The notes beneath the pieces were generated by a model that was not told where the DNA came from, searched no databases, and was given only the letters and a program-made list of their open reading frames with translations. Below are positions 1 to 64,000 of a stretch of 64,000 nucleotides of DNA, piece by piece. The translations under genes and the position numbers were made by a program. The first letter of the stretch is position 1, and each line of letters begins with the position of its first letter. Source of the DNA: Sandaracinobacter neustonicus (GTDB lineage Bacteria; Pseudomonadota; Alphaproteobacteria; Sphingomonadales; Sphingomonadaceae); assembly GCF_006385875.1 (NCBI RefSeq), contig NZ_VFSU01000028.1, forward strand, positions 124,001 through 188,000, read 5' to 3'.

Positions 1-695
1 GCACCCGGGGCATCGGCGAAGCCGTCTGCACGGGGCTGAAGGCTGCGGGCTTCAGCGTGGCGGCGGTTTATGTGGGATCGGATGAGCGGGCGGCGGACTT
101 CACCGCGCGCACCGGAATCAAGGCGTGGAAGTTCAACGTGGCCGATCATCAGGCCGTGCTGGACGGCGTGGCCGCGATCGAAGCGGAGCTTGGTCCGGTG
201 GATGTCGCGGTGAACAACGCCGGGATCACCCGCGACGGCACGCTGCTGAAGATGAGCTTTGAGGCGTGGAAAGAAGTGATCGACGTGAATCTGGGCGGCT
301 GCTTCAACATCGCCAAGGCGGTGTTCCCGGGCATGCGGCAGCGCGGCTGGGGCCGGATCGTCAACATCGGCAGCATCAACGGGCAGGCCGGGCAATATGG
401 GCAGGTGAACTATGCGGCTGCGAAAAGCGGCATTCACGGCTTCACTAAGGCGCTGGCGCAGGAAGGCGCGAAATTCGGGGTGACGGTGAACGCCATCGCG
501 CCGGGCTATATCGACACCGACATGGTGGCAGCGGTGCCGCCGGATGTGCTGGAAAAGATCGTGGCGAAAATCCCGGTGGGGCGGCTGGGCCATGCCGAGG
601 AAATCGCACGGGCAGTGGTGTTTCTGGCGGGTGAGGATGCCGGGTTTATCACAGGCAGCACGATGAGTGTGAATGGCGGACAGCATATGTACTGA
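1..695 (+). CDS. phaB: Acetoacetyl-CoA reductase (PhaB), 5' end cut by window
   Basis: NADPH-dependent reduction of acetoacetyl-CoA to (R)-3-hydroxybutyryl-CoA for polyhydroxyalkanoate synthesis, in the cytoplasm. The frame is open from base 3, and its first residues TRGIG are the end of the Rossmann glycine motif, so only about the first 15 residues are missing. Further on are NNAGIT, the catalytic Ser in NIGSINGQ, the YAAAK Tyr-x-x-x-Lys pair followed by SGIHGFTKALAQEG, and the C-terminal NGGQHMY. This combination is typical of PhaB rather than of FabG. No other PHA gene follows; phaA or phaC may lie to the left of the window. A terminator sits about 100 bases downstream inside a repeat element. 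Confidence 0.9.
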   Translation, partial: TRGIGEAVCTGLKAAGFSVAAVYVGSDERAADFTARTGIKAWKFNVADHQAVLDGVAAIEAELGPVDVAVNNAGITRDGTLLKMSFEAWKEVIDVNLGGCFNIAKAVFPGMRQRGWGRIVNIGSINGQAGQYGQVNYAAAKSGIHGFTKALAQEGAKFGVTVNAIAPGYIDTDMVAAVPPDVLEKIVAKIPVGRLGHAEEIARAVVFLAGEDAGFITGSTMSVNGGQHMY

Positions 696-696
696 C

Positions 697-885
697 AAAG
701 GCGGCCGGAATTAGCGCGAAGCGCTAACTTCCGGACTCGCCGAAGTCACGGCCGGCGGAATCGGCGATCTCTATCGCCGATATCCGGCCGACGGCGCGGG
801 CTTTGCCCGCGTTTTTCTTTCTTTTCTTCCTTCTTCCCACACCCAACCAAAGCGGACTCGGCAGCTAAGCTGCCGGCCGCTATAC
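697..885 (+). repeat. Composite multi-hairpin repeat, copy 1
   Basis: A block of about 185 bp filling the space between phaB and the next co-oriented gene. In order it holds a long hairpin (TTAGCGC-GAA-GCGCTAA at 711-727, extended outward by CCGGAA/TTCCGG), a GGCGAT..ATCGCC hairpin near 763-777, a terminator-like hairpin with a T-rich tail (796-824), a pyrimidine-rich run, and a final GCGGACTCG-GGCAGC-TAA-GCTGCC-GGCCGC segment ending just before the next start codon. A second copy lies at 55261-55443 on the minus strand and a split third copy at 61755-62112. Stem sequences differ between copies but pairing is kept. Confidence 0.85.
796..824 (+). terminator. Rho-independent terminator after phaB
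   Basis: A perfect 6-bp stem GCGGGC-TTT-GCCCGC (796-810) is followed by GTTTTTCTTTC, the usual GC-rich hairpin plus U-tract. It lies about 100 bases after the phaB stop, inside the composite repeat, so it probably ends the phaB transcript. Confidence 0.75.
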
Positions 886-892
886 CCACCCC

Positions 893-1099
893 ATGCTGAA
901 GAAACGCAGCTTCACAATTCAAGGCCACCGCACCTCAGTCGCGCTGGAACCCGAATTCTGGGCCGCGTTCGACGCCGCCGTCGCGGCCGACAACATCACC
1001 CCAACCGGCTGGATCACCGCGCTGGACGAAGCCCGCAGCACCCCGCTCGCCAGTGCCATCCGGGTGGAATTGCTGCGCCGCGCGGGCAACCGCGCTTAA
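893..1099 (+). CDS. Ribbon-helix-helix domain protein (68 aa)
   Basis: Small protein that looks like the RHH_4 type of ribbon-helix-helix domain: KKRSFTIQGHRTSVALEPEFW forms the N-terminal strand and first helix, and the C-terminal TPLASAIRVELLRR matches the last helix of that family. Members are common, short and conserved in alphaproteobacteria; most have no assigned target. The fold suggests a DNA-binding dimer, but no partner toxin is next to it. The ATG follows 8 bases after repeat copy 1, with no obvious Shine-Dalgarno sequence. The 3' end overlaps the convergent Nudix gene by 4 bases (TTAA shared by both stop codons). Confidence 0.75.
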   Translation: MLKKRSFTIQGHRTSVALEPEFWAAFDAAVAADNITPTGWITALDEARSTPLASAIRVELLRRAGNRA

Positions 1100-1611
1100 A
1101 CCAGCGAAAGCCCGATCAACAGCCGCGTATCAATCGCACACCCTCGCGCCCGCGCGGATTCGATAAACGACGGAATCTGCGAGACCGGCACGATATGCGG
1201 CACGATTCCCTCATTATCGACCCCGCCGCCCGGCCCCGTGCGGGTCAGCCGGGTGGCGCGGTAGAGGTGGAAAATCTCCCCCACCATGCCCGGCGAAGAG
1301 GCGAATTCGCCGAAGGCTTCCCAAGTCTCCGCTTCGAAGCCGGTTTCCTCGAACAGCTCGCGCCGGGCGCTGTCGAACACATCCTCGCCCTCGGTCTCGT
1401 CGCCCACCAATCCGGCGGGCAACTCGATGCAGGGGCAGCCCAGCGGCGCGCGATATTGTTCCACCAGCACCAGTTCGTGCAAATCTGTCAGGGCAACGAT
1501 CACGGCCGCCTGAATGCCGCGCGCGCGCTTCACAAACTCCCACTGCCCGCCATCGCCCCATGGCGCGACATGGGCTTCCAGAAACTTGCCCTTCCAGACG
1601 GCAGTGCTCAC
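1096..1611 (-). CDS. Nudix hydrolase (171 aa)
   Basis: Hydrolase of nucleoside-diphosphate-linked compounds. A perfect Nudix box is visible: G70-x5-E76-x7-R84-E85-L-F-E88-E89-T-G91-F. The sequence before it (VLVEQYRAPLG.. ELPAGLVGDE) resembles the ADP-ribose pyrophosphatase branch, so ADP-ribose or a related sugar nucleotide is a reasonable substrate guess, but the substrate cannot be read from the box. The start is GTG at 1611 and shares one base with the stop of the upstream acyl-CoA dehydrogenase gene (TAGTG), so it is the last gene of a three-gene operon with the kinase and dehydrogenase. Confidence 0.88.
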   Translation of the reverse strand: MSTAVWKGKFLEAHVAPWGDGGQWEFVKRARGIQAAVIVALTDLHELVLVEQYRAPLGCPCIELPAGLVGDETEGEDVFDSARRELFEETGFEAETWEAFGEFASSPGMVGEIFHLYRATRLTRTGPGGGVDNEGIVPHIVPVSQIPSFIESARARGCAIDTRLLIGLSLV

Positions 1612-2849
1612 TATTCGGCGGCTTTCACATAGGGGATGGGCAGCCCGTCGGCCGTGGGCGTGGCTTCGAATTCCGAACCTTGCCGCAGGATCTGCCGGCC
1701 GATGGCATATTTATGCACTTCGGTGGGGCCATCATACAGGCGGAACGGGCGCATGTCGCGATAGATCATTTCCACGACGGTTTCGTCCGTCACGCCGATG
1801 CCGCCCAGCACCTGCACGCAGCGATCCGTCACCTGGAACAGCCGTTCGGAGATTTCGGATTTTGCGATGGAGCTTTCGTGGCGGCCCTTAATGCCCTGAT
1901 CCATCAGCCATGCGGTCTGCCATGTCAGCAGGCGGCTCACTTTCAGGTCGATCTCATTCTGGGCCAGCATGAACGACACGCCCTGATGCTCGCCGATGGG
2001 TTTGCCAAACGCGGTGCGGGTGCGGGCATGCTCGATGGCGATGCTGTGCGCGCGGGCGGCTGCCCCCAGCCAGCGCATGCAGTGCGTCATCCGCGCGGGT
2101 GCCAGCCGCATCTGCGCATAGCGGAACGCCTGCCCCACCTCACCCAGCAGCGCGCTGGCGGGCAGCTTCAGATTGTTGAAGCGCACCACGCCATGCCCTT
2201 CGACATAGTTGCGGTCCATCGAGTTCATCACCCGCTCGATCTCGATTCCCGGCGTGTCGCCATCGCACAGGAACAGGGTGGGGCCATCCGGCCCATGCGA
2301 ATTGGGGAGAACACGGGCCATGATGATCCATGTTTTCGCGCCGTTGGCCCCGGTGATCAGCCATTTCAGCCCGTTGATGGTGAAGTGGCTGCCATCGAAC
2401 AGGGCCTCTGTTTTCAGCTGCGCCGGATCAGAACCGGCACCCTCCGGCTCCGTCATTGCGAAGACGGAGCGCTGGTGCCCCTGCACCACCGGCTTCAGCC
2501 AGCGTTCGGCCTGATCGGGGCGGCAGATTTTCGAAAGGATATACATATTCCCCTCGTCCGGCGCGGCGCAGTTCATCGCCACCGGGCCAAGGGTGGACCA
2601 GCCCGAGGCTTCCAGCACCACGGCGATTTCGATGTGGGAAAGCCCCTTGCCGCCGAAAGTGGTGGGGCATTGCAGAGAGAGCAGATCGGCCGCGCGGGCC
2701 TTTTCCACCATCTCCTGCCGCAGCTCGTCCGTTGGGCCGTGCTGAGTCAGGCGCGGGTCGCGTTCATAAGGGACGATCTCGTCAATCACGAACTTCCGGG
2801 TGCGCGCGGCGAGTGCCGCAAGTTCGGGGGAAATGGAAAAGTCGATCAT
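1611..2849 (-). CDS. Acyl-CoA dehydrogenase, ACAD10/11 (LvaC-like) type
   Basis: FAD-dependent acyl-CoA dehydrogenase fold protein of 412 aa. Family features are FAMTEPEGAGSDP (FAD/substrate loop), the RTAFGKPIGEHQ and QVLGGIGVTDET segments, and RLYDGPTEVHK near residues 371-379. The catalytic position here is Asp (D373, YDGPTEVH) rather than the Glu of straight-chain acyl-CoA dehydrogenases, as in the ACAD10/ACAD11 group. The gene overlaps the upstream kinase-like gene by 4 bases (ATGA). In Pseudomonas levulinate catabolism the LvaA kinase phosphorylates 4-hydroxyvaleryl-CoA and the LvaC dehydrogenase then eliminates phosphate; vertebrate ACAD10/11 carry both domains in one chain. A matching role on 4-hydroxyacyl-CoA is inferred. 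Confidence 0.85.
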   Translation of the reverse strand: MIDFSISPELAALAARTRKFVIDEIVPYERDPRLTQHGPTDELRQEMVEKARAADLLSLQCPTTFGGKGLSHIEIAVVLEASGWSTLGPVAMNCAAPDEGNMYILSKICRPDQAERWLKPVVQGHQRSVFAMTEPEGAGSDPAQLKTEALFDGSHFTINGLKWLITGANGAKTWIIMARVLPNSHGPDGPTLFLCDGDTPGIEIERVMNSMDRNYVEGHGVVRFNNLKLPASALLGEVGQAFRYAQMRLAPARMTHCMRWLGAAARAHSIAIEHARTRTAFGKPIGEHQGVSFMLAQNEIDLKVSRLLTWQTAWLMDQGIKGRHESSIAKSEISERLFQVTDRCVQVLGGIGVTDETVVEMIYRDMRPFRLYDGPTEVHKYAIGRQILRQGSEFEATPTADGLPIPYVKAAE

Positions 2850-3880
2850 GGCCGGTCCTCAAACTGGTCGAGCGCCTGGGCGAGGATCGCCCCGGCAAGG
2901 GATGCGAAGCCCGCATAGCGGCTCCCGGCCAGCCCTCCCTGCTGCCACAAGCGATAGAGTTGCATCCATGCCGTCGCCAGCCGCAGCCGCGCGAGGCCGA
3001 GATGCCAGCCCAGATGCGGCGGGATATCTCCGGCCGCGCGGGCATAGGCCTGAACGGCGGCCTTGCGCCCCGGCCAGCCGGGCGACAGCGAGGGGATGGC
3101 GTTCAGCGCATGGGTTTCCGCCGGGTCCCGCGGCTCGATCCAGTAAGACAGCAGAACCGCCAGATCGAAGGCGGGCGGGCCCAGCGTGCCCATGTCCCAA
3201 TCGATCAGGGCCGTGGGTGTACGGGATTCAGGATCGACCAGCAGATTGTCGAACTTCGCATCCATGTGCAGCAGCCGCGCGGGCGGATCAGGCGGCAGCA
3301 GCGCTCCCAGCCGTGCCAGCAACGGCGCAAGCGCGGGCGGGGCCTCCGCTGCGAAGGCGGCTTCGGCGCGCTTCGTCCAGCCCTTCAGCTGCCGTTCTGC
3401 AAAGCCCGTGGTCTTGCCGAGATTGGAAAGGCCCGCCGCCTCCGGCTCCAGCGCGTGCAGTCGGGCCAACGTGCCGGTGATCGCCTCGATCAGCCAGCCG
3501 CTGTCTGTCGCAGTCAGGCCCGGCGGCAGCTCTCCGCCGATGGCGAGCCCGGGGCGATATTCCAGCAGCTGGAACGGCACGCCGATCACGGCGGGATCGT
3601 CGCAAAAGGCAAGGTTGCGCGGGGCCAGCGGAAACAGCGGGTTGAGCGCCGTCAGCACGCGGGCCTCGCGCGCCATGTCTGATGCGCCATGTGCCAGCGG
3701 CCCGGCCGGGGGGCGGCGGAACACCGCCGCTTTGCCGTTCGCGCGCACCAGATAGTTCAGGTTCGCCAGCCCGCCCGCGAACTGGCGCGGCGCTTCGGCG
3801 GCATCCAGTTCGATGCCGCGGGGCCGCAGCCAATCGGCGATGGCGGCCCAATCCTGCGCGGCGGCGGCTTCACGAAACAT
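2846..3880 (-). CDS. APH-family phosphotransferase (LvaA / ACAD11 kinase-like)
   Basis: Protein of 344 aa with the aminoglycoside-phosphotransferase (APH) kinase fold. The catalytic loop is H205-M-D207-AKFD-N212 (HxDxxxxN) and the metal-binding motif is IDWDMGTLG (D227/D229). The N-terminal QFAGGLANLNYLV and PPAGPLAHGASDMAREARVL match the nucleotide-binding part of the ACAD10/11-associated kinases and of LvaA. It is the first gene of the minus-strand operon and overlaps the dehydrogenase by 4 bases. The likely substrate is a hydroxyacyl-CoA rather than an antibiotic; this follows from the pairing, not from any residue seen. Confidence 0.83.
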   Translation of the reverse strand: MFREAAAAQDWAAIADWLRPRGIELDAAEAPRQFAGGLANLNYLVRANGKAAVFRRPPAGPLAHGASDMAREARVLTALNPLFPLAPRNLAFCDDPAVIGVPFQLLEYRPGLAIGGELPPGLTATDSGWLIEAITGTLARLHALEPEAAGLSNLGKTTGFAERQLKGWTKRAEAAFAAEAPPALAPLLARLGALLPPDPPARLLHMDAKFDNLLVDPESRTPTALIDWDMGTLGPPAFDLAVLLSYWIEPRDPAETHALNAIPSLSPGWPGRKAAVQAYARAAGDIPPHLGWHLGLARLRLATAWMQLYRLWQQGGLAGSRYAGFASLAGAILAQALDQFEDRP

Positions 3881-3892
3881 GTGCGCGGCTTG

Positions 3893-4339
3893 TCAGGCCT
3901 TGGGCTTGCTGTCGGCGGGCTTCGCCTCATCCGGCTTGGCAGCTTCATGATGCTTGCTCGGCTCGTCCGGCTTGGGCTTTACCTCCGGCGCGGGCTTCGG
4001 TGGCGCGACATGCACGGGCGGGGCAGGCTTGGCCGTCGCGGCCATCGGCAACGGTCGCGCCGAACGCACCATGCCGGAAAAGGCGCGTGGCAGGTTCAGC
4101 TTGGGATTGGATTCGTGAATGGTGCGGCAATCCCCGCCGAAGAAGGGGCGGGGGCAGATCTGCCATGCCTGCCCTTCCAGCACCCGCACGGAGCGGGGCG
4201 AGAAGTTCATATTCGCGCTTTCCGCTTCCAGCGAATAGCGCGCGCCCTGAAAGTTGCGCTGGCTGAACATGGCGATTTCCGCGGCTGCCGGGGCGGCCGC
4301 GACACAGGAAAGGGCAAGGGCTGGCAGCAGCAGTTTCAT
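3893..4339 (-). CDS. Secreted beta/gamma-crystallin-like protein (148 aa)
   Basis: A signal peptide (MKLLLPALALSCVAAAPAAA) is followed by a beta/gamma-crystallin-like pair of motifs, IAMFSQRNFQGARYSL and QICPRPFFGGDCRTI, then a Pro/Lys/Ala-rich tail of about 50 residues (KPAPPVHVAPPKPAPEVKP..) that looks unstructured. The start at 4339 is preferred over an in-frame ATG 33 bases upstream because it begins the signal peptide exactly and sits 4 bases after the stop of the upstream gene. It is co-transcribed with a paralogous gene. Periplasmic or surface location is inferred; some family members bind calcium, but no clear Ca-binding (N/D)(N/D)xx(S/T)S motif was found here. Confidence 0.72.
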   Translation of the reverse strand: MKLLLPALALSCVAAAPAAAEIAMFSQRNFQGARYSLEAESANMNFSPRSVRVLEGQAWQICPRPFFGGDCRTIHESNPKLNLPRAFSGMVRSARPLPMAATAKPAPPVHVAPPKPAPEVKPKPDEPSKHHEAAKPDEAKPADSKPKA

Positions 4340-4343
4340 CGGT

Positions 4344-4919
4344 TCAGAATCCCGTTCGAACGCAAAGGACATCGGCCAGATAGACGCGGCGGTTTTCCGT
4401 TTCCATCAATTGATAGGCAGCCCCGCGCCAGCCCGCATCCACGCAGAAGCGATCCGCCGTCTGCGCCGCGCACGTCGCCGTGGCCGAGCCGTTGCGGCAG
4501 GCCAGCACCCGGGAATTGCCCTGCCGGGGGGCGGGGAAATATTCAGAGGCCATGCCCTTCAGGCGCTGGCCGGTGATGGGGCCGCCGCCGGGTCCGCCGG
4601 GGCCTCCCGGCCCGCCACCCCAACTGCCGGTGGGCCGCATCGATTGCAGCCGCCCGGGCCAGCCGAAGGCGCGGCGCAGATCGGCGTTGGAGCGCGTCAC
4701 CGTCAGGCAGCGACCGCGGAAGTTGGGTTCGGGGCAAAGCTCCCACTCTCCGCTGGCGATGCGGATGGAGTTGACCTGGAAGTTCAGCCGCATGTCGGCG
4801 TTGGCGCGGTCTACCGCGACCGCCGGGCCGCTGAAGTTCGTATCGCGGTAAATGGTGGCGGATTGCGCCAGAACCGGGGCCGAAACTGCAAGGCCAACAG
4901 CCACAAGAATCGCCTTCAT
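4344..4919 (-). CDS. Secreted beta/gamma-crystallin-like protein (191 aa)
   Basis: Paralogue and upstream operon partner of the previous gene. It has a signal peptide (MKAILVAVGLAVSAPVLA), Greek-key-like motifs ATIYRDTNFSGPAVAV and ELCPEPNFRGRCLTV, a Gly/Pro linker (GGGPGGPGGPGGGP), then a second region of about 80 residues with five cysteines (LACRNGSATATCA, RFCVDAGW, DVLCVRTGF) that may form disulfides in the periplasm. The start at 4919 is supported by a strong GGGAGGA ribosome-binding site 6 bases upstream; an ATG 15 bases further out overlaps that site and is unlikely to be used. It diverges from the alkylsulfatase gene. Confidence 0.75.
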   Translation of the reverse strand: MKAILVAVGLAVSAPVLAQSATIYRDTNFSGPAVAVDRANADMRLNFQVNSIRIASGEWELCPEPNFRGRCLTVTRSNADLRRAFGWPGRLQSMRPTGSWGGGPGGPGGPGGGPITGQRLKGMASEYFPAPRQGNSRVLACRNGSATATCAAQTADRFCVDAGWRGAAYQLMETENRRVYLADVLCVRTGF

Positions 4920-5086
4920 CGCGTTTCCTCCCATCAGAGCCGGTTTGAACTGCTAGCCGGGCAGGCGAGCGCTTGCCAGTGCCCAGTTTCGGACGAACCG
5001 CCTGCTCATCATCGAATATATCAGGCATAGCCGGAAACCGGCATGATTTAAGACAAAAAATGGGGCGTTGCGGAGGAGAAGCAGGC

Positions 5087-7006
5087 ATGAAGCGGGGATG
5101 GATGGGGCTGATGGTGGCGGCGTCGCTGCTGCACGGCGGGCCGGGCGCGGCGCAGGCGGTTTCCGCCTCCACGCGTGCGGCGAACGCGGCCATGGCGGCC
5201 TCGCTTCCGGCGGATGACGGGCAGGATGCCGACTTCGCCGCGCGCGGATTTCTGGGCACATGGCCATCGCCCACCATCCCCCGGGATGATGGTAAGGGCA
5301 TCGCATGGGATTTCGCCGCGCTGGACCGGCTGAAAGGCCCCGCTCCCGCCAGCGTGAACCCCTCTTTGTGGCGGCATTCCCTGCTGCTGGCGAAGCATGG
5401 CCTGTTCCGCGTGTCAGACAGGGTGTGGCAGGTGCGCGGCTTCGATCTTTCGGTGATGACGATCATTCGCGGCGACACCGGCTATATCCTCGTCGATCCG
5501 CTGCTCTCCGCCGAAACCGCGCGCGCCGCGCTGCAACTGGTGCGGCAGAAGCTGGGCGACCGGCCGGTGACGGGGCTGATCTATACCCACAGCCATTCCG
5601 ACCATTTCGGCGGCGCGGCAGGCGTGATCACCGAGGCAGAGGCGAAAGCCATCCCGATCCTCGCGCCGGAGGGGTTCCTTGAACATGCGGTCGCCGAAAA
5701 TGTGATCGCCGGAAACGCCATGGGCCGCCGCGCCGTCTTCCAGTTCGGCGCGACCTTGCCGTTCGCGCCAGACGGCCGGGTGACGGCGGGCATCGGCCCG
5801 GCTGCTTCCGGTGGCAGCATCGGCCTGATCCCGCCCAACGAGTCCGTGAAAGCCACCGGAGACACCCGCCGCATCGACGGTGTGCAGTTTGAATTCCAGC
5901 TGACGCCCGATACAGAGGCCCCGGCGGAGATGAACTTCTATCTGCCGCAGTTCCGCATCCTGCACCTCGCGGAAAACGCCAACCCCACCATGCACAATAT
6001 CCTCACCCCGCGAGGCGCGCTGGTGCGCGATTCCAAGGCCTGGGCGGATCAGCTGACCGTGGCGTTGAGGCTGTGGGGCGGCAAAAGCGACATCCTCGTC
6101 ACCAGCCATGGCTGGCCGCGTTTCGGCCAGCCCGTCGTCGCCGATTTCATCGCCAGCCACCGCGATGCCTACAAATATCTGCACGACCAGTCCGTCCGGC
6201 TGATGAACATGGGGCTGACGAAGGACGAGATCGCGGAGGCCATCGATCTGCCGCCCGCCCTGAAGGCGCGCTGGTTCAACCGGGGCTATTATGGCACGAT
6301 GAACCACAATTCGAAGGCGGTCTATCAGCGCTATCTCGGCTGGTATTCCGGCAACCCCGCCGATCTGAACCCCTACCCGCCCGAAGCGTTGGGCAAGCAT
6401 TATGTCGAGGCGCTGGGTGGGCCGGACCGCGTGATCGCGCTCGCCAAAGTTGCCGTGGCCCAAGGCGATTACCGCTGGGCCGCGACGCTGCTGGATCACC
6501 TCGTCTTTTCCGGCGCGTCCACGCCCGAAGCCAAGGCGCTGCTGGCAGACAGTTACCGCCAGATGGCCTACGCCGCCGAAGGCTCACTGTGGCGCAACAT
6601 GTATCTGACAGCCGCGACCGAACTGGAAAACGGCCCCCGCGCCGTTTCCACCGGGGCAACCGGAATCGCCCGGCTGATCCCCACCACCATGCTGCTGGAC
6701 CTGATGGCCGTGCGGCTGGTGCCCGAACGCGCGCCAGCCACCCCCTTCACCGTGGCGCTGGTGTTGCCGGACGTGGCCGAACGCCACTTCATCACCATCC
6801 GCAACGGCGTGATGATCCACGAATCCGACGTGGCAGATACCGCCGACGTGACCGTCACCATGCCCCGAGCCACCTTCCTGCGCGCCATCGCCGGGGCAGG
6901 AGCCAGCGGCCCACCCCCGCAGATCGAAGGCCGGGCAGACCTGCTGCCGGTGTTTCTGGGGCTGTTCGAAGCACCACCCACGGATTTCCCGATCGTGACG
7001 CCTTGA
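5087..7006 (+). CDS. Linear alkylsulfatase, metallo-beta-lactamase fold
   Basis: SdsA1/YjcS-type alkylsulfatase of 639 aa, hydrolysing primary alkyl sulfates such as SDS to alcohol plus sulfate. It has a signal peptide (MKRGWMGLMVAASLLHGGPGAAQA), hence probably a periplasmic or secreted location. The zinc motif is H168-S-H170-S-D172-H173, with LTPDTEAPAEMNFYLP and ILHLAENANPTMHNIL as further family blocks. The helical dimerisation domain (about residues 370-500) and the C-terminal SCP2-like lipid-binding domain (about 510-638) are both present, so it is full length. The start is chosen from a GGAGGAGA site and the signal peptide. Freed sulfate would suit the sulfur-related genes a few kb downstream. 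Confidence 0.9.
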   Translation: MKRGWMGLMVAASLLHGGPGAAQAVSASTRAANAAMAASLPADDGQDADFAARGFLGTWPSPTIPRDDGKGIAWDFAALDRLKGPAPASVNPSLWRHSLLLAKHGLFRVSDRVWQVRGFDLSVMTIIRGDTGYILVDPLLSAETARAALQLVRQKLGDRPVTGLIYTHSHSDHFGGAAGVITEAEAKAIPILAPEGFLEHAVAENVIAGNAMGRRAVFQFGATLPFAPDGRVTAGIGPAASGGSIGLIPPNESVKATGDTRRIDGVQFEFQLTPDTEAPAEMNFYLPQFRILHLAENANPTMHNILTPRGALVRDSKAWADQLTVALRLWGGKSDILVTSHGWPRFGQPVVADFIASHRDAYKYLHDQSVRLMNMGLTKDEIAEAIDLPPALKARWFNRGYYGTMNHNSKAVYQRYLGWYSGNPADLNPYPPEALGKHYVEALGGPDRVIALAKVAVAQGDYRWAATLLDHLVFSGASTPEAKALLADSYRQMAYAAEGSLWRNMYLTAATELENGPRAVSTGATGIARLIPTTMLLDLMAVRLVPERAPATPFTVALVLPDVAERHFITIRNGVMIHESDVADTADVTVTMPRATFLRAIAGAGASGPPPQIEGRADLLPVFLGLFEAPPTDFPIVTP

Positions 7007-7514
7007 GGGGTGGGCTGCGGGTTTTTTGCCTCCGGCGGGCAGGGAAATGATTTCCCTGCACCCTCAAAATTGGCGTTGCGCCCGAATTCCAGCATCGTCT
7101 GAGTAATCAGCTTTGATTGCCTGCGGCGCACCGGAGGCTCTCTCTCCCCGCTGGGGAGAGAGGTGGAGAGAGGGGAGCAACGCCGGGCCTGACCAACAAA
7201 CCCTCCCCACCCGCTCAGCCTGAGCTTGTCGAAGGCCCCTGAGAAAACCGCCACCCTCTCCACCAACCCCCCAACGTCACCCCGGATCAAGCCCGGGGTG
7301 ACGTTGGGGGGAGGATGGTGGAGCACGCCCAAAAGCGCCGCAGGCAATCAATCCCAGCCTCGCACCAAGCGGATGGCCCCCACCCCAACCCCTCCCCTAA
7401 AGGAGGAGGGGCTACATAAAAGTCCGGGGGTGCAGGGGCGTCACGCCCCTGCCGGGTCTCGGGCAGAGCCCGAGCCGCCGGAGGCCTCCAGCGCCTCCAC
7501 CAGCACCCACACCC
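7007..7514. repeat. Mosaic intergenic repeat, copy A
   Basis: 508 bases without a gene, between convergent alkylsulfatase and coaA. Modules in order: CCTCCGGCGGGCAGGGAAAT with an inverted GGGAAATGATTTCCC (7042-7056); TTGATTGCCTGCGGCGC (7113-7129), whose exact inverse GCGCCGCAGGCAATCAA is at 7335-7351; between them a CTCTCCCC-rich hairpin, one sphingomonad REP unit (7211-7235) and a long hairpin (7267-7311); then CCCCACCCCAACCCCTCCCC-TAAA-GGAGGAGGGGC (about 7379-7412) and GCAGGGGCGTCACGCCCCTGC (7432-7452). The same modules recur at 13.6, 30.4 (inverted) and 51.2 kb. Confidence 0.8.
7267..7311. repeat. Perfect 19-bp inverted repeat (hairpin)
   Basis: Arms 7267-7285 and 7293-7311 are exact reverse complements, beginning CCCCCCAACGTCACCCCGG, with a 7-base loop. 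There is no adjacent T-run on either strand, so it reads as a REP/BIME-like palindrome rather than an intrinsic terminator, although it lies between convergent genes. Confidence 0.8.
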
Positions 7515-8252
7515 TCACTCCCAATCCAACTCCGGCCGCACCAGCTTCAGGCTGTGATCCCGCGCTTTCGCCACCAGAATGTCCGCCAGCGGGCGCGCGC
7601 GGGAGATATGTTCGTGCAGGTTTGGCAGGTTGATTTGCCGCCACACCACGGTGCGGCCGAAGCCGCGGGCTTCGGCCTCGCTCAGGTGGCGGAACTGGGC
7701 GTAGAAGCTGGTGGGGTCGGTTTCGGCGGCGCGCCAATAGCTCATGAAGCGGTCAAGGAACCAATGTTCCAGATCTTCCTCGGTGGCGTCCAGATAGAGG
7801 AGGCTGTCCAGCGCGTGGATCACGCGGCTGTCGCCTGAAACAGGGGCGAAGCCCAGGCCTTCCACCAGCAGGATGTCGGGCCGGTCGATCCGGCGGGTGA
7901 GGGCCGGGTCCACATCGTAAAGGCTGTGCGAATAGGCGGGCACCTCCACCGGGCCGTTGCGGGCGGCTTCCAGCGTGGCGGCGAGCCGGGCTGAATCATA
8001 GCTTTCCGGGAAGCCCTTGCGCATCAGCAGGCCGCGCGATTCCAGTTCGGCATTGGGGAACAGAAAGCCGTCCGTCTGGATCACCTCCACCCGCCAATAG
8101 GGGGCCAGCGCGGCGGCCAGTGAGGCTGCAAGGGTGGATTTCCCCACCGCGACCGAGCCTGTCAGCCCGGCGATGGTGGGGCCATGCACCCCGTCGCCAT
8201 GGCGCGTGGCGACGAGCGCTGCCAGTTGCTCGACACTTATCGGGCGGGCCAT
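7515..8252 (-). CDS. coaA: Type I pantothenate kinase
   Basis: ATP-dependent phosphorylation of pantothenate, the first step of coenzyme A synthesis, in the cytoplasm. Walker A GSVAVGKST is at residues 32-40, followed by the CoaA hallmarks TDGFLFPNAELESRGLLMRK / GFPESYD and the C-terminal VVWRQINLPNLHEHI. Length from the chosen ATG is 245 aa, shorter than the E. coli enzyme (316 aa) because the N-terminal helical region is reduced. An in-frame start 96 bases upstream would add a stretch that looks non-coding (HRRRITGSC). No strong ribosome-binding site is visible for either start, so the N-terminus is uncertain. Confidence 0.85.
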   Translation of the reverse strand: MARPISVEQLAALVATRHGDGVHGPTIAGLTGSVAVGKSTLAASLAAALAPYWRVEVIQTDGFLFPNAELESRGLLMRKGFPESYDSARLAATLEAARNGPVEVPAYSHSLYDVDPALTRRIDRPDILLVEGLGFAPVSGDSRVIHALDSLLYLDATEEDLEHWFLDRFMSYWRAAETDPTSFYAQFRHLSEAEARGFGRTVVWRQINLPNLHEHISRARPLADILVAKARDHSLKLVRPELDWE

Positions 8253-8381
8253 CGCGCCGCACGAACCTGTGATGCGCCGGCGGTGCCGTGCAGCTTGATG
8301 CCCATCCTCATCGCCGTGCAGGATGGCGCGGTTTTGCCGATTGCTCAAGTCGGCGGGGGCGCATGTCCCCCGCCAACCACC

Positions 8382-10820
8382 TTAAAAGCGATAGCTGATG
8401 GTGCCGCCGAAGGTGCGTGGATCGCCCAGCTGGGCCGAAATCAGCCCGGTGTTGCCCGGCGTAACAGCCAGCGATTCATAGTAATTCTGATCGAAGGCGT
8501 TGCGCACCCAGCCGAAGATATCCAGCGCCTCGTCGCGGAAGCCGAAGCGGAAATTGTGCAGCGAATAGCCGCGGATATCGGTGTAGATCGACCGCGAGGC
8601 GTTGGACGAGAAGGTGGAGCGATAGCTCGCTTCATAGCCCAGATAGACTTCGCCCTGCTTGCCCAGCAGCGTGGCTGGCAGATTGCCTTCCGCGCCCCAC
8701 GAGAAGGACCAGCGCGAAATGCCCGGCAGCCATTGGCCGGAGACGTCGCAATTGGCCGGGCTGTTCGCCCCCGGCGTGGAGGGCGCGCCGATGGGTGTGC
8801 CGCTCGGCCCGCCCGCCAGTTCCGGCGGGCAGGGGGCGTCCACGAACTTCACGAACTGGTGATCGGTGAACGCGCCCGAGAGATAGGCGTTGATCCGCTC
8901 CGACGGGCGGACGGAGAAGTCCGCCTCCACCCCGCGCACCCGCACCTTGTCGGCGTTGGCGAGATAGCCGCGCAGCGTGCTGGAGCCGGAGATGTTGCTG
9001 ATCACGCTGGCCTGAAAGTCGCGGATTTCCGTCCAATAGGCGGCGAGGTTCAGCGTCGCCCGACGGTCCCAGAACTGGCTTTTCAGCCCCAGTTCGAAAT
9101 GATCCACCTTTTCCGGCTTGATCTGCGCCACTTCCAGCGCGGGCAGGCCGTTCGCAAGGTTGGGCACGCCGTTCAGGTTGATGCCGCCCGTCTTGAAGGA
9201 GCGCGCATAGGTCGCATAGCCCAGCACATCGTCGCTGATCTCGTAAGACAGGTTGAGATCGAACGAGAGGTTCCACGCCGAGAAATTCGGTTCGAAATAT
9301 TGCGAGGCTTGCAGTCCGCGCTGCGCGGCGATCCACGGATCGTTGTAATAGGGCGCGGTGGGGCTGTTGCTGACGATCTGCCGTGTGCCGTCCGAGGCAT
9401 TGCCCGTCACCACGGAATCGTAGGAACCGTCCTTCTTGTCATAGTTCAGCCGGATGCCCGGGGAGACGGTGAGGCGGTCCGTCGCCTTCCAGTTCAGCTT
9501 GGCGAAGGTCGCGAGGGAGAGGTTGTCCAGCCGGATGTCATTCTCCGCGATCACCCCGTTCAGCACCGCTGGGTTGCGGGACAAGGCGCTGCTGGGGTTC
9601 AGCAACCACGCGCTGGCGGCGGGGCCGGATTCCTGCACGCCGCTGGTGCGGATCTTCTGGTAGAACAGGAAGCCGCCCACCACCGCGTCGATTGGCCCGG
9701 TTTCGAAGGCATAGCGCAGTTCCTGCGTCCACTGGTCCTGCTTGGTGGGGTTGTTCACCTTGGTGTAGACAGGCAAGCCGGTGAAATCGCGGTCATTCTT
9801 CGGCCCCCAGTCCCAATAGCGCCAGGCCGAGACAGAGGTGAGGCTGCCCGGCCCGACATCCCATTCGGCGCGGATGGAAAGCCCGCCGAGTTCGTTGCGG
9901 GCGGCGATGTCCGCGTCCAGATCGGTCAGCCGGTCGAACGCATTGGTGCTGGGCACTTTATAGCCGGGGAACAGCGCCGTCAGCGCCGCATACTGGCGGC
10001 TGGCGACACGCTGGGTGGTGCCCAGCCGGGCATAAATCTGGCCGCAGCAGATCGGATCCTGCAGGTTCCAGTCGCCGGAGAAGGTGACTCGGAACGTGTC
10101 GGTGGGCTTCCACAGCAGCGCGCCGCGGATACCGATATTGTCCTGCGAATTGATCCATGTGTCGGTCGCGACATTGTAGATCGTGCCGCGCCGGTCCGTC
10201 GCGGAAACGCTGATGCGCGCCGCCAGCTTGTCGGTGATGGGGCCGGAAACGGACGCCTTGGCCTGCTTGAAATTGAAGTTGCCGATGGAGACTTCGGTGC
10301 GCCCCTCGAACTCGAAACTGGGGGCGCGGGTGGTGATGTTGATGGCCCCGGCCGTGGTGTTCTTGCCGTAAAGCGTGCCCTGCGGCCCGCGCAGCACTTC
10401 GATCTGCTCCACATCCACGAAGTCCAGCGTCGCGGACGCGATGCGGTTGTAATAGACCTGATCGACATAGACGCCGACGCCCTGTTCGAAGCCGTCGTTC
10501 GTCAGCCCGAACGGCGCGCCGATACCGCGAATGTTGATGAAGGTGTTGCGCGGGTTGGTGGAGAAGAACTGCAACGAGGGCTGCAACTGCGTCAGGCGGC
10601 TGATGTTGAACACGCCCTTCGCGTCCAGCGTCGCGCCATCCACCACGGAGATGGCAAGCGGCACGTCCTGCACATTTTCCGCACGGCGGCGGGCGGTGAC
10701 GACGATGGCCCCATCATCCGCGAATGCGGCGTCGGCTGCGTCGGCGGCCTCCTCTGCGGCGGCCGGTGCGGCCAGCGCTGCGAGCGCGACGCCCGCGAAA
10801 ATGAAGCTGCGGATGGTCAT
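8382..10820 (-). CDS. TonB-dependent receptor (possible organosulfur uptake)
   Basis: Outer-membrane receptor of 812 aa: signal peptide MTIRSFIFAGVALAALAAPAAA, a TonB-box-like segment DGAIVVTARRR, a plug domain (VEVLRGPQGTLYGKNTTAGAI style: EQIEVLRGPQGTLYGKNTT), and a beta-barrel ending in an aromatic residue (GGTISYRF). The start at 10820 is backed by an AGGGGA site and the signal peptide; the open frame extends 41 codons further but lacks coding character. This plug type is typical of the expanded sphingomonad receptor set, with mostly unknown ligands. It follows the YezD/OscA-like gene by 163 bases and the Rrf2/RBBP9 genes further up, which points to sulfur compounds; the ligand is inferred only from context. 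Confidence 0.88.
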   Translation of the reverse strand: MTIRSFIFAGVALAALAAPAAAEEAADAADAAFADDGAIVVTARRRAENVQDVPLAISVVDGATLDAKGVFNISRLTQLQPSLQFFSTNPRNTFINIRGIGAPFGLTNDGFEQGVGVYVDQVYYNRIASATLDFVDVEQIEVLRGPQGTLYGKNTTAGAINITTRAPSFEFEGRTEVSIGNFNFKQAKASVSGPITDKLAARISVSATDRRGTIYNVATDTWINSQDNIGIRGALLWKPTDTFRVTFSGDWNLQDPICCGQIYARLGTTQRVASRQYAALTALFPGYKVPSTNAFDRLTDLDADIAARNELGGLSIRAEWDVGPGSLTSVSAWRYWDWGPKNDRDFTGLPVYTKVNNPTKQDQWTQELRYAFETGPIDAVVGGFLFYQKIRTSGVQESGPAASAWLLNPSSALSRNPAVLNGVIAENDIRLDNLSLATFAKLNWKATDRLTVSPGIRLNYDKKDGSYDSVVTGNASDGTRQIVSNSPTAPYYNDPWIAAQRGLQASQYFEPNFSAWNLSFDLNLSYEISDDVLGYATYARSFKTGGINLNGVPNLANGLPALEVAQIKPEKVDHFELGLKSQFWDRRATLNLAAYWTEIRDFQASVISNISGSSTLRGYLANADKVRVRGVEADFSVRPSERINAYLSGAFTDHQFVKFVDAPCPPELAGGPSGTPIGAPSTPGANSPANCDVSGQWLPGISRWSFSWGAEGNLPATLLGKQGEVYLGYEASYRSTFSSNASRSIYTDIRGYSLHNFRFGFRDEALDIFGWVRNAFDQNYYESLAVTPGNTGLISAQLGDPRTFGGTISYRF

Positions 10821-10983
10821 GCGAAAATCCCCTGAATCCCTGATGCGCCCTGAACGGGCTGATTGATTGCGTGTGCGCCCGCCGTCCCTGCGGGCAGGCG
10901 GGTGGACGGCCCTTTCCGGGGCCGCCGAAGCGAAGTTGAACAAGCGGAGCGGCGCCGGTCGTCCGGTGGCCGCGCCAGTTGGG

Positions 10984-11163
10984 TCAGTTGTTTGGAAAGC
11001 GGGTGCGTTCCGTTACGTCGATCTGCACCAGCCGCCCTTCATGTACCGTCAGGCGGATGTCGCCGAAGCGCACGCGGCCCAGCGCCTCCACGATCAGGGA
11101 AACGGCCGAGTCAGGCACCGGCTCCGGGCGTGGCGAATCCTTACGAAGCGGCTGCGTCACCAT
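10984..11163 (-). CDS. YezD / OscA-like small protein (DUF2292, 59 aa)
   Basis: A small gene translated here directly from the minus strand: it begins MVTQPLRKDSPRPEPVPDSA and ends with VRFGDIRLTVHEGRLVQIDV then TERTRFPNN. The pattern of a short helix, G-x-I-x-(L/V)-x-V-(H/Q)-(E/D)-G-(R/K)-(L/V)-V-Q-I-(D)-x-T-E-(R/K) is that of the DUF2292/YezD family. The family includes OscA of Pseudomonas, needed for using organosulfur compounds under stress. It overlaps the upstream hydrolase gene: ATG at 11163, or GTG at 11160 which would give a 4-base GTGA overlap. Its exact biochemical role is not known. Confidence 0.78.
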   Translation of the reverse strand: MVTQPLRKDSPRPEPVPDSAVSLIVEALGRVRFGDIRLTVHEGRLVQIDVTERTRFPNN

Positions 11164-11849
11164 GGTCGGGCCTCCGGTTGCGGGTCGGCTGTGCGGGAAT
11201 GAAAACGGGCCGCGTCTGCCAGCGACCGCTCCGCGTCGGCGCGCAGGCTGGCGCTGTCGCCCAGCCGGTCGATCAGGGAAATGCCCAGCGGCCAGTCCCC
11301 CAGCCCGCTGTCAGCGTTGATGTGGCCTGCGTGCCCGGCATCCACCAGATGGCTGCCCCAGCTCCGCGCAAAACGGGCTGAGCGCTCAAAACTGGCGTGC
11401 GGATCGTTGCGGCTGGCCACAAGGATGGAGGGGAAGGGCAGCGGCCCGGCGGGCACCGGCGCGAACTGGCGCAGCGGCGGCCCGGCCAGCGCCGAATCCG
11501 CATCCGCCGGGGCCACCAGCAGCGCGCCCGCTACCGAATCCCGCGCCGCGATCCCGGCCAGCGCTGCCCACCAGCCGATGGCGATGCAGCCAAGGCTGTG
11601 CCCCACCAGAATCACCGGCTGGCGCGCGGCGCGGACGGTCTGATCGATCCGCTGCACCCACAGCTGGCGATCCGGCGTGTCCCACAGGCCCAGATCGACA
11701 CGGGAAAACCAGGGGTAAAGCTGTTCCCAGCGGCTCTGCCAATGGCCGGGGCCGCTGTTGTTCAGGCCGGGGATGTTCAGGATCTGCGGTGTCCCGCCAC
11801 GCGCGGGGCCTCCGGGTTGATCGGCGGCGAATCGGCTGCTGTTCGGCAT
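11157..11849 (-). CDS. RBBP9/YdeN-family serine hydrolase
   Basis: Alpha/beta-hydrolase of 230 aa. The opening ILNIPGLNNSGPGHWQSRWE, the nucleophile elbow GHSLG, the acid in SRNDPHASFE and the catalytic His region GHAGHINADSGLG are the recurring blocks of the RBBP9/YdeN group (PF06821). The start at 11849 has a GGGAGA site; longer in-frame extension overlaps a hairpin and is unlikely. In proteobacteria this family is often found beside sulfate or sulfonate uptake genes and YezD; here it is directly coupled to the YezD-like gene. The substrate is unknown. Confidence 0.83.
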   Translation of the reverse strand: MPNSSRFAADQPGGPARGGTPQILNIPGLNNSGPGHWQSRWEQLYPWFSRVDLGLWDTPDRQLWVQRIDQTVRAARQPVILVGHSLGCIAIGWWAALAGIAARDSVAGALLVAPADADSALAGPPLRQFAPVPAGPLPFPSILVASRNDPHASFERSARFARSWGSHLVDAGHAGHINADSGLGDWPLGISLIDRLGDSASLRADAERSLADAARFHSRTADPQPEARPW

Positions 11850-11951
11850 CGTCGTCTCCCTTCCTGATGATGGAGGGGAGCCTAACTCAATCGCAACTGT
11901 AGACAAGTGGAGCGGCCCCAAGCAGTTCTTGGGCCGGTTAAAGCGATCCTA
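11850..11951 (-). promoter_or_regulatory. Leader between Rrf2 regulator and hydrolase, with hairpin
   Basis: About 100 bases upstream of the hydrolase start. A hairpin GGCCCCAAG-cagtt-CTTGGGCC (11914-11935, one bulged base) follows the Rrf2 gene stop and could end or slow its transcript. The AT-richer TAACTCAATCGCAACTGTAGAC stretch between the hairpin and the ribosome-binding site is a candidate place for a regulator or promoter. No consensus was recognised with confidence. Confidence 0.4.
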
Positions 11952-12416
11952 TTACTGGACGGGTTGCGCGGGTGCCTCTGCCCGCTGCGACGGCAGTTCC
12001 ACCTGCCCCGGCAGCGGATCGGCCAGCGTCAGCCGGTCCAGCACGTCTGCAGTGGCGTCGCGCACGGCCAGCATCACCAGCCGCAGATGGCATTCGCTTT
12101 CCGGCACGCAATTGTCGCAAGGCTCATAGGCCAGTCGCGCCGCGCAGGGCACCAGCGCGAGGGAACCACGGGTGATGCGCACGATGTCGCCATAGCTGAT
12201 GGCGGAAGGCTCCCGCTCCAGCCAGTAACCGCCCGCCCGGCCGCGCTTGGTGCCGATGATGCCTTCGCGGGACAGTTCAGACAGGATCACGGTGAGGAAT
12301 TTGCGCGGAATCCGCTGGCTGTCGGCGATTTCGCCGATCTGCACAGGGCCTTCGCCATAGCGACCCGCCAGATAGAGGAGCGCCCGCATGGCGTAACGCG
12401 ACTTCATGTTCAGCAT
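11952..12416 (-). CDS. Rrf2-family transcriptional regulator
   Basis: Winged-helix regulator of 154 aa. MKSRYAMRALLYLA and the recognition region KRGRAGGYWL are clear Rrf2 features. It carries four cysteines in a tight pattern (PCAARLAYEPCDNCVPESEC), which in Rrf2 proteins such as IscR/NsrR often hold an iron-sulfur cluster or sense thiols. Together with the downstream hydrolase, YezD-like protein and receptor it may act as a CymR-like sulfur or cysteine-status regulator; this is inference. Start choice between ATG codons at 12431, 12416 and 12407 is uncertain; 12416 gives the usual MLxMKxRYA N-terminus. Confidence 0.85.
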   Translation of the reverse strand: MLNMKSRYAMRALLYLAGRYGEGPVQIGEIADSQRIPRKFLTVILSELSREGIIGTKRGRAGGYWLEREPSAISYGDIVRITRGSLALVPCAARLAYEPCDNCVPESECHLRLVMLAVRDATADVLDRLTLADPLPGQVELPSQRAEAPAQPVQ

Positions 12417-12595
12417 CGTGGCCAAGGCCATGCGCCCAAGCAGGCTTCATATCAACCCATTCGGCAGAGTTTGTCCGCACCCCCGCCACTTCAAAAGCGG
12501 ACTGTTGCGCCGTCGGCACTCAGGCTGGCACTCAAAACAGGTGCGCGAAGGCGCTGGCTCGCCCTAAGGAACGCGTGAAAAACAGGAGAATTGCC

Positions 12596-13606
12596 ATGCC
12601 GTTTCGCACCCGGATCACCGATATGCTGGGGATCGAGCACCCGATCGTTCAGGGGGGGATGCAGTCCATCGGCGTCGCCGAACTCGCGTCCGCCGTTTCC
12701 AACGCGGGCGGCCTCGGCATCCTGACGGCGCTCACCCAGCCCAGCCCCGCTGCGCTCGCAGCCGAAATCGAACGCTGCCGGGGGATGACGCAAAAGCCCT
12801 TCGGCGTGAACGTCACCGTGTTCCCCACCACCATGTCGCCCGATTATGTCGGCTTCGCCAAGGCCGCTCTCGATGCCGGGGTGCGCATCTTCGAAACCGC
12901 CGGCACGCAGGCCGTCGCCGAAGTGTGGGAAGTGGTGAAGGCGGTGCCCGGCACCGTGATCCTGCACAAATGCACCGCAGTCCGCCACGCGCTGTCCGCC
13001 GAGCGCAAGGGCGTGGACATCATCTCCATCGACGGCTTCGAATGCGCGGGCCACCCCGGCGAAGACGATATCCCCGGCCTGATCCTGATCCCGGCCGCGG
13101 CAGACAAGGTGAAAATCCCCATGCTCGCCTCCGGCGGCTTCGGAGACGGGCGCGGCCTTGTCGCCGCGCTGGCGTTGGGCGCGGAAGGCATCAACATGGG
13201 CACCCGCTTCTGCGCCACCGCCGAAGCCCCCATCCACCCCAACGTGAAACAGAAGTATCTGGAGAATGACGAACGCGGCTCGCACCTGATCTTCCGCAAC
13301 TTCCACAACACCGCCCGCGTCGGCAAATCCGACGTCTCAGACGAAGTGGTGCGCCGCCTGAAAAACCCGGACGCCAAATTCGAAGACGTGCGCGAACTCG
13401 TCTCCGGCGTGGCCGGCAAGGAGCTTCTGCAAACCGGCGACCTGTCCAAGGGCGTGTTCTGGGCCGGCATGGTGCAAGGCCTGATCCACGACATCCCCAC
13501 CTGCGAACAGCTGATCAACCGCATCATCAGCGAAGCCGACGCCATTCTGGACCAACGACTGGCCGGGTTCCGCACGGGGGCTGCGGGGGCGACGAAGGCG
13601 GCCTGA
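12596..13606 (+). CDS. Nitronate monooxygenase family protein
   Basis: FMN-dependent TIM-barrel oxygenase (2-nitropropane dioxygenase / nitronate monooxygenase family), 336 aa. Visible blocks are EHPIVQGGMQSIGVAELASA at the N-terminus, the glycine-rich SNAGGLGILTA, IISIDGFECAGHPGEDDIPG, and the FMN-phosphate segment LASGGFGDGRGLVAALALGA. The start ATG has an AGGAG site 7 bases upstream. Family members oxidise alkyl nitronates such as propionate-3-nitronate; FabK-type enoyl-ACP reductases share the fold but usually lack the GFECAGHPGEDD block. It diverges from the Rrf2 gene across about 180 bases. Confidence 0.87.
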   Translation: MPFRTRITDMLGIEHPIVQGGMQSIGVAELASAVSNAGGLGILTALTQPSPAALAAEIERCRGMTQKPFGVNVTVFPTTMSPDYVGFAKAALDAGVRIFETAGTQAVAEVWEVVKAVPGTVILHKCTAVRHALSAERKGVDIISIDGFECAGHPGEDDIPGLILIPAAADKVKIPMLASGGFGDGRGLVAALALGAEGINMGTRFCATAEAPIHPNVKQKYLENDERGSHLIFRNFHNTARVGKSDVSDEVVRRLKNPDAKFEDVRELVSGVAGKELLQTGDLSKGVFWAGMVQGLIHDIPTCEQLINRIISEADAILDQRLAGFRTGAAGATKAA

Positions 13607-13988
13607 TTTGCAGCGGGCGACGTTGGGGTAGAGCGGTGGGCGTTGAGATGAGGGGGCTTTACCCCCTCAAACTCCCCCAGCAGGGAAATGATTTCCCTGC
13701 ACCCTCAAAATTGGCGTCACGCCAAGCCTCTAGCCCCGTGCGTGTGATCATCTTCGATTGCCTGCGGCGCTACGAAGCTCTCTCCCCCTGCAAGGGGGAG
13801 AGATGGAGAGGGGGTGTCACCGCAGGGCCCGATCCGCTGACGTCACAACGCGCGCAACAGAAGCGCCGCAGGCCATAAACCCCCAACCTCGTACCAAGCG
13901 GATGGCCCCCACCCCAACCCCTCCCCTAAAGGAGGAGGGGCTAAGAAAACGTCGGGGGTGCGAGCGGCGTCACGCCCCTGCCGGGGTG
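13607..13988. repeat. Mosaic intergenic repeat, copy B (enters cydC 3' end)
   Basis: Gene-free stretch between convergent nitronate monooxygenase and cydC. It has the GCAGGGAAATGATTTCCCTG module (13680-13699), GATTGCCTGCGGCGC (13756-13770), a CTCTCCCCCTGCAAGGGGGAGAG hairpin, GCGCCGCAGGC (13863-13873), and the CCCCACCCCAACCCCTCCCC-TAAA-GGAGGAGGGGC module (to about 13941). The last module, GGCGTCACGCCCCTGCCGGG (13967-13986), extends into the cydC reading frame and contains its stop codon. Confidence 0.8.
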
Positions 13989-15565
13989 AAGGGGTGGAAC
14001 CCTTTCATTTCCAACCCAGCCACCCCGCGCATCGCCGGCCGATGCGTCGCGATCACCGCACCCGCCCCGGTCTCCGCCAGCCAAGCCGTCAACCGGCGCG
14101 CCAGTTCCGCTTCCGTCGCGGCGTCCAGCCCTTCGCTGGGTTCGTCCAGCAGCAGCCATGGGCGGCCTGCCAGCAGGGCGCGGGCCAGTGCCAACCGCTT
14201 GCGCTGCCCGCCTGACAGGCGCGCGCCGCTGTCGCCGAGGAAAGTAGAAAGGCCGTGGGGCAGGGCGCGGACATCTGCGCTGAGGCAGGCGGTTTCCAGC
14301 GCAGCCCACAGCTGCGCTTCAGAGAGGCCGGGTCGGGCGAGGCGGAGATTGTCCTCCACGCTGCCCGCGATCAGCGCCGGGTCTTGTCGGGCCAGCGCGA
14401 ATTGCGCGCTGAGGCTCTCAAACTGCAACTGGCGCGGATCTTCGCCGTTTACCGCCAGCGGCTCGGGGGCGTCGGTGCGCAGGCCCGCCAGCGTTTCGAG
14501 GATGCGCGTTTTGCCGGAGCCGGAGGGGCCGGTGAGCGCCAGCGTCTGCCCCGGCTCCAGCCGCAGCCCGTCGATCTCGATTGGCTGCGCGCCGGGTGGC
14601 AGATGGCGGCGCCGCGGCTCCGGCTCTGCGGAGAGCGCTTCCAGCCGGGCGAGGCCGGTGCGGGTGCGGGCTTCCTCCAGCCGGAAGCGCAGCGGCCCGG
14701 CCATCGCTTCAACGGCGACGAGGACGGCCAGCGCAGCTGCTGCCGCCGCCGGGGCGTTGCCGGGCGCGGCCGCGAAAATCAGCGCGGCGAGCAGCGGGCC
14801 GCACAACGCCAGCAGCCCGGCGGCGAACGCGGAGCCGCGCGCGGCGGCGCGGCGGGCCTGATCCATCCGCTCTGCGGTAGCGCGAAGCTGGGCGGTGGCG
14901 GTGTCGGCAAGGCCATAGATGGCGAGTTCGGGGCCGCCCGACAGCAGTTCGGCGAGTTCGGCCTTCAGCTGGCCATGCAGGCGCTGCGCGTCGGCGGCGG
15001 GCCTGTCCACGAAGCGGCGGGCGATGCGGGCCGTGGCCCATGGCAGCGCCAGAAACACCAGCGCTAGCGGGGCCAGCGCCAGCGGGCTGGCCCATGCCGC
15101 AAGGATCAGCGCGATGGCGATGGCCGCCAGCGCGGCGGGGCGGGCGGGGGCCTGCACCAGCCGGGCTTCCACCGCGTCGATATCGGCCGTCAGCCGGGCG
15201 ACGGCTTCGCCCGATGTGAGCGGGCGCGCCTGCCGTGGGTCCAGCGCGGCGAGGCGGCCGATCAGGCCGGTGCGGACTTCCGCCAGCGCAAAGAAGGCCG
15301 CCTTGTGGGAGAGCAACCGTTCGCCATAGCGCCCGGCGGTGCGGACGATGGCCGAGAGGCGGATGAAGGCGGAGGGGATCAGATAGTTGAAGGCGGCTGC
15401 CGCCCCGGCGAGGCCCGCCAGTCCGGCGCCTGCAAGGAACCAGCCGGAGAGGCCGAGCAGGATGGACCCGGCCAGCGCGGCTGCGACAGCGCAGGCGATG
15501 GCGCGGCGCATGGTGCGCGCCTGAGCGGCAGCCTGTTCGGCGATCAGGGCGTCGATCTCGCTCAT
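13970..15565 (-). CDS. cydC: Thiol reductant ABC exporter subunit CydC
   Basis: Half-transporter of 531 aa: an N-terminal membrane region of six segments (about residues 20-300) and an ATP-binding domain with Walker A GPSGSGKT, signature LSGGQRKRLALARAL, Walker B WLLLDEPSEGLD and the H-loop ATHR. With CydD it exports cysteine/glutathione to the periplasm, needed for assembly of cytochrome bd. It overlaps cydD by 4 bases (ATGA). The last residues (HPFTPAGA) and the stop codon are encoded by an intergenic repeat module, so the C-terminus has been set by repeat insertion. Confidence 0.87.
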   Translation of the reverse strand: MSEIDALIAEQAAAQARTMRRAIACAVAAALAGSILLGLSGWFLAGAGLAGLAGAAAAFNYLIPSAFIRLSAIVRTAGRYGERLLSHKAAFFALAEVRTGLIGRLAALDPRQARPLTSGEAVARLTADIDAVEARLVQAPARPAALAAIAIALILAAWASPLALAPLALVFLALPWATARIARRFVDRPAADAQRLHGQLKAELAELLSGGPELAIYGLADTATAQLRATAERMDQARRAAARGSAFAAGLLALCGPLLAALIFAAAPGNAPAAAAAALAVLVAVEAMAGPLRFRLEEARTRTGLARLEALSAEPEPRRRHLPPGAQPIEIDGLRLEPGQTLALTGPSGSGKTRILETLAGLRTDAPEPLAVNGEDPRQLQFESLSAQFALARQDPALIAGSVEDNLRLARPGLSEAQLWAALETACLSADVRALPHGLSTFLGDSGARLSGGQRKRLALARALLAGRPWLLLDEPSEGLDAATEAELARRLTAWLAETGAGAVIATHRPAMRGVAGLEMKGFHPFTPAGA

Positions 15566-17139
15566 GGCAGCAGCAGAACCTTGTCCGCACGGGCTGTGAG
15601 CGCGAGATCATGGGTGGCGATGATGATCGCCTGCTTGCGGGACCAGTCGGAGATCGTCCTGCGCAATTCCGCTGCCGTTTCTTCGTCCAGATCGGCGGTG
15701 GGTTCGTCCAGCAGCGTCAGCGGGCGCCCGGCAATCAGCGCGCGGGCCACGCCAATGCGCCGGCGCTCTCCGCCGGAGAGGCCGGAGCCGCGCCAGTCGA
15801 TCTCTCCGTGCAGCCCTCGCGCCTCGATCAATGGGCCGAGCGCGAGGCTGCGGGCGATGGCTTCGATAGCGTCGGGCGGGGTCTCCGGCGCGGCGAGTGC
15901 GAGGTTGGAGGCGAGCGTTCCCGCGAGGATCAGCGGCCGCTGCCCCGCCCATGCCAGCGGCGGCGGCCCGCCGGCTGCCCAGTCCAGCGTGCCGCCCGCG
16001 ATGTCGGCATGGTCGGCGATGGCAGCCAGCAGGGTGGATTTGCCTGAACCCGTCGGCCCGCGCAGCACCAGCAGGCCGGTGGCGGGCAGCTCGAACGAAA
16101 CGGGGCCGATCTCCGGCCCCTGCGGGTGCCGCACGATCAGCGCGCGCGCGGAAAGGCCGGTGAAGGGGGCCGTGCCGCTGGGGGGCAAAGGCTCCGCGAC
16201 AGCCAGCGCCGCTTCGGCGGCCTCGCCCAACTGCTTGTCATGGTAGGCGGCGGCGAGGCGGCGGAACGGCAGGTAGAATTCCGGGGCCATCGCCAGCACG
16301 AAAAAGGCCGACAACAGGGACAGGCTTTCCGGCACAGGGAAGGGCAGGATGCCCAGCAGGCTGAACCCGGCATAGATGGCGACCAGCGCCACCGCGATCG
16401 CCGCGAAAAACTCGATCACCCCGCCCGAGAGGAAGGCGATGCGCAGCGTGGCGATGGTGCGGTGGGCGAGATCGCGGCTGGCCTCCGCCATCTGCCGCAT
16501 CACCCGGTCTTCCGCGCCGAACAGGCGGATTTCCGGCAGCGCGCGCAGGCGATCGAGGAACAGCGCGTTCAGGTCGCCCAGCGCGCCCAGCTGCCGTTCC
16601 GCCGTGGCGCGGGCGGCGGTTCCCGCCAGCGCGAGGCCCGCGACGAAGGGCGGCAGGGTGAACAGCAGGATCGCCGCAGACGCCGGGCTGGCCAGCGCCA
16701 CGATCAGCGCCACGAGCAGCGGCGCAACCACGGCGGCGGAGCGCAATGGGCGGAAGCGGGCTTCATAGCCCTCCAGCATCTCGATCGAGTCCACCGCGCG
16801 GCTGACGTCTTCGCCCGTCAGCCTAGTGGCGCGCGGGGCGGCCAGCAGCGCGGGCCAGTGCCGGGCGCGCTCGGCGGATTTGCGGGCGATTGCCGCCCTC
16901 AGGCCCAGATCGGTGGCAACCCATTGCGCGCCGGCGCGCAGCAGCCCGCCCGCCCCCAGCAGCAGGGCCGCCAGCCACATCGGCGGCACCGCGCCCAGCC
17001 ATTGCGGCGTGCCCGCCACCGCCGCCACGCCCAGCGCAAGGCCGCCCGCCGCCAGCGCCGCGCCAAGCGCGTCTGCCGCCCAGGATGCGGTTGCTGCATG
17101 GCTGCCATGGCGGGGGGTGCGCGGTTCTGTCGCTGTCAT
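15562..17139 (-). CDS. cydD: Thiol reductant ABC exporter subunit CydD
   Basis: Half-transporter of 525 aa, first gene of the cydDC operon. It has a membrane domain (for example GVIEFFAAIAVALVAIYAGF and GILPFPVPESLSLLSAFFVL) and an ATPase domain with Walker A GPTGSGKST, signature LSGGERRRIGVARAL, Walker B TLLDEPTADLD and H-loop ATHD. EFFAAIAVALVA followed by the periplasmic FPVPESL loop is typical of CydD. The start at 17139 is chosen because the longer open frame runs back across the divergent promoter and into the start of cydA. Works with CydC on the inner membrane. Confidence 0.87.
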   Translation of the reverse strand: MTATEPRTPRHGSHAATASWAADALGAALAAGGLALGVAAVAGTPQWLGAVPPMWLAALLLGAGGLLRAGAQWVATDLGLRAAIARKSAERARHWPALLAAPRATRLTGEDVSRAVDSIEMLEGYEARFRPLRSAAVVAPLLVALIVALASPASAAILLFTLPPFVAGLALAGTAARATAERQLGALGDLNALFLDRLRALPEIRLFGAEDRVMRQMAEASRDLAHRTIATLRIAFLSGGVIEFFAAIAVALVAIYAGFSLLGILPFPVPESLSLLSAFFVLAMAPEFYLPFRRLAAAYHDKQLGEAAEAALAVAEPLPPSGTAPFTGLSARALIVRHPQGPEIGPVSFELPATGLLVLRGPTGSGKSTLLAAIADHADIAGGTLDWAAGGPPPLAWAGQRPLILAGTLASNLALAAPETPPDAIEAIARSLALGPLIEARGLHGEIDWRGSGLSGGERRRIGVARALIAGRPLTLLDEPTADLDEETAAELRRTISDWSRKQAIIIATHDLALTARADKVLLLP

Positions 17140-17227
17140 CGCTTCGGGTTTGAGATTAGGAAAGCTGCATATACTATGACTCGAGCGACGGGCAATCGAC
17201 TCGCCGCCCGCCATGTAGGGGTATTCC
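17140..17227. promoter_or_regulatory. Divergent cydDC / cydABX promoter region
   Basis: 88 bases hold both promoters. A TATACT hexamer at about 17170 is a candidate -10 element for cydA, and the reverse strand offers TAGTAT at the same place for cydDC. No FNR/CRP-type TTGAT-N4-ATCAA site was found, so the expected low-oxygen control is not explained by a visible operator. Confidence 0.45.
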
Positions 17228-18811
17228 ATGGTCGATCTGGCCGTTGTCGAAATGTCCCGCCTGCAGTTCGCGCTGACGGCGATGTACCATTTCCTGTTCG
17301 TTCCGCTCACGCTGGGGCTGTCGTTCCTGCTGGTGATCTTCGAAAGCGTCTATGTGATGACCGGCAAGGCGGTGTGGCGCGACGCCACCCGTTTCTGGGG
17401 AAAGCTGTTCGGAATCAACTTCGTGCTGGGGGTTGCCACCGGCATCACCATGGAGTTCCAGTTCGGCACCAACTGGTCCTACTACAGCCACTATGTGGGG
17501 GACATTTTCGGCGCGCCGCTGGCCATCGAGGGGCTGATGGCCTTCTTCCTTGAGGCCACCTTCGTGGGGCTGATGTTCTTCGGCTGGGACAAGCTGTCGC
17601 GGGTGGGGCATTTGTTCGTGACGTTCATGGTGGCGCTGGGCACCAACCTGTCTGCGCTGTGGATTCTGGTGGCCAATGGCTGGATGCAGAACCCGGTCGG
17701 CTCGCGCTTCAACCCGGATACGATGCGGATGGAAGTGTCTGATTTCATGGCGGTTCTGATGAACCCCGTGGCGCAGGCGAAGTTCGTGCACACGGTGTCC
17801 GCCGGTTATGTGACGGGTTCCGTGTTCGTGCTGGGGATCGCCAGCTGGTATCTGCTGAAAGGGCGGTTCCTGCCGATTGCCCGGCGCAGCTTCGTGGTGG
17901 CGGCGGCCTTCGGGCTTGCCGGTTCTTTGTCTGTCGTCGTGCTGGGGGATGAATCCGGCTATGCGCTGACGGACAACCAGAAGATGAAGCTCGCCGCGAT
18001 TGAGGCGATGTGGGAAACCGAACCCGCGCCCGCCGGGCTGACGATCTTCGGCATTCCAGACAAAGCCAATCAGGTGACGCACTTCGAAGTGAAGATCCCG
18101 GCCGTGCTGGGGCTGATCGCCACCCGCTCGCTGATGGGTGAAGTGACGGGCATTCGCGAACTGGTGGAAACCGCCGAAGTGCGGGTGCAGCGCGGCATCC
18201 TCGCCTATGATGCGGTGGAAACGCTGAAAAAGGATCGCAGCAACGTCGCCGCGCGGGAGCAGTTCGAACTGCACAAGGCGGACCTTGGCTATGCCATGCT
18301 GCTGAAGCGCTTCGTGGATGATCCGCGCGCGGCGACCAAGGCCGATATCGAGCAGGCGGCGTGGAGCACGGTGCCCAATGTGCCGGTGATCTTCTGGCTG
18401 TTCCGCGGCATGGCGGGGCTGGGCTTCTTCTTCATCGCCTTCTTCGGCACCGCCTTCTGGATGGCCAGCAAGCGCCGCTTCAACGTGCGCTGGTTCCAGA
18501 AGCTGGCCGTGGCGGTGATCCCGCTGCCCTGGCTGGCGGCGGAAATGGGCTGGGTGCTGGCCGAATATGGCCGCCAGCCCTGGGCGGTGGAAGGCGCGCT
18601 GCCCACCTTCCTTGCCTCGTCCAGCCTGACGCTGCCGCAGATCTGGACGACCATCGGCGGCTTCACGCTGGCCTATGGCATATTGGCGGTGATCATGGTG
18701 CGGCTGATGCTGGCGGCGATCCGCCACGGGCCGGACAGGGGCACGGAACGCGGCCCGGCCGCCGATGAAGATCGCGCGCGCGGGGCCTTTGTTCCGCTGC
18801 CGGCCGAATAA
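17228..18811 (+). CDS. cydA: Cytochrome bd ubiquinol oxidase subunit I
   Basis: Main haem-bearing subunit of the high-affinity quinol oxidase, inner membrane, 527 aa. The three haem ligands sit two residues later than in E. coli: H21 (MYHFLFVPLTLGL), H188 (KFVHTVSAGY) and M395 (LFRGMAGLGF). The GRQPW signature is present in LAEYGRQPWAVEG. The stretch between residues about 250 and 385 is long, as in the long Q-loop (E. coli-like) class. An AGGGG site precedes the ATG. It leads the cydA-cydB-cydX operon, which the spacing (12 and 13 bases) shows to be co-transcribed. Confidence 0.96.
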   Translation: MVDLAVVEMSRLQFALTAMYHFLFVPLTLGLSFLLVIFESVYVMTGKAVWRDATRFWGKLFGINFVLGVATGITMEFQFGTNWSYYSHYVGDIFGAPLAIEGLMAFFLEATFVGLMFFGWDKLSRVGHLFVTFMVALGTNLSALWILVANGWMQNPVGSRFNPDTMRMEVSDFMAVLMNPVAQAKFVHTVSAGYVTGSVFVLGIASWYLLKGRFLPIARRSFVVAAAFGLAGSLSVVVLGDESGYALTDNQKMKLAAIEAMWETEPAPAGLTIFGIPDKANQVTHFEVKIPAVLGLIATRSLMGEVTGIRELVETAEVRVQRGILAYDAVETLKKDRSNVAAREQFELHKADLGYAMLLKRFVDDPRAATKADIEQAAWSTVPNVPVIFWLFRGMAGLGFFFIAFFGTAFWMASKRRFNVRWFQKLAVAVIPLPWLAAEMGWVLAEYGRQPWAVEGALPTFLASSSLTLPQIWTTIGGFTLAYGILAVIMVRLMLAAIRHGPDRGTERGPAADEDRARGAFVPLPAE

Positions 18812-18823
18812 GGAGTTCAGGCG

Positions 18824-19972
18824 ATGCCCATTCCCTTCGATTATGAAACGCTGCGGCTGATCTGGTGGCTGCTGCTGGGTGTGCTGCTGATCGGCTTCGC
18901 GCTGACGGACGGCTTCGATCTTGGCGTGGCCGCCGTGCTGCCCTTCGTTGCCCGCACGGATGAAGAGCGGCGGCTGGTGATCAACAGCATCGGTGCCACA
19001 TGGGAAGGCAATCAGGTGTGGTTCATTCTGGGCGGCGGCGCGATCTTCGCGGCATGGCCCTTTGTCTATGCCATCAGCTTTTCCGGCTTCTATCTGGCGA
19101 TGTTCCTGGTGTTGATGGCGCTGATCCTGAGGCCCGTCGGCTTCAAATATCGATCCAAGAAAGACGATCCGAAATGGCGCGCCCGCTGGGATTGGGCGCT
19201 GTTCGTGGGCGGCTTCGTGCCCGCGCTGGTGTTCGGTGTGGCGGTTGGCAATGTGCTGAAGGGCGTGCCCTTCCATCTGGACAGCGACCTGCGCGCCTTC
19301 TGGGATGGCGGACTGCTGGACCTGTTCACCCCCTTCACCCTGCTGGCCGGGCTGCTCTCTGTGGCGATGCTGGTGCTGCACGGCGCGGGCTGGCTCAGCC
19401 TGAAGATCGAGCATGGGCCGGTGCTGGAACGGGCGCGGCGCATCGGGCTGGGCGCGGGCGTGCTGGCGATTCTTCTGTTCGCGGCCGGGGGCTTGTTCGT
19501 CGCCATGGGCGACATGGGCGTGGCGATTGCCGATGGCGTCGATCCCAACGGCCCGTCCAACCCGTTAATCCATGGGGCAACTGCCGCGCCCGGCGCGTGG
19601 CTGGCCAATTATGGCAAGCATCCGTGGATGCTGATCGCGCCGCTGCTGGGCTTTGCCGGGCCGCTGCTGGCGATGCTGGGCATTGCCCGGCGCTGGGATC
19701 TGGGCGTGTTCCTCGGCTCGTCGCTGGGGGTGGTGGGGATCATTTCCACCGTGGGCCTGTCGATGTTCCCGGTGATCCTGCCCAGCACGGTGGATGCGGC
19801 TTCCAGCCTCACGGTGTGGAACGCCTCCTCCAGCCATCTCACGCTGTGGATCATGCTGCTGGCGACGCTGATCTTCCTGCCGCTGGTGCTGCTGTATACG
19901 GCGTGGGTGTACAAGGTGCTGTTCGGGCGGGTGACGACGGACGACGTCCGTTCCTCCGCAGACTTTTACTGA
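18824..19972 (+). CDS. cydB: Cytochrome bd ubiquinol oxidase subunit II
   Basis: Inner-membrane partner of CydA, 382 aa. It has the N-terminal YETLRLIWWLLLGVLLIGFA, the conserved TDGFDLGVAAVLPF and GNQVWFILGGGAIFAAWP segments, and about nine hydrophobic segments. An AAGGAG site stands 8 bases before the ATG. Length fits the family (E. coli 379 aa). Expressed with cydA and cydX. Confidence 0.96.
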   Translation: MPIPFDYETLRLIWWLLLGVLLIGFALTDGFDLGVAAVLPFVARTDEERRLVINSIGATWEGNQVWFILGGGAIFAAWPFVYAISFSGFYLAMFLVLMALILRPVGFKYRSKKDDPKWRARWDWALFVGGFVPALVFGVAVGNVLKGVPFHLDSDLRAFWDGGLLDLFTPFTLLAGLLSVAMLVLHGAGWLSLKIEHGPVLERARRIGLGAGVLAILLFAAGGLFVAMGDMGVAIADGVDPNGPSNPLIHGATAAPGAWLANYGKHPWMLIAPLLGFAGPLLAMLGIARRWDLGVFLGSSLGVVGIISTVGLSMFPVILPSTVDAASSLTVWNASSSHLTLWIMLLATLIFLPLVLLYTAWVYKVLFGRVTTDDVRSSADFY

Positions 19973-19985
19973 AGAAGGGCCTGCC

Positions 19986-20099
19986 ATGTGGTATTTTACC
20001 TGGATATTGGGCCTCGGCCTTGCAGTGGGCTTCGGCATCCTGAACGGCATGTGGCATGAATTCCACGCCGATGATGATGGCGAGACGTGGTGGGAATAA
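19986..20099 (+). CDS. cydX: Cytochrome bd small subunit CydX (37 aa)
   Basis: Very small gene 13 bases after cydB with an AAGGG site. The product starts MWYFTWILGLGLAVGFGILN and ends with GMWHEFHADDDGETWWE: one membrane helix, the WYF(T/A)WILG motif and the acidic tail typical of CydX, the third subunit that stabilises haem b595/d in bd oxidase. The stop at 20097-20099 lies just upstream of, or overlaps, the start of the ArsR gene. Confidence 0.92.
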   Translation: MWYFTWILGLGLAVGFGILNGMWHEFHADDDGETWWE

Positions 20100-20125
20100 G
20101 CTCGCCGCCCGAAGCGGGCGAACTG

Positions 20126-20470
20126 ATGGCGCTGGGCCGGGATGCAGACGCGATGGCCCGCGTGCTGAAGATGCTGGCCAACCCGGACCGGCTGAAGATG
20201 CTGTGTCGAATGGGTATGGGCGACATGGACGGCGGCCGCCGCCCGACGGTGGGCGAACTGGTGACGCTGACGGGGCTGTCGCAGTCGCGCGTGTCGCAGC
20301 ATTTGTCTCTGTTGCGCGAAGCCGGAGTGGTCGCGCCGCTACGTGAAGGGCAGCAGGTGCGTTATCGACTGGCGGATGCGCAGGTGCGCGCGGTGATGGA
20401 GGCCCTGTGCGATCTGTGCGAGGTGGGGCTGCCACCCTCTGCCTTCGGCGATCCGGCGCGACAGGGTTGA
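20126..20470 (+). CDS. ArsR-family winged-helix regulator
   Basis: Regulator of about 114 aa. [17 protein letters not shown] and [33 protein letters not shown] form the helix-turn-helix and wing of the ArsR family. The first available start (GTG at 20087) would overlap cydX by 13 bases; ATG 20126 is taken as the conservative choice. Cysteines at the first helix (LKMLC) and in the C-terminal CDLCEVG could serve metal or redox sensing, but no classic ArsR metal site (CxC in the DNA-recognition helix) is present. The position at the end of the cydABX operon suggests it may respond to respiratory or redox state and could regulate the oxidase. Confidence 0.8.
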
Positions 20471-20546
20471 ACCGAAGCGGGCGTTTCGGGACTGGAAGTT
20501 GCATAATCATGTTGCGGCGCAACAGCCTGCGTCGCACAATCGGGCC

Positions 20547-23500
20547 ATGATCAAGGCTGGCCTCCATCACCTCACCCGTTATCGCTATAGCCGCCCGGTG
20601 GCGCTGGGGCCGCAGATCGTGCGGCTGCGCCCGGCCCCGCACAGCCGCACGGCGGTGCCCAATTATTCGCTGAAGATCAGCCCTTCGAACCATTTCCTGA
20701 ACTGGCAGCAAGACCCGCATGGCAACTGGCAGGCGCGAATCGTCTTTCCCGACAAGATCGACCATTTCTCCATCGAAGTGGACCTGCTGGCGGAACTGGC
20801 CGTCATCAATCCGTTCGATTTCTTCCTCGATCCCGACGCGGAGGAGATGCCCTTCAACTACGATCCGGCGCTGAAAGAGGATCTGGCCGCCTATTTCGAA
20901 ACGGAGGAGCAGGGGCCGGAATTCGAGGCACTGGTGGCCCGCTTCGCCGGGCATGAAGGCCGCACCATCGATTTCCTTGTGGCGGTGAATCAGGCGCTGG
21001 AAAGCCGCATCGGCTATGTCGTGCGCATGGAGCCGGGCGTGCAGACGCCGGAAGACACGCTGACGCTGGCGACCGGCTCCTGCCGGGACAGTTCGTGGCT
21101 GCTGGTGCAACTGCTTCGGCGGCTGGGCTTCGCGGCGCGATTCGTCTCTGGCTACCTGATCCAGATGAAGGCCGATGTGGAGCCGAAGGTGGGGCCGAAA
21201 GGCCCGGAAGCGGACTTCACCGATCTGCACGCATGGGCGGAGGTATATATCCCCGGCGCGGGCTGGGTGGGGCTGGACCCGACATCGGGCCTGTTCGCGG
21301 GCGAAGGGCATATCCCGCTGGCGGCGACCCCGCATTACCGCTCCGCCGCGCCGATCACCGGGTTGGCCGAACCCGCCGAAGTGGATTTCCACTTCGAGAT
21401 GAGCGTGTCGCGCATTGCAGAGGCCGTGCGCATCACCAAGCCCTTCACCGATGGCCGCTGGGCCGCGCTGCTGGCGCTGGGCGACAAGGTGGACGCGGAG
21501 CTGACCGCGCAGGACGTGCGGCTGACGATGGGCGGCGAACCCACCTTCATCGCCGACAGCGATTTTCAGGCCCCGGAATGGAACAGCGCCGCCGTCGGCC
21601 CCACCAAGGCGGCTTATGCAGACAAGCTGATCCGCATGCTGCGCGCGAAGTTCGCGCCCGGATCGCTGCTGCACCATGGGCAAGGCAAATGGTATCCCGG
21701 CGAAAGCCTGCCGCGCTGGGGCTATTCCATCTATTGGCGCAAGGACGGCGTGCCGATCTGGCGCGACGAAAAGCTGCTGGCCGGGGTGCGGATGCCTGCG
21801 GAAGCCGCAACGGCAGAGGTGGACAGCGGTTCCGCCGAGCAGTTTTTGAAGGCGGCTGCGGGCAATCTGGGGCTGGAAACCGGCTTCGTGCAGCCAGTGT
21901 TCGAAGATGCGGTGGAATGGATCGTGAAAGAGGCGGAACTGCCCGCCAACACGAAGCCGGACGATCCGGCGCTGGACGATCCGGAGGTGCGCGAACGCTT
22001 CATGCGCACCTTCCAGCGCGGGCTTTCGAAGCCGGTGGGCTATGTGCTGCCGGTCCAGCGCTGGCAGGCGGTTCCGTCGAAAACCCCGCGCTGGAAAAGC
22101 GAGCAATGGAAGGTGCGGCGCGGCGCGCTGTTCGCGGTGCCGGGGGACAGTTCGCTGGGCTATCGCCTGCCGCTGGGTTCGCTGCCCTATGTGCCGGAAT
22201 CGGCCTATCCCTATATCCACCCGCGCGACACGGCAGAGCCGCGCCAGCCGATTGCCGATGTGCGCGCGCAGCAGGTGGAACGCGCCAGCGAAATGCGCGA
22301 GGCGCTGGCGGCGGAACAGGCCACCATCGCCGTGGAAGGCCCCGCCACAGCGGCGCAGCAGCGTGTGGAGCAGGTGGCGATCGAAGGCGCGGTGCGCACC
22401 GCGCTGACGGTGGAGCCGCGCGGCGATTATCTCTCCGTGTTCATCCCGCCAGTCGAATCGCTGGAGGATTATCTGGACCTCGTGGCCGCCGTGGAGAAAG
22501 TGGCCGAGGACAGCGGTCTGCCGGTGCGCATCGAAGGCTATCCGCCGCCCGCCGATCCGCGCCTGATCGTGCTGAAAGTCACCCCCGATCCGGGCGTGAT
22601 CGAAGTGAACATCCACCCCACGGGCAGCTGGCGCGAACTCGTTGAGGTGACGGAAACGCTGTATGATTGCGCCCGCGAATGTGCGCTGACGGCGGACAAG
22701 TTCATGGTGGACGGCCGCTCCATCGGCACCGGCGGCGGCAACCATATCGTGCTGGGCGGGGCCAGCCTGCTGGACAGCCCCTTCATCCGCCGCCCCGACC
22801 TGCTGAAAAGCTTTGTGCTCTACTGGCAGCGACACCCTTCGCTGTCGTACCTGTTCTCCGGCCTGTTCATCGGCCCCACCAGCCAGGCGCCGCGCATCGA
22901 CGAGGCAAGGCACGACAGCCTGTATGAACTGGAAATCGCGCTGGCACAGGTGCCGGGGCCAGAGGTGGAACAGCCGCTGCCATGGGTGGTGGACAGGCTG
23001 TTCCGCAACCTGCTGGTGGATGTGACGGGCAACACCCACCGCACCGAAATCTGCATCGACAAGCTGTTTTCCCCGGATGGCCCCACCGGGCGGCTGGGGC
23101 TGGTGGAATTTCGCGGCTTCGAGATGCCGCCGGACGCGAAGATGAGCCTTGCCCAGCAACTGCTGCTGCGCGCCTTGACGGCGATGTTCTGGAAGCACCC
23201 GCGCGAAGGCTCGCTGGTGCGCTGGGGCACGGCGCTGCACGATCGCTTCATGCTGCCGCATTTCGTCTGGGCGGATTTCCTGGAGGTGCTGGACGAGCTT
23301 CGGCAGGCGGGCTTCGATTTCGACCCTGTGTGGTTCGAAGCGCAGCGGCAGTTCCGCTTCCCGGTGCATGGCGAAGTGGAAGGCGGCGGCGTCACGCTGG
23401 AAGTGGCGCACGCGCTGGAGCCGTGGAACGTGCTGGGCGAAACCGGGGCGATCGGCGGCACGGTGCGCTATGTGGACAGCTCGACGGAGCGGTTGCAGCT

Positions 23501-23933
23501 GCGCGCCACGGGGCTGGTGCCCGGCCGCCACATCATCAGCTGCAACGGGCGGCGGGTGCCGATGCACCCCAGCGGCTCGTCCGGCGAAGCGGTGGGCGGC
23601 GTGCGCTACAAGGCGTGGGCACCCGCCAACTGCCTGCACCCGCTGATGCCCGCGCACGCGCCGCTGACCTTTGACATATTGGACAGCTGGAACGGCCGCT
23701 CGCTGGGTGGTTGTGTCTATCATGTGGCGCATCCGGGCGGACGATCCTATGACGATGTGCCGGTGAACGGCTATGAGGCGGAGGCGCGGCGGAAATCGCG
23801 CTTTCAGGATCATGGCCATTCGCCGGGGCCGCAGGAGATGCCGGCCGAGGAACTGCCGGGGGAGTTTCCGATGTCGCTTGATCTGAGGCGCCCAGCTTCA
23901 AGAGGGTTGGCCGCAAGGGGGTCTGGCCGCTGA
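20547..23933 (+). CDS. Transglutaminase-DUF2126 large protein
   Basis: 1128-aa protein with a bacterial transglutaminase N-terminal domain (residues about 3-85), a transglutaminase-like protease core with intact triad C179 (GSCRDSS), H228 (LHAWAEVY) and D244 (GLDPTSG), then a DUF2126 region of about 800 residues ([56 protein letters not shown]). This combination defines a widespread three-gene cluster with an ATP-grasp/alpha-E protein and a small transglutaminase. Comparative genomics has predicted peptide tagging or peptide synthesis and cleavage; no reaction is proven. The start is ATG 20547, which begins the [14 protein letters not shown] domain; no ribosome-binding site is obvious. Confidence 0.85.
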
Positions 23934-23941
23934 ACACCTCC

Positions 23942-26413
23942 GTGATCCCTCTGGCACCGGCGGAAAACCGGCTGCGCCATTATCCGGCCGACGTCGACGC
24001 GGGCGATCTCTATCGCCACGCCCCGCCGCACGTGGCCGAGAAATGGACGGCGATGGCGAACGGCCTGCTGGCGCTTTCGGCCGAAGCCGGCAGCAGCGCG
24101 CAGGAGCTGGTGGCGCGGCAGGTGCAGGAACTGGGCTTCAGCTTCCGCATCACCGGCGACACGGAGGAACGCAGCTGGCCGCTGACGCCGATGCCGCTGA
24201 TCATCGGTGCCGAGGAATGGAGCGAGGTGGAGCGCGGGCTGGTGCAGCGCGCCGAACTGATGGAGCGCATCGCCGCCGACATCTATGGCCCGCAATCGCT
24301 GGTGCAGGGTGGCCATCTGCCCGCCGCCGTGGTGACGGGCAGCCGCTATTTCGCGCGCGATATGATCGGGCAGCGGCCGCGCGGAGACCATTATCTGCAC
24401 GTCTATGCCGCCGATCTGGCGCGCGGGCCGCGCGGACAATGGCGCATCCTGGCGGACAGGCTGAAGCTGGCGACCGGCGCGGGCTATGCGCTGGAAAACC
24501 GGCTTGCGCTCAGCCGCAGCACCGGGGCGCTACTGGCGGGAATCCATGTGCGGCGGCTGGCGGGCTTCTTCGCCGACCTGCGCGCGGGGATCGCGCGGGA
24601 TTGTGGCCGCGAATCGCCGCGCATCGCCCTGCTGACCCCCGGCCGCTTCAACCAGAGCTACCCGGAACAGGCGCATCTGGCGCGCTATCTGGGCTTCCCG
24701 CTGGTGGAGGGGCGCGATCTCACCGTCAGCGACGACAAGCTCTATGTGCGCACCATCGCCGGGCCGAAACGGATCGACGCGCTGTGGCGCTGGATCGACA
24801 CCAACGCGCTGGATCCGCTGCGCTTCGACAGCCGATCGCAGCTGGGCGTGCCCGACCTGTTCGAGGCGTGGACGCGCGGGCAGCTGGAACTGGCCAACTG
24901 GCCGGGGGTGGAGTTGCTGGAATCGCAGGCTTTTTCCGCTTTCCTGCCTGCGCTTTGCCAACAGCTGATGGGTGAAGCGCCGATCCTGCCCAATGTCGCG
25001 ACATGGTGGTGCGGGCAGACGGCAGAGGCGGAGCAGGTGCGCGCCCGGCTGGACGAGTTGCAGATCGTGCCCGCCTTTGGCGAAGCGGTGGAGGGGATTT
25101 CCGGCCAGTTGCCACAGCCGGGTGCAGCGCTCAGCCCCGCCGCGCGCGCGCAGTTGCTGGACGCGATGGCGCGCCGGCCGATGGATTATTGCGGGCAGGA
25201 GATTGTGCAGCTTTCCACCACCCCCGCGCTGGTGGGGGACGGGTTCGAGCCGCGCCCCTTCACCGTGCGCGCCTTCGTCGCGCGCGACGGCAACGGGCAA
25301 TGGACGGTGATGCCCGGCGGCTTCGCCCGCCTGTCCTCCTCGGGCGCGTTGCGCAGTTCGCTGATGGGCGAAGGCGATCTGTCTGCCGATGTCTGCATCG
25401 TCGATGAAGGGCCGGGGCGCGATCAGCTGCCCACGCTGTTCCATGTCAGCCCGCCTGTCCGGCGCGGCGGCGGAATCCTCGCCAGCCAGGCGGCGGACAA
25501 TCTTTATTGGTTCGGCCGCTATGTGGAGCGCGCGGAAGCGACGGTGCGGGTGGTGCGCTCCATTCTGGGCAGCTCCATCGACGTCGATTCGCTGGCGCTG
25601 CGCGATCAGCAGGTGCGCGGCCTGCTGGCGCAACTGCTCTACCTGTGGAACGCTGTGGATGAGGACTCGCTGGAACTGCCGATGGCGCAGGTCTGCCGGC
25701 TGGCGCTGCTGGAACAGGCGCGGCCGGGGGGCGTATCGGCGCTGCTCGCTGCCATCCGCGACATCGGGCTGGCGCTGCGCGATCGTTTCGCCTCGGATTT
25801 CTGGCGCGTCGCCAGCCGCCCTTTGCCCGAAATCCCCAACGCGCGCGGCACCGTGCTGCAGCGCGGCGTCTGGGAATTGCTGGAACGCTTCAGCGCGCTT
25901 TCCGGCCTGATCGCGGAAGATATGGTGCGCAGCCCGGCATGGCGCTTCCTCGACATCGGCCGCCGTATCGAGCGGGCGCTGGCGATCTGCCGCATGCTGC
26001 GCCAGATGGAGCGGGCCGAAAGCGAGGCGGACGCGCTGTCTGCCATGCTCGACCTGTGCGACAGCCAGATCAGCTATCGCTCGCGCTATCTCTCCAGCCC
26101 CGCGCGGGAGCCGGTGCTGGACCTGCTGCTGCTGGACCCGGAAAACCCCCGCTCGCTGATCTTCCAGCTGCAGGCGCTGAACGGCCATCTGGAGGCGCTG
26201 CCCACGCTGGCGGAAAATGGCCTGCCCGAAGCGCCGCAACTGGCTTCGCGCGCGATCCTCGCCAGCTTCGCGGCGATGACGGCGGACAGCATCGACGACG
26301 CGCTGCTGATGCAGACGGAGGAGCGGCTGCTGGCCCTCTCCGAAGCGGTTTCGCTGCGTTATTTCCTGCAATTCGACAGGGCGAAGCCCGTGGCCGGACA
26401 GTTTCTCGCATGA
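23942..26413 (+). CDS. Fused circularly permuted ATP-grasp and alpha-E protein
   Basis: 823-aa fusion. Residues about 1-480 match the circularly permuted ATP-grasp type 2 (DUF404/DUF407) with RDMIGQRPRGDHYLHVYAADL, ENRLALSR and LLTPGRFNQSYPEQAHLARY; residues about 505-820 match the alpha-helical alpha-E domain (DUF403), starting ILASQAADNLYWFGRYVERAEAT. In many bacteria these are two genes; here they are one. The predicted activity is ATP-dependent ligation of an amino group to a carboxylate, in the cytoplasm. The start is GTG at 23942, 8 bases after the DUF2126 gene. It overlaps the next gene by 4 bases (ATGA). Confidence 0.83.
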   Translation: MIPLAPAENRLRHYPADVDAGDLYRHAPPHVAEKWTAMANGLLALSAEAGSSAQELVARQVQELGFSFRITGDTEERSWPLTPMPLIIGAEEWSEVERGLVQRAELMERIAADIYGPQSLVQGGHLPAAVVTGSRYFARDMIGQRPRGDHYLHVYAADLARGPRGQWRILADRLKLATGAGYALENRLALSRSTGALLAGIHVRRLAGFFADLRAGIARDCGRESPRIALLTPGRFNQSYPEQAHLARYLGFPLVEGRDLTVSDDKLYVRTIAGPKRIDALWRWIDTNALDPLRFDSRSQLGVPDLFEAWTRGQLELANWPGVELLESQAFSAFLPALCQQLMGEAPILPNVATWWCGQTAEAEQVRARLDELQIVPAFGEAVEGISGQLPQPGAALSPAARAQLLDAMARRPMDYCGQEIVQLSTTPALVGDGFEPRPFTVRAFVARDGNGQWTVMPGGFARLSSSGALRSSLMGEGDLSADVCIVDEGPGRDQLPTLFHVSPPVRRGGGILASQAADNLYWFGRYVERAEATVRVVRSILGSSIDVDSLALRDQQVRGLLAQLLYLWNAVDEDSLELPMAQVCRLALLEQARPGGVSALLAAIRDIGLALRDRFASDFWRVASRPLPEIPNARGTVLQRGVWELLERFSALSGLIAEDMVRSPAWRFLDIGRRIERALAICRMLRQMERAESEADALSAMLDLCDSQISYRSRYLSSPAREPVLDLLLLDPENPRSLIFQLQALNGHLEALPTLAENGLPEAPQLASRAILASFAAMTADSIDDALLMQTEERLLALSEAVSLRYFLQFDRAKPVAGQFLA

Positions 26414-27321
26414 TCTATGATGTCCGCCACCTGACGACTGTGGACTATGACGGCCCGGTGCGGCTGGCGCGCTTCAACCTGAGGCTGGTGCCCGCGCCAT
26501 GGCGCGGCCAGCTGCTGCACAGCCATGAGCTGATCGTCACGCCCCGGCCCGCCTCCATCACCAGCGAGATGGGGCCGTATCTGGTCAACCGCAGCCGGCT
26601 GACGCTGCGCGAGCCGACCAAGAGCCTCACGGTGGAAAGCCGCTTCACCGTGGAGGTGGAGGAGCCGTCGTTCCTGATGGACAGCGTCGCCTCGCCCCGT
26701 CTGTGTCAGGTGCGGGCGGATGCGCTGGCGCATCATGACCTCTCCGCGCTGGGGCCGTCGGCCTATCTCTATGCTTCTGGCATTGCCCGGCCATCCGCCG
26801 CCATCGCCGAATGGGCGCGGCCTTACATGGCGGGGAATGTCTCGGTGATGGAGGCCGGGCGGGCGTTGATGTCGGCCATCCACGCCCATTTCCGCTATGA
26901 TTCGAAGGCGACCCGCACGGATACGCCGCCGCAGGAGGCCTTCCAGAAACGGCGCGGCGTCTGCCAGGATTTTTCCCATGTGATGATCGTGGCGGCGCGG
27001 GCGTGGGGCATTCCGGCCGCCTATGTCAGCGGCTATCTGCGCACGCTGCCGCCGCCGGGCAAGCCCCGGCTGGTGGGCGCGGACGCCATGCACGCATGGG
27101 TGAATTTGTGGTGCGGCGATCAGCTGGGCTGGGTTGGTTTCGATCCCACCAACAATATTCTCGCCGATTCCAGCCATATCTTCACGGCGATGGGCCGGGA
27201 TTATGCCGATGTCGCCCCGCTGGACGGTGTGTTCCACGGGGGTGGCGGGCAATCGATGGACGTCGCGGTTGACGTGATGCCCCGGCTGGCGGACGGCTTC
27301 GCCTCTGCCGCAACCGGCTGA
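26410..27321 (+). CDS. Small transglutaminase-like protease of the alpha-E cluster
   Basis: 303-aa protein: N-terminal transglutaminase-associated beta domain (MIYDVRHLTTVDYDGPVRLA) and a transglutaminase core with C185 (RRGVCQDFSHV), H228 (DAMHAWVNLW) and D245 (GFDPTNN). There is no signal peptide, so it is probably cytoplasmic. It is the third gene of the cluster, coupled by ATGA to the ATP-grasp/alpha-E gene. It may hydrolyse or transfer amide bonds made by the ligase. In many relatives a proteasome-type protease gene follows; it is not present here. Confidence 0.88.
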   Translation: MIYDVRHLTTVDYDGPVRLARFNLRLVPAPWRGQLLHSHELIVTPRPASITSEMGPYLVNRSRLTLREPTKSLTVESRFTVEVEEPSFLMDSVASPRLCQVRADALAHHDLSALGPSAYLYASGIARPSAAIAEWARPYMAGNVSVMEAGRALMSAIHAHFRYDSKATRTDTPPQEAFQKRRGVCQDFSHVMIVAARAWGIPAAYVSGYLRTLPPPGKPRLVGADAMHAWVNLWCGDQLGWVGFDPTNNILADSSHIFTAMGRDYADVAPLDGVFHGGGGQSMDVAVDVMPRLADGFASAATG

Positions 27322-27376
27322 CGGACAAACACGGGCCGCCGCCTGCCTTGCGCTGACGACATGGACGCCATGTTGT

Positions 27377-27391
27377 TGCGAATGAGTTGCA
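27377..27391 (+). promoter_or_regulatory. Putative iron-regulator operator, copy 1
   Basis: TGCGAATGAGTTGCA, a partly palindromic 15-mer (10 of 15 positions symmetric), 30 bases before the ATG of the PepSY operon. The identical 15-mer lies on the opposite strand at 34780-34794, 33 bases before the ATG of the siderophore receptor. Sequence style and location suggest a Fur-type or similar iron-responsive operator. Confidence 0.6.
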
Positions 27392-27421
27392 TTTGGTGCG
27401 GCGCGGCGATAGCAGGCGCTT

Positions 27422-28114
27422 ATGCACGGCACATCTGCCCCTCCTCCTGCTGTTCCGCCCGCCGCGAAGAAGGTGGTGCCGCCGCCGCAGACAGCCAAGG
27501 CGAAGCGCGCTTTCTGGCTGAAGCAGCTGCACACATGGCACTGGATCAGCTCTGCTGTCAGCCTTGTGGGGCTGCTGCTGTTCACCATCACCGGCATCAC
27601 GCTGAACCATGCGGGCCAGATCGAGGGCAAGCCCGTCACGGCCGAGCGCGAGGCGCAATTGCCCGATGCCCTGCTGCCGCTGCTGGCGCCGAAGCCCGGC
27701 GAAAGCACAGAGAAAGAAGACCGGCCTCTGCCGCCCCAACTGGAGAATTGGCTGCGCACCGAACTCTCCGTGAAGTCGCGCGGCACGGCGGAATGGTCGG
27801 CTGACGAAGTCTACCTCTCGCTGCCGCGCCCCGGCGGAGACGGCTGGGTTTCCATTGATCGGGAAACCGGCGAGGTGCTGACGGAGAGCAGCTCGCGCGG
27901 GGCGATTTCCTACCTGAACGATCTGCACAAGGGCCGCAACACCGGCCCGGCGTGGAGCTGGTTCATCGATATCTTCGCGGTCGCCTCACTGGTGTTCGCG
28001 CTGACGGGGCTTGTGCTGCTGTGGCTGCATTCCCACCGCCGCCCCTCCACCTGGCCGCTGGTCGGGCTGGGGCTTCTGATCCCGCTGCTGCTGGCGATGT
28101 TCTTCATTCATTAG
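27422..28114 (+). CDS. PepSY-associated membrane protein
   Basis: 230-aa inner-membrane protein: a Pro/Lys-rich cytoplasmic N-terminus, a first helix WHWISSAVSLVGLLLFTITG, a periplasmic PepSY-like domain (about residues 62-175), then two further hydrophobic stretches (WFIDIFAVASLVFALTGLVL and VGLGLLIPLLLAMFFI). His residues at the membrane edges (LHTWHW, LNDLHKGR, WLHSHRR) are candidates for haem ligands. PepSY transmembrane proteins of the PiuB/FoxB kind move electrons across the inner membrane, for instance for siderophore-iron reduction. It is the first gene of the PepSY-DUF2271-DUF4198-ApbE operon. Confidence 0.83.
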   Translation: MHGTSAPPPAVPPAAKKVVPPPQTAKAKRAFWLKQLHTWHWISSAVSLVGLLLFTITGITLNHAGQIEGKPVTAEREAQLPDALLPLLAPKPGESTEKEDRPLPPQLENWLRTELSVKSRGTAEWSADEVYLSLPRPGGDGWVSIDRETGEVLTESSSRGAISYLNDLHKGRNTGPAWSWFIDIFAVASLVFALTGLVLLWLHSHRRPSTWPLVGLGLLIPLLLAMFFIH

Positions 28115-28122
28115 GGGATTTC

Positions 28123-28635
28123 ATGCGCACCAACATCCTGTCCGCACCCGTTCTGCTGCTGGCGACATCGCCAGCCTTTGCCGCCGGGCTGGACGTTTCG
28201 CTCACCATCCCCACGCTGAAGGTGGCGGAATATCATCGGCCCTATGTCGCCATCTGGATCGAGCCGGAAGGCGGCGAAGCGAAGACGCTGGCGGTGTGGT
28301 ACGACATCAAGCTGAAAGACAAGGAAGGCGAGAAGTGGCTGCGCGACATCCGCACTTGGTGGCGGAAATCCGGCCGCACGCTGAGCTTCCCGGTGGATGG
28401 CGTCTCCGGCGCGACCCGCGCGCCCGGCACCCACAAGATCAGCTTCACTGAAGGGCAGGGGCCGCTGGGGAAGCTGGCACCGGGCAAGTATGAGCTGGTG
28501 GTGGAAGCCGCGCGGGAAGTGGGCGGGCGGGAATTGCTACGCCTGCCGTTCCAGTGGCCGCCCAAGGGCGGCGAGGTGGTGAAGGCCGCCGGATCGACCG
28601 AACTGGGCGCGGCGTCCGTCACGCTGCAACGTTAG
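28123..28635 (+). CDS. DUF2271 protein, predicted covalent FMN carrier
   Basis: 170-aa exported protein: signal peptide MRTNILSAPVLLLATSPAFA and a beta-rich DUF2271 domain. Around residue 92 it reads D92-GVSGA-T98, matching the D-g-x-(S/T)-G-A-(T/S) flavinylation motif of NqrC/RnfG-type proteins, in which ApbE attaches FMN to the last Thr/Ser through phosphate. ApbE is encoded two genes downstream. The product is therefore predicted to be a periplasmic flavoprotein that receives electrons from the PepSY membrane protein. An AGGGGA site precedes the ATG, 8 bases after the PepSY gene. Confidence 0.82.
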   Translation: MRTNILSAPVLLLATSPAFAAGLDVSLTIPTLKVAEYHRPYVAIWIEPEGGEAKTLAVWYDIKLKDKEGEKWLRDIRTWWRKSGRTLSFPVDGVSGATRAPGTHKISFTEGQGPLGKLAPGKYELVVEAAREVGGRELLRLPFQWPPKGGEVVKAAGSTELGAASVTLQR

Positions 28636-28658
28636 AATTCGAACGAGGGAGAAACAGG

Positions 28659-29474
28659 ATGTTCCGCAAGACCGCAGTTGTCGCCACCCTGCTGGCCGGG
28701 CTGATCGCCGCGCCCGCCGCCGCTCACCGCCAGTGGCTGCACCCCTCTGCCACCGTGCTCTCGGGTGACAAGGCGTGGGTGACGGTGGATGCCGCTGTGT
28801 CCAACGACCTCTTCTATTTCGAGCATATGCCGCTCAGGCTGGACAATATGAAAGTCTGGCAGCCGGACGGCAGCGAGGGCAAAATTCAGAACGCCTCCAC
28901 CGGCCGCTATCGCAGCGTGTTTGATGTGGAGCTGAACCAGCAAGGCACGTGGAAGATCGGAACCGGCATGTCCGGCATCATGGGCAGCTACAAGCTGAAC
29001 GGGCAGGAACAGCGTCTGCCGCGTGGGGCCGCTGCCGCCGATCTCGCCAAGCTGATCCCGGCGGGTGCGACCGATGTGCGCATCAGCGAGAACAGCAGCC
29101 GCAACGAAACTTTCGTGACCGTGGGTGCGCCCACCACCACCGTGCTGAAGCCCAGCGGCAAAGGGCTGGAAGTGGAATGGCTGACGCACCCGAACGACAT
29201 CGTGGTGGGTGAGACGGTAAAGCTGCGCTTCTTGGCAGACGGCAAGCCCGCCGCCGGGATCGACGTGGAAGTGGTGCCGGGCGGTGTGCGCTATCGCGAC
29301 AAGCTGAACGACCGCGCGCTGAAAACCGACGCGAACGGCGTGCTGACGCTGGATTTCGCCACGCCGGGCATGGTGTGGCTGGAAGCGCAGCTGCAGGATA
29401 ACAAGCCCAGCGTGCCCGGCGCGACGCAGCGGCGGCTGGTCTATATCACCACGCTGGAAGTGCTCGCCCCCTGA
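28659..29474 (+). CDS. DUF4198 periplasmic protein
   Basis: 271-aa exported protein with signal peptide MFRKTAVVATLLAGLIAAPAAA, then mature HRQWLHPSATVLSGDKAWVT. The DUF4198 family (NikM-like beta-sandwich domains) is often tied to metal uptake, and the first mature residue, His, together with H28 could bind metal. The C-terminal part (LRFLADGKPAAGIDVEVVPG) resembles a carboxypeptidase-regulatory-like fold. A GAGGGAG site precedes the ATG. Third gene of the operon; the role may be to bind or present metal or a metal complex to the redox partner. Confidence 0.8.
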   Translation: MFRKTAVVATLLAGLIAAPAAAHRQWLHPSATVLSGDKAWVTVDAAVSNDLFYFEHMPLRLDNMKVWQPDGSEGKIQNASTGRYRSVFDVELNQQGTWKIGTGMSGIMGSYKLNGQEQRLPRGAAAADLAKLIPAGATDVRISENSSRNETFVTVGAPTTTVLKPSGKGLEVEWLTHPNDIVVGETVKLRFLADGKPAAGIDVEVVPGGVRYRDKLNDRALKTDANGVLTLDFATPGMVWLEAQLQDNKPSVPGATQRRLVYITTLEVLAP

Positions 29475-29524
29475 CGCTGGAGTTCGAGCCAAGGGTCGCG
29501 ATTCCCGCCGATCTGTCGCCCGCG

Positions 29525-30439
29525 TTGTTCCGCGGGCGCGACCCGGCCGCCCGCATCCGCCGCTTCGCCGGGCGCACGATGGGCACCGGCTGGTCTCTGG
29601 CGATCGCCGCCGGCCCGGCCGATGCGCGCGCAAGGGTCGAGACGGTGCTGGCGCAAGTGATCGCGGAATCCAGCCTGTGGGAGGCTGAGTCCGAAATCAG
29701 CCGGTTCAACCGCGCGCCTGCGGGGGTCTCGCTGCCCGTCTCCCCCGGTTTCGCCGAGGTGGTGGGGGCCGCGCTTGCCATCGCCGAAGCCAGCAACGGC
29801 GCGTTCGATCCGGGCCTCGCCGCCATCGCGGACAGCTGGGGCTTCGGCCCCGGCGGTGCACGCGAAAACGCCGAACCCGGGGAATGGCGGGCGATGAAGC
29901 TGGAAAATGGCAGGCTCATCCAGCCCGGCACCATCGCGCTGGACCTGAACGCCATCGCCAAGGGGCAGGCGGTTGATCGCGCCGCCGCCGCGTTGCGCGA
30001 AGCAGGCGCGGCGCACTTCCTGATGGAGATCGGCGGCGAATATCGCGGCGAAGGCGTGAAGCCCGACGGCCAGCCATGGTGGGTGGAGATCGAACAGCCC
30101 CCCGGTGCCGCCCTGCCGCCGCTGCGCGTGGCGCTCTCCGGCCTCAGCATCGCCACCTCCGGCGATTACCGCCGCGCGGTGATGCGCGGCGGGAAACGCT
30201 TCTCCCACAGCATCGACCCCACCACCGGCCAGCCCATCGCCGAAGGAGTCGCCTCGGTCGCGGTGCTGGGCCGAAGCTGCATGATTGCCGACGCCGAAGC
30301 CACCGCCATTACCGTGCTGGGCGCAGCGCAAGGCTATGATTGGGCCGTATCACGCGGGCTGGCGGCACAGATCCTGTTGCGCGAGGGCGGTGGGTTCCGG
30401 GAGGTGCTGACGCCTGCGCTGGCGGGGATGCTGGGGTGA
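29525..30439 (+). CDS. apbE: FAD:protein FMN transferase
   Basis: ApbE-family enzyme of about 304 aa, transferring FMN from FAD to Thr/Ser of target proteins. Visible blocks are FAGRTMGTGWSLAI at the N-terminus, the AIAKGQAVDRAA segment (DLNAIAKGQAVD), the IGGEYRGEG loop, the catalytic HSIDPTTGQPI, and the Mg-binding ADAEATAITVLG near the end. No signal peptide or lipobox is visible, so modification may occur in the cytoplasm before export, or the N-terminus is misassigned. The frame is open upstream to the DUF4198 stop; TTG 29525 is the first standard start, with ATG 29579 as alternative. The likely target is the DUF2271 protein of the same operon. Confidence 0.88.
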   Translation: MFRGRDPAARIRRFAGRTMGTGWSLAIAAGPADARARVETVLAQVIAESSLWEAESEISRFNRAPAGVSLPVSPGFAEVVGAALAIAEASNGAFDPGLAAIADSWGFGPGGARENAEPGEWRAMKLENGRLIQPGTIALDLNAIAKGQAVDRAAAALREAGAAHFLMEIGGEYRGEGVKPDGQPWWVEIEQPPGAALPPLRVALSGLSIATSGDYRRAVMRGGKRFSHSIDPTTGQPIAEGVASVAVLGRSCMIADAEATAITVLGAAQGYDWAVSRGLAAQILLREGGGFREVLTPALAGMLG

Positions 30440-30867
30440 TTGGCGGGGCCGTGGAGGCCTCCGGCGGGCCGGGCTCTGCCCGGCACCCGGCAGGGGCGTG
30501 ACGCCCCTGCACCCCCGAACTTTTTAGCCCCTCCTCCTTTAGGGGAGGGGTTGGGGTGGGGGCCATCCGCCTGGCGCGAGGATGGCGGTTGATTGCCTGC
30601 GGCGCTTTTCATTGAGCGTGTTTTATTGTTGTGGATCAGGCCCTGCGGTGACACCCCCTCTCCATCTCTCCCCCTTGCAGGGGGAGAGGGCCGCGTAGCG
30701 CCGCAGGCAATCAAAGTTGATCACACGCACGGCGGTAGCGGTTGGGCCGCGATGCCAACTTAGAGGGTGCAGGGAAATCATTTCCTTGGCACGGGTTCCA
30801 AGGGCAAAGCCCTTGGCCGCCGGAGGCACAAACCCCGCCCGCTGGAGGCAAAACCCGCCCCGCGCGC
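30440..30867. repeat. Mosaic intergenic repeat, copy C (inverted)
   Basis: 428 bases without a gene between convergent apbE and the PKHD hydroxylase gene. Read leftward it repeats the modules of the other copies: GCAGGGGCGTGACGCCCCTG (30490-30509), AGCCCCTCCTCC-TTTA-GGGGAGGGG (30526-30550), TTGATTGCCTGCGGCGC (30589-30605) with its exact inverse GCGCCGCAGGCAATCAA (30698-30714), a CTCTCCCCCTTGCAGGGGGAGAG hairpin, and the AGGGTGCAGGGAAATCATTT module (30763-30782). The interior between the inverted pair is only 92 bases, against about 205 in copy A. Confidence 0.8.
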
Positions 30868-31551
30868 CTAAACCTCAGCCCAGCGCCGCAGCAGATTGTG
30901 GTAGATGCCTGTCAGCGCCACGACTTCCGGGTCTCCCAGTCCCAGCCGGGTGGCGAGTTTCTGGATTGAGACGTCCAGTTCGTACAGCGAGCGGCGGGCG
31001 GCGTCGTCGCGGACCATGGACTGGATCCAGAAGAAGGAGGCGATGCGTTCGCCGCGCGTGACGGGGGTGACGCGGTGCAGGCTGGAGGAGGGGTAGAGCA
31101 CCATGTGCCCGGCGGGCAGCTTGACCTTTTGTTCGCCGAACTGGCCTTCGATGGTGAGTTCGCCGCCGTCATACTCGTCTGGTCCGGCGAGGAAGAGGGT
31201 GGCGGAGAGGTCTGTGCGGATGCGGAAATCAGTGCCCGGCTTGGCGCGGACGGCGTTGTCTACATGGGTGCCGAAGGTTTCGCCGGTGCGGTAGCGGTTG
31301 AATAGCGGCGGATAGACTTTGGCGGGCAGCGCGGCAGCGATGAAGGCGGGGCTGCGGCCCAGTGCGGCCAGCACGCGCTGCGACAGTTCGCGCGCGGCGG
31401 GGCCGTCTTCGGGCAGTTGCAGGTTCACTTTCGCCATGGCGGATTGCGCGCCGGAGGTGACGTTGCCGTCCACCCATTCGGCGTCTGCCATCAGAGCGCG
31501 GAAATAGGCGACTTCGTCTGCCGACAGCACGTCGGGAATTGCGATCAGCAT
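30868..31551 (-). CDS. PKHD-type Fe(II)/2-oxoglutarate hydroxylase (PiuC/YbiX)
   Basis: 227-aa dioxygenase. The 2-His-1-carboxylate site is H96-x-D98 (FGTHVDNA) and H159 ([15 protein letters not shown]), with R169 the likely 2-oxoglutarate anchor. Relatives (YbiX, PiuC) are almost always encoded beside catecholate siderophore receptors (Fiu, PiuA), as here, where it is the third gene of a receptor-TonB-hydroxylase operon (5-base gap to tonB). Its proposed role is processing of the imported iron chelate or adaptation to iron limitation; the substrate is not established. Confidence 0.9.
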
Positions 31552-31556
31552 AGGGT

Positions 31557-32324
31557 TTAGTTCGCGTGTGTGAGGGTGAAGGGGATTTCCACGAGGCCGC
31601 GCACCGGAACCGCCTGCCCGTCGCGGATCGTGGGGGACCAGCGCCAGTGCCGCACGGCCTCCAGCGCGGCCTTGTCCAGCCGGTGGTGGCCGCTGGAGCT
31701 GCGGATGCCGATATTGCTGACACGGCCGTCTGTGCCGAGCAGCACATCCAGCACGACGGTGCCCTGTTCCTTCAGACGGCGCGATTCATAGGGGTAACGC
31801 GGCGGCACGGCCTCGATCATCGTGGCGGAAAGGTCTCCGGCCGAAACGGTAGCGGGCGCGCGCACCGGGGCGGGGGAGGGCGGGCCTTCCGCGACGGCGG
31901 CGGGCGTGGGTGTGGAGACCGGCGGCGGCGGGTTTTCCACCACCACGGCGGTGATGCTGGGCGGTCGGTCCTCGATCTGGATCACCGGCGGCGGGATGAC
32001 GACGGGCGGGGTTTCCACCAGCCGCTCCGGCGTGGTGGCGGGCGGCGGCGGCGGGGCGGGCGGGATGGAGAGCAGTTCCATCGCCACGGGCTGCTGCTGC
32101 CGGCTGCGCACATGGTGCTGGATCAGCAGCAGCGCGAACAGGGCGATGTGCAGCACCGCCACGGCCAGTGCGGCCCATGCGTTGAAGCTGAGGGGCTTGC
32201 GCGGGGCGGCGGGCCGGGGTGCAGGGTCTTCAGGTGCAGGCGCGATGTGCATGGGCGCGCGGACGGCGATCGGCCGCTCTGCCGCAGGCGGTGCCCCATG
32301 GGCTGGAAGAGCGCTGGTCGCCAT
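31557..32324 (-). CDS. tonB: TonB energy transducer
   Basis: 255-aa TonB: a cytoplasmic N-terminus, one membrane helix ([19 protein letters not shown]), a Pro-rich periplasmic spacer ([20 protein letters not shown]), and a C-terminal TonB domain with [20 protein letters not shown] and [11 protein letters not shown]. It couples the proton-motive force to outer-membrane receptors. ATG 32324 is chosen: an in-frame ATG 57 bases upstream lies inside the arm of a hairpin (32371-32405). A dedicated TonB next to the siderophore receptor suggests a receptor-specific transducer. Confidence 0.88.
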
Positions 32325-32370
32325 TTCCTGTGCCGCAGCCCTATCAAGAGTGGAATTGAGAAGCAATTGC

Positions 32371-32405
32371 AGGGCTGCCATGCGTCGATTCAGCGCGGCA
32401 GCCCT
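32371..32405 (-). terminator. Hairpin between siderophore receptor and tonB
   Basis: Perfect 9-bp stem AGGGCTGCC (32371-32379) / GGCAGCCCT (32397-32405), 17-base loop, placed 11 bases after the receptor stop on the minus strand. No U-tract follows, so it is more likely an RNA-processing or partial-termination site that lowers tonB and hydroxylase expression relative to the receptor. Confidence 0.5.
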
Positions 32406-32415
32406 GCAAGGCCCA

Positions 32416-34746
32416 TCAATAGCTGAGCGACAGCGTTCCGATCACCGTGCGGCCGGCGGCCTGGTTCACGAAGTGCGTCGTGTAGGTCCGATCATAATAG
32501 CGCTCGTTCAGCAGGTTCAGCGCGTTGACGCGGACTTCGATATTGTCGGTGATCTTCGCCGACGCATTGGCATCCACCCGCCAGTAGGGATCGATGGAGC
32601 GGCTGACGCCGCCGACGCCGAAGCTGCCATATTGGCGGCTGTTGTGGATCACGCCCGCGCCCAGCGTGTAGCGCTCGGCGAAGGTGAAGTCCGTCTGCGC
32701 GGTGAAGCTGTTGCGCGGGGTGTTGGTGAAGGGCTTGCCCACGCCGGCCAGCGTGGCGGGGGTGGCATTGTCGCCCGCGCTCACCAGTTCGGAATCCATC
32801 AGCGTATAACCGGCGAACAGGTTCCAGAACGGGAAGGGGCGGCCGGTGGCGGACAGTTCCACGCCCTGAACGCGGCGATGGCCCACATATTCCAGCAGCC
32901 CGTTGGCATTGGTGGTGCGGGCATTGCGGGTTTCGGTGCGGAACACGGCAGCTGCCAGAGACAAGGCGCCGTCCATCAGGTCCCATTTGGTGCCCAGTTC
33001 ATAGGATTTGGTCTTTTCCGGCTTCAGATCGTCCAGCGTGATGGTGACCGAGGTGCCGATGCTGTTGCCTTCCGAGCCTTCGCCCACAAAGCTGCCCGGC
33101 GGCGACACGGAGGTGCCGTGCGACAGGTAGATGCTGCCGTTGGGCAGCGGCTTATAGACCAGCCCCACCTGATAGCTGATGAAATCATCCTTCAGGAACA
33201 GGTCGGACGTGGGCGCGCCGGTGATGGCTGACGCGGTGATCGCCCGCTGGCGGTAATTGTCGTAGCGGCCGCCAAGGTTCAGCAGCAGCTTGTCGTTGAA
33301 GTGGACGGTGTCGAACGCGAACAGAGACCATGTGGTGGCGGTGTTGCGCCCCGTCACCGGGCTGCGCACGATGTCGCTGGGGGTGTTGTTGATCAGGTTC
33401 ACCCACGGATCGGCGGGGTTCGGGTTGAACAGGCTGGTGCAATTGTACAGCGCGATCCCGGCCGCCGTGCAGCGCGGAGAGGTGTTGATCGCGACATTGC
33501 CCGCCGCGCTCACGAAGCTGCCCCGCCGGGAATTTTCCCAGCTGTAATCCCCGCCTGCGGAGAAATTGTGGGTGATGGAGCCGGTTTCGAAGCTGCCGGA
33601 GAAATCCTGCTGGATCACGAAGCTGTCGACATCGGACCAGCGGCTGTTGTGCCGCCGCCAGACCAGCCCGTTGGCGACATTGCCCTGGCTGTCGTCCGGC
33701 TGGCTGATGATATAGGCCTGCTGCACATTGGCATATTTGGCGTTGAACGTCGCCGTGATCGCGTCCGTGATCTCGTGCGCGAACCGAAGGTGCAGTTCAT
33801 CGACATTGGTTTCGCGGAAGTCGCGGTCGATCAGGCCATAGAAGGCCCCGCGCGGCACGCTCTGGCCGTTCACCTCCGTTGCCGGGCGGATATCCAGCAG
33901 GCCGGTGGCGACAGCCTGCGCCTGGTTGCGCTCGAACGGGATGCCCGCGTCTGGCAGGTCATCGCTTTGCAAATGATACCAGGACAGCGAGGCTTGCGTC
34001 GGCGTGCCGAGGCCCAGCGCGACGGAAGGGGCGACACCCCAGCGGCTATAGTTGATGGCATCGCGCCCGGCGACATCCTGATCGTGCCACATCGCGTTCA
34101 GGCGGACGGCGGCAATGTCGTTGATCTGGTAGTTCACGTCGGCGGTGAGGCGCTTGTAATCGGCATTGCCGAGGCTGCCTTCCACCCGCGCGTCCGTGCC
34201 CAGATGTGGCCGCTTGGAGACGAGATTGATGCTGCCGCCCGCGCCACCGCGCCCGCCGATGGCGGAATCGCTGCCCTTCACCACCTCAACGGATTCGATG
34301 GCGAAAATCTCGCGCGACTGGCCGCCGACGCTGCGGATGCCGTCGATGTAGGTGGAGCCTTGCGCGTCGAAGCCACGGATGAAGGGGCGGTCGCCCTGCG
34401 GGTTGCCGCCTTCGCCCGCGCCCAGCGTGATGCCCGGCACCAGCCGCAGCGCATCGGCAAGGCTGGTGGTCGCCGTCTGCCGCAGCAGCGATTCCGGCAG
34501 CACGGTGACGGAGCGCGGGGTATCCAGCAGCGGCTCTGTGAAGCGCGGGTTGGAGAGCGCTTCGGTGCGATAGCTGTCTGCGGAGACTTCGGTGTCTGTC
34601 ACCGTCACCCGGCCCAGCGTTCCGCCTGACTGGGTTTCGGGCTTGGCCGTTTGCTGGGCAAGGGCGGGCGTGGCGGAGGCGATGAAGCCGACACAGCCCA
34701 GCGCGAGGAAGGCGGGCGTGGCGGCGGAACGATCAGGTGCAGACAT
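32416..34746 (-). CDS. TonB-dependent siderophore receptor (Fiu/PiuA-like)
   Basis: 776-aa outer-membrane receptor of the siderophore class. It has a signal peptide ending SATPALAQ, a plug with LLDTPRSVTVLPESLLRQTA, FIRGFDAQGSTYIDGIR and VEVVKGSDSAIGGRGGAGGS, and a barrel ending GTLSLSY. The neighbours (TonB, PKHD hydroxylase) match the E. coli Fiu/YbiX and Pseudomonas PiuA/PiuC pairing, so a catecholate-type ferric siderophore is the best guess. The start has an AAGGGGA site, and a 15-bp putative operator lies 33 bases before the ATG. First gene of the operon. Confidence 0.92.
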   Translation of the reverse strand: MSAPDRSAATPAFLALGCVGFIASATPALAQQTAKPETQSGGTLGRVTVTDTEVSADSYRTEALSNPRFTEPLLDTPRSVTVLPESLLRQTATTSLADALRLVPGITLGAGEGGNPQGDRPFIRGFDAQGSTYIDGIRSVGGQSREIFAIESVEVVKGSDSAIGGRGGAGGSINLVSKRPHLGTDARVEGSLGNADYKRLTADVNYQINDIAAVRLNAMWHDQDVAGRDAINYSRWGVAPSVALGLGTPTQASLSWYHLQSDDLPDAGIPFERNQAQAVATGLLDIRPATEVNGQSVPRGAFYGLIDRDFRETNVDELHLRFAHEITDAITATFNAKYANVQQAYIISQPDDSQGNVANGLVWRRHNSRWSDVDSFVIQQDFSGSFETGSITHNFSAGGDYSWENSRRGSFVSAAGNVAINTSPRCTAAGIALYNCTSLFNPNPADPWVNLINNTPSDIVRSPVTGRNTATTWSLFAFDTVHFNDKLLLNLGGRYDNYRQRAITASAITGAPTSDLFLKDDFISYQVGLVYKPLPNGSIYLSHGTSVSPPGSFVGEGSEGNSIGTSVTITLDDLKPEKTKSYELGTKWDLMDGALSLAAAVFRTETRNARTTNANGLLEYVGHRRVQGVELSATGRPFPFWNLFAGYTLMDSELVSAGDNATPATLAGVGKPFTNTPRNSFTAQTDFTFAERYTLGAGVIHNSRQYGSFGVGGVSRSIDPYWRVDANASAKITDNIEVRVNALNLLNERYYDRTYTTHFVNQAAGRTVIGTLSLSY

Positions 34747-35081
34747 AGGATAGAATCCCCTTTCGGGGGCGGCGGCTATTGCAACTCATTCGCACAGTCA
34801 ATGGGCCAGGTCGACGATCGAAACCGGCCATTGCCGGGCCGCCACGACTTCCGGCCGCAGCTATGCGTGCGGGGCATGGCCGGGCAGCTCGAAAATGGAG
34901 AAAAATGTCATGACGGTAATTATTTACATGGCCCGCGCCGACTGCGTCGATTTGGCTATGGTGTGCGCGTGCGCCGGTGCTAAAGTCCGGTTAACGCGAG
35001 CAAGGGGCCTGGATCGGGACGTGGGGGAAGGCCCATGTACCGGGTGCGAGATTCGAGCCCCTCTTGAATGTGGGGTCGATT
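34747..35081. other. Divergent intergenic region, receptor / TolC
   Basis: 335 bases without a credible gene. The left end holds the receptor leader, a CCCC-tttc-GGGG hairpin (34757-34768) and the operator at 34780-34794. The right part is the promoter and leader for the tolC-giant protein operon, locally AT-richer (around 34890-34930, GGAGAAAAATGTCATGACGG). No riboswitch or small RNA was recognised. A short open frame starting at 34895 is cysteine-rich and without coding character. Confidence 0.5.
34780..34794 (-). promoter_or_regulatory. Putative iron-regulator operator, copy 2
   Basis: On the minus strand this reads TGCGAATGAGTTGCA, identical over all 15 bases to the site at 27377-27391, at nearly the same distance from the start codon (33 against 30 bases). 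It sits where a repressor would cover the promoter of the siderophore receptor operon. Confidence 0.6.
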
Positions 35082-36959
35082 GTGAAACAGGGTGGAAATC
35101 TGCCGCATCGTGGTGTTCTGGCGTCTGGCGGCGTGGGGCCGCAAAGCCGTTTTCTGACAATGTGTGGCGTTTCGGTTGCACTTGCTGTGGGCTTCGCCGC
35201 CGAGTCAGCCCATGCCGCCGGGCAGGCGCAGGGGCCTGAACTTCCCTCTCAGATGATTCCCAGCGGCGCGCCCGGGCATCGAATCCTGCTCTCTGAAGTG
35301 GATCGGCAGGCGCGCGATTTCGAACAGTTCGTGAAAGACAATGTCGCCCGTCGCGGCATCGCCCGGCCTCCGGTGCTGGCGCCGATGGCGCCGGGCGCTG
35401 CCGGGCTGGGCTGGTGGGAGGCGGCGGCCACCACCGCCGGGCCGGGTGCCAGCGCGGTGCCGCTGGCCACGCTGGTGGACAAAGCCTCGCGATCATCGTT
35501 GCAGATCAATACCTTCGGCACCCTGCCCGCGATTCGCGACACGGCGGTGGATGAGGCGGAGGGCCGCTATGCCCCCGAGCTGTTCGCCGAAGGCCGCCAC
35601 GCCTATCGCAACGAGCCGACCACGGCGCTGTCGCAGACGGCGGGCGATCCGCGCCAGAAAGACACGGAATATGTCGCGGAAGCCGGTGTTCGCACCCGGT
35701 TCCGCACCGGCGCGGAAGTCACGCTGGCGCAGCGCTTCTCCCGGCTGGACAGCAATATCATCACCTATAATCCGCGCCGCCAGTCCCGCGCGCGCACCAG
35801 CCTTGGCCTTGTGCAGCCGCTGTGGCGCGGCGCGGGGGTGGATTATGGCCGGGCGGTGGAGCGCGTGGCCGGCAACGAGGCGGAGGCCGCGCGCGACGAG
35901 TTCCGGCGGCAGGCCGAAAGCCATCTGCTGGAAGTGATCCGCGCTTATTGGGTGCTCTATCTGGCGCGCAGCAATTTCGCGCAGGAGCAGCGCGGCGCAA
36001 CCGAGGTGGGGGCGCTGGCGAAGCGGCTGTCCGGCCGGGAAGGCGTGGATGCGCTGCCGCTGCAGATCAGCCGCGCGCGGGCCGTCAGCGCCACGCGTTC
36101 GGCGGGGCTGGTGCGGGCGGAAAACGCCGTTCGCAACGCAGAGGCGCGGCTGAAGGCGCTGATCAACGATCCGCTGATCACCGATGCGGGCGCGCCCGCT
36201 ATCGTCCCGGCGGACCGGCCCAACCTCGAACGCACCGAAGTCGATCCGCAGGCGCTGGTGGAAACGGCGATGCGGCAGCGGCCGGAAATCCGCTCGGCCT
36301 TCCTTGGCTATCGCTCGGCGCTGCTGCGTGAAGGCATGGCGCAGAATGAAAGCATGCCGCAGCTCGATCTGGTGCTGGAAGGCTCGGTGAACGGCGGCGG
36401 GAACGGCGAGTTCATCTCCGCCCCCTTCAACGACGCCTATGACAACCGGCCCAGCTACACGGCGGGCGTCCGCTTCTCGATCCCGCTCGGCCCGGACGAG
36501 CGGGACGCGCGGCACAAGCGTCGGCGGCTGGAAACGGTGCAGCAGGCGCTGCAGACGCGCACCACGGTGGATACCGTGCTGCTGGAACTGGAAGTGTCCG
36601 CCAACGAAATGGCAACCGCGCAGAATGAACTGTCGGAACGGGCCGAGGCGCTGTCGCTGGCGTCCGATGATCAGAAGGTGACGGAGGAACGGTGGAAGGC
36701 CGGGATCGGCAGCGGCGGGGCCGGTGCGGATGGCGTCTTCTATCTGGACCAGCTGCTGACGGGGCAGGACAGGCTGATGCGCGCCGAACTGGATTTCGCC
36801 GAAGCGCAGGCGACGGTGATGGTGGCGCGGGCGAACCTGTCCCGCGCAAGGGGCACGCTGCTGGCGGACCTTGGCTATGAGATCGTGGCGGATGAAGACC
36901 CGGCCAGCGGCAAGGCGAATCTGCCGCGCTATCGGCTGGGCCGGGCGGCGGGCAAGTGA
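35082..36959 (+). CDS. TolC-family outer-membrane protein
   Basis: About 625-aa TolC-like protein with two outer-membrane efflux-type repeats: LLEVIRAYWVLYLARSNFAQ / ENAVRNAEARLKALINDP in the first half and VLLELEVSANEMATAQNELS / LDFAEAQATVMVARANLSRA in the second, long coiled-coil helices of the periplasmic tunnel. The GTG at 35082 has a GGGG site 6 bases upstream and leads to a signal peptide (FLTMCGVSVALAVGFAAESAHA); TTG 35064 is another option. It overlaps the following giant gene by GTGA, so the two are translationally coupled. Probable outer-membrane channel for that protein; no ABC transporter or adaptor gene is in the operon. Confidence 0.83.
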   Translation: MKQGGNLPHRGVLASGGVGPQSRFLTMCGVSVALAVGFAAESAHAAGQAQGPELPSQMIPSGAPGHRILLSEVDRQARDFEQFVKDNVARRGIARPPVLAPMAPGAAGLGWWEAAATTAGPGASAVPLATLVDKASRSSLQINTFGTLPAIRDTAVDEAEGRYAPELFAEGRHAYRNEPTTALSQTAGDPRQKDTEYVAEAGVRTRFRTGAEVTLAQRFSRLDSNIITYNPRRQSRARTSLGLVQPLWRGAGVDYGRAVERVAGNEAEAARDEFRRQAESHLLEVIRAYWVLYLARSNFAQEQRGATEVGALAKRLSGREGVDALPLQISRARAVSATRSAGLVRAENAVRNAEARLKALINDPLITDAGAPAIVPADRPNLERTEVDPQALVETAMRQRPEIRSAFLGYRSALLREGMAQNESMPQLDLVLEGSVNGGGNGEFISAPFNDAYDNRPSYTAGVRFSIPLGPDERDARHKRRRLETVQQALQTRTTVDTVLLELEVSANEMATAQNELSERAEALSLASDDQKVTEERWKAGIGSGGAGADGVFYLDQLLTGQDRLMRAELDFAEAQATVMVARANLSRARGTLLADLGYEIVADEDPASGKANLPRYRLGRAAGK

Positions 36960-39900
36960 CGGCGGACGCAGGGCTGGGCGGGCGGCTGGCCCGCTGGCTT
37001 CGCGGCAGTTCGCTGGCGGCGCGCAGGCCGACAGACGAAGCGGTGATGCTGCTGGAAGAGCGCATCATGCTGGACGCCGAAGCGCAGGTGACCATCGACG
37101 GCCCGGCCACGGCCCCGCTGGGCGGCAGCTTCGCCATCACGCTGACGTTCGACAATGTGGCGGATGGCGATCCCGGCAGCAACGTCGGCTATGGTCCCTA
37201 TATCGACCTGATCATCCCCACCACCGGCAAGGATGGCGCGGGCGCGGCGGCGGATGACGGGATCACCTTCGGCTCGGCCACCTATCTGGGCGTGCCGGTG
37301 CAGACGACTCTGCTGACGTTCGACGCCAATGGCGATGCGATCCACCCCTTCGCGCGCGATGCCAGCGGCAATGCGCGCGTGGTGCATGGCACGCCCGGCG
37401 ACACGCTGGCGGTGCTGACGCTGCCGTTCGGCTCGTTCACGCCGGAGCAGACGGCAGCCGTGGTTACCGTGAACCTGAACATGTCGCCGCTGGCCGATTA
37501 TGATCCGGGGCATATTTCCGATCAGTTGACGCTGCTGGCGCAAGGCGGCTTCTTCCTTGGCCGCGACCCGCACGACAACCCCACAACAGACGCGCCGGTG
37601 CTGCAGCAGCCGCCGGTGTCGCTGTCGGTCTCGCCCTCGCTCGTCACGCTGACGAAGGTGTCGAACGCGCCCGAGAATGAAACCGCGACCGGCCCGAACT
37701 TCCTGCGCACCTATACCATCGATCTCGACATCGCGACCGGGCAGACCATCACGTCGCTGAACATTCAGGATCTGCTGCCCGCCAATATCGTCTACATGGG
37801 CTCTGTCGTCAGCATCGGCAGCGGCACGCTGGTCGATGCGCCCGCCGTCGGCGTGGTGGTCGATCCGGCCGACAATCTCCTCTCCTATGATTTCGGCTCT
37901 GTCACCGGCGTGGCCGGGGTGGATGCGCGCATCGTCGTCAGCTTCTACGTTGCTGATGTGGCGGGCGATGGCAGCAACGTGATCGACCCTGTCACCGGCG
38001 GCGATACACAAACAATCAATGACGTGCGCGCGACCGGGGAGTTCACCCCCATCGATGGCCGCGATCCGGTGACGGTGATGCTGGAAGATGCCCGGCCGGA
38101 CGATCATATCCTGACGAACCGCGCGATCGCGGTGCAGAAAAGCAGCAGCCTCGTTGACAACAATTCGTCCGGCCTCTCCGCTGGCGATGTGGTGATCTAC
38201 ACCATCCAGGTCCAGCTGTCGGACTATTTCACGCTGGGCGACATCAACCTGACGGACCTTCTGTCAGACGGGCAACGCATCGACACCAGCTTCCTGCCGA
38301 CCTTTACCGTAACGGAACGCGGAATCGCGTCCGGCGCGCTGGGCTTCGCGGGCGTGTCTGCCTCGGGCGGCGAATTCGGCGGCGGGGCTTTCACCACCAT
38401 TTACAACAGCGCGACCGGGCAGACGGCGATTTCAATCGACATGTCGCAGGAGCTGATCGGGCAGAATCTGTTCGGTGGCGACGGCGTGCTGGCGGGCGGT
38501 CGTACGCAGGCGGGGGATGCCGCGCTGCTGACGGGGGCCACCACGCTCAGCATCACCTTCCGCGCCGTGGTGCAGGCGGAATATGTCTCTCCGCAGGTGA
38601 ACGGGCAGGCGGTGAGCCAGGGCGACCGCATCGGCAACGACGTCGATGTCTCGGCGACGGTGCGCAACAATGTCACGCAGGCCCCCACGGGCAATAGCAT
38701 CACAGACGACAGCCATGTCTCGCTGGTGGTGCCGGTGGGGCATGTGAACGCCAAGGAAGTGGTGGCGGTGAACGGGCTGGCCCCGGTGATGGTGGGCAAC
38801 AGCCCGGTGGTGACGCAGGGCGACACCGTGACGTTCCGCATAACCTATGCCCTTCCCAACAGCTCGGTGGATGAATTCCGGCTGGTGGATTTCCTGCCGC
38901 TGCCCGTGTTCGAGGCGATGAGGCTGACGCAATCCACCGGCGCGGTGGGCAGCATCCCCGACGTGGGCCAGTGGGGCTATGGCACGGCGGACAGCTTCCA
39001 CACCCTGCTGAACGCCCCCACGCCGACGGTGACGGCAGACACCGCCGCCAATTCGATCACCTTCGATTTCGGTTCCTACAGTCTGCAGACCCAGCCGGGG
39101 AACCCGCAGGCCGAAGCCTCGGTGGTGCAGATCCTGTTCACCGTCCGCGTGACGGATCAGGCCTTCGCAGACCAGCTGCAACTCACCAACCTTGTGACGG
39201 CGAGCGAGGCGGGATCGCAGGGCAACACCGTTTCCACCAGCGCGCTGGGGCAGTTCAAACTGAGCCAGCCGGAACTGGTGATCAGCAAGGGCGTGGTGGA
39301 TTATCTCGGCTCGAACAGCGTCACGTTCGATGGCTCGCGCTCGCCGCCGGGGGTGTCGTTCGCCGGAGCGGTGGGCAACACCGGTGCGGCCGCCTTCACC
39401 GGCCAGATCACCGATGCCGGGCTGACGCTGGGCGCGATCGACGCCAACCTGCGCGGGGCGGACGCGGGCGACAAGCTGACCTTCGCCATCGTCATCAACA
39501 ACAACGGCACCGGGCGCAACGGTGCGTTCGACGTGCAGTTCCGCGACACGCTGCCCGCAGGCTTCGGCATCCCCACCGACGGCGCGGGGCTGAACCTGAA
39601 AGTGACGACCGGGGATGGAACCCCGGTTGCCTATGCGCTGATCGGCAGCGGCCTGTTCGACGGCGGCATCCGCCTGACGGACCCGAGCGCCAGCAGCGGC
39701 GCCATCGCCCCCGATCAGGACGGCAGCGGCACCAGCGGCACCAGCACCGCCGACATCATCATCATCACCTATGATCTGGTGGCGCTGGATAGCGTGCAGC
39801 CGCGCCAGACATGGACGAACGAGGCGACGCTGTTCGCCTTCGCGGCGCTTCCGGGCGGTGCGAACTTCGTGTTCGAGGATCTGAGCGACACCGCCACCGT

Positions 39901-42900
39901 CACCACGCCCGATCCCACGATCAGCAAGACGGTGATCGATAGCAGCCACAGCTTCACCAGCGGCAACAACCTCGCCATCGGCGAAACCGTGACCTTCCGC
40001 ATCACCGTGACTCTGCCCGAAGGCACGACCAACAACCTGAAGCTGTCAGACGTGCTGCCGGACAGCATGGCCAGCACCCTGACTCCGATCAGCGCCACGC
40101 TGGTCTCTGTGGGCAGCGGGATCAGCGGCGCGGGCATCCCCGCCATCGGCTCGTCCGCCACGCTGTCGGGCCACACGTTCAGCTTCGATTTCGGCAATGT
40201 CGTCAACGCCGGCGACAATGTGGCGTCGAACAACAGCATCGTCTTCGATGTTGTCGCGCGCGCCACGGATGATGTCCGCAATCAGCGCGGGGACACCGCG
40301 ACCAACAGCGGCCACATCAACTGGATCACCACGCTGGAAGGCGGCTCGCTGGTGGCGGGCGCGCTGTCCGCCAACGCCACGGTGCGGATGGTCGCGCCCG
40401 ATCTCGCGCTCACGAAAACGGTGAACCCCACCACTGCCGATGGCGGGGATATCGTCACCTACACCCTCACCGTCAGCAACCCCGCCCACACCTACGGCAC
40501 CACCGCCTTCGATCTGAACCTGATCGACAGCGATCTGGCGTCGCTGGGCTTCAGCAACGTCACCATCACCGGCGTCTCCTCGTCGGGCGCGGTGAACGCG
40601 GCGGCCACGGCGGATGCGGGCGGCATCGTCCGCGTCTCGGCAGACAGTCTGATCAACGGCGGCAGCATCACCGTCACCTTCACCGCGAAGGTCTCAGACA
40701 CGGTGGAGACCGGCTCCACGCTCACCAACGTCGCGCGCATCACCGATTATGCGACGCTGCCCGGCGACGATCCGAACGCGCGCGTCATTACCAACGAGCC
40801 CCCGGCCAGCGCCACGCTCACCATCGCCAGCACCGGCATCACCAAGCAGCTGATCACCACCTCCATCGGCAATGACGCCAATCCGAAGGTGCAGATCGGC
40901 GAAACCGCCACCTTCGACATCGTTGCCACTTTGCCGGACGGTCTCACCAAATCGCTGGTGCTGCGCGACGTGCTGCCCACGGGCGCCGCCACGTTGAACT
41001 TCGTCTCGGCGGAACTGATCTCCATCGGCGGCAACAGCACGGCGGGCGCGACGGCGGGCGGCAACATCTCGGGCAGCCTGCTGGGCGTCGGCTCCACCGG
41101 CACGCTCTCGGGCGACGGCAAGACGGTGAGCTTCGCGCTGGGCGACGTCTACACGCTCGCCAGCCCCGGCCACACTGCGGCAGACCAGATCATCATCCGC
41201 GTGACCGTCGTCGTGCCGGACGTGCCGGAGAATACGGCTTCAGACGATGTCGTCACCAACACGGCCATCGCCCTGTTCAGCACCGGCAGCCGTCAGGCGA
41301 CATCGTCTCTGGACATTATCGAACCGAACCTCGGCATCGTGAAATCCGCCGTCCCTGCCTCGGTGCAGGCGGGCGATGTCATCAGTTACAGCTTCACCAT
41401 CCGCAACAATGGCGACGGCATCGCCTTCGACGTGACGGTGGCGGACCCGCTGCACCCGGATATCCAGCGCATCGGGGATATCAGTTTCAGCGGCATCGCC
41501 AGCGGCACCGCGACCAGCTTCGCAGACATCCAGCTGGCGCAGCTGCGGCCGGGCGAAAGCCTGACGGTCAGCTATCAGGCGCTGGTGCTGGATACGGCGT
41601 CGCACGGCACGAACATCGTCAACACCGCAAGCACCAGCTACGACAGCCTGCCCGGCACGGACCTTGGCCGGGTGCCCAGCCCGCCGCCGTCTTCCAGCGT
41701 GTCGATCCCCGTGGTGGGGCCGGTGCTGGTGGATAAAGCGCTGATCTTCACCTCGGTGAACGGGGATACCAGCCCGAATGTGGTGATCGGCGAACTGCTG
41801 ACCTACCAGATCGTCGCCACCCTGCCGAACGGCACCATCTCGCTGAACCTGCGCGATGTGCTGCCTGCCGGCCTTGAATATGTGGTCGGCTCGGCCAGCT
41901 TCGTCTCGGCCTTCGGCAGCAGCACGGTGCCTGCCGGTTTCGCCGTTTCCGTATCCGGCCAGCAGGTGGATTTCGCCTTCGGCTCGCTGGTGAACCCGCC
42001 GGATCCGGGCGGAGACGACCGGGTGATCGTGACGCTGCAGGCGCTGGTGCGCGACGTGCCGCTGAACTTCCAGGGCGTGAACCTCGTCAACCCCGTCACG
42101 GCCATCACCAGCCTCGGCAGCTTCACCGATCCCACACCGCCCGTCGTCAGCATCGTCGAGCCGCGTCTGGACATCGACAAGGCGGCCTCCGTGAATGGCG
42201 GCAGCGCCGGAGACGCGGGCGATCTCGTCAGTTTCACCGTCACCGTGCGCCACAGCGGTACGTCGGGCGCAGACGCGCGCGATTTCACCATCGCCGATCT
42301 GCTGCCCACGGGCCTGACGCTTGTCGGCACGCCGACACTCTCCGGCACGGGCGCGCCCGGCGCTGCCATCGACCCATCCGCCCCCGCCAACAGCATCCGC
42401 GTAACGGGCGCGACACTGGCGATGGGGCAGGAGCTGGTGATCCACTATCAGGCGCGGATCGACGACACCAACCTGCTGCCATCCGCCATCACCAACAGCG
42501 CGAGCGTGGGGTGGGACAGCCTGCCCGGCAGCGGCGGCCGGGTGGACAGCGGTCTGGACACCGCCACCATCGACGTCACCGGCCCGCAATCGCTGGTGAA
42601 AAGCATCACCGGCACGTCGGACAGCCTCACCGGATCGGAGCAGTTCGACCCCGCCGTGCCAGATCTGGTGATCGGCGAGCGGGTGGATTTCCGCCTCGTC
42701 GCCACCATCCCCGAAGGCGTGCTCGGCCCGGTGATCATCACCGACACGCTGCTCTCTGCCTTCGGCACGCTCGACCTTGTGCCCGGCAGCGTGCAGGTGG
42801 AAATCGGCGGCGTCGCCATCAGCTTCACCCCCACCGTGACGGACACCAACGGCGACGGCATCGGCGACCGGCTGCTGTTCGATTTCGGCACCATCGCCTT

Positions 42901-45900
42901 GCCCGGCGACAATGATCCGTCCAACAATCATATCATCATCAGCTATTCGGCGCTCGTGCCGGACGTGGCTGCCAATTTCGCCGCGCCCGGCCGGGTGCAA
43001 CTGCTGCCCGCCACGCTGGACACGCCGCTGGGCCTGCGCGCCGATCAGGTTTCGGTGGAAATCGTCGAGCCGGAACTGGTGCTGGACAAGACCGCCAGCG
43101 CCACCACCGGCATTCCGGGCGACGTCATCACCTACCGGCTGGTGCTCACGCACGCGGGCAATTCCACCGCCGCCGCACGCGACATCCTGTTGACCGACGA
43201 TCTCTCCACCGGCGATCTCACGCTGGTGCCCGGCTCGCTGGTGGTGCTGTCCGGCCCCGGCAGCGTCTCCGGCTCGGGCGTCTCCATCTCCATCCCCACG
43301 CTGGCGCTGGGCGAGGAAACCATCGTTGAATATCGCGCCATTGTCGGCACCGTTCCGCCGGGTGCCAGCGTGCCCAACATCGCGCAGGCGAATTTCGACA
43401 GCGCCGAAGGCCCCGGCGGCCGCCCGGACAGCGCCAGCGACACTTTCACCTTCGGCGTGCCCAACCTCAACAAGGTCATCACCGGCAGCAGCCTCGCCGA
43501 CACCGGAGACGAACAATATCGCCCCGGCGTGCAGGATCTCGCCATCGGCGAACTGCTGTTCTACGACATCATCGTCACCCTGCCGGATGGCGACACCGGC
43601 GTGCTGGTGACAGACAGGCTGCTGTCGCTCGGCGCGTTCGGCACGCTGGAACTGGTGGGCGCGCCCACCATCGCCATCGGCTCGGGCGTGACGGCCAGCA
43701 TCCCCAACCCGACGCTGGTGCAGACTGACACCAACGGAGACGGCATCGCAGACCGGCTGGCGTGGGATTTCGGCACCGTCAACTTCACCGGCAGCGGCGA
43801 CAATCACATCATCATCTCGGTCGTCGCCCGCGTGCCGGATGTGCCCGGCAACAGCAGCGGAGACCTGCTGACGCTGCCCGCTAACCTCGACTATGTTTAT
43901 GGGAATGTGGTGGATTCCATCCGCGTGGACTTCGTTGAGCCGGAACTTGGGATCGAAAAGATCGTCACCCCGGTGGTGGGCGAAGCGGGCACGGTCGTCG
44001 GCTATCAGGTGACGCTGCGCAACCTCGGCACCGGCCCCGCCTATGACATGGCGCTGGCCGATCTCGCGGACGCCGGGCTGCTGCCTGAAGGCCCGGCCAC
44101 GCTGCTGCAAGGCGGTTCCAGCACCCTGTTCGCCTCGGCAAACGATGTCGTCGTGGCCCGGCTGCTGCCCGGCGAAGTCGCCATCATCAGCTATGCCGCG
44201 CGCATCGCCGACAGCGTGCTGGTCGATTCGGTGCTGCCGAACACAGTCTCCACCGGTTATGATTCCCTGCCGGGCGCGGATGCCGGGCAACGCAGCTACG
44301 CGCCGGTCGCCGATGACGCCGTCGTTACCGTGACGCCGGTGCAGGAGCCGACGCTGACAAAGGCGATCCCGGTTCCGCCCACCAGCGATCCCAACACCGG
44401 AGACGCGCAGCTTCGCCCGGGCGTGACGGATTTCGGCATCGGCGAAACCGGCCGCATCGAACTGACGGCCACGCTGCCGCACGGCACCGTGCAGAATGTA
44501 ACGCTCACCGATCAACTGACCACGGCCGACGCGAAACTGGGCTTCCTGCCCGGCAGCGTCTCCATCAGCCTCGGCGGCACGCTGCTCGATCCCGCCAGCT
44601 ACACGGTCACGCTGGTGGATTCAGACAATGACGGCATCGCCGACAGCGTCTCCTTCCACTTCAACAGCCTGACGGTGCCCGGCGCAGCCGATCCGGCGAC
44701 CTATCCGCTGGTGATCCATTACGAGGTGATGGCGCTGGATATCCCGGCGAACCAAAGCGGCGACCAACTCGATCTCGCCGTCAGCCTCACCTACGAAACC
44801 GCCAATGGCGCGATTCAGCCGCTGACCGCCTCGGCGGGCGCGGACATCGTTGAACCGGGGCTGGGGATCGAAAAGATCGTCACCCCCATGGTCGGCGAGG
44901 CGGGCGTGCTGGTGGGCTATCAGGTCACCATCCGCAACCATGGCAACGGCCCGGCCTATGATATGGTGCTGACGGACGTGCAGGCGGCGGGGCTGCTGCC
45001 CGAAGGCCCGGTGACGCTGCTGCTGAATGGCGTCAGCACGCAGTTCGCCTCTATCAACGATGTGGTGATTGCCGGTCTGCTGCCCGGCGAAGTCGCGATC
45101 ATCAGCTACGCCGCCCGCGTGGCAGACGGCGTGCTGGTCGATTCCGTGCTGCCGAACACGATTTCCACCGGCTATGATTCCCTGCCCGGAACAGAAACCG
45201 GCCAGCGCGAATATGGCCCCGTCACCGATGACGCGGCCGTCACGGTCACGCCCTCCACCCAGCCCGCGCTGGTGAAATCCATCCCGGTGCCGCCCACCAG
45301 CGACGCCAACACCGGCGACGCACAACTGCGCCCCGGCATCACAGACCTCGGCATCGGCGAGACCGCGCAGATCGAACTGGCGGCCACACTGCCGCGCGGC
45401 ACGATCCAGAACGTCACCATCACCGATCAACTGACCACCGCCGACGCCAAGCTGGGTTTCCTGCCCGGCAGCGTTTCAGTCAGCCTCGGCGGCATCGTGC
45501 TCGATCCGGCCAGCTACACGGTCACGCTGGTGGATGCCGACAATGACGGCATCGCCGACAGCGTGTCGTTCCACTTCGCCAGCCTGACGGTGCCCGGCGC
45601 AGCCGATCCGGCGACCTACCCGCTGGTGATCCACTATGAGGTGATGGCGCTGGATATCCCGGCCAACCAGGGCGGCGACCAACTCGACCTCGCCGCCAGC
45701 CTTACCTACGATACGGCCAACGGCAGCATCCAGCCGCTCACCGCGTCTGCGGGCGTCGATCTCGTCCAGCCGGACCTCACCCTCACCAAGACGGCGGTGA
45801 AAACGGTCGCAGACAGCGGCAGCCTCCACGGCCTGCTGCCGCCTGCCGCGCCGCTGTCGGGCACGGCGGGCGACATCTTCACCTACACCATCACCGTGGG

Positions 45901-47743
45901 GCAGGCCCCCGGCTCCACCGGCCCGGCCTATGATCTGGCGATCAGCGATCTGGTGCCGAACGGCCTCTCCATCGTCCCCGGTTCGGTGGTGGCCAGCATG
46001 GCGGGCGTGAACCTGAGCGTGAACGGCAACAACATCACGGCGCAAGTCGCGCTGCTGCTGCCGGGCGAAAGCTTCACCATCAGCTATCAGGCGCGAATCC
46101 TCGATTCGACGATGTATGATAGCGCGCTGCCCAACCATGTGGATTTGGGATATGATACGCTGGCAGGCCCCGGCGGCCGCGCGGACAGCGCTGCCGCAGA
46201 CGCGCAGATTTTCCTGCAAGGCGCGGGCACGGTCGTGAAAACGGTGATCGCCACCAGCAACCCCAACAGCGGCACCGGTGCGTTCGAGCCGGACGTGACG
46301 GACCTGACGATCGGCGAGGAAGTGACCACCCGGCTGACGGCGGTGCTGGCCGAAGGCACCACCCATGTCGTCATCACCGATCACCTGCCCGCCGGGCCGG
46401 GCGGTGTGCTGCAACTGATCGCGCTGGGCCGCCCGGTGCTGGGCGCGAACGTGATCGCCGAACATCCGAACCCGGAACCCACCTTGTTCGATACCGATGG
46501 CGACGGGCTGGTGGACAGCTTCCGCTTCGATTTCGGCCGCGTCACCGTGCTGGGTGACAATGTGATCGACGCGCGGGACACGATCAGCATCGACGTGACG
46601 GCCCGCGTGCCGGATGATCCTCGCAACGTCAGCGGCAACCGGCTGGACGCCCCCGTGCTGCTCGATTTCGGCACCGGCACCGCTGTCGCCTCCGTCCCGC
46701 TGGATATCGTCGAGCCGACGCTGAGGATCGACAAGATCGCCCTCACGCCGGACCGCTTCCTCGGGCAGATCGCCAGCTATGAAATCCGCGTCTACCACTC
46801 GCCGGATTCGGTGGTGGCGGCCGATGTGGCCGTGATCGACACCCTCGCCCCCGGCCTCACGCTGGTGCCCGGCTCGATGATCATCGTCTCCGCGCCGGAA
46901 AGCATCCCCGTCAGCATTCAGGGCACCACCGTCTCCATTCCGCTGCTGCCGCTGGGCACGGAACTGGTGATCCGCTTCGACGCGCAGATCGCCTACACCG
47001 TCGATCCCACCGTGCCGCTGTTGAACACCGCGACCGTCACATGGGATCAGGTGCCCGGCGAAGGCGGCCGCCCGGCAGGCAGCGAAGACACCGCAAGCGT
47101 GAACGTCCTTCCCGGAGACGTGCCGAAACGCGAGCAACCCTCAGGCCATTGGCTGAAAGACCGGCATGTCGAACGGCTGCCGCGCATCGACGGCATCTAC
47201 TCCGGCACCGCGCAATCCGGCGCGCGGCTGGTGCTGAGCCTCGTCGATTCGAGCGGCGCGCCCGCAGGCTCCACCGCCGTCACCGCAGACGCAGGCGGCA
47301 ACTGGATAGCGCTGATGCCCAGCGCCACCATGCAGGACCGGCACGACTGGCAGGATTCCATCGCCGACAGCCGCCTGTTCCGCGACCTGATCCACGCCGA
47401 ACCGGCATCCCCGCAATGGGATGCAGACCGCGCCGTTCGCGTGGGGGCCTATGTGCCCGACACCGCCTATCGCCTGACGATCGACCAGCTTTCCGCCGGG
47501 CATATCCAGCCGGATTCCCTGCTGGGGCCGGAACCGGCCAACAATTTGCGCACCTATTTCGCCCCGGCCTGGCGCGACGAACTGCTGGTGCAACAACCAC
47601 TCTCGATCGACCGCGTGTTCGACGATCTGGCGCAAACCGCCATCAGCCGCGATTTCGCCGCCGCCAAGGAGCCGCTGGGCTTCGCGCTGAACCGCTTCAA
47701 CGCGGAGTTGCTGGCGGCGGGCGTGGGCGCGGAGGCGCGGTAG
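36956..47743 (+). CDS. Giant DUF11-repeat surface/secreted protein (3595 aa)
   Basis: 10.8-kb gene. The N-terminus has no signal peptide but carries EAVMLLEERIMLDAEA, a variant of the LEPR-x-LL(D)A motif found at the start of many very large exported bacterial proteins. From about residue 980 to 3380 a two-domain unit recurs eight times: a DUF11-like beta-sandwich opening with (E)PxLxIxK and ending (Y/W)DSLPG-like, then a domain with xLxIGExxxxxxxxxTLPxG..DxLP. Five DxDxDG-type loops (for example TDTNGDGIGD, VDSDNDGIADS) are likely calcium sites. The last 200 residues are different and may hold a sorting signal. Coupled to a TolC-like gene, it is probably exported to the surface as an adhesin or matrix protein. 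Confidence 0.8.
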   Translation: MTADAGLGGRLARWLRGSSLAARRPTDEAVMLLEERIMLDAEAQVTIDGPATAPLGGSFAITLTFDNVADGDPGSNVGYGPYIDLIIPTTGKDGAGAAADDGITFGSATYLGVPVQTTLLTFDANGDAIHPFARDASGNARVVHGTPGDTLAVLTLPFGSFTPEQTAAVVTVNLNMSPLADYDPGHISDQLTLLAQGGFFLGRDPHDNPTTDAPVLQQPPVSLSVSPSLVTLTKVSNAPENETATGPNFLRTYTIDLDIATGQTITSLNIQDLLPANIVYMGSVVSIGSGTLVDAPAVGVVVDPADNLLSYDFGSVTGVAGVDARIVVSFYVADVAGDGSNVIDPVTGGDTQTINDVRATGEFTPIDGRDPVTVMLEDARPDDHILTNRAIAVQKSSSLVDNNSSGLSAGDVVIYTIQVQLSDYFTLGDINLTDLLSDGQRIDTSFLPTFTVTERGIASGALGFAGVSASGGEFGGGAFTTIYNSATGQTAISIDMSQELIGQNLFGGDGVLAGGRTQAGDAALLTGATTLSITFRAVVQAEYVSPQVNGQAVSQGDRIGNDVDVSATVRNNVTQAPTGNSITDDSHVSLVVPVGHVNAKEVVAVNGLAPVMVGNSPVVTQGDTVTFRITYALPNSSVDEFRLVDFLPLPVFEAMRLTQSTGAVGSIPDVGQWGYGTADSFHTLLNAPTPTVTADTAANSITFDFGSYSLQTQPGNPQAEASVVQILFTVRVTDQAFADQLQLTNLVTASEAGSQGNTVSTSALGQFKLSQPELVISKGVVDYLGSNSVTFDGSRSPPGVSFAGAVGNTGAAAFTGQITDAGLTLGAIDANLRGADAGDKLTFAIVINNNGTGRNGAFDVQFRDTLPAGFGIPTDGAGLNLKVTTGDGTPVAYALIGSGLFDGGIRLTDPSASSGAIAPDQDGSGTSGTSTADIIIITYDLVALDSVQPRQTWTNEATLFAFAALPGGANFVFEDLSDTATVTTPDPTISKTVIDSSHSFTSGNNLAIGETVTFRITVTLPEGTTNNLKLSDVLPDSMASTLTPISATLVSVGSGISGAGIPAIGSSATLSGHTFSFDFGNVVNAGDNVASNNSIVFDVVARATDDVRNQRGDTATNSGHINWITTLEGGSLVAGALSANATVRMVAPDLALTKTVNPTTADGGDIVTYTLTVSNPAHTYGTTAFDLNLIDSDLASLGFSNVTITGVSSSGAVNAAATADAGGIVRVSADSLINGGSITVTFTAKVSDTVETGSTLTNVARITDYATLPGDDPNARVITNEPPASATLTIASTGITKQLITTSIGNDANPKVQIGETATFDIVATLPDGLTKSLVLRDVLPTGAATLNFVSAELISIGGNSTAGATAGGNISGSLLGVGSTGTLSGDGKTVSFALGDVYTLASPGHTAADQIIIRVTVVVPDVPENTASDDVVTNTAIALFSTGSRQATSSLDIIEPNLGIVKSAVPASVQAGDVISYSFTIRNNGDGIAFDVTVADPLHPDIQRIGDISFSGIASGTATSFADIQLAQLRPGESLTVSYQALVLDTASHGTNIVNTASTSYDSLPGTDLGRVPSPPPSSSVSIPVVGPVLVDKALIFTSVNGDTSPNVVIGELLTYQIVATLPNGTISLNLRDVLPAGLEYVVGSASFVSAFGSSTVPAGFAVSVSGQQVDFAFGSLVNPPDPGGDDRVIVTLQALVRDVPLNFQGVNLVNPVTAITSLGSFTDPTPPVVSIVEPRLDIDKAASVNGGSAGDAGDLVSFTVTVRHSGTSGADARDFTIADLLPTGLTLVGTPTLSGTGAPGAAIDPSAPANSIRVTGATLAMGQELVIHYQARIDDTNLLPSAITNSASVGWDSLPGSGGRVDSGLDTATIDVTGPQSLVKSITGTSDSLTGSEQFDPAVPDLVIGERVDFRLVATIPEGVLGPVIITDTLLSAFGTLDLVPGSVQVEIGGVAISFTPTVTDTNGDGIGDRLLFDFGTIALPGDNDPSNNHIIISYSALVPDVAANFAAPGRVQLLPATLDTPLGLRADQVSVEIVEPELVLDKTASATTGIPGDVITYRLVLTHAGNSTAAARDILLTDDLSTGDLTLVPGSLVVLSGPGSVSGSGVSISIPTLALGEETIVEYRAIVGTVPPGASVPNIAQANFDSAEGPGGRPDSASDTFTFGVPNLNKVITGSSLADTGDEQYRPGVQDLAIGELLFYDIIVTLPDGDTGVLVTDRLLSLGAFGTLELVGAPTIAIGSGVTASIPNPTLVQTDTNGDGIADRLAWDFGTVNFTGSGDNHIIISVVARVPDVPGNSSGDLLTLPANLDYVYGNVVDSIRVDFVEPELGIEKIVTPVVGEAGTVVGYQVTLRNLGTGPAYDMALADLADAGLLPEGPATLLQGGSSTLFASANDVVVARLLPGEVAIISYAARIADSVLVDSVLPNTVSTGYDSLPGADAGQRSYAPVADDAVVTVTPVQEPTLTKAIPVPPTSDPNTGDAQLRPGVTDFGIGETGRIELTATLPHGTVQNVTLTDQLTTADAKLGFLPGSVSISLGGTLLDPASYTVTLVDSDNDGIADSVSFHFNSLTVPGAADPATYPLVIHYEVMALDIPANQSGDQLDLAVSLTYETANGAIQPLTASAGADIVEPGLGIEKIVTPMVGEAGVLVGYQVTIRNHGNGPAYDMVLTDVQAAGLLPEGPVTLLLNGVSTQFASINDVVIAGLLPGEVAIISYAARVADGVLVDSVLPNTISTGYDSLPGTETGQREYGPVTDDAAVTVTPSTQPALVKSIPVPPTSDANTGDAQLRPGITDLGIGETAQIELAATLPRGTIQNVTITDQLTTADAKLGFLPGSVSVSLGGIVLDPASYTVTLVDADNDGIADSVSFHFASLTVPGAADPATYPLVIHYEVMALDIPANQGGDQLDLAASLTYDTANGSIQPLTASAGVDLVQPDLTLTKTAVKTVADSGSLHGLLPPAAPLSGTAGDIFTYTITVGQAPGSTGPAYDLAISDLVPNGLSIVPGSVVASMAGVNLSVNGNNITAQVALLLPGESFTISYQARILDSTMYDSALPNHVDLGYDTLAGPGGRADSAAADAQIFLQGAGTVVKTVIATSNPNSGTGAFEPDVTDLTIGEEVTTRLTAVLAEGTTHVVITDHLPAGPGGVLQLIALGRPVLGANVIAEHPNPEPTLFDTDGDGLVDSFRFDFGRVTVLGDNVIDARDTISIDVTARVPDDPRNVSGNRLDAPVLLDFGTGTAVASVPLDIVEPTLRIDKIALTPDRFLGQIASYEIRVYHSPDSVVAADVAVIDTLAPGLTLVPGSMIIVSAPESIPVSIQGTTVSIPLLPLGTELVIRFDAQIAYTVDPTVPLLNTATVTWDQVPGEGGRPAGSEDTASVNVLPGDVPKREQPSGHWLKDRHVERLPRIDGIYSGTAQSGARLVLSLVDSSGAPAGSTAVTADAGGNWIALMPSATMQDRHDWQDSIADSRLFRDLIHAEPASPQWDADRAVRVGAYVPDTAYRLTIDQLSAGHIQPDSLLGPEPANNLRTYFAPAWRDELLVQQPLSIDRVFDDLAQTAISRDFAAAKEPLGFALNRFNAELLAAGVGAEAR
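43938..45770 (+). repeat. Recent tandem duplication within the giant gene
   Basis: Two consecutive units of about 915 bases (43938-44855 and 44856-45770; 305 residues each) are far more alike than the other units. Both start with P-x-LGIEKIVTP, share LLPGEVAIISYAAR, IPVPPTSD-NTGDAQLRPG, LTTADAKLGFLPGSVS, VPGAADPATYPLVIHYEVMA and IQPLTASAG. The DNA is also closely similar but differs at many third positions, so the duplication is older than a simple replication slip. Confidence 0.85.
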
Positions 47744-47760
47744 ACGGTCTGCAGAAATGA

Positions 47761-47775
47761 GGGGGCGCTGCCCCC
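47761..47775 (+). terminator. Hairpin after the giant gene
   Basis: GGGGGC-GCT-GCCCCC, 17 bases after the stop of the giant gene, followed by CTCAACCTGTTCC without a clear U-tract. Plausible end of the tolC-giant gene transcript. Confidence 0.45.
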
Positions 47776-47896
47776 CTCAACCTGTTCCGTCCGCGTCCGT
47801 TACAATCGTTAACTTGGCGTTTGCCTCCCTGTGGCAGCAGGGTGGCGTTGCGAGGGCGTATGCGTGAGGGCGTGCGAATCGCAAAGGGTTCAGGAC

Positions 47897-48025
47897 ATGA
47901 GCGGCGTTATGTCGAACGGGAAGATTTTGCTGATTGCGATCACGCTGGGGTTCCTCGGCGGCTTTTCCGTTGTCGCCGTCGCCAACAATGTCGGCAGCCA
48001 GCAGGTTCACGCCAGCGCGGACTGA
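47897..48025 (+). CDS. Possible 42-aa single-span membrane peptide
   Basis: Begins MSGVMSNGKILLIAITLGFL and ends GGFSVVAVANNVGSQQVHASAD: a hydrophobic span of about 19 residues followed by a polar tail, preceded by AAAGGG 9 bases before the ATG. It overlaps the convergent ABC exporter gene by 19 bases. Not recognised as a known family; a second ATG at 47909 is possible. It may be a real small membrane protein or chance. Confidence 0.35.
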   Translation: MSGVMSNGKILLIAITLGFLGGFSVVAVANNVGSQQVHASAD

Positions 48026-49872
48026 TCCGTTTCGCCTGCGATCTCTCCGGGTGTGTCGACCCGGGCTTCGTCTTCCGCTGCCTGCATCGCCCACAGCTCT
48101 GAGTAGAGGCCGTTGTTCGCCAGCAGGGCGGCGTGGGTGCCGCGTTCCACGATCTCGCCGCTGCGCATCACCAATATCTGGTCCGCGTCGATAATGGTGG
48201 AGAGGCGGTGGGCGATCACCAGCGTGGTGCGGCCTTTTTCCGCCAGTTCCAGCGCGTCCTGAATGCCCGCCTCGGTCGCGGAATCGAGCGCGCTGGTGGC
48301 TTCGTCCAGAATCAGGATCGGCGGGTTTTTCAGCAGGGTGCGGGCAATCGCGACGCGCTGCTTCTCCCCGCCGGAGAGCTTCAGCCCGCGTTCGCCCACC
48401 TTGGTGGCATAGCCCTCGGGCAGGCTCTCGATGAAGCCCGCGATCTGCGCCGATCGGGCGGCGGCGTCGATTTCGGCCTGCGATGCGCCGTCGCGGCCAT
48501 AGCCGATGTTGTAGCCGATGCTGTTGTTGAACAGCACGGTGTCTTGCGGAACGATGCCGATGGCGGCGCGGAGCGAAGTTTGGGTGACCTCGCGCAGGTC
48601 TTGCCCGTCGATCAGGATGCGCCCGGCTTCCACATCGTAAAAGCGGAACAGCAGCCGGGCGATGGTGGATTTGCCGCTGCCCGAAGGGCCGACGATGGCG
48701 GTGCGGGTGCCCGCGGGCACGGTGAAACTGATGCCGTTCAGGATGCGCCGTTCGGGTTCATAGGCGAAGCGGACCTCTTCGAAGCGGATTTCGCCCGCCT
48801 TCACCGCCAGCGGCTGTGCGTTGGGCGCATCCACGATCTCGGTTTCGGAATCGATCAGCGCGAACATCGCGGCCATGTCCACCAGCCCCTGCCGGATGGT
48901 GCGATAGACCATGCCCAGCAGGTCCAGCGGGCGGAACAGCTGCGTCAGCAGCGTGTTCACCAGCACCACGTCGCCGGTGGAAAATTTGCCCACGCTCCAG
49001 CCCCACACGCTATAGGCCATCGCGCCCGCCATCAGCAGGTTCGTCAACAGGGACTGGCCGATGTTCAGCAGCGCCAGCGAGTTTTCCGATTTCACCGCGG
49101 CGTCTGCGTAACGGCGCGCCACCCGGCCATAATAGTCGCTCTCGCGCCCCTCGGCGGTGAAATATTTCACCGTTTCATAGTTCAGCAGGCTGTCCACGCT
49201 GCGGGCGACGGTCGCGGTGTCCAACTCGTTCATTTCCTCGCGCAGGGCATTGCGCCAGTCCGTCACTTTTTGCGTGAACAGGATATAGGCCGCCACCATC
49301 ACGCCGGTGGCGATCACCAGTTCCACGCCGAAGCGGGTCCAGAAGATCGCCGCCACCGCGACCAGTTCGATCAGCGTGGGGGCGATGTTGAACAGCAGGA
49401 AATACAGCATCACGTCGATGGACTTGGTGCCGCGCTCCACCACCTTGGCCAGCGCCCCGGTGGAGCGGTTCATGTGGAAGCGCAAAGACAGCCGGTGCAG
49501 GTGCGCGAACACATGTTCGGCCAGCCGCCGCGTGGCATCCTGCCCCACACGTTCGAACACCACGTTGCGCAAATTATCGAACAGCACCGCGCCGAAGCGC
49601 GCGCCCGCATAGGCCACCACCAGCGCCATGGCGATGCCCGCGCCGGATTGCAGCCCCGGGGCCATGCGATCCACCGCGCCCGCATAGAGGAAGCCCATCG
49701 AAAGCTGGATCGCCTTGGACAGCAGCACCAGCAGCATGGCGATAATGATGCGCAGCTTCAGTTGCGGCTGATCCGCCGGCCACAGATAGGGCAGGAACCG
49801 CTTCAGCGTGGCAAAGCCGGGGTCTTGCCGGCCGGTGCTGGCTTGGGAAGGAGAGGGGGAAGGCGGCGTCAC
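48007..49872 (-). CDS. Atm1-type ABC exporter
   Basis: 621-aa fused permease/ATPase of the ABCB7/HMT1/Atm1 group: FLPYLWPADQPQLKLRIIIA at the N-terminus, six membrane segments (about residues 40-330), then Walker A GPSGSGKST, signature LSGGEKQRVAIARTL, Walker B ILILDEATSALD and H-loop AHRLST. The closest well-known relative is the Novosphingobium aromaticivorans Atm1, which exports glutathione disulfide and metal-glutathione complexes. The start is GTG at 49872, just after the ATPase/permease linker-free N-terminus; the open frame continues upstream but overlaps the divergent hydrolase gene. A 14-bp inverted repeat lies directly upstream. Confidence 0.87.
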   Translation of the reverse strand: MTPPSPSPSQASTGRQDPGFATLKRFLPYLWPADQPQLKLRIIIAMLLVLLSKAIQLSMGFLYAGAVDRMAPGLQSGAGIAMALVVAYAGARFGAVLFDNLRNVVFERVGQDATRRLAEHVFAHLHRLSLRFHMNRSTGALAKVVERGTKSIDVMLYFLLFNIAPTLIELVAVAAIFWTRFGVELVIATGVMVAAYILFTQKVTDWRNALREEMNELDTATVARSVDSLLNYETVKYFTAEGRESDYYGRVARRYADAAVKSENSLALLNIGQSLLTNLLMAGAMAYSVWGWSVGKFSTGDVVLVNTLLTQLFRPLDLLGMVYRTIRQGLVDMAAMFALIDSETEIVDAPNAQPLAVKAGEIRFEEVRFAYEPERRILNGISFTVPAGTRTAIVGPSGSGKSTIARLLFRFYDVEAGRILIDGQDLREVTQTSLRAAIGIVPQDTVLFNNSIGYNIGYGRDGASQAEIDAAARSAQIAGFIESLPEGYATKVGERGLKLSGGEKQRVAIARTLLKNPPILILDEATSALDSATEAGIQDALELAEKGRTTLVIAHRLSTIIDADQILVMRSGEIVERGTHAALLANNGLYSELWAMQAAEDEARVDTPGEIAGETDQSALA

Positions 49873-49878
49873 AGCCTG

Positions 49879-49918
49879 CCATGTGGCATTGCAGCGGGCC
49901 GCCCGCAATGCCACATGG
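49879..49918. promoter_or_regulatory. Perfect 14-bp inverted repeat in divergent promoter
   Basis: CCATGTGGCATTGC (49879-49892) and GCAATGCCACATGG (49905-49918) are exact reverse complements separated by 12 bases. The repeat occupies most of the 66 bases between the divergent Atm1-like exporter and the YcbL-like hydrolase. It could be an operator shared by both genes, or a stable hairpin in their leaders. Confidence 0.6.
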
Positions 49919-49938
49919 GTGCTATGCCCAATCCTCCC

Positions 49939-50580
49939 ATGAAGGCGGTAATCGTGCCCGTCACGCCGCTGCAGCAGAATTGCACCCTGATCTGGTGCAC
50001 CCAAACGATGAAGGGCGCCTTCACCGATCCGGGTGGCGATCTGGATCATCTGCTGAAGGTCGCCGCCGAACAGGGGGTGGAGATCGAAAAGCTGCTGGTG
50101 ACGCACGGCCATATCGATCATTGCGGGCTGACGGGCGTGCTGGCCGAGCGGCTGGGCGTGCCCATCGAAGGCCCCCACCCGGACGACAAATTCTGGATCG
50201 ACATGAATCCGGAAACCGGCGCGAAATATGGCATCGCCGGGGCCACCGCCTTCACGCCGGACCGCTGGCTGTTCGATGGCGATCAGGTGACGGTGGGCAA
50301 TCTGGTGCTGGACGTGTATCACTGCCCCGGCCACACGCCGGGCCATGTGATCTTCCACCACCCGCCCTCCAACCTCGCCATCGTGGGCGACGTGCTGTTT
50401 CAGGGCAGCGTGGGCCGCACCGATTTCCCAAAGGGCGATTTCCAGCAGCTGGTGCAATCCATCACCGGCCGCCTGTGGCCGCTGGGCAACCAGACGGCGT
50501 TCGTGCCCGGCCACGGCCCCATCAGCACCTTCGGCCGCGAACGGCAGACCAACCCGTTCGTGGGCGATTCCGTGCTATGA
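49939..50580 (+). CDS. YcbL-type metallo-beta-lactamase fold hydrolase
   Basis: 213-aa enzyme of the glyoxalase II-like group. MKAVIVPVTPLQQNCTLIWC matches the YcbL N-terminus, and the metal motif is H56-G-H58-I-D60-H61; further ligands are in CPGHTPGH (His), VGDVLFQGSVGRTDFP (Asp) and FVPGHGP (His). Hydrolysis of S-lactoylglutathione or another glutathione thioester is likely. It diverges from the glutathione-type Atm1 exporter and overlaps the following glycosylase gene by 4 bases (ATGA). ATG 49924 is an alternative start. Confidence 0.88.
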   Translation: MKAVIVPVTPLQQNCTLIWCTQTMKGAFTDPGGDLDHLLKVAAEQGVEIEKLLVTHGHIDHCGLTGVLAERLGVPIEGPHPDDKFWIDMNPETGAKYGIAGATAFTPDRWLFDGDQVTVGNLVLDVYHCPGHTPGHVIFHHPPSNLAIVGDVLFQGSVGRTDFPKGDFQQLVQSITGRLWPLGNQTAFVPGHGPISTFGRERQTNPFVGDSVL

Positions 50581-51182
50581 CCATCCCCGGCCCGGACGGC
50601 CTGCCGCGCTGCAACTGGTGCGCCGTCACGCCGGACTATCTCGCCTATCACGACACGGAATGGGGCTTCCCGGTTTCGGATGACCGACGCCTGTTCGAAA
50701 AGCTGAGCCTGGAAGCCTTCCAGTCCGGCCTCAGCTGGCGCACCATCCTGATGAAGCGGGAGAATTTCCGCGCCGCCTTCCATGGCTTCGAGATCGACCG
50801 CGTCTCCGCCTTCACCGAAGCCGATGTGGAACGGCTGTTGCAAGACGCCGGCATCGTGCGCCACCGCGGCAAGATCGAGGCCGTGATCAACAATGCCCGC
50901 CAAGCGCAGGCGCTGATCGCCGAACAAGGCTCGCTCGCCAGCTATATCTGGCGGTTCGAGCCAGACCCGGCCACGCTGGCCACCCCGCAGACGGCCTCTG
51001 TTTCGGCCGCGTCCGTCGCGCTCTCCAAAGATCTGAAGAAACGCGGCTGGCGCTTCGTCGGCCCCACCACCGTGCACGCCTTTTTGCAGGCGATGGGGCT
51101 GATCAACGATCACGCCGAAGGCTGCGCGATCCGCGCCCGCGCGGCCGAGGCGCGGGCTGCGTTTTCGCCGCCTGTGGGGTGA
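50577..51182 (+). CDS. tag: DNA-3-methyladenine glycosylase I
   Basis: 201-aa base-excision repair enzyme removing 3-methyladenine from DNA. It shows LPRCNWCAVTPDYLAYHDTEWG at the N-terminus (Cys of the zinc site and the conserved Y-H-D-xEWG), LSLEAFQSGLSWRTILMKRE, GIVRHRGKIEAVINNA (helix-hairpin-helix region), and the C-terminal zinc ligands in NDHAEGC. Full length for the family. It is translationally coupled to the YcbL-like hydrolase gene; both would cope with electrophile damage (methylglyoxal, alkylation). Confidence 0.94.
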   Translation: MTIPGPDGLPRCNWCAVTPDYLAYHDTEWGFPVSDDRRLFEKLSLEAFQSGLSWRTILMKRENFRAAFHGFEIDRVSAFTEADVERLLQDAGIVRHRGKIEAVINNARQAQALIAEQGSLASYIWRFEPDPATLATPQTASVSAASVALSKDLKKRGWRFVGPTTVHAFLQAMGLINDHAEGCAIRARAAEARAAFSPPVG

Positions 51183-51802
51183 CGGTTTGAGAGGGAAGGC
51201 CAGGCTTCTGCCGTTGGAACCCGGCCCGCGTTTTTTTGCCTCCGGCGGGCAGGGAAATGATTTCCCTGCACCCTCAACATTGGCGTTGCGCCAAAATTCC
51301 AGCACAGCGTGCGAGTGATTAGATTCGATTGCCTGCGGCGCTATGAAGCCCTCTCCCCCTGCAAGGGGGAGAGTAGGAGAGGGGGTGTCACCGGTTGGCC
51401 TGATCTACCTCCATCCCCACAAACCGCTGCCACCCCAACCCGCTCCCCAACTAGCTGTCCACCCGCTCAGGCTGAGCTTGTCGAAGCCCCCGAAGCTAAG
51501 GCGCAATGGCTGAGTTCGGGGACATGCTCCGCGCGGCTTCGACAAGCTCAGCCTGAGCGGGGAGGGCAGCGTGAGCATGGGATGGATAGCGGGACACCGC
51601 CCAAAAAGCGCCGCAGGCCATAACTCCCAACCTCGCGCCCGGCGGAGGACCCCCACCCCAACCCCTCCCTAAAGGAGGAGGAGCTAAAAGTTTGGGGGTG
51701 CAGGGGCGTCACGCCCCTGCCCGGGGTCCCCATGAACTTGTTCATGGGGTGGGGACGGGGGAGTTTGAGGGAGCAGAGCTCCCTCAATTTCCACGCGCAG
51801 CG
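51183..51802. repeat. Mosaic intergenic repeat, copy D
   Basis: 620 bases without a gene between convergent tag and the dioxygenase gene. Modules: CCTCCGGCGGGCAGGGAAAT with GGGAAATGATTTCCC (51252-51266), GATTGCCTGCGGCGC (51327-51341), a CTCTCCCCCTGCAAGGGGGAGAG hairpin, a REP inverted pair (51463-51560), GCGCCGCAGGC (51608-51618), CCCCACCCCAACCCCTCCCT-AAA-GGAGGAG (about 51650-51681) and GCAGGGGCGTCACGCCCCTG (51701-51720), then CCCCATGAACTTGTTCATGGGG (51728-51749), an extra hairpin absent from the other copies. Confidence 0.8.
51463..51560. repeat. Sphingomonad REP inverted pair
   Basis: Arms 51463-51488 and 51535-51560 are perfect 26-base reverse complements; the right arm contains GCTTCGACAAGCTCAGCCTG. 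Spacer 46 bases. Related pair at 61899-61998 and a single unit at 7211-7235. Confidence 0.8.
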
Positions 51803-52600
51803 TCAGTTCCGTGCCAGCCCCACGGCATAGCTCGTCATCGACAGCGACCCCATCGTCCGGCCCACGAACATCGGCAGCACGGCTTCGCCGCTCTCCGCCG
51901 CGAGGCCTGCCGTGGTCAGCAGGGGGATGAAATGGTCCGGCGTGGGGACGGCGGCTCGGAAATCCGGGTGGCGGGTGCTGGCGAGGATGTCGCCCGGGCG
52001 GTCGCGCATCAGCTGTTCCACATGGATGTCGAAGCGGTCAGCCCAGTCCGCACCCGTATTGCCCGCATGCCAGTCGATGCGGCCGAGGTTGTGTACGACA
52101 TTGCCGCTGGAGAGGATCATGATGCCCTGATCGCGCAAGGCGTTCAGGCGGCTGGCCAGCTCCAGATGATGTTCGCCGCCCTTTGTGCGATCGATGGACA
52201 GCTGCACCACGGGCACGTCGGCCTTGGGGAACAGGTGGGCGAGCACGCTCCATGTGCCATGGTCCAGCCCCCACTGGCTGTCATCCAGTGCAACGGGGGT
52301 GGGTTTGGCGATTTCGGCGACTTCGCGCGCCACGTCCGGCGCGCCGGGGGCGTTATACTGGAAGGCGAACAGCTCCGGCGGGAAGCCGTGGAAATCATGG
52401 ATGGTGCGCGGGGCGGGCATCGCCGTCACGGCGGTGGCGCCGATATACCAGTGGGCAGACACCACCAGCAGCGCGCGGGGTTTCGGCAGTTCCGCGCCGA
52501 GCGCGCGCCAGCCGTCTGTCCAGATGTTGCGCTCCAGCGTGTTCATCGGGCTGCCATGGCCGATGAACAGGGCGGGCATGCGGGGCGGGGCGTTTTCCAT
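51803..52600 (-). CDS. DODA-type extradiol dioxygenase (YgiD-like)
   Basis: 265-aa class III ring-cleaving dioxygenase of the 4,5-DOPA dioxygenase family. Metal-binding histidines are visible in LFIGHGSPMNTL, VVSAHWYIG, WGLDHGTWSVL and TPDHFIPLL. E. coli YgiD cleaves DOPA in vitro; the natural substrate is usually unknown. Length is normal. ATG 52600 is used, with MPALFIGHG 21 bases further in as an option; neither has a strong ribosome-binding site. Confidence 0.9.
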   Translation of the reverse strand: MENAPPRMPALFIGHGSPMNTLERNIWTDGWRALGAELPKPRALLVVSAHWYIGATAVTAMPAPRTIHDFHGFPPELFAFQYNAPGAPDVAREVAEIAKPTPVALDDSQWGLDHGTWSVLAHLFPKADVPVVQLSIDRTKGGEHHLELASRLNALRDQGIMILSSGNVVHNLGRIDWHAGNTGADWADRFDIHVEQLMRDRPGDILASTRHPDFRAAVPTPDHFIPLLTTAGLAAESGEAVLPMFVGRTMGSLSMTSYAVGLARN

Positions 52601-52660
52601 GCCGCGTCATTTGGGCATTGCGGGGCCATGTGCAACTGCAATGATCCGAACGCATCCTTT

Positions 52661-52700
52661 CAAAAAAGAAAGGGCCTGCCCGGATGATCCGGGCAGGCCC
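52661..52700 (-). terminator. Strong rho-independent terminator of the HhH-OmpA gene
   Basis: Perfect 13-bp stem GGGCCTGCCCGGA / TCCGGGCAGGCCC (52672-52684 and 52688-52700) with a 3-base loop, followed on the minus strand by TTTCTTTTTTG. It lies 24 bases after the stop of the minus-strand gene. Confidence 0.92.
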
Positions 52701-52723
52701 CATTCGTTCAGAACTGGCAGCGG

Positions 52724-54064
52724 TTACTTCGCAGCCGGTTCCGCAGCGGCCGGGGCGACTTCGCCCGCGTCCTTGATCTTCACTTCCACCTTGCGCTCGT
52801 TGGCCATGCTGGCTTCGTCGGCGACGATGTCGGCAGGCTTGTCGAGGTCGATACGCTCGGCGAGGATGCCGGCGGCCACCAGCGCATCGCGCACCTTGGT
52901 GGCGCGATCCTTGGCGAGTTGAGCGTTGAACGCCGCGTCGCCGCGCGGATCGACATAGCCCGAAACCGACAGCTTGGTATCCGGGTGGCTATCCAGATAC
53001 TCTTTCAGCTTGGCGGATTCCGGCGTCAGTTCGTTCGTCACGTCGCTTTTGGCCGTGTCGAAGTAGATCACCAGTTCCGGCTTGCCTTCCAGCAGGCGGC
53101 TGATCAGGCCCGAGCCGGTGGGGATCACCGGTTCCGGCGCGGGGGCGGGGGGCGTGATCACCACGCCGCGCACGTCCACATTCGTGGTGAGCGGCTTCGG
53201 GCACACGATGCCCAGCAGGCAGAGCAGCGCCAGCAAGCCCGCGGTGCCGAGGCCGATCCACACCGGCAGCATCGAAGCGCCGCCAGTGGCGGTAGCTGTC
53301 GCGGTGGGCAGGCTTGAGAGCAGCCCTTGCGCGCCCACGATCGGGCCGGTCACGTCTGCAGTCTTCTTGTAGCTCGCGGTGGCGCGGCTGCCGACAACGG
53401 CGGCGGGCAGGCCGAAGAAGCCCGCCAGCTTGGTGAAATCACCGGCGAGGATGGATTTGGCTTCGTCGATGAAGCCCGTCAGGCGCGATTCGGAGATGCT
53501 CTCGCCCGCGTCCGTCAGCTTGGTGGTGAGGGCGGCGACATCCGCGCCGGCCAGCGCCTCGACAGAGCCGACGTCCGCGGCTTGCAGGCGCGCGGCGGTC
53601 GCTTCGCCGATTCCGGCAAGGCCGGTGACGGGCAGGCGGCCCGCGATCAGCTTCTGGCCCACAGTCAGGAATTCGGCGATCCAGCCATTTTCCAGCAGCT
53701 TGGCCTGGAACGGCCATGTGGTGGGGGAGGCGATGGCGAAGGCGCTGCCGCCCGTCGCCAGAATTTTCGTAATGTCGCCGGGCGTCATCTTCGCGATCTG
53801 CGCGAAGCTGTGCACGCCATTCTTGTGGAACAGTTCGGCGATCTGCGGGCCGACGCCCTCAATGGCCTCCAGCTGATCCGCCAGATGGCTGGTTTCGGCC
53901 TTCACCGTCACCGATTTGCCCTCGAAATCGCCGAGGCCAAGTGCGGTTGCCGTGGATGTGGCCGTGCTGCCAAGCAGCCGCGCGAGCAGGCCGCCCAGCG
54001 CCACGCCGAGCGCCAGCCAGAACAAAATCGTCCACAATCCGATACCGAATGCGTTGGAAAGCAT
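52724..54064 (-). CDS. Membrane protein with two HhH domains and OmpA domain
   Basis: 446-aa protein of unusual design. Order: membrane helix (about residues 7-30), helix-hairpin-helix domain 1 (LEAIEGVGPQIAELFHKNGV, about 65-100), HhH domain 2 (VTGLAGIGEATAARLQAADV, about 146-185), second membrane helix (MLPVWIGLGTAGLLALLCLL, about 265-288), Pro-rich linker, and a C-terminal OmpA-like domain (about 328-430) with peptidoglycan-binding D372 in GYVDPRGD and R387 in KDRATKV. The start at 54064 has GGGGGA 6 bases upstream. Two spans place both ends on one side; if OmpA is periplasmic, the HhH domains face the cytoplasm. It is monocistronic, with a strong terminator. Confidence 0.78.
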   Translation of the reverse strand: MLSNAFGIGLWTILFWLALGVALGGLLARLLGSTATSTATALGLGDFEGKSVTVKAETSHLADQLEAIEGVGPQIAELFHKNGVHSFAQIAKMTPGDITKILATGGSAFAIASPTTWPFQAKLLENGWIAEFLTVGQKLIAGRLPVTGLAGIGEATAARLQAADVGSVEALAGADVAALTTKLTDAGESISESRLTGFIDEAKSILAGDFTKLAGFFGLPAAVVGSRATASYKKTADVTGPIVGAQGLLSSLPTATATATGGASMLPVWIGLGTAGLLALLCLLGIVCPKPLTTNVDVRGVVITPPAPAPEPVIPTGSGLISRLLEGKPELVIYFDTAKSDVTNELTPESAKLKEYLDSHPDTKLSVSGYVDPRGDAAFNAQLAKDRATKVRDALVAAGILAERIDLDKPADIVADEASMANERKVEVKIKDAGEVAPAAAEPAAK

Positions 54065-54132
54065 CGTCATTCCCCCAAGGTTGACCAGAATTCAGACGTT
54101 AAACCTGTCAATTCCGATGGCAAGCCTGATTT

Positions 54133-55227
54133 TCAACCCGTCAAAAAGAGTTCACCCTGCCGTTCATCAAGCCGGGGCGGCGTGAACAAATCTGTGCGCA
54201 ATGGGGCAACGAACCGGTTGAGATCATATCGCTTTCGGGCTGTCGCAAACCGCGTGGCCATCAGCCGCCCCCATTCCCCCTGCGGCCGCATCCGCGCCCC
54301 GAATCGGTGATCGTTCAGCCGCCCGCCCCGCATGGCGCGAATGGCGTTCAGCACCCGGACCTTGCGGTCGGGCCGGTTGGCATCCAGCCATGCCTCGAAC
54401 AGCGGGGCCACTTCATGCGGCAGCCGCACCGGAATGGTGATCGCATGCACCGCGCCAGCCTCTGCCGCGGCCTGCATAATCGCCTCCAGTTCATGATCGT
54501 TCAATGCCGGAATCATCGGCGAGACCGAGACGTAAACCGGCACGCCTGCGCGCGCCAGCACGGCGATGGCCTTCAGCCGCAGCCGCGGCGCGCTGGCGCG
54601 CGGCTCCATGGCGCGGGCCAGCGCCGGGTCCAGCGTGGTGACGGAGAGCATCACCGCCGCCAGCCCCAGCCGCGCGAGGTCCGCAAACAGCGGCAGATCC
54701 TCCAGCACGCGCGCGGATTTGGTGGTGACGGCCACCGGGTGGCGGGTTTCAAGGCAGAGTTCCAGCACCGCGCGGGTGATGCGGAACCGCGCCTCGATCG
54801 GCTGGTAGGGATCGGTGTTGGTGCCCATCGCCAGCACGTCGGGCCGGTATCCGCGCTTCGCGAATTCCGCGCGCAACAGGGCCGGGCCTGTGGGCTTGGC
54901 GAACAGCTTGGTTTCGAAATCCAGCCCCGGCGAGAGATCGTGATACGCGTGTGTCGGCCGGGCGAAGCAATAGATGCAGCCATGTTCGCAGCCGCGATAG
55001 GCGTTGAAGCTGCGGTCGAACGGAATATCTGGGCTGTCGTTGCGGTTGAGTGCGGTGCGCGGGCGCTCGATCTGCACGCTGGTGCGCAGTGGCGGGAGTT
55101 CGCCTTCCTCTGTGGCCCAGTCCTGCATGGCCCAGTCCAGCCAGTCGCCCTCGGCCTGCCGCGCGGGGAGGTTGAAGCGGGTGCTGAGCTGGTTTTCGGG
55201 CGCGGCGCGGCCTTTGGGGGTGGGCAT
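54133..55227 (-). CDS. PA0069-family radical SAM protein
   Basis: 364-aa radical S-adenosylmethionine enzyme. The 4Fe-4S motif is C80-x3-C84-x2-C87 (YRGCEHGCIYCFARPTHAY), followed by LSPGLDFETKLFAKPTGPAL and GTNTDPYQPIE typical of the PA0069 / SplB-like group. The reaction is not established; the family is related to spore photoproduct lyase. The start at 55227 is provisional (an ATG 27 bases upstream is possible, and neither has a clear ribosome-binding site). Repeat element copy 2 lies directly upstream, in the same orientation. Confidence 0.88.
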   Translation of the reverse strand: MPTPKGRAAPENQLSTRFNLPARQAEGDWLDWAMQDWATEEGELPPLRTSVQIERPRTALNRNDSPDIPFDRSFNAYRGCEHGCIYCFARPTHAYHDLSPGLDFETKLFAKPTGPALLRAEFAKRGYRPDVLAMGTNTDPYQPIEARFRITRAVLELCLETRHPVAVTTKSARVLEDLPLFADLARLGLAAVMLSVTTLDPALARAMEPRASAPRLRLKAIAVLARAGVPVYVSVSPMIPALNDHELEAIMQAAAEAGAVHAITIPVRLPHEVAPLFEAWLDANRPDRKVRVLNAIRAMRGGRLNDHRFGARMRPQGEWGRLMATRFATARKRYDLNRFVAPLRTDLFTPPRLDERQGELFLTG

Positions 55228-55260
55228 AGGGTGAGTGGAACATATAGGGAACATATTTGC

Positions 55261-55443
55261 AAGAGCGGCCGTCGGCGAAGCCGACGAGTCCGCTTGGGGA
55301 TAGAGAGAAGAAAAGGAAGAAAGAAAAAGTCCGGCAAAGCCGGATTCGTCGGACGGATATCGGCGAGTGAGATCGCCGATTCCGCCGGCCGGGCTTTCGC
55401 CGAGTCTGCGAGTTAAGGCTTCGCCTTAATCGCGGCCGGCTAC
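55261..55443 (-). repeat. Composite multi-hairpin repeat, copy 2
   Basis: Minus-strand copy of the element at 697-885, filling the space between corA and the radical SAM gene. Hairpins: TTAAGGC-GAA-GCCTTAA (55413-55429), GGCGATCTCACTCGCC (about 55361-55376), TCCGGC-AAA-GCCGGA (55330-55344) with a T-rich tail on the minus strand, and GTCGGC-GAA-GCCGAC (55271-55285). The left end overlaps the corA stop region by a few bases. Confidence 0.85.
55313..55344 (-). terminator. Rho-independent terminator after corA
   Basis: On the minus strand TCCGGC-TTT-GCCGGA is followed by CTTTTTCTTTCTTCC. It sits about 100 bases after the corA stop, the same arrangement as in the repeat behind phaB. Confidence 0.75.
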
Positions 55444-56480
55444 AGCCACCCCTTACTCTTGAACCACAAATACGGCAGCACCGCCGACAACACCATCAAC
55501 CCCAGCGCCATCGGGTAACCGCCCACCCACTCCAGTTCGGGCATATGCACGAAGTTCATGCCATACACAGAAGCGACCAGCGTCGGCGGCAGAAAGATCA
55601 CCGCCGCCACCGAGAAGATTTTCACGATGGCGTTCTGTTCGATGGAAATCCGCCCCAGCGCTGCGTCCAGCAGGAAGCCCGTGTGGCTGGTGAGATAGCT
55701 GCAATTCTCCGACAGGCTCGCCACGTCTCGCGCCACCGATTTCAGCTGCTCGCGCCCCACCTTGTCGATCCGGCTCAGCTGGCTTTTGCCATTGCCGTCC
55801 GTCTCGGTGGTGCCCACCTGCAGGAAGTTCGTCGCGCGCGCCAGAGTCACCAGCGAATCATGCACCTTGTTCAGCACGAACTGGGTGGTGCCGATGCGGC
55901 GCAGGATGGTCTGCAGATCGTCGGTGGAAAGCCGCAGCGTCTTGGGCTGATCGCGCCCGAACACCTGCCCTGACAGGCTGTCGATCTCGTTGCCCATCCG
56001 CTCCAAGATGTCGGCGGTGCGGTCCACCACATTCTCGATCAGCCGATACAGCAGGGACCGGCTGTTGGCCCCCGCCGGCACCCGCGTGCAGCTCTGGTCC
56101 AGCGTGCGGAAGGCGGACGGATCCGAATAGCGCACTGTGATCAGCCGATCCGGCATCAGGATCAGGCTGACGGGCACGGCGGCGGGTTCATGGCTGTCCA
56201 CGCCCACCACCATCAGCACGTTCATCACATGCGCGCCCGCTTCGCGATAGACCCGGCTGGAGGCTTCGATCTCCATCATGTCGGCCTTGTCCGGCAGGGA
56301 AATGCCCAGCGCATCCTCCACCGCCTGCCGTTCATGCGGCAGCGGGAAGGCCAGATCGATCCACACGGCGGCACGGATTTCGTCCGCGCCGGGCGCGGGT
56401 TGCAGGGGCAGGCCGCCGCCGGCCGCTACTTCGGCAGACAGGGGGGCAGTGCGCACATCAGGCAGGTGCAGACGCAGCAT
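55440..56480 (-). CDS. corA: CorA-family magnesium/divalent cation transporter
   Basis: 346-aa inner-membrane channel for Mg2+ (also Co2+, Ni2+). The long soluble N-terminal domain is followed by two membrane helices at the C-terminus, with the signature YGMNFVHMPELEW between them and the closing LMVLSAVLPYLWFKSKGWL. The helical stalk (RTADILERMGNEIDSLSGQV..LRRIGTTQFVLNKVHDSL) is present. Acts as a pentamer. The repeat element with its terminator follows. Confidence 0.93.
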   Translation of the reverse strand: MLRLHLPDVRTAPLSAEVAAGGGLPLQPAPGADEIRAAVWIDLAFPLPHERQAVEDALGISLPDKADMMEIEASSRVYREAGAHVMNVLMVVGVDSHEPAAVPVSLILMPDRLITVRYSDPSAFRTLDQSCTRVPAGANSRSLLYRLIENVVDRTADILERMGNEIDSLSGQVFGRDQPKTLRLSTDDLQTILRRIGTTQFVLNKVHDSLVTLARATNFLQVGTTETDGNGKSQLSRIDKVGREQLKSVARDVASLSENCSYLTSHTGFLLDAALGRISIEQNAIVKIFSVAAVIFLPPTLVASVYGMNFVHMPELEWVGGYPMALGLMVLSAVLPYLWFKSKGWL

Positions 56481-56517
56481 GGTCGGGGTTCCATGGGTTG
56501 GAGTCCGGCGCCGGGCG

Positions 56518-56910
56518 TTAAAGGCCGGGCGGGCGGGTCAGCCCGATCGCGCTCATCACCAGCGCCTGAGACAGCAGCACAAACAGCCAGTGCAAACTGT
56601 CTGCCGCGGCCATGTGGCCGGGCATGCCGCGGAAGCGCAGGTTCACCATCAGCGCGGGCACCAGCAGGCCGATCCACAGCAGAACCGGGGTCGCCACCGC
56701 CATCACCCATGGCTGATCCAGCGGCGGCGCGATGATCAGCGCCCCGGCCAAAATGCAGGCGATCCAGAATTCGGCAATCGCGGAGAGCAACAGGAAGTCC
56801 ACGCCGGGGCGATCACCGGGGCGCGAGATCAGGAAATGAAGAAGTCCGATCAAAAGTCCCACGGCCGCCGCAAGGGTAATCGGCACAAGGTTGAGGTTGA
56901 TATATTCCAC
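56518..56910 (-). CDS. Small membrane protein of unknown function (130 aa)
   Basis: Not recognised. Four hydrophobic segments are visible: PITLAAAVGLLIGLLHFLI, FLLLSAIAEFWIACILAGAL, VMAVATPVLLWIGLLVPALM and LHWLFVLLSQALVMSAIGL; both ends are short. The start is GTG at 56910 with a good AGAGGAG site. It lies 27 bases downstream of moaB on the same strand and could share its transcript. Confidence 0.7.
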   Translation of the reverse strand: MEYINLNLVPITLAAAVGLLIGLLHFLISRPGDRPGVDFLLLSAIAEFWIACILAGALIIAPPLDQPWVMAVATPVLLWIGLLVPALMVNLRFRGMPGHMAAADSLHWLFVLLSQALVMSAIGLTRPPGL

Positions 56911-56937
56911 GACCCTGCTCCTCTTGCCGGGGCTTCG

Positions 56938-57465
56938 TCAAACCTCGCGCAGCCGTGGCATGAGTTCAACGAAATTACAAGGCATGTGTCGGTTATCCAG
57001 TTGGTGGGACAGGATTTCGTCCCAACCGTCCTTCACCGCGCCGGTGCTGCCGGGCAGCGCGAACACATAGGTTCCGCGCGCAACCCCCGCCACCGCGCGG
57101 GACTGGATGGTGGAGGTGCCGATCTTCGCGAAGCTGAGCCAGCGGAACAGCTCGCCGAAACCGGGGATCAGCTTGTCGCACAGGGCTTCCACGGCTTCCG
57201 GTGTGACATCCCGCCCGGTCACGCCGGTGCCGCCGGTGGAGATGATGACGTCGATGCCCGCATCCTCCACCCAGCCAGCCATGCGTTCAAGGATCAGGTC
57301 GGTGTCGTCCGCGACGATGGCGCGATCCGCTAGTACATGCCCCGCCGTTTCGATGCGGGCGGCCAGCGTGTCGCCGCTGCGATCATCTGCGGCGGTCCGC
57401 GTGTCTGACACGGTGAGGATGGCGATGCGGACGGGGATGAACGGCCGCGCGGGATCGATGGGCAT
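56938..57465 (-). CDS. moaB: Molybdenum cofactor biosynthesis protein MoaB
   Basis: 175-aa MoaB/MogA-family protein, which adenylylates molybdopterin. [28 protein letters not shown] and [26 protein letters not shown] are the family signatures, and [26 protein letters not shown] closes the fold. The ATG at 57465 shares one base with the stop of the lytic transglycosylase gene (TGATG), so they form one operon together with the UDG-family gene upstream. Confidence 0.93.
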
Positions 57466-59225
57466 CAGCGCCCGGCTGGCTGGGTGACGGGGAACAGCGG
57501 CCATTTGTTGGCCGCGACGGAGGCGATGCTGGGGGCGGCCGCTGCGCGCTTCGGCTCCTGCACGGCCTCCTTCGCCTGATACAGCCAGTAGTTGCGCATC
57601 ACCACTTCCACATAGTGGCGGGTTTCCCGGAAGGGGATGCTTTCGATGAACAGCAGCACGTCGCCATTGTCGCGCACGCCGCCATTGTTCCACTTCTGCA
57701 CCGAACCCGGCCCGGCGTTGTAGGCGGCGATCACCTTGGGCAAAAACCCTCCGGTGTGCGGGCTGTCGCGCAGCATTTCGAGGTAGGACTGCCCGAATTC
57801 CACGTTGAAGGACGGGTCCGCCAATTGCTCCGGCGTCGGGTCCAGCTCGAGCGCCTTGGCGAGATCGCGCGCGGTGCCGGGCATGATCTGCATCAGCCCC
57901 TTCGCCCCCACGCCGGACCGCGCGGAGGTGATGAACTTCGATTCCTGCAAGGCATGGGCGAACACCAGGCTGCGATCCACCCGCCAGCCGCGCACCGGTC
58001 GCCAGTCCGGCGTGGGGAAGCGGGCGGACATCGGCGGCATCATGCCGGGCGGCGGGTTCTGGGCCAGCCAATATTGCGTGGCGGGCAGGTTCAGCCGCGC
58101 GGCGAGCCGCAGCACCGGTTCATAGGTGTCGTTCGCGGTGGCGGCGGCCAGATGCCGAAGCTCCCGGTCGGCAAGGCCCAGCTGACCGATTTCCACCAGC
58201 GCCACGGCGCGCGCCGCGCCCGGATGGCCCTTCAGCGTCGTCCAGTCGGCCTGAATGAAATCGGGTTCCCGCCAGTCGATATTGGGTTCAAGACCAAGGG
58301 CATAGCTGGCGAGAAGGCCATAGAAGCCATCACGATCGCGCGCGATGGCGGATTTCAGCCGCTCCGTCTGCAGCCATGGCTTGCCCGCCCGCACATAGGA
58401 TCGCGCCGCCCAATAGGCCCCCGCCGAGCGCAGGTCGTTGGAGGCGGAATAGACTTGCGAGATGGCGTCGAAATGCTTCGCGGCGGTGTCCCAGTCCACC
58501 AGCCGGAAGGCGGCGAGACCCGCCACCCAATGCCCCATGGCGGCCCATTCGCTCTGCCCGTCCGCCGCGCGCGCGCCCAGCTTCAGGGCAAGGCTGTCGT
58601 TCAGTTCCAGATAGGCGTCCCATGCGGCGCGCTGCGCCCATTCGCTGCGCACTTCGGCGGATAGCTGCGGGCCATAGCGATCCAGCAGCACCTCGACTTC
58701 GCCCGGATTGCTGGCGGTGATCGCCGCCTTGGCGGCTGCCGCGAAGCTCTGGTCGGCAGAGGTCTCCAGCCGGGCTCCACGCGGACCCATCGGCGGCGTC
58801 AGCCGCACCGGGATCAGCTGCTTGGTGCGCGCCAGCGGCGGCAGGTTGGTCGCCCCGGCCTTGCGCGCCAGCCCGGCGATGGTGCCCGCCTGCGGCGCGT
58901 CCGGATTCTGTTCAAGGAAAGCAACCAGCCGCATCAGCCCCGCGCCGGAGCCTTGCGCCACCAGAATCTGCGCTTCGGCGGTGGGGTGCAGCAGCCCGCG
59001 CGGCATGGAGGCCAGTTCGGCGGAGGCGGCGCTGATCTGCCCCCTGTCGATCGCGCGGAACACGCGGCCATAGGCTTCGCGCTGCGCGGGCGACAGTTGC
59101 GCGGGCACCGAACGCTCGGCTGCGGTGAAAGGCGAGCGCAGCGGGGTTGCGGTGACTTCGATGGTTTCCTGCGCGGCCACAGGGGCAGCCAGCAGGAGCG
59201 CGGAGGCGAAAAGCAGAAATTTCAC
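57465..59225 (-). CDS. Soluble lytic murein transglycosylase (Slt family)
   Basis: 586-aa periplasmic enzyme that cleaves peptidoglycan glycan strands with 1,6-anhydro ring formation. It has a signal peptide ([19 protein letters not shown]), a long superhelical region of repeats (about residues 50-430), then the SLT catalytic domain: [20 protein letters not shown] with the catalytic Glu, [29 protein letters not shown] and [16 protein letters not shown]. The GTG start at 59225 overlaps the upstream UDG-family stop by 4 bases (GTGA) and is where the signal peptide begins. Confidence 0.93.
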
Positions 59226-59959
59226 TGGTTGATCCTGTGCTTCAGCGCCAGCAGGTCGGCCCATGCAAGGGCCTTTTCCTCTGGCCGGCGAAGCAGATAG
59301 GCCGGGTTAAAGCTGGCGAGCGCGGGAATTCCCCCCACAGACAGCCAGTTTCCCCGAAGCCGGGTGATGGGGGCGGTTTCGCCCGTTAAAGCCTGCGCCG
59401 GGTTCGCGCCCAGCAGCAGCAGGTGGCGGGGCGCGGCCAGCCGGATATGCGCCATCGTCAGGGCGATATCCTGTTCGATATCCTCCGGCGCGGCCGGGCC
59501 GGGGGTGGCGCGGCGTGGGCAGAGCAGGGCGATGTAGCAGCTGCTTCGATCCCGGCCGATGGCGGCGAGCATGCGATCGAGGAAAATCCCGGCCGGGCCG
59601 GAAAAGGGGCGTCCGCTGCGCAAATCCTCGGCAGAGGGCGCTTCGCCCATGATCATCAGGCCGGATGCGGCGTTCCCATCGGCGAAGGGCGCGCGTGGGT
59701 GGCGGGCGGCGACTTCGGCGGTGAGGGCGGCGAGGGACTCCGCGCTGGTCCACCAGCCCTCGGCAGCCGTGCGTGGCGGCGGGGCAGGGGCACGAGGGGC
59801 GGGTGCGGTGAGTTGGTCCGGCTCGGCGGCGCGCAGCCACGGCACAGGGTTCTCCCCCACCAGCGACTCCACGCCGGCCAGTTTCCACCAATTCAGAAGC
59901 GCGGCGAGCGCCGCCGGATCCATTCCGGCCGCGCGGGCCGCATCCGCACCCGGTCCCAT
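59222..59959 (-). CDS. Uracil-DNA glycosylase family protein without Fe-S cysteines
   Basis: About 245-aa protein of the type 4/5 uracil-DNA glycosylase family. Motif A is LMIMGEAPSAEDLRSGRPFSG with PAGIFLDRMLAAIGRDR, and ALASFNPAYLLRRPEEK is the region of motif B. Type 4 enzymes carry four cysteines for a 4Fe-4S cluster; here only C157-like positions in SSCYIALLCPRR are present and the N-terminal pair is missing, so no cluster is expected. The start is uncertain: ATG 59959 is used, ATG 59923 and TTG 59989 are alternatives. First gene of the operon with slt and moaB. Confidence 0.8.
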   Translation of the reverse strand: MGPGADAARAAGMDPAALAALLNWWKLAGVESLVGENPVPWLRAAEPDQLTAPAPRAPAPPPRTAAEGWWTSAESLAALTAEVAARHPRAPFADGNAASGLMIMGEAPSAEDLRSGRPFSGPAGIFLDRMLAAIGRDRSSCYIALLCPRRATPGPAAPEDIEQDIALTMAHIRLAAPRHLLLLGANPAQALTGETAPITRLRGNWLSVGGIPALASFNPAYLLRRPEEKALAWADLLALKHRINQ

Positions 59960-60100
59960 GGGGGGCGACAAATGACAGTTCAGCGGCAACGGTCAAGCAT
60001 CCATCGGCCAACCTGTCTGGATTTCGGGTTGAAAACCCATGACAGCGCGATGAATAGAGGCCAACAATCGCCATCAGCAGATGCAAGCGGAAGAGAGTGA

Positions 60101-61753
60101 ATGAGCAATCGTGAAGCAATGCCCTATGATCTGGTGATCGTGGGCGCCGGCCCGGCAGGGCTTTCGGCCGCGATCCGGGCCAAGCAGGTTGCGGCCGAAA
60201 AGGGCCTCGATCTGTCCGTCTGCGTGCTGGAGAAGGGCTCTGAAGTGGGGGCCCATATCCTCTCCGGCGCGGTGGTGGACCCAAAGGGGCTGGACGAGCT
60301 GATCCCCGACTGGCGCGATCAGGGCTGCCCGATGGCGGAAACCCCGGTGACGGAGAATCATCACTGGGTGCTGACCAAGGGTAAGAAATACGACTTCCCG
60401 CACATCATCACGCCCAGCTTCATGCACAACAAGGGCACCTACACCGGCAGCCTTGGCAATCTGTGCCGCTGGCTGGCGCAACAGGCCGAAGCGCTGGGGG
60501 TGGAAATCTTCCCCGGCTTCCCGGCCGCTGAAGTGCTGTTCAACGAAGATGGTTCGGTGAAGGGCGTCGCCACCGGCGACATGGGTGTGGAGCGCGACGG
60601 CACGCACGGCCCGAACTATCAGCCGGGGCTGGAGCTGCACGCGAAATACACCTTCTTCGCCGAAGGGGTGCGCGGGCATCTGTCCAAGCAGCTGATCAAG
60701 CATTTCGATCTGGCGAAAGACAGCCAGCCGCAGGTTTATGGCATTGGTATCAAGGAATTGTGGGATATCGATCCGGCCAAGCATGTGCCGGGGCGGGTGA
60801 TCCACACGCAGGGCTGGCCGCTTTCCGATGCGTGGGGCGGTGGCTTCCTCTATCATCAGGCCAATAATCAGGTGGCCTTGGGTTTCGTGGTGGCGCTGTC
60901 GTACCGCAACCCGCATCTCTCTCCGTTCGACGAGATGCAGCGTTGGAAGACCCACCCGGAAATCAAGGCGATTCTGGAGGGCGGCCGCCGGGTTTCCTAT
61001 GGCGCGCGCGCCATCAACGAGGGCGGCTGGCAGGCGGTGCCGAAGCTGACGATGCCCGGCGCGACGCTGATCGGCTGTTCCGCCGGGTTCGTGAACGTGC
61101 CCCGGATCAAGGGCACCCACACCGCGATGAAGACGGGGATGATGGCGGCGGAAGCCGCCGTGGATGCCATCGCCAGCCAGCGGCAGGGCGACGAGCTGAC
61201 AGCCTACAGCGCCGCCTATGAATCGAGCTGGGTGTATGAGGAGCTGCGGCTGGTGCGCAACACCGAGCCTCTGGTGAGCAAGTTCGGCGGCACGGTGGGC
61301 ACGCTGCTGGCGGGCGCGACGATGTGGGCGGAATGGCTGGGGCTGCGCATGCCCTTCACGCTGAAGCATGAGCCGGACAACACCAAAATCTGGCGCAAGG
61401 AAGCCTGCTTCCCGATCGACTATCCCAAGCCGGACGGGAAGATCAGCTTCGACAAGCTGAGCAGCGTGTTCCTTTCCAACACCAATCACGAGGAAAACCA
61501 GCCGGTCCACCTGAAGCTGACGGACCCGACGGTGCCGATCCGCATCAACCTGCCTTTGTATGACGAACCGGCGCAGCGTTACTGCCCGGCCGGGGTGTAT
61601 GAAGTGGTGGGGCAGGACACAGGCGAGCCGAGGTTCCAGATCAACGCGCAGAATTGCGTGCATTGCAAGACGTGCGACATCAAGGATCCGACGCAGAATA
61701 TTACGTGGGTTGCGCCGGAGGGGGGCGGGGGGCCGAATTATCCGAACATGTGA
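60101..61753 (+). CDS. Electron transfer flavoprotein-ubiquinone oxidoreductase
   Basis: 550-aa ETF-QO, linking acyl-CoA dehydrogenases through ETF to the quinone pool at the inner membrane. FAD-binding DLVIVGAGPAGLSAAIRAK is at residues about 10-28; EVGAHILSGAVVDPKGLDEL follows; the C-terminal 4Fe-4S site is C495 (RYCPAGVYE) with C519, C522 and C525 (NCVHCKTCDIKDP). Full length. The ATG has a GGAAGAGAG site. It diverges from the UDG-family gene. It would accept electrons from dehydrogenases such as the ACAD at 1.6-2.8 kb if that enzyme is redox active. Confidence 0.95.
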   Translation: MSNREAMPYDLVIVGAGPAGLSAAIRAKQVAAEKGLDLSVCVLEKGSEVGAHILSGAVVDPKGLDELIPDWRDQGCPMAETPVTENHHWVLTKGKKYDFPHIITPSFMHNKGTYTGSLGNLCRWLAQQAEALGVEIFPGFPAAEVLFNEDGSVKGVATGDMGVERDGTHGPNYQPGLELHAKYTFFAEGVRGHLSKQLIKHFDLAKDSQPQVYGIGIKELWDIDPAKHVPGRVIHTQGWPLSDAWGGGFLYHQANNQVALGFVVALSYRNPHLSPFDEMQRWKTHPEIKAILEGGRRVSYGARAINEGGWQAVPKLTMPGATLIGCSAGFVNVPRIKGTHTAMKTGMMAAEAAVDAIASQRQGDELTAYSAAYESSWVYEELRLVRNTEPLVSKFGGTVGTLLAGATMWAEWLGLRMPFTLKHEPDNTKIWRKEACFPIDYPKPDGKISFDKLSSVFLSNTNHEENQPVHLKLTDPTVPIRINLPLYDEPAQRYCPAGVYEVVGQDTGEPRFQINAQNCVHCKTCDIKDPTQNITWVAPEGGGGPNYPNM

Positions 61754-61754
61754 G

Positions 61755-62112
61755 TGAAGGCGGCTGCGATTATGGCGAAGCCATAACTCGCAGACTCGCC
61801 GAAATGTCGGCCGGCTGAGTCGGCGATCTCTATCGCCGGCCAGCCCCACGCGGCGCGCTGTACTGCCGCTCCTATCTCCCCCACTCAGACCGATTTTCCC
61901 GCTCGGGCTGAGCTTGTCGAAGCCCATGGAGTATGCCCCCTACGGCTTGAGCCGTTGTGCTTCCACGTCTGGGGCTTCGACAAGCTCAGCCTGAGCGGGG
62001 ACTGAGGAAGCGGGACAGAGGACAGGTGAGCGATGCCTGTTGGAAAAGGATGGAATCACCCTTCTTTCCGTCACCGCAGCGGACTCGCAGGCTTTGCCTG
62101 CGGCCGCGACCC
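61755..62112 (+). repeat. Composite multi-hairpin repeat, copy 3, split
   Basis: 375 gene-free bases between ETF-QO and the GH109-type gene. The 5' half (61755-61839) matches copy 1: outer stem CTGCGA/TCGCAG around TTATGGC-GAA-GCCATAA (61770-61786) and the GGCGATCTCTATCGCC hairpin. The 3' half (about 62061-62112) matches the tail: pyrimidine-rich run, GCGGACTCG and GCAGGC-TTT-GCCTGC-GGCCGC. Between them lie about 220 unrelated bases containing a REP inverted pair; the terminator hairpin is lost. Confidence 0.75.
61899..61998. repeat. Sphingomonad REP inverted pair inside split element
   Basis: Left arm 61899-61924 and right arm 61973-61998 are 26-base reverse complements with one mismatch; the right arm holds GCTTCGACAAGCTCAGCCTG. 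Spacer 48 bases. Same family as the pair at 51463-51560. Confidence 0.8.
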
Positions 62113-62128
62113 GTGCAAACTGGCCCGC

Positions 62129-63460
62129 ATGACAGACCTGACCAGACGCACCCTGATAGCAGGCACCGCCCTCGCCACCGCCGCCACCGCAAAAGCACCC
62201 CCGCCCACCGCCGGTTCCATGATGGCCTTCGCCGCGCCCAAGCTGAGCACAGTGCGCATCGGCATCATCGGCGTCGGCGAACGCGGCACGCCGATGACGG
62301 ACCTGCTGCTGACGCTGGACGGGGTGGACATCCGCGCCATCGCCGACACCGACGCCTTTGTGCTGGACCGCGCCGTGGCAAAAGTGACGGCGAAGCAGGG
62401 CCGCGCGCCTGCGCGCATCAGCGGCGGGGCTGAGGCGTGGCGGCAGTTGACCGGGCGCGACGATCTGGACGCCGTGTTCATTTTCACCCCATGGGATCTG
62501 CACGCGCCGATGGCGCTGGCGGCGATGAAGGCAGGCAAGCACGCGTTCGTGGAAGTGCCGATGGGCGTGACCATCGACCAGCTGTGGGAACTGGTGGAAA
62601 CCAGCGAGGCGACCCGCAAGCACTGCATGATGCTGGAGAATTGCTGCTACGGCCGCGAGGAACTGATGCTGCTGAACATGGTGCGGCAGGGCCTGTTCGG
62701 CGAACTGACGCATGGCGCGGGGGCCTATATCCACGAACTGCGCGGGCAGATGCTCCGCACGGAGCGGGGCGAGGGCGTGTGGCGGCCGGGCTGGCAGACG
62801 CGGCAGCGGGGCAATCTCTATCCCACGCACGGGCTGGGGCCGGTGGCGCAATATATGAACATCAACCGGGGCGACCGCTTCGATTATCTGGTGGCGATGG
62901 ATTCGCCTGCGCTGGGGATGGCGGCCTTCGCGCAGGAGCGGCTGCCCGCGGGCGACCCGCAGCGGAACTGGCGCTTCATCGCCGGTGACATGAGCAGCGC
63001 GCTGGTGAAAACGGTGCGCGGGCGGACGATATTGGTGCAGCACGATATCAACACGCCGCGTCCTTATGATCGGCTGAATTACATCCAAGGCACCAAGGGC
63101 GCGTTCGGCGGCTATCCGGCGCGGATCGCCATCGATGACGGCGGCAATGCGCACCACAAGTGGGATACGGACATGGCCCCGTGGCAGGCAAAATATGACC
63201 ATCCCTTATGGTCGAAACTGTCGGCACTGGCGCTGGAGCGCGGCGGCCATGGCGGAATGGATTTCGTGATGCTGTGGCGGGCGATTTCCTGTCTGCGCGA
63301 AGGCTGGCCGGTGGATCAGCCGGTGTATGACGGGGCCAGCTGGTCCAGCCTGTTCGATCTGACGCAGCGATCGGTGAAAAACCGCAGCGCCGCGCAGGAC
63401 ATCCCCGATTTCACGCGCGGCGGCTGGCAGACGGCGGCGAGCTTCGACATCAAGGTCTGA
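62129..63460 (+). CDS. Gfo/Idh/MocA oxidoreductase, GH109-like, Tat-exported
   Basis: 443-aa NAD-dependent oxidoreductase fold enzyme. The N-terminus MTDLTRRTLIAGTALATAA carries a twin-arginine (Tat) signal, so the protein is exported folded with its cofactor. The Rossmann segment is VRIGIIGVGERGTPM, followed by AIADTDAFVLDRAV, KHAFVEVPMGVTIDQLWELV and LYPTHGLGPVAQYMNINRGD, the blocks of glycoside hydrolase family 109 (alpha-N-acetylgalactosaminidase type, redox-assisted hydrolysis). The sugar target is inferred. The start is ATG 62129, which begins the Tat signal, 17 bases after repeat copy 3 ends. Confidence 0.87.
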   Translation: MTDLTRRTLIAGTALATAATAKAPPPTAGSMMAFAAPKLSTVRIGIIGVGERGTPMTDLLLTLDGVDIRAIADTDAFVLDRAVAKVTAKQGRAPARISGGAEAWRQLTGRDDLDAVFIFTPWDLHAPMALAAMKAGKHAFVEVPMGVTIDQLWELVETSEATRKHCMMLENCCYGREELMLLNMVRQGLFGELTHGAGAYIHELRGQMLRTERGEGVWRPGWQTRQRGNLYPTHGLGPVAQYMNINRGDRFDYLVAMDSPALGMAAFAQERLPAGDPQRNWRFIAGDMSSALVKTVRGRTILVQHDINTPRPYDRLNYIQGTKGAFGGYPARIAIDDGGNAHHKWDTDMAPWQAKYDHPLWSKLSALALERGGHGGMDFVMLWRAISCLREGWPVDQPVYDGASWSSLFDLTQRSVKNRSAAQDIPDFTRGGWQTAASFDIKV

Positions 63461-63468
63461 TCATAGGC

Positions 63469-63810
63469 TCAGGCCGGGCGTGGCCCTGCGAGGATCAGTG
63501 CCGCGCCGATCAGGCAGATCAGGCCGCCGGTGAGATCCCAGCGATCCGGCCGGGTGCCTTCGGCGAGCCAGCCCCAGAGGATGGAGGCGCTGATATAGAC
63601 GCCGCCATAGGCCGCGAAGGCGCGGCCCGCATGATCGGCGGGCACAAGCGCCAGCAGGACGGCGAAGGCGGCAAGGCTGGCCATGCCGGGGATCAGCCAT
63701 AGCGGGCTTGCGCCCATGCGCCACCACGCCCAGACGGTGAAGCAGCCCGCGATTTCCGCCAGCGCTGCCGCCGGATAGAGCAGCGCCGGATGCGCGGTGA
63801 CGCCAGTCAC
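63469..63810 (-). CDS. YnfA-family (UPF0060) small membrane protein
   Basis: 113-aa protein with four membrane helices: [60 protein letters not shown] and [15 protein letters not shown]. The E in LAEIAG and GGVYI are family features. YnfA is related to small multidrug-resistance transporters; its transport role is modestly supported. The start is GTG at 63810, overlapping the ftsK stop by 4 bases (GTGA). Converges with the GH109-type gene, 8 bases apart. Confidence 0.92.
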
Positions 63811-64000
63811 GGCAGCCGGTTGCCCGCTTCGTCCATCAACACTTCGCGGCGGCCGACATGGTCCGGCGAGGAGACGAGGCCCATTTCCTCCATCTGGTCG
63901 ATCAGCCGCGCGGCCGAGTTGTAGCCGATGCGCAGTTGCCGCTGCAGGTAGGAGATCGTCGCCTTGCGGCTGGTGGCGACCACTTGAATCGCCTGTTGCA
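63807..64000 (-). CDS. ftsK: DNA translocase FtsK, C-terminal gamma domain (partial)
   Basis: Translated directly from the minus strand: the right edge opens with [20 protein letters not shown], then [20 protein letters not shown] and [20 protein letters not shown] ending in RLP and TGA. This is the winged-helix gamma domain of FtsK/SpoIIIE, which reads KOPS sequences to orient translocation during chromosome segregation. The rest of the gene lies beyond the window. It overlaps the ynfA start by GTGA. Confidence 0.93.

Follow-up and report, generated by a model that had tools for sequence, protein, structure and literature searches.

The window analysed here, i.e., the whole stretch of 64,000 nt, carries three copies of an element with four ordered hairpins, P1 to P4, which recurs at gene ends in this and related sphingomonad genomes. 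Its stems covary, its copies mostly start at the last bases of the upstream gene, its first helix is mostly closed by a foot complementary to that gene's own tail, and some of its positions are common to several species. With a probability of roughly one half (about 0.48), we propose that the element is a clade-specific structured 3′-end RNA module that forms the tail of the upstream transcript, with P3 and the following T/pyrimidine tract as the terminator, and it is best read as a module that also disperses like REP/BIME repeats; transcription, termination, sealing and a binding factor are what we infer from the DNA. An earlier note had pointed out the three blocks, and both the pairing of the P1 foot with the gene's own tail and the copies after tRNA, RNase P RNA, and SRP RNA genes go beyond it.

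Copies in the window

A search of the window with the P1 pattern TTANNGCGAAGCNNTAACT gave three exact matches, and five when up to three mismatches were allowed, against 0.32 expected. All three blocks described earlier were present with the stems attributed to them, and copy 1 folded at −98 kcal/mol (z −7.4 relative to shuffles) into the hairpins P1 to P4, the parts of which are collected in Table 1. The terminator claimed for the middle of copies 1 and 2 was recovered in both as a terminator-like hairpin with a T tract. The extent given for the first block, 697-885, needed correction at its left end, where the unit begins earlier, inside the stop codon. As for the gene pairs named as neighbours, CorA followed by radical SAM and ETF-QO followed by GH109 agreed with our calls, and phaB followed by RHH agreed as an SDR-family gene followed by RHH_4.

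Table 1. Features of the three copies in the window (positions of the window; strand as read)
Feature	Position	Strand	Basis and remarks
Copy 1 host gene, SDR family	3..695	+	ORF call and Pfam adh_short_C2; truncated by the window's left end; stop TGA 693-695
Copy 1 hairpin P1	693..748	+	pattern and fold; foot scored as 4 bp with 3x3 loop
Copy 1 P1 gene-fitted foot	TGAC 693-696/GTCA 745-748	+	starts within stop codon
Copy 1 P1 3x3 loop	AAA 697-699/GAA 742-744	+	
Copy 1 P1 short stem	GGCG 700-703/CGCC 738-741	+	
Copy 1 P1 internal loop	G704 versus ACT 735-737	+	
Copy 1 P1 upper stem	705-717/721-734; apical GAA 718-720	+	
Copy 1 hairpin P2 (CGGC CGGC ... G CCG ACG)	749..793	+	fold and alignment
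Copy 1 P3 terminator-like hairpin and tracts	795..848	+	hairpin 795-811; T tract 812-816; pyrimidine-rich to about 848
Copy 1 hairpin P4	851..881	+	ACT/G internal loop of P1 turned round: ACT 856-858, G876
Copy 2 after corA, P1-P4	55264..55447	-	stop TAG 55442-55440
Copy 2 foot	GGC 55447-55445/GCC 55394-55392	-	by eye
Copy 3 P1 and P2 after ETF-QO gene	61746..61838	+	stop 61751-61753
Copy 3 foot	ACAT 61746-61749 with ATGT	+	by eye
Copy 3 P4	62078..62107	+	separated from P2 by nested unrelated palindromic repeat

In copy 3, P3 was not clearly visible, and the covariance model described below aligned the stretch all the same. The foot of this copy scored just 1 bp in the position-wise pairing test because its loop exceeds the limit of the test. 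The palindromic repeat nested between its P2 and P4 (GGCTTCGACAAGCTCAGCC; window 61906-61991) was also found at window 51470-51553 and 7218-7236, in inverted pairs at two places, and the core of this repeat gave 31 matches (≤1 mismatch) on both strands of 854 kb of the window genome.

Family size and range

The family unit is about 190 bp long, with single hairpins of about 20 to 55 bp. A nucleotide search of the window genome gave 26 matches. A covariance model of P1-P3, the kind of search that the earlier note had asked for, was then built from 16 copies and returned 34 matches at E ≤ 1 in the same genome (31 of these at E ≤ 1.2e-7). Copies were also found in related sphingomonad genomes, with 89 matches in the same-genus genome G003. 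The element was present in all six genomes of the genus and in none of 24 genomes from other families of the order (model R1). Within the GTDB family, 21 of 149 sampled genomes (14 of 96 genera) gave matches, and the two carriers among 190 genomes of the class sample were the window genome and a second genome of the same family. With at most 25 candidates scored per genome for the family and at most 19 for the class, these surveys give minimum copy numbers. A search with one exact pattern gave 17 stretches, and the carriers identified by name include Sandaracinobacteroides sayramensis, S. hominis, and a Sandarakinorhabdus MAG.

The main set comprised 123 distinct copies from four genomes of one genus, namely 30 of 31 from the window genome (G000), 44 of at least 53 from G001, 9 of at least 14 from G002, and 40 of 89 from G003. 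Weak copies are under-represented in this set, which is no random sample, because mostly the best-scoring copies were taken. The gene calls came from a small codon-bias script in place of a standard annotator. Rfam 15 gave no family at gathering score in the window (best sub-threshold E-value 0.32, over copy 1), so that a known Rfam family was rejected, and no earlier description of the element was found in the literature searched, most subscription papers being outside the reach of that search.

Structure and covariation

From its base upward, P1 consists of the gene-fitted foot, a purine-rich 3x3 loop, a short stem, an unpaired G opposite ACT, and a long upper stem. The 5′ side of the 3x3 loop is GAA in 37 of 91 copies and the 3′ side GCA or GAA in 59 of 91, and the short stem is commonly GGCG/CGCC or GCCG/CGGC. 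P2 follows a few bases after P1 and has a constant CGG and ACG frame, unpaired in the model, of which the outermost CG/CG may pair. P4 starts at a median of about 29 nt past P3 and carries the same ACT/G loop as P1, turned round; its exact motif was found in 75 of 123 copies versus 1 of 121 control stretches. The outer pairs of P4 covary as well (run 1.67 versus 0.67 when permuted, maximum 1.05).

Covariation in P1-P3 was assessed on an alignment of 118 matches from eight genera (A4, the source of model R2), two weak rows of which were taken for reverse-strand artefacts. Pairing was kept in 95.8% of the cells, and 35 of the 37 pairs of the model showed double changes. The double-changed cells numbered 1044. 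Shuffling the columns gave 285 on average and sliding the partners no more than 230, and these controls are the guard against an alignment that was fitted to the model and flatters pair counts. The stems vary, whereas the unpaired core is near fixed (ACT 94-96%, CGG 97-98%, ACG 94-96%, lone G 90%). G008 has a longer upper P1 stem of other sequence, with the loops and P2 kept. Further copies exist and their stems covary, the two points on which the earlier note had staked its claim of selection on structure.

The strand test for RNA versus DNA, in which G-T pairs are set against A-C pairs, gave a mixed outcome. G-T exceeded A-C in P1 (31 versus 12, of 2126 cells) and in P3 (12 versus 10), whereas A-C exceeded G-T in P2 (51 versus 41, with 41 of the A-C pairs in one column thought to be misassigned) and at foot positions 1-4 (23 versus 11).

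Position and host genes

A same-strand gene lay upstream of 115 of the 123 copies, and P1 started within −30 to +25 nt of a same-strand stop codon in 98, mostly at −2 to +7. The remaining 25 copies were read singly: five follow RNA genes, one stands in tandem behind another copy, and, by eye, about nine come after an ordinary terminator-like stretch and about ten are without a recognised host. The RNA hosts among the 25, identified by ARAGORN and Rfam, are tRNA-Phe, tRNA-Ala, RNase P RNA (twice), and SRP RNA, and further copies follow tRNA-Pro (window genome and G004), tRNA-Val (G005), tRNA-Gly (G067), and RNase P RNA (G008). The distance from RNA gene to element ranged from a 1-base overlap to 14 nt; it was 5 nt twice and a 1-base overlap once for RNase P RNA, and 1 nt for SRP RNA.

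The next gene was convergent for 76 of the 123 copies, co-directional for 43 and not called for 4. The earlier statement that the unit always lies between co-oriented genes thus describes the three window copies and fails for the family. Of the suggested composite unit, the part that ends the upstream transcript agrees with the anchor at the 3′ end of the upstream gene, and the part that supplies the leader of the next gene was rejected because of this anchor and the orientation of the next gene; a promoter-like site was found in neither of the two regions scanned, around copies 1 and 2. The alternative of a REP-like dispersed unit gained support from the many copies at gene ends.

Pfam assignments of 24 of the 26 stop-anchored hosts in the window genome include Rho, nucleoside diphosphate kinase, L7/L12, L33, S9, RNA polymerase omega, GcrA, BamE, and an iron-sulfur protein taken as SdhB, among others, with one host lacking a match.

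Several loci stood out individually. The rho gene itself bears the element, with a 12-bp hairpin across its stop codon (L032, about 1620-1650, minus strand). Four copies lie within about 5 kb in L084 (G000:C28:37583-42875), after FabI-like, RNase P RNA, nucleoside diphosphate kinase, and HNH genes, and two of them face each other around one small gene. At L141, L174, L048, L164, L122, L146, L125, L130, and L159, copies lie a few bases past the tail of a terminator-like hairpin (by eye). Rfam matches to terC RNA and the serC leader occur near copies at L117:2811-2861 and L073:1433-1485, respectively.

The gene-fitted foot of P1

Beyond the 3x3 loop, P1 usually extends as a foot of about 4 bp, which is formed by the spacer and the tail of the host gene. 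An initial test by duplex energy was weak (own gene −8.9 versus −8.1 kcal/mol; 5 of 91 copies in the best 5%) because the constant CGGC block was counted. A position-wise test, chosen after this result and then repeated on further copies, was applied to 91 copies, i.e., the 98 stop-anchored ones minus seven with an ORF reaching ≥15 nt into P1. The Watson-Crick run with the own gene was 3.43 versus 2.08 with spacers permuted (z 14.8). When one copy per orthologue group was kept (62 copies), the values were 3.48 versus 2.13, and 0 of 20,000 permutations exceeded 2.65. In the second set, into which 60 of 84 further copies entered (the 84 including G004 and G005, of the same genus and new to the analysis), the run was 3.63 versus 2.37 when permuted (z 11.7). 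The foot measured ≥3 bp in 67 of the 91 copies and <3 bp in 24; it extended into the ORF in 55 and took in a base of the stop codon in 35.

The sdhB genes illustrate how tail and spacer change together, reading CGAGCC/GGCTCG in one species and CGCGCG/CGCGCG in another; the coding tails vary over four species, with a clear spacer match in G000, G001, and G008 and a less clear one in G002. By eye, the SRP RNA copy and the tRNA-Pro copy of the window genome also look like cases of a fitted foot. These results suggest a marker of transcript ends that is built to fit each host gene.

When a long spacer precedes P1, the coding tail and its inverted copy often form a hairpin of their own across the stop codon, with up to 12 perfect bp. 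Such hairpins of ≥6 bp were found in 11 of the 35 copies with a spacer of ≥6 nt (permuted mean 1.6, maximum 5, in 200 permutations). A genome-wide habit was rejected as the source, as element-free genes showed little excess of stop-spanning hairpins (22 versus 14.4 permuted; ≥6 bp, 343 genes). The 12 element genes of the same stretch gave no excess (3.33 versus 3.26) in this test, which takes loops of ≤14 nt and is blind to the P1 foot.

P3 and its T-rich tract

P3 forms a GC hairpin, and the sequence after it is T/C-rich, with 60% T and 28% C over the initial 5 nt and G at ≤13% up to nt 20. At least five T among the eight bases after P3 were found in 95 of the 123 copies of the four genomes, 85 passed a stricter terminator criterion, and only 52 had a run of four T inside 12 nt. 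The tract was weak elsewhere (6 of 28 copies in G008, 1 of 5 in G101, and 1 of 4 in G162; 4 of 8 and 0 of 8 in the further same-genus genomes G004 and G005). Among 343 element-free gene ends in 854 kb of the window genome, 37 had a terminator-like site within 150 nt, versus 10 after shuffling. Since other terminator-like sites are few in this genome, the element may supply a large share of its intrinsic terminators.

Conservation and turnover

Among the four genomes, 26 reciprocal-best-hit host groups bear the element in at least two, and the SDR (phaB) and ETF-QO genes bear it in all four. Across genera, hosts were recognised by eye from the C-terminal sequence: GroEL in G001, G004, G025, G015, and G157, which belong to four genera, and SdhB and RpoZ each in genomes from two genera. 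Across 854 kb of the window genome, a gene with the element was found for 16 of 27 query rows, which correspond to 9 of 19 distinct genes, and 10 of the 19 genes lacked it. A MITE would have terminal inverted repeats, a target-site duplication, and clean empty sites; by eye, these ten genes are too diverged to display an insertion point.

Orthologous copies were somewhat more alike than non-orthologous ones over all columns (0.666 versus 0.568) and in P3 (0.598 versus 0.578). The stem TTAAGGC/GCCTTAA is present in 10 of the 30 copies of the window genome and absent from their listed orthologues. The moderate likeness of orthologues and this common stem type indicate that copies have been gained, lost and apparently homogenised; copies apparently exchange sequence or disperse inside a genome in REP/BIME fashion.

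Proposed mechanism and alternatives

According to the RNA module model, P1 would start at the gene's final bases and mostly close on them by the gene-specific foot of about 4 bp, so that the helix would take in the region of the stop codon or, after an RNA gene, the 3′ end of the tRNA, RNase P RNA, or SRP RNA. P2 would come a few bases later, transcription would end at P3 and its T/pyrimidine tract, and P4 would repeat the internal loop of P1. To terminate and seal the transcripts of well-used operons and of stable RNAs is the most likely task of the module, and its conserved loops would be sites for a putative binding factor. We favour this reading because of the direction tied to the upstream gene, the frequent T tract, the housekeeping and stable-RNA hosts, and the conserved loops. 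Counting against it are the weak T tracts in several genomes, the 10 of 19 orthologous genes without the element, the location of P4 past the predicted 3′ end, the 24 short feet, and the scarcity of G-T pairs together with the excess of A-C over G-T in the foot, which are unexpected under RNA-only constraint. At about nine copies, moreover, P1 would lie outside the transcript because an ordinary terminator-like stretch precedes it.

A possible but rather unlikely alternative is that the element is a DNA repeat of the REP/BIME kind, i.e., a mosaic of palindromes whose stems and spacer tails arose by fold-back template switching in replication and not by RNA selection. The scarcity of G-T intermediates points to DNA-level pairing or template switching, for which PMC8794818 provides a precedent, but such copying would erase the unpaired loops (G/ACT, GAA/GMA) inside the stems. 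The perfect hairpins of 8-12 bp that copy coding tails across the stop codon, e.g., in rho, would be its natural products, whereas the foot mostly holds a slot of about 4 nt. Likewise, the stem type shared by window-genome copies and not by their listed orthologues fits such a repeat, while the greater likeness of orthologous copies and the window genome without a PF01797 match speak against it.

It is improbable that the element is a processing or RNA-chaperone site (of the RNase III/E, Hfq or ProQ type) that frees 3′-derived small RNAs, with P1 and the T/C tract as substrates: the long helix at 3′ ends, the T/C-rich tract after P3, and the placement at mature ends of stable RNAs would suit such a site, but P4 would be left unexplained, and no Rfam family was found at gathering score. 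A role in translation, with the element insulating or slowing ribosomes at termination as a ribosome termination structure or a stop-proximal REP, is highly improbable, since the start of P1 next to the stop codon, the position of ribosome termination structures beside stops (PMC7518266) and the stalling of ribosomes by REPs ≤15 nt from the stop (Liang 2015, as cited in PMC12306157) stand against copies after untranslated tRNA-Pro, -Phe, -Ala, -Val, -Gly, RNase P RNA, and SRP RNA, several of them with a fitted foot by eye, and these non-coding hosts rule out a translation-only role.

The RNA module for function and the DNA repeat for spread may both hold, and stems may be kept up at the DNA level alongside the RNA reading. 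More tentatively, we suggest that the element is an undescribed class of structured RNA that caps transcription units in one sphingomonad clade, with a closing helix rebuilt at each site from the host's last bases and a putative factor acting on two mirrored G/ACU loops. If this is true, a single repeated element makes a tailored joint at every gene that it follows. Natural copies of one 3′-end structure, up to tens in a genome and refitted to coding and non-coding hosts, make it testable what palindromic repeats do at bacterial gene ends, and whether compensatory stem changes come about by RNA selection or by DNA template switching.

Comparison with known systems

REP units are 20-40 bp in length and may be joined as BIME mosaics. 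The element resembles them in its many extragenic palindromic copies near gene 3′ ends and in having several palindromes per unit, and it differs in its ordered hairpins, its conserved internal loops, its gene-fitted foot, and a direction tied to the upstream gene. In size, the whole unit measures about 190 bp and its single hairpins about 20 to 55 bp. In PMC3733652, REP/BIME and CGTC-tagged palindromic repeats are described as dispersed extragenic palindromes downstream of genes, and the location of the element between co-directional and convergent ORFs is a further likeness to them. A search for PF01797 (Y1, the RAYT transposase) gave no match at E ≤ 0.001 in the window genome, with the control positive in 5 of 14 genomes, and a RAYT-driven REP was ruled out for this genome. 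The minus-strand CGTC that precedes P2 (plus-strand GACG: G 99%, ACG 94-96%) recalls CGTC-tagged REPs. However, CGTC families have stems of 8-9 bp beginning with AT and mostly CCA tails (PMC3733652), whereas in the element P2 begins with CGG/CCG and the tag occurs without the AT stem and CCA tail, so a CGTC REP was rejected.

The GC hairpin of P3 and the T-rich tract of 95 of the 123 copies make the element similar to an intrinsic terminator, to which it adds P1, P2, and P4, and the tract is mostly absent in G008 and G005. According to PMC7518266, ribosome termination structures occur directly downstream of stop codons, with an enrichment behind operon-terminal genes; the element shares with them a stable structure right after the stop codon (98 of the 123 copies), but it is a defined family with sequence motifs and also follows non-coding RNA genes. 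RNA hairpins made and maintained by template switching have perfect stems, compensatory changes, and few G-U steps (PMC8794818), and these traits are found in the element, which in contrast keeps unpaired loops and a fixed architecture across genera. Because the tested features of these families come out mixed, we keep the element apart from them: it is partly terminator-like, partly like a ribosome termination structure, and partly BIME-like, and a plain member of none.
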